A stretch of 7,602 nt of DNA from Eggerthellaceae bacterium UBA5906 (GTDB taxonomy: Bacteria; Actinomycetota; Coriobacteriia; Coriobacteriales; Eggerthellaceae), in NCBI GenBank assembly GCA_002431805.1, contig DJEE01000181.1:3212-10813 (forward strand), given 5' to 3'. Position numbers and translations under genes: made by a program. Of the stretch, positions 1 to 7,602 are shown piece after piece; position 1 is the stretch's first letter, and each line of letters starts with the position of its first letter. A model generated the notes under the pieces. The model was not told where the DNA came from, did no database searches, and was given only the letters and a program-made list of their open reading frames with translations.

Positions 1-405
1 TCTGTGGCAGGTATGGTGGGCACCGCTGTTTCCGGGCGCACGGCGGAGGTGGTTGGCGCACATCGGCTGAGTATTGCATGTTTGGTTGTAACGGCGATTG
101 CCGGTGTTGCGTTTGCCTGCAACGGGTCTTCGGTTGCCCTAGCGCTGGTGTTGACGGCGGTTATAGCCATTGGCATTGACTTGTTTTATCCCTCTACGGT
201 TGCCGTTGGCATGAGCTATGTGCCACGTCATTTAGGAACGGCGTCGGGGTTAACCTACGGAGTTGCCATTTGCATTGGCGGCGCCGCCGAACCGGCTTTG
301 GGTATAGCCGGCGATGCATTTGGCCTTGTCCCGGTTATGGTGACCTTGGCTGTGTGTTCGGCCATTGCCGCAGTAATTGCCGTTGTTGTAAAACGTTTGG
401 AATAG
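1..405 (+). CDS. MFS transporter, C-terminal part (5' end outside window)
   Basis: The frame is open from the first base and ends in TAG at 403-405, so 134 residues of the C-terminus are visible. They are strongly hydrophobic, with about four membrane helices: roughly residues 22-40, 43-62, 83-102 and 106-129. A short basic tail (KRLE) follows. The loop with VPRHLGTASGLTYG, followed by a glycine-rich helix, resembles the loop and helix of the C-terminal half of major facilitator transporters, notably the fosmidomycin-resistance (Fsr) type drug exporters. The protein would be a proton-coupled exporter or importer in the cytoplasmic membrane. The substrate cannot be read from this fragment. The GTG at 4 is not a credible start because the frame continues upstream and a transporter of this family needs about 390-420 residues. 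The radical SAM gene follows 157 bp later on the same strand. No link between the two is evident. Confidence 0.8.
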   Translation, partial: SVAGMVGTAVSGRTAEVVGAHRLSIACLVVTAIAGVAFACNGSSVALALVLTAVIAIGIDLFYPSTVAVGMSYVPRHLGTASGLTYGVAICIGGAAEPALGIAGDAFGLVPVMVTLAVCSAIAAVIAVVVKRLE

Positions 406-482
406 CTTGGGGCTTTGAAGCGGGTGCGGGGTCTGCTGAATCGACCTCTCGGTGCTTTGGCTATCGCGTTACTTAATAAAAG

Positions 483-501
483 TTGAGTCGCTCAATATTT
501 T
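483..501 (+). terminator. Possible weak intrinsic terminator after the MFS gene
   Basis: TTGAG (483-487) and CTCAA (491-495) can pair around a 3-nt loop. They are followed by TATTTT (496-501) and preceded by an A-rich stretch. The stem is only 5 bp and has one or two G:C pairs, so it would be weak. It lies 78 bp after the MFS stop and 62 bp before the radical SAM start. Apart from this I see nothing definite in 406-547. Confidence 0.3.
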
Positions 502-552
502 CGCACTTACTTTCAATATGCGTGTCGCTTGCGTATGGTGGATGTGAATGAT

Positions 553-557
553 AGGAG
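553..557 (+). promoter_or_regulatory. Ribosome binding site fixing the radical SAM start
   Basis: AGGAG at 553-557 lies 5 nt before the ATG at 563. The in-frame ATG at 548 overlaps the position this site would need and has no comparable site before it, so 563 is the better start. Confidence 0.7.
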
Positions 558-562
558 CCATT

Positions 563-1444
563 ATGCATTACGACGAAGGCGCTTTTTACCGCCCGCTGTT
601 TGAGAATAACATGTTGCAGTTGCAGGTAACCAAAGGCTGCTCGCATAATCGCTGCAAGTTCTGCGATATGTATCATGTTCCCTTCGCCCCTGCCCCGCAT
701 GAAGAGGTGCTTGCCGACCTTGACGAGGCGCAGCGCTGGTACAAGGATGTGCCGCGTGTCTTTCTGACTGGCGGGAATGCGCTGTGCTTGCCGCAGGACG
801 ATTTGCTGTTCGTGCTGCGCGAGATTCGCAAGCGGTTTGCTTCAGCCACGGTGGGCAGCTTCGCGCGTGTAACCGATATAGCGCGCAAGTCGGATGAAGA
901 GCTAGCGCAGTTGGTTGCCATGGGCGTGACGGATATTTCTATTGGCACGGAAAGCGGCCTTGATGCTGCGCTTACCGCAATGAACAAGGGCTTTACGGCG
1001 TCGGATATTCTGCAACAGTGCCAGCGTTTGGATGAGGTTGGCCTGACCTATGATTTGTTTTACTTGCTAGGCATGGGCGGGCGCGGACAAGGCCAGGCGT
1101 CGGCCCGCGCTACGGCTGCGTTGTATAGCAAGCTGCACCCACAACGTCTGATGATTCATACCATGACGGCGTTTTCGGGAACAGAGCTGGCTCATGAGGT
1201 TGCGCACGGTACGTTTGAGCTGGCGGGCGAATTGGAGAACGTTCGCGAATTGCGTACGTTCGTTGAACGGCTTGATTGCGAAGACGGCACGTACATTCTG
1301 GGCAACCATTATGGCAATGTTATTCCTGCATGTGGGCGCGTGCCGGAAGACCGCGAAGAGTTGTTGAAGGTGTACGACCGTGTGCTTGCGTGCGGCAACG
1401 AAGCCGAGCTTGTTGCGCAGCGCGCGCAGATGAAGTCGATTTAA
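563..1444 (+). CDS. Radical SAM protein with CX4CX2C cluster motif
   Basis: A 293-residue protein starting at ATG 563, supported by AGGAG 5 nt upstream, and ending in TAA. Near the N-terminus, LQVTKGCSHNRCKFCDMY carries C26, C31 and C34, the ligands for a [4Fe-4S] cluster that binds S-adenosylmethionine and generates the 5'-deoxyadenosyl radical. The spacing is CX4CX2C, not the classical CX3CX2C. As I recall, GCSHNxCxFCxMY is characteristic of a group of small radical SAM proteins related to COG1032 that are often mislabelled as coproporphyrinogen oxidase. Other radical SAM landmarks are TGGNA (69-73, the GGE-like SAM amino-group contact) and GTESG (128-132). There is no C-terminal auxiliary-cluster domain and no B12-binding domain. 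The substrate is unknown. Tail to tail with the luxR-type gene, with only 9 bp between stop codons. Confidence 0.85.
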   Translation: MHYDEGAFYRPLFENNMLQLQVTKGCSHNRCKFCDMYHVPFAPAPHEEVLADLDEAQRWYKDVPRVFLTGGNALCLPQDDLLFVLREIRKRFASATVGSFARVTDIARKSDEELAQLVAMGVTDISIGTESGLDAALTAMNKGFTASDILQQCQRLDEVGLTYDLFYLLGMGGRGQGQASARATAALYSKLHPQRLMIHTMTAFSGTELAHEVAHGTFELAGELENVRELRTFVERLDCEDGTYILGNHYGNVIPACGRVPEDREELLKVYDRVLACGNEAELVAQRAQMKSI

Positions 1445-1451
1445 GGGACTT
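1433..1451. terminator. Weak hairpin at the convergent gene ends
   Basis: AAGTC (1433-1437) and GACTT (1447-1451) form a 5-bp stem spanning the radical SAM stop and the 9-bp gap to the opposing gene. ATTTA follows on the plus side. It is the only hairpin I find at this junction and is too weak to be confident that it stops transcription from either side. Confidence 0.2.
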
Positions 1452-1453
1452 AT

Positions 1454-3109
1454 TTACTGTGCGTTCAACGTGTCAAGCAGTTCTTGTTTGGAGTGGATGC
1501 ATAGCTTGGAGTACACGTTGCGCGTGTAGCTTTTCACCGTGTTCTCCGATAGGTGCAGTTCTTGGCTTATGTGTCCTTTGCTACGGCCTTGCGCCAGGTA
1601 GAACACCATGTCCGTTTCGCGGTCGGTTAAATCGAAACGCTGTTGCAGCGCTTCGCAACGCTTGCGTAGGTCGTCTTCGTAGGAAAGCGTTATTTGACTG
1701 CTCTCGCGGTTGCTTTGGGCGTTGAAGGAGTTTGGAGTTATGCCTTCCGGCCTAGCATTTGGGCCGGATGCCGCGTTTGCATTGTCGGATGTGGCATTTG
1801 CACCGTTGCCGTTGGTTTGGGCAAGATCGGCAGTTGCGGCGTTTGCTTCCCTTTGTTCTGCTACTACGGTTTTGCGCAAGGCGTCAAGGCGCTTTTCGGG
1901 GCCGGAAAACGTTGCGAAGAAGGTGCGGGCGTGCGGTTGACAGGCGCGCAGCATCACGGCCATGCTCAGCGCAATCAAGCACACCAGCGCCGCAACAACC
2001 AACACCGACTGTCCCATGTTCGGACCGAATTGAAAGATAAGGCAGCGTCCAGCCTCGCGCGGTAGCAGGTGCGCTACCCATACCGCGCCAAGCGCTAGAT
2101 ATGAAGGGATAGAGCTGTGCCGACAAAAATCGTACACGCCGTACCACAGCACGCCTAGCATGAACGTGTTCGATACCGTGATGAGCATTGCCCCAGCTTG
2201 CGCCTGGTCAAGCGCCACAATCAACAGCACACCTAATACCATGAGCGCAACTTCCAGCCACCACAGTGCGCCGAAGCTCAGGCCGCCGCCGCGCACAAGC
2301 ACCCACCATATGACGCAAGCGCACAGCATTGCCACGCCTACCTGGTGCGCAAGTTGAAATGCCGGAGACAAAACGATGGACGTCCCTTCGGGAAACCCGC
2401 GTGCCACGCCTAATGCGAAATCAAGCAGTGCGATGCCGATGAGGATGCGCACGGCAAGCGTTTTGCTTTCGCTGTCATACACGTGGTCGCGATGCGGTTC
2501 GGGCACAATGTCTTGCCGCGCATCAAGCGTATCCATGGCTTGTTTGAATAGCACAAACGACAGTGTTGGCATGAACAGACCGATGGCGAACACCGCGGTT
2601 GTGGGAAGCAGGCCCAGGCCAAACCCCAAAAGTGCGCTGATTCCCAGACAGGCGAACGCGTAAATAAGCGACTCGCCTTCGTCAAGTCGGTCGAAAAACG
2701 TGATCCACATGCCGCCGCCCCATACAATGCCTAGTCCTGCAAGGGCGGATGCGGGAATTCCCAGTGGCAGGTTGGGGTATTCGGTTTGCACCAGAAGGAT
2801 TGCGGGCGCAAGCGTCATGGCGGTAACGGAGAAAGCGTCAAGCGCTTTACGTGCGCGCCCGGAAAGCGGGATACGCGCGAACGCGAGCATGAGCGCAAGG
2901 ATAAACGCGACGCGCGCTAAGTTTCCGACGATGGTGATGGTGCCCGAATCGGTGGCGGTGTAACGGTCGTATAGGCAGCATTGCGTCCATATACGAATGG
3001 CTACCAGCCCGAAAAAGCACGCGGAAAACCGCGGGCCGTACGTTGCCAAAAAATCCCGCCAACCGCGCGTATGCACGTGGCGTGCCGCCATGGAAGCCTC
3101 GTCGCTCAT
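1454..3109 (-). CDS. LuxR-family transcriptional regulator with about 12 membrane helices
   Basis: A 551-residue protein in three parts. Residues about 28-390 contain roughly 12 hydrophobic helices (for example 58-78, 115-138, 169-187, 250-272, 278-299, 304-324, 366-387). Residues about 391-475 form a polar linker rich in Asn and Ala. Residues 491-551 are a GerE/LuxR-type helix-turn-helix: the region starts RFDLTDRETD, and the recognition-helix part reads LSENTVKSYTRNVYSKL. There is no receiver, PAS or autoinducer domain, so the membrane part is presumably the sensor and DNA is bound from the membrane. Membrane LuxR proteins of this plan are abundant in Eggerthella and relatives, where some control neighbouring reductase genes. 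This gene lies directly downstream of, and on the same strand as, the cytochrome-flavoprotein operon, its likely target. The ATG at 3109 is supported by AAGGAGG (3123-3117) 7 nt upstream and a TATAAT box close behind it. Confidence 0.88.
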   Translation of the reverse strand: MSDEASMAARHVHTRGWRDFLATYGPRFSACFFGLVAIRIWTQCCLYDRYTATDSGTITIVGNLARVAFILALMLAFARIPLSGRARKALDAFSVTAMTLAPAILLVQTEYPNLPLGIPASALAGLGIVWGGGMWITFFDRLDEGESLIYAFACLGISALLGFGLGLLPTTAVFAIGLFMPTLSFVLFKQAMDTLDARQDIVPEPHRDHVYDSESKTLAVRILIGIALLDFALGVARGFPEGTSIVLSPAFQLAHQVGVAMLCACVIWWVLVRGGGLSFGALWWLEVALMVLGVLLIVALDQAQAGAMLITVSNTFMLGVLWYGVYDFCRHSSIPSYLALGAVWVAHLLPREAGRCLIFQFGPNMGQSVLVVAALVCLIALSMAVMLRACQPHARTFFATFSGPEKRLDALRKTVVAEQREANAATADLAQTNGNGANATSDNANAASGPNARPEGITPNSFNAQSNRESSQITLSYEDDLRKRCEALQQRFDLTDRETDMVFYLAQGRSKGHISQELHLSENTVKSYTRNVYSKLCIHSKQELLDTLNAQ

Positions 3110-3116
3110 GTTCTCC

Positions 3117-3123
3117 CCTCCTT
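3117..3123 (-). promoter_or_regulatory. Strong ribosome binding site of the luxR-type gene
   Basis: The minus strand reads AAGGAGG at 3123-3117, 7 nt before the ATG at 3109. It is a full match to the anti-Shine-Dalgarno core. Confidence 0.8.
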
Positions 3124-3133
3124 CAAGCGCACT

Positions 3134-3139
3134 ATTATA
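3134..3139 (-). promoter_or_regulatory. Perfect -10 box for the luxR-type gene
   Basis: The minus strand reads TATAAT at 3139-3134, 24 nt before the start codon. Transcription would begin near 3127, giving a leader of about 18 nt that just contains the ribosome binding site. No good -35 hexamer is visible 15-18 bp upstream (the region is GCAGCAG-like), which suggests an activator-dependent or weak promoter. Confidence 0.55.
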
Positions 3140-3423
3140 GCGAAAACGGGATTGCCTGCTGCGCGCGGGAACAGAGCGGTTTCGTGTCGATGGGACTAGC
3201 TAGAACGCGGGGATGAAGCGGGCTTGAACCGATAAGGTCGCTGTGAACGAGAGGGCGGAGCGATTTGGGTTGGACTCTTGCGAACCCAGGGTGGAAGAAG
3301 CGTTGACCGGTAGGGTTGTCGAACGCTTGAAGTGAATGCGGAGACAACGGTGTCAAGATAGGGCTACGTGAACGCTCTTCCCCCCGCGCATAGCTGTACT
3401 GTCTGCTTGCCGACATACATAAA
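3140..3423. other. Intergenic region between flavoprotein terminator and luxR promoter
   Basis: This is the core of the 367-bp gap (3110-3476) and no convincing gene lies in it. It holds several small symmetric elements: the 8-bp palindrome CTAGCTAG at 3196-3203; TGGGTT/AACCCA at 3266-3271 and 3283-3288; AAGCGTT/AACGCTT at 3298-3304 and 3322-3328; GTTGTC/GACAAC at 3315-3320 and 3343-3348. It also holds GAACGCTT at 3321 and 3430, with GAACGCTC at 3370. These could be operator sites for the regulator gene or part of a structured transcript. I recognise no known RNA family. Confidence 0.4.
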
Positions 3424-3451
3424 GGTTGGGAACGCTTATGCGCTCCCAACC
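3424..3451 (-). terminator. Intrinsic terminator of the cytochrome-flavoprotein operon
   Basis: GGTTGGGA (3424-3431) pairs with TCCCAACC (3444-3451). After one A:C mismatch, CGC/GCG pairs further around a TTAT loop. It begins 25 bp after the flavoprotein stop. On the minus strand the stem is followed by TTTATGTATG, a moderate U-rich tract. On the plus strand ATTCTTTTC follows, so it may also block transcription from the other side. Confidence 0.65.
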
Positions 3452-3476
3452 ATTCTTTTCCGTTCGGGTTATGCGT

Positions 3477-4973
3477 TTATGCGAACACGTAGGCGCAGGC
3501 GGTTTCTTGCGCTTGACGGCCGTTGACGTTGATGTCACATACAGCGTTGCCGCCTAGGCGGTTGCCGCCGTGGATGCCGCCGGTTACCTCACCGGCTGCG
3601 AACAGGCCGGGGATGGGGTTGCCGTTGACGTCAAGCACCTCGGCGTCAACGTTCACGCGCAGGCCGCCCATGCAGTGATGCACGCCCGGAGCAACGGGGA
3701 GCGCATAATACGGCGCCTTCACCAGCGGGTTCAGGCTTTTCGTGCGACCGAGTGGGTCGGCAGTGCCGTTAGCAATGTTGTCGTTGTACGACGTTACCGT
3801 GGAAACGAACGCGTCCACCGGCACGCCCATTTTCTGTGCCAGTTCCTCGAACGTGTTGGCCACGTGGATGAGCCCGCGCGAGACGAACTTCTCCTCCACC
3901 GACAAGTTGTTGTCGTGCACTGACTGGTCGAACACGGCAAATGCCCCGCGCCCGGGTTGCGCCCATTCGGCTTCCGACACGCGGTCGCGCGTGAGCAGTT
4001 CGTTGGTGAAACGTTCACCGTTGGTATTCACCAGAATGGCGCCGTCACCGCGGATGTTCTCCGACAGCAGCGTGGCTGTGGTCTGCTCGACGGTAGGATG
4101 CACCTGAATCTGGTCGATATCTACCGTGTCAGCGCCTACAGCCTGGGCGAACTTGATACCGTCACCCTGCGTGCCGGGCTGGTTGGTGGTCACAGCGTCT
4201 CGCAGCTCGGGGCGATACTGGGCCAACATCTCGCTGTTCGCACCGAAACCGCCCGTTGCCACGATAAGCGCACGGCAGGAGTACTTGATGGGAAGCCCGT
4301 TGGGGTTGGTGGCGCGCACGCCGGCAACCTTGCCGTCTTCCATGAGAATCTCTTCCACCTTCGTGTTGCACACGGCCGCAACACCGCGCTGACGGCACTG
4401 TTCGGTCATACCCTTCACGATGTACTTGCCCACGGCCTCGCCGGACTCGGGACGATGGATGCGCTTGACCGACGCGCCGCCGGACGTGCCCAGCTTGGAC
4501 AGCGTGATGCCCATGGAATCCAGCCAGTCGATGGCGTCGCTGGAACCGGCGCACATGTGGCGGATAAGCTCCATGTTGCCCTTCTCGTGGCCGCCGGCGT
4601 AGGTGTCGGCCGACATAAGGTCAACGCTGTCTTCAATGCCCGCAGCTTTCTGGAACTTCGTGCAGCAGGCGTTCATGCCGCCTTCGGCGAAGCACGTGTT
4701 GCCGCCCGCCACCGGCATCTTTTCAAGCAGCAGCACCTTAGCGCCCTGGTCGACGGCGCCGACGGTTGCCGCCATGCCTGCGCCGCCCGCACCCACAACG
4801 ATGATGTCGTAGTCGCCGCCGTCGATGACGTTTTGCACAGCCTCGGCCTCAGGGGTGCGCGGCGTGGCGCAGCCCGTAAGCCCCAGCGCGGCTGCAGCCG
4901 CCCCGAAGGTGAGCGCACCGGAAAGAAAGCCGCGACGCGACAGGCCTGCGTTGTTCTTGCTGTTCGTGGTCAT
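3477..4973 (-). CDS. Tat-exported FAD-dependent fumarate-reductase-like flavoprotein (putative lipoprotein)
   Basis: A 498-residue catalytic subunit of the flavocytochrome c / fumarate reductase family, predicted to act outside the membrane. The N-terminus has a twin-arginine signal (SRRGFL, R13-R14), a hydrophobic stretch, then LTGC (32-35), a lipobox that could lipidate C35. GAGGAG (61-66) and E84 form the FAD-binding Rossmann site; ATGGFG (239-244) belongs to the same fold. Compared with my memory of Shewanella Fcc3, every substrate and proton-relay residue has a counterpart: H292 (Fcc3 H365), S304/E305 (T377/E378), R308 (R381), R329, the proton donor (R402), H433 (H504) and R472 (R544). 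It should therefore reduce a C=C bond, plausibly fumarate or another unsaturated carboxylate. It has no haem domain, so electrons must come from the cytochrome encoded 15 bp upstream. ATG 4973 has AAGGGGAG 5 nt before it. A hairpin follows the stop. Confidence 0.9.
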   Translation of the reverse strand: MTTNSKNNAGLSRRGFLSGALTFGAAAAALGLTGCATPRTPEAEAVQNVIDGGDYDIIVVGAGGAGMAATVGAVDQGAKVLLLEKMPVAGGNTCFAEGGMNACCTKFQKAAGIEDSVDLMSADTYAGGHEKGNMELIRHMCAGSSDAIDWLDSMGITLSKLGTSGGASVKRIHRPESGEAVGKYIVKGMTEQCRQRGVAAVCNTKVEEILMEDGKVAGVRATNPNGLPIKYSCRALIVATGGFGANSEMLAQYRPELRDAVTTNQPGTQGDGIKFAQAVGADTVDIDQIQVHPTVEQTTATLLSENIRGDGAILVNTNGERFTNELLTRDRVSEAEWAQPGRGAFAVFDQSVHDNNLSVEEKFVSRGLIHVANTFEELAQKMGVPVDAFVSTVTSYNDNIANGTADPLGRTKSLNPLVKAPYYALPVAPGVHHCMGGLRVNVDAEVLDVNGNPIPGLFAAGEVTGGIHGGNRLGGNAVCDINVNGRQAQETACAYVFA

Positions 4974-4978
4974 GGTTG

Positions 4979-4986
4979 CTCCCCTT
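4979..4986 (-). promoter_or_regulatory. Ribosome binding site within the operon junction
   Basis: The minus strand reads AAGGGGAG at 4986-4979, between the cytochrome stop (4989) and the flavoprotein ATG (4973). The 15-bp junction leaves no room for a separate promoter, so the two genes are co-transcribed. Confidence 0.7.
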
Positions 4987-4988
4987 CC

Positions 4989-5591
4989 CTACTTCTGCTC
5001 GCGATACGGGATGCTCGTCCAGCCTTCAGGCACGTCCTCGGCAGCCTGGTAGTGGCATTCCGAGCACGTGATGACGGACTGGCTGTGCATCTTGTGGCAG
5101 TCGCCGCACTCGGTGACACCGTGCTCGCTGAAGTTGTGAGGGTTCCATGCCATCCACTCGGTCTTCTTCTGCAGCTTGTCAAGGTCCATGTTGTGGCAGG
5201 ACTCGTTCAGGCAGAACTCCTGTGTGGCAATCTCGCCGCTGCGGCTCGTCAGGTGCTGCGTGTCGTCGTCGAACACGTAGTCGCCGGTGATCCAGTGCAT
5301 TCCCTCGGTGACTTGCTCCCCGATGTTGGGCTCGTGGCATGTCAGGCAATCCTTGCCCGCTTTCATGTGTACGTTGGCAAGCGAGGTGCCATCAGTGTTG
5401 TAGTAGCTTTCCACGTACGCGCTCATGGGCGTGTGGCACACGGTGCCGCAAAAGCTGGGCTGGTTGTGCCACACGGCAAACCCGCCCACTGCGGCCACCA
5501 GCACAGCCGCTACCACGCACACGGTGGCGATGGTGCGACGCCGCTTGGTTTGCGCCGGCTTTGCAGCAGGCCTCTCCTCGTTTTCGTTCAT
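4989..5591 (-). CDS. Membrane-anchored multihaem cytochrome c, NapC/NrfH-like
   Basis: A 200-residue protein with a basic N-terminus (TKRRR, 15-19), one membrane helix (about 21-41) and a periplasm-facing haem domain. Possible haem c sites in order: CGTVCH 48-53 (CX3CH), CLTCH 82-86, CLNESCH 127-133 (CX4CH), CGDCH 162-166 and CSECH 176-180. Three are classical CXXCH and two have longer spacing; if all are used it carries five haems, against four in typical NrfH. The single N-terminal anchor, followed at once by a haem site and then HTPM, is the plan of the NapC/NrfH quinol dehydrogenases. Its inferred role is to take electrons from menaquinol and pass them to the flavoprotein encoded 15 bp downstream. 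The frame is open to 5663, but ATG 5591 has AAGGAGG 4 nt upstream and places the helix at the usual distance from the N-terminus. Confidence 0.88.
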   Translation of the reverse strand: MNENEERPAAKPAQTKRRRTIATVCVVAAVLVAAVGGFAVWHNQPSFCGTVCHTPMSAYVESYYNTDGTSLANVHMKAGKDCLTCHEPNIGEQVTEGMHWITGDYVFDDDTQHLTSRSGEIATQEFCLNESCHNMDLDKLQKKTEWMAWNPHNFSEHGVTECGDCHKMHSQSVITCSECHYQAAEDVPEGWTSIPYREQK

Positions 5592-5595
5592 GGTT

Positions 5596-5602
5596 CCTCC
5601 TT
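5596..5602 (-). promoter_or_regulatory. Ribosome binding site fixing the cytochrome start
   Basis: The minus strand reads AAGGAGG at 5602-5596, 4 nt before the ATG at 5591. It decides against the longer in-frame start at 5663, whose extra 24 residues are polar and would push the signal anchor inward. Confidence 0.75.
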
Positions 5603-5649
5603 CGGCTTCCCGGAAAATCTCGCGCGGCTTGCGCGGTTTCTGGGAAGAA

Positions 5650-5655
5650 ATCATA
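5650..5655 (-). promoter_or_regulatory. Candidate -10 box of the cytochrome-flavoprotein operon
   Basis: The minus strand reads TATGAT at 5655-5650 (5 of 6 to consensus). CTGGCA lies 15 bp further upstream (4 of 6 to the -35 consensus, with short spacing). Transcription would start near 5643, giving a leader of about 52 nt. The weak -35 suits an activator-dependent promoter. This is a visual guess only. Confidence 0.35.
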
Positions 5656-5687
5656 GGAGGCACGGCGTTTTGCCAGCACGTCCGAAA

Positions 5688-5719
5688 AGGGTGGTTTATG
5701 CGTTTGACCAGGGTGGTTT
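5688..5719. repeat. Pair of exact 10-bp direct repeats, possible operator
   Basis: AGGGTGGTTT occurs at 5688-5697 and again at 5710-5719 (AAACCACCCT on the minus, transcribed strand). The start-to-start distance is 22 bp, about two helical turns, so both copies face the same side of the DNA. A partial third copy, AGGGTG, starts at 5724. If the operon starts near 5643, the centres fall at about -50 and -72, where activators commonly bind. The adjacent LuxR-type protein is a possible binder. No binding can be shown from sequence. Confidence 0.4.
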
Positions 5720-5757
5720 TAGAAGGGTGTGCGAAGGGCGGGGCCGGTTTGCGTCAC

Positions 5758-5787
5758 GAAAAAGGCCGCGCTTTTTCGACGCGGCCT
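5758..5787 (-). terminator. Intrinsic terminator of the HAD hydrolase gene
   Basis: AGGCCGCG (5763-5770) pairs perfectly with CGCGGCCT (5780-5787) around a 9-nt loop. On the minus strand the stem runs straight into a TTTTT tract (CCTTTTTCG). It lies 51 bp after the HAD stop codon and separates that gene from the cytochrome operon. Confidence 0.8.
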
Positions 5788-5838
5788 GAGGGGCGGAGCG
5801 AGGCTGCTGGGGGCGAGTGGAGCGCAGGCGTGTGTCTG

Positions 5839-6633
5839 CTACTTCTCTAGCATGCCTAGCAGCGCGGCGATTTCACGCTGCACGGCGTGTTCGGTGTTCT
5901 GGCCGATAACCTTCGTGGCAATGTGCTTGATGGCCGAGCGCGCGTTGCCCATGGCCACGCTGGTGCCCACCATGCGCAGGATTTCGTAGTCGTTCATAGC
6001 GTCGCCAAACGCCATGGTCTCGTTGGGCTGCACGTTGTGCGCTTCCATGACTTGCCGAATGCCGGTTGCCTTGTTCACGCCGCGCTGCATGATGTCTATC
6101 CATTTGCGGCCCGACGGCGCGAACACGAAATCCTCGCCCAGCTCGCGCTCAAGGATGTATGCCATGTCCATGATGGCGTCGTCGCAATAGATGGACGCTT
6201 TCAGGATGCTGGTGTCGGGGTTGGGCAGTTCGTAGACGCGCAGCGGGTTGGGCAGGTTCTTGTCGAGCTCGCGTTCGAAACGCGCCTCGTCATCAAGCAG
6301 GTAGGAAATCTTGCGGTCGAACACCACCAGGTGCAGACTGTCGAACAGGTCCACCACGCGCTTTAGGCGTCGCAGCGCCGCGTGGCTGAACACTTCGCGG
6401 TCATACAGCTTCCCGGCAATAACCACCTGCGCGCCGTTGGAGGCCACGAAGTCCATGTCGTCCATAACCGGCGCGAACATGTCCTGCAGCGTGTCGAAAC
6501 GCCTGCCCGATGATGCCACGAAATGGATGCCCGCATCGTGCAGGCGGCGTACCAGGTCAAACGTTTCCGGGGGCACATTGCCTTCGCCGTCAAGCAGCGT
6601 GCCGTCCATGTCGCTTGCGATAAGCTTGATCAT
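5839..6633 (-). CDS. Cof-type HAD-IIB family hydrolase (sugar/nucleotide phosphatase-like)
   Basis: A 264-residue cytoplasmic phosphatase of the haloacid dehalogenase superfamily, at the usual length for the Cof/YidA type. All four catalytic motifs are present: DMDGTLLD with nucleophile D8 and acid/base D10; SSGR with S42; K188 in VNKATG; and GDAMNDYE with D211 and D215 for Mg2+. The conserved SNGA (65-68) follows motif II. The cap domain (about 80-185) sits between motifs II and III, the C2B arrangement of subclass IIB. These enzymes remove phosphate from small sugar phosphates, nucleotides or pyridoxal phosphate, and specificity cannot be predicted. The ATG at 6633 is preceded by AAAGGA 7 nt upstream and starts MIKLIASDMDGT, the normal family N-terminus. 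The frame is open to 6837, but that extension has no family resemblance. A strong terminator follows. Confidence 0.92.
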   Translation of the reverse strand: MIKLIASDMDGTLLDGEGNVPPETFDLVRRLHDAGIHFVASSGRRFDTLQDMFAPVMDDMDFVASNGAQVVIAGKLYDREVFSHAALRRLKRVVDLFDSLHLVVFDRKISYLLDDEARFERELDKNLPNPLRVYELPNPDTSILKASIYCDDAIMDMAYILERELGEDFVFAPSGRKWIDIMQRGVNKATGIRQVMEAHNVQPNETMAFGDAMNDYEILRMVGTSVAMGNARSAIKHIATKVIGQNTEHAVQREIAALLGMLEK

Positions 6634-6640
6634 GCAAGGT

Positions 6641-6646
6641 TCCTTT
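6641..6646 (-). promoter_or_regulatory. Ribosome binding site fixing the HAD start
   Basis: The minus strand reads AAAGGA at 6646-6641, 7 nt before the ATG at 6633. It supports this start over the longer open frame reaching 6837. Confidence 0.65.
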
Positions 6647-6754
6647 CTCGGCGCCGTGTGCGCCGTGCGCCCTGACTGCGGTTGCGTGCCGAGGATGATG
6701 CCGACGCGCTTGCCATTTGGGCGTCTTTCGTTGGTTTCCTTTGACCTCGTGGCC

Positions 6755-6785
6755 ATTGTACGACCGGTGAAGCGCGTGTTGCCAA
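6755..6785 (-). promoter_or_regulatory. Candidate promoter of the HAD gene
   Basis: The minus strand has TTGGCA at 6785-6780 and TACAAT at 6760-6755, each 5 of 6 to consensus, but separated by 19 bp, 2 bp more than ideal. Transcription would start near 6748, giving a leader of about 115 nt. A short GC-rich hairpin (GGCGC/GCGCC, 6650-6664) lies just upstream of the ribosome binding site. Confidence 0.3.
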
Positions 6786-6883
6786 GTTGCAACGCGCCGC
6801 ATAAAACCTGCGCACGCCGCTTACCTGCCCCTAACAACGCCGATGCAAGAAGCTGACACGCCGTGCAAGTGCCGCGTTCGGCC

Positions 6884-7024
6884 CCAAAATGCGATACGTT
6901 TGGATTTTAATTGGCTTTAGCGATATAGCTACTTTTTGGCGCGTTTCTGATCTGGGCAAACGCGAGCGGTTTCTTCGCGCTACTGCGAAGGTGCGCATTA
7001 AAATCCAAACGTATCGCATTTTGG
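6884..7024. repeat. 141-bp foldback element: perfect 28-bp inverted repeat with internal hairpins
   Basis: Bases 6884-6911 and 6997-7024 are exact reverse complements over 28 bp. The outer ends are CCAAAATGCG / CGCATTTTGG and the inner ends are GGATTTTAAT / ATTAAAATCC. The 85-bp centre can itself fold into three hairpins: TAGC/GCTA (6918-6921, 6928-6931), CGCGTTT/AAACGCG (6940-6946, 6958-6964) and CTTCGC/GCGAAG (6973-6978, 6985-6990). The arms are much more AT-rich than their surroundings. The element lies in non-coding DNA between the MocR and HAD genes. It could be a MITE-like non-autonomous mobile element, a dispersed palindromic repeat, or a very strong bidirectional terminator. I see no clear target-site duplication and no transposase nearby. 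Confidence 0.85.
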
Positions 7025-7104
7025 CGAGCGGAGCTTGCGATTGCGGGTGCGCGCGAGTGCTTTCGGGCTGCGCTGCCTGCCGTGTATGCGGTGCGGCGGC
7101 GGGG

Positions 7105-7602
7105 CTACCTGCATTCGGGGAACACGTGCGCGAGGCGGCGGATGGTTTCGGGCACGCGGTCGGGCTCGATGCCGGCGTAGTTCACCACCAGCGGCACCTC
7201 GCCGTTTGAATATTGCTCGAAGCGCCGCGTGGTTCGGTTGCCGCGGTCGTTGGGCGCAAGTAGGTAGTCGCTGAACAGCGAAACGTTAAGCCCCAGCTCA
7301 GCGCCGCGCTCGCGCACTTGCTCGCCCGTAAGGGCTGTACGTACGTACAGCAAAAAGTGCGTGCCGGCGTTGCGCTCCTCAACGTGCGAGATGCCGGCCA
7401 GCGGCGAGCGCTCGATTTCGCGCAGCACGGCGGCGCGCTGGTGACGGTAGAAGTTGCGCGTGCGGTTGATATGGCGCTCGAAGTGCCCCTCATCGATAAA
7501 GCGCGCCAGCGCGTATTGCTCGAAGCTTGACACCGTGCACGAGTAGAAACTCATGGTGTCCACGTAGCGTGCCAGCAGCTTCGGCGGCAAAACCATGTAG
7601 CT
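7105..7602 (-). CDS. MocR-type (GntR/aminotransferase) regulator, C-terminal part
   Basis: The frame enters from the right edge of the window and ends in TAG at 7107-7105, leaving 165 residues. They match the C-terminal part of the fold-type I aminotransferase-like domain of MocR/PdxR regulators. The visible start SYMVLPPKLL corresponds to the RxGYxVLPPxLL segment just after the PLP lysine. TVSSFEQYALARFIDEGHFERHINRTRNFYRHQR is split in family style (xFIxxGHxERHIRRMRxxY). The region from GISHVEERNAGTHFLLYV to NYAGI is the small C-terminal subdomain. The N-terminal GntR winged helix and the PLP lysine would lie outside the window. Such proteins use PLP as an effector and often control B6 or amine metabolism genes; the target here is unknown. 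An aminotransferase without a DNA-binding domain cannot be excluded. The foldback element begins 81 bp downstream of the stop. Confidence 0.85.
   Translation of the reverse strand, partial: SYMVLPPKLLARYVDTMSFYSCTVSSFEQYALARFIDEGHFERHINRTRNFYRHQRAAVLREIERSPLAGISHVEERNAGTHFLLYVRTALTGEQVRERGAELGLNVSLFSDYLLAPNDRGNRTTRRFEQYSNGEVPLVVNYAGIEPDRVPETIRRLAHVFPECR

Follow-up and report, generated by a model that had tools for sequence, protein, structure and literature searches.

A perfect inverted repeat of 28 bp stands between two open frames in the genome of Eggerthellaceae bacterium UBA5906 (G000), and it raises the question of whether such a structure belongs to this locus only or is one copy of an element that spreads. 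The window, by which we mean the whole stretch of 7,602 nucleotides analysed (G000:C50:3212-10813), comes from a genome of 2.36 Mb in 182 contigs that is 84% complete. The arms of the repeat, at 6884-6911 and 6997-7024, are 100% complementary across 85 nt. As the first-pass annotation had held, this match is far beyond chance, and none of 200 shuffled sequences folded as well as the 141-nt element on either strand (minimum free energy -67.7 kcal/mol, z -9.0, on the + strand; -62.6 kcal/mol, z -10.5, on the - strand). The strength of this folding is due to the arms. Three hairpins do appear in the spacer when the minimum free energy structure of the element is drawn, as had been described, but they do not form a meaningful head: alone, the spacer of this copy folds no better than its shuffles (z -1.54 and -0.21), and the mean over 28 copies of the family described below is at the chance level (z -0.32 and -0.22). 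The arms were also rightly called AT-rich, with G or C at 9 of 28 positions on direct reading; their outermost CC/GG pair falls outside the family consensus. Coordinates are collected in Table 1. Upstream of the hydrolase gene (window about 6750-6830), the blocks CCATTGTACG and AAACCTGCGCA are kept in the congeners G001 and G002, and the other spacer sequence is not.

Table 1. Features of the element at the window locus, with places of two related families (positions refer to the window unless a locus handle is given).
Feature	Position	Strand	Basis or remark
Family A copy, framed as in the family consensus (AAAATGCG...CGCATTTT)	6886..7022	-	length 137 bp (most copies: 139 bp); centre motif read on - strand
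Left 26-bp arm AAAATGCGATACGTTTGGATTTTAAT	6886..6911	+	inverted-repeat match, family alignment
Right 26-bp arm, inverse of left	6997..7022	-	inverted-repeat match, family alignment
Centre motif CGTTTGCCCAGATCAGA (family form CGTTTTCCCAGGTCA)	6946..6962	-	family alignment; coordinates by direct reading
AGTAG box (CTACT on + strand)	6980..6984	-	family alignment; coordinates by direct reading
Degenerate partner of AGTAG box (GCTAT on - strand)	6925..6929	-	family alignment; coordinates by direct reading
HAD hydrolase gene (PF08282) flanking the element	5839..6633	-	context only
Flanking open frame without Pfam match	7105..7596	-	adjoins the hydrolase gene also in G001 and G002; context only
Family C places	L085:10528, L095:10439, L095:3139, L098:6246		
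First- and second-family neighbours in G002	L290:1820 and 2089; L291:1405 and 1681; L292:1574 and 1999		

When the genome was searched with a 19-base core of the arm, 28 forward and 29 reverse matches were found, compared with none for the reversed control. Pairing and de novo scans were carried out on 64 stretches totalling 770,658 bases, about a third of the genome, which include every contig with an arm match. In these stretches the arms resolve into 29 pairs with no singles, one pair enclosing Ns, and we refer to these copies as family A. The suggestion that the feature might be a dispersed palindromic repeat is thus supported, with 29 copies at unrelated loci in the genome-wide arm search. 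In the 28 intact copies the distance from core to core is 125-127 bp, and the usual layout is an AAAA-N2-CGATACGTTTGGATTTTAAT arm (26 bp), a body of nearly fixed length (87 bp) and the inverse arm. The body carries AGTAG and CTACT boxes about 13 bp inward of the arms and CGTTTTCCCAGGTCA at its centre. Identity between copies is 92% in the arms, 33% in the other body columns and about 43% over the drifted remainder of the core, so that length, arms and motifs are held and the remainder of the body drifts. The copies lie between genes, although a simple ORF picker reports an open frame that enters or crosses 16 of the 29, which we take to be spurious. No common theme was seen among the flanking genes in the loci examined. 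On contig C22 the gene between two family A copies presumably resembles an amidohydrolase, and the genes beside two copies in G001 are, we assume, like those for serine acetyltransferase, polyphosphate kinase, a cold-shock protein and a transporter.

The two arms of one copy match each other even where copies differ. In 27 of 37 extracted copies (seven of other length and three of family F were left out, and two further copies with Ns or at a contig end had been skipped at extraction), changes on both sides were found at 14 of the 26 pairs. Cells of this kind numbered 83, where shuffles gave 26.7 and none of 500 reached the observed value, although kinship of copies can inflate this result. 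Pairing between arms was 93.0% and fell to at most 44.6% when the partner was slid. Among the arm cells that are not Watson-Crick, 68 in total, 19 are G-U. This is no clear excess of wobble pairs, and so it seems to be identity at the DNA level, and not pairing in RNA, that is kept; a double-stranded DNA is accordingly favoured over a hairpin RNA as the form recognised. In 16 copies arm type did not track body similarity (p 0.40), a comparison that the near-saturated bodies make little informative. The perfect arms had been taken to imply either recent arrival or active maintenance; since the bodies are near saturation while the arms stay matched, the first does not follow and the second fits better.

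These data bear on a transcription terminator or structured RNA, either of which would profit from the long perfect stem that a transcript of either strand would form. The element has no Rfam match, the body shows no excess folding and no clear covariation, the arms show no clear wobble bias, and by the simple ORF picker copies adjoin tandem, divergent and convergent genes alike, which argues against the terminator that the first-pass annotation had offered. We consider an RNA role highly improbable and have set it aside.

Family A has relatives. A de novo inverted-repeat scan revealed families D (6 copies) and E (2 copies), which have the 87-bp frame and centre of family A with different arms; one D and one E copy are neighbours on contig C75. 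The core motif CGTTTYCCCAGGTCACAG is common to D, E and most of the copies read from nine related genomes, despite their other arms. Families B and C are laid out unlike A. Family B comprises 16 pairings at 14 places, and its elements are 161-182 bp long with arms around CTGCCAAAATTTGCGG that are similar but imperfectly complementary. Among its places are L085:9129, L088:9352, L091:5701, L095:18218 and L252:7044, and a GGTTTT-like string lies outside some of them. In family C the arm CCGTGCACGGTTTTGCA occurs three times per element, with a direct copy at about +52 and an inverted copy at about +134 to +146, and the element holds a CCCAGGTCA-like motif and a CCAGGT-type centre. Family F has its length in common with A but hardly its sequence (body identity 0.31); its inverted arms, CGCGAAGTGCGTAGGTT, enclose elements of several lengths (L086:12133, L093:16719, L093:18768, L192:15504).

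Of the 138 genomes of the taxonomic family, 41 were matched at E 0.001 by a covariance model with paired arms; the weak matches among these, at about 30-40 bits, could be inverted repeats that arose by chance. An early view, based on an arm-pattern search in 60 relatives, had restricted the element to a single species. It proved wrong, and the sole match of that search in G001 turned out to be a real copy. Best E values fell below 1e-9 in G000, G001, G002, G125, G136, G147 and G153. Matches per genome ranged from 2-3 in G001 to more than 20 in G002, G125 and G000, and these counts are lower bounds, with no more than 23 candidates scored per genome. Copies from nine related genomes have lineage-specific arms around a centre that is common to most, with G009 and others departing from it. 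A CCWGG sequence, which we take to be the Dcm/Vsr site, is present at the centre of 49 of 81 copies, a count that is suggestive only and that the strict test makes too low for off-register copies. In G002, which is 99% complete, 25 forward and 26 reverse arms were found, 43 of the 51 exact over 19 bases. Copies of a second arm family in that genome, AAACTCGCTCGARTTTGGGACTTAA, each have one of the first family as a neighbour, at a distance of about 500 bp or less (Table 1). G125 holds 37 + 35 arms, and since the body identity among 11 of its copies is 0.87, a recent burst is suggested there. Extra single arms stand in tandem outside one element in G125 (L308:1380-1530), and likewise at C12:53129 and at C21:146.

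Terminal inverted repeats, small size, non-coding sequence, dispersal and the burst in G125 are all features of classical MITEs, which would here depend on one or more DDE transposases missing from the assembly. However, target-site duplications leave no signal in three genomes: at 2-10 bp in 26 family A copies, and at 2-11 bp in 11 copies from G125 and 22 from G002, none exceeded permuted pairs, and none is present at the window copy, as had been noticed from its sequence. As to the proposed match of the arms to the ends of an intact IS, the arm patterns used gave no arms spaced as in an IS, either in the present genome (84% complete) or in G002. In G002 the arms form 25 pairs 111-113 bp apart with one further arm lacking a listed partner, and the core keeps a fixed length under near-saturated divergence, both of which also speak against this origin. 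We judge it improbable and, given the duplication tests, have ruled against it. Correia elements and other bacterial MITEs have inverted ends of about 26 bp. They are likewise short, non-coding and dispersed with inverted ends (PMC10969869, in the portion consulted), but differ from the present elements, which lack a duplication signal and, for the arm patterns searched, a related IS, and which have near-saturated bodies of fixed length and arms that differ by lineage. Invertible DNA switches (invertons), the arms of which a recombinase would recognise, would accord with matched inverted arms, an asymmetric centre and the mixed orientation of that centre relative to genes across family A copies. 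They would leave the dispersal to unrelated loci and the burst in G125 unexplained, and we give them scarcely any weight.

At the window locus the gene pair is kept in both congeners, and neither carries such an element between the genes. The gap between matched stretches is 478 bp here and about 203 bp in G001, where the spacer is too diverged for a junction to be placed; in G002 it measures about 498 bp and differs in sequence. Together with the 29 copies in this genome, this result of the proposed look-up in sister strains runs counter to a single locus-bound copy. For the copy at C58:4354, G001 has a counterpart that adjoins the matching downstream sequence and in which the two arms have changed in parallel (junction placed by eye); the two are likely orthologous, and not certainly so because the left-hand flank differs. 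One locus, defined by its flanking genes, is common to G125 and G136. At L306 of G125, the corresponding empty site in G136 differs by about 1 kb, more than one element. For the copies at C82:25955 and C154:16553, the neighbouring gene also lies beside copies in G002 and G001, on the opposite side.

Such observations might instead point to host sites with little or no mobility, serving regulation or chromosome organisation, that are recognised by a DNA-binding protein coevolving with them, which may belong to the nuclease family discussed below, and that selection keeps in place. The retention of arms, motifs and length while the remainder drifts, the parallel change in both arms of the likely orthologous copy and the locus shared by G125 and G136 are consistent with this notion. 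It accords poorly with copy numbers that range so widely between genomes, with the recent burst in G125, with the lack of the window copy at the same locus in congeners and with flanking genes that share no evident theme. We regard it as unlikely, if less so than the MITE origin.

The closest parallel is with REPINs, which, in the excerpts of PMC3116915 and PMC3733652 (section 16) that we drew on, are many-copied inverted doublets with conserved ends, a variable body of fixed length and lineage-specific types, with a cognate gene flanked by repeats in the REPtron. The elements might then be REPINs moved by RAYT tyrosine transposases, and RAYT genes (PF01797) are in fact somewhat commoner with the element (10 of 16 positive genomes tested against 6 of 20 negative ones). 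But PF01797 is absent from six of the 16 element-positive genomes (G002, G125, G009, G065, G139 and G147), two of them among the richest, and around the single RAYT detected in the present genome there are repeats of another family, R, and no arms of families A-F. Unlike those of REPINs, the 26-bp arms are not self-palindromic, and a central motif is shared. The conserved AGTAG, considered as a GTAG-type tag, lies within the body, whereas such a tag would mark the base of a REP palindrome. Three other RAYTs, in G001 and G136, had none of the listed arm types nearby. A RAYT-driven origin seems to us quite improbable, and it was set aside with RAYT missing in G002 and G125 and the RAYT of the present genome lying between copies of a different repeat. 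This RAYT (L360; C36:5507-5839 and flanks) has the REP-like family R, CGTGAACRSGGGGACGGAG, on both sides, as in a typical REPtron, and family R recurs in many of the contigs examined.

A different gene is associated with these elements. In three genomes (the present one with family B, G002 and G125) two elements enclose a gene that encodes a predicted Vsr/EDxHD-like nuclease, and in two more such a gene lies beside one element. In the present genome the gene is enclosed by two family B copies; one cognate to family A was not found within the third of the genome examined. The front half of the protein is less conserved and possibly AbiEi-like, and the better conserved, Vsr-like rear half has a predicted Vsr/EDxHD fold with conserved acidic and His residues. 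AbiEi is a DNA-binding antitoxin and binds inverted repeats. Against Pfam PF04480 the G091 protein scored 28.5 bits (cut-off 20.6), a cut-off missed by the other three proteins tested and by the G002 frame, and PADLOC and NCBIfam searches gave sub-threshold matches only. Partial Vsr-like nuclease genes with no inverted-repeat element nearby occur at L131:3031-3681 (G001) and L198:4862-5524 (contig C15 of this genome). In Collinsella aerofaciens (NZ_OY725717.1) an inverted repeat with 42-nt arms directly follows a distant nuclease relative (L410:20994-21242). This record was found by the protein alone, 3 of 12 other gaps tested in it also hold an inverted repeat, and the element has no second copy within it; it lends the link weak support.

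Carriage by phages or plasmids was considered separately and set aside. An 18-mer of the arm matched singly at 18 loci, 16 of them in genomes of unrelated organisms and 2 in viral contigs; at 3 of the 18 there was also a second, arm-like sequence with 5 mismatches. Element queries against phages and plasmids gave a longest match of 27 nt, the centre motif occurred in 16 viral stretches, about the chance number by estimate, where any inverted repeat around it was no longer than 10 bases, and the nuclease search returned no phages and no confirmed viral contigs.

Because related elements flank such genes on both sides in three genomes, we propose the nuclease as the likely spreader, a link that we hold to be likely and that is one of genomic association only. 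The window feature would then be one copy of the dispersed family A, copied or moved in trans by the predicted nuclease, an explanation that we favour tentatively, at a little under an even chance. The best reading is of a REPIN-like population that members of this nuclease family likely disperse in trans. The AbiEi-like front half of the protein would bind the lineage-specific arms, the Vsr-like rear half would nick or cut the shared core or DNA close to it, and repair or replication would then install a copy at another site. Since element and protein each have two parts, to assign the front half to the arms and the nuclease half to the core is the simplest pairing. The whole would be a REPIN-type population with the nuclease in the place of the RAYT. 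In TIRtrons, as the available text of PMC3733652 describes them, a gene also lies between long inverted repeats found elsewhere in the genome, but it is that of a tyrosine transposase (TIRYT) rather than of a predicted Vsr/EDxHD-like nuclease. The rear half shares its predicted fold and conserved residues with Vsr and with the EDxHD homing endonuclease I-Bth0305I, for which long DNA targets have been reported (PMC3943268, in the section consulted). The present gene differs from these: it is free-standing, it lies between repeats, the front half of its product is possibly AbiEi-like, and no intron was seen.

We regard as possible, if doubtful, the further claim that these are an undescribed class of mobile miniature elements which dispense with a transposase and owe their spread to a nuclease of the homing or mismatch-repair type, a single two-part protein setting arm recognition through its AbiEi-like domain and cutting the core through its Vsr-like nuclease, so that concerted arm change between species would be the footprint of changing specificity. 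In the open-licence literature, among the matches listed, the system is not described, and no paper was returned for DUF559 with transposition and inverted repeat, or for very short patch repair with Eggerthella and repetitive DNA. Whatever the mechanism, the elements account for many of the long intergenic inverted repeats in the part of the genome read. If the proposal is true, it would give a role to Vsr/DUF559-like nucleases, which are nameless beyond domain labels in the sources seen, it would mean that REPIN-like populations are possible without a RAYT, and it would open to study, pair by pair, how the arms of a repeat and the specificity of a protein shift together between species.
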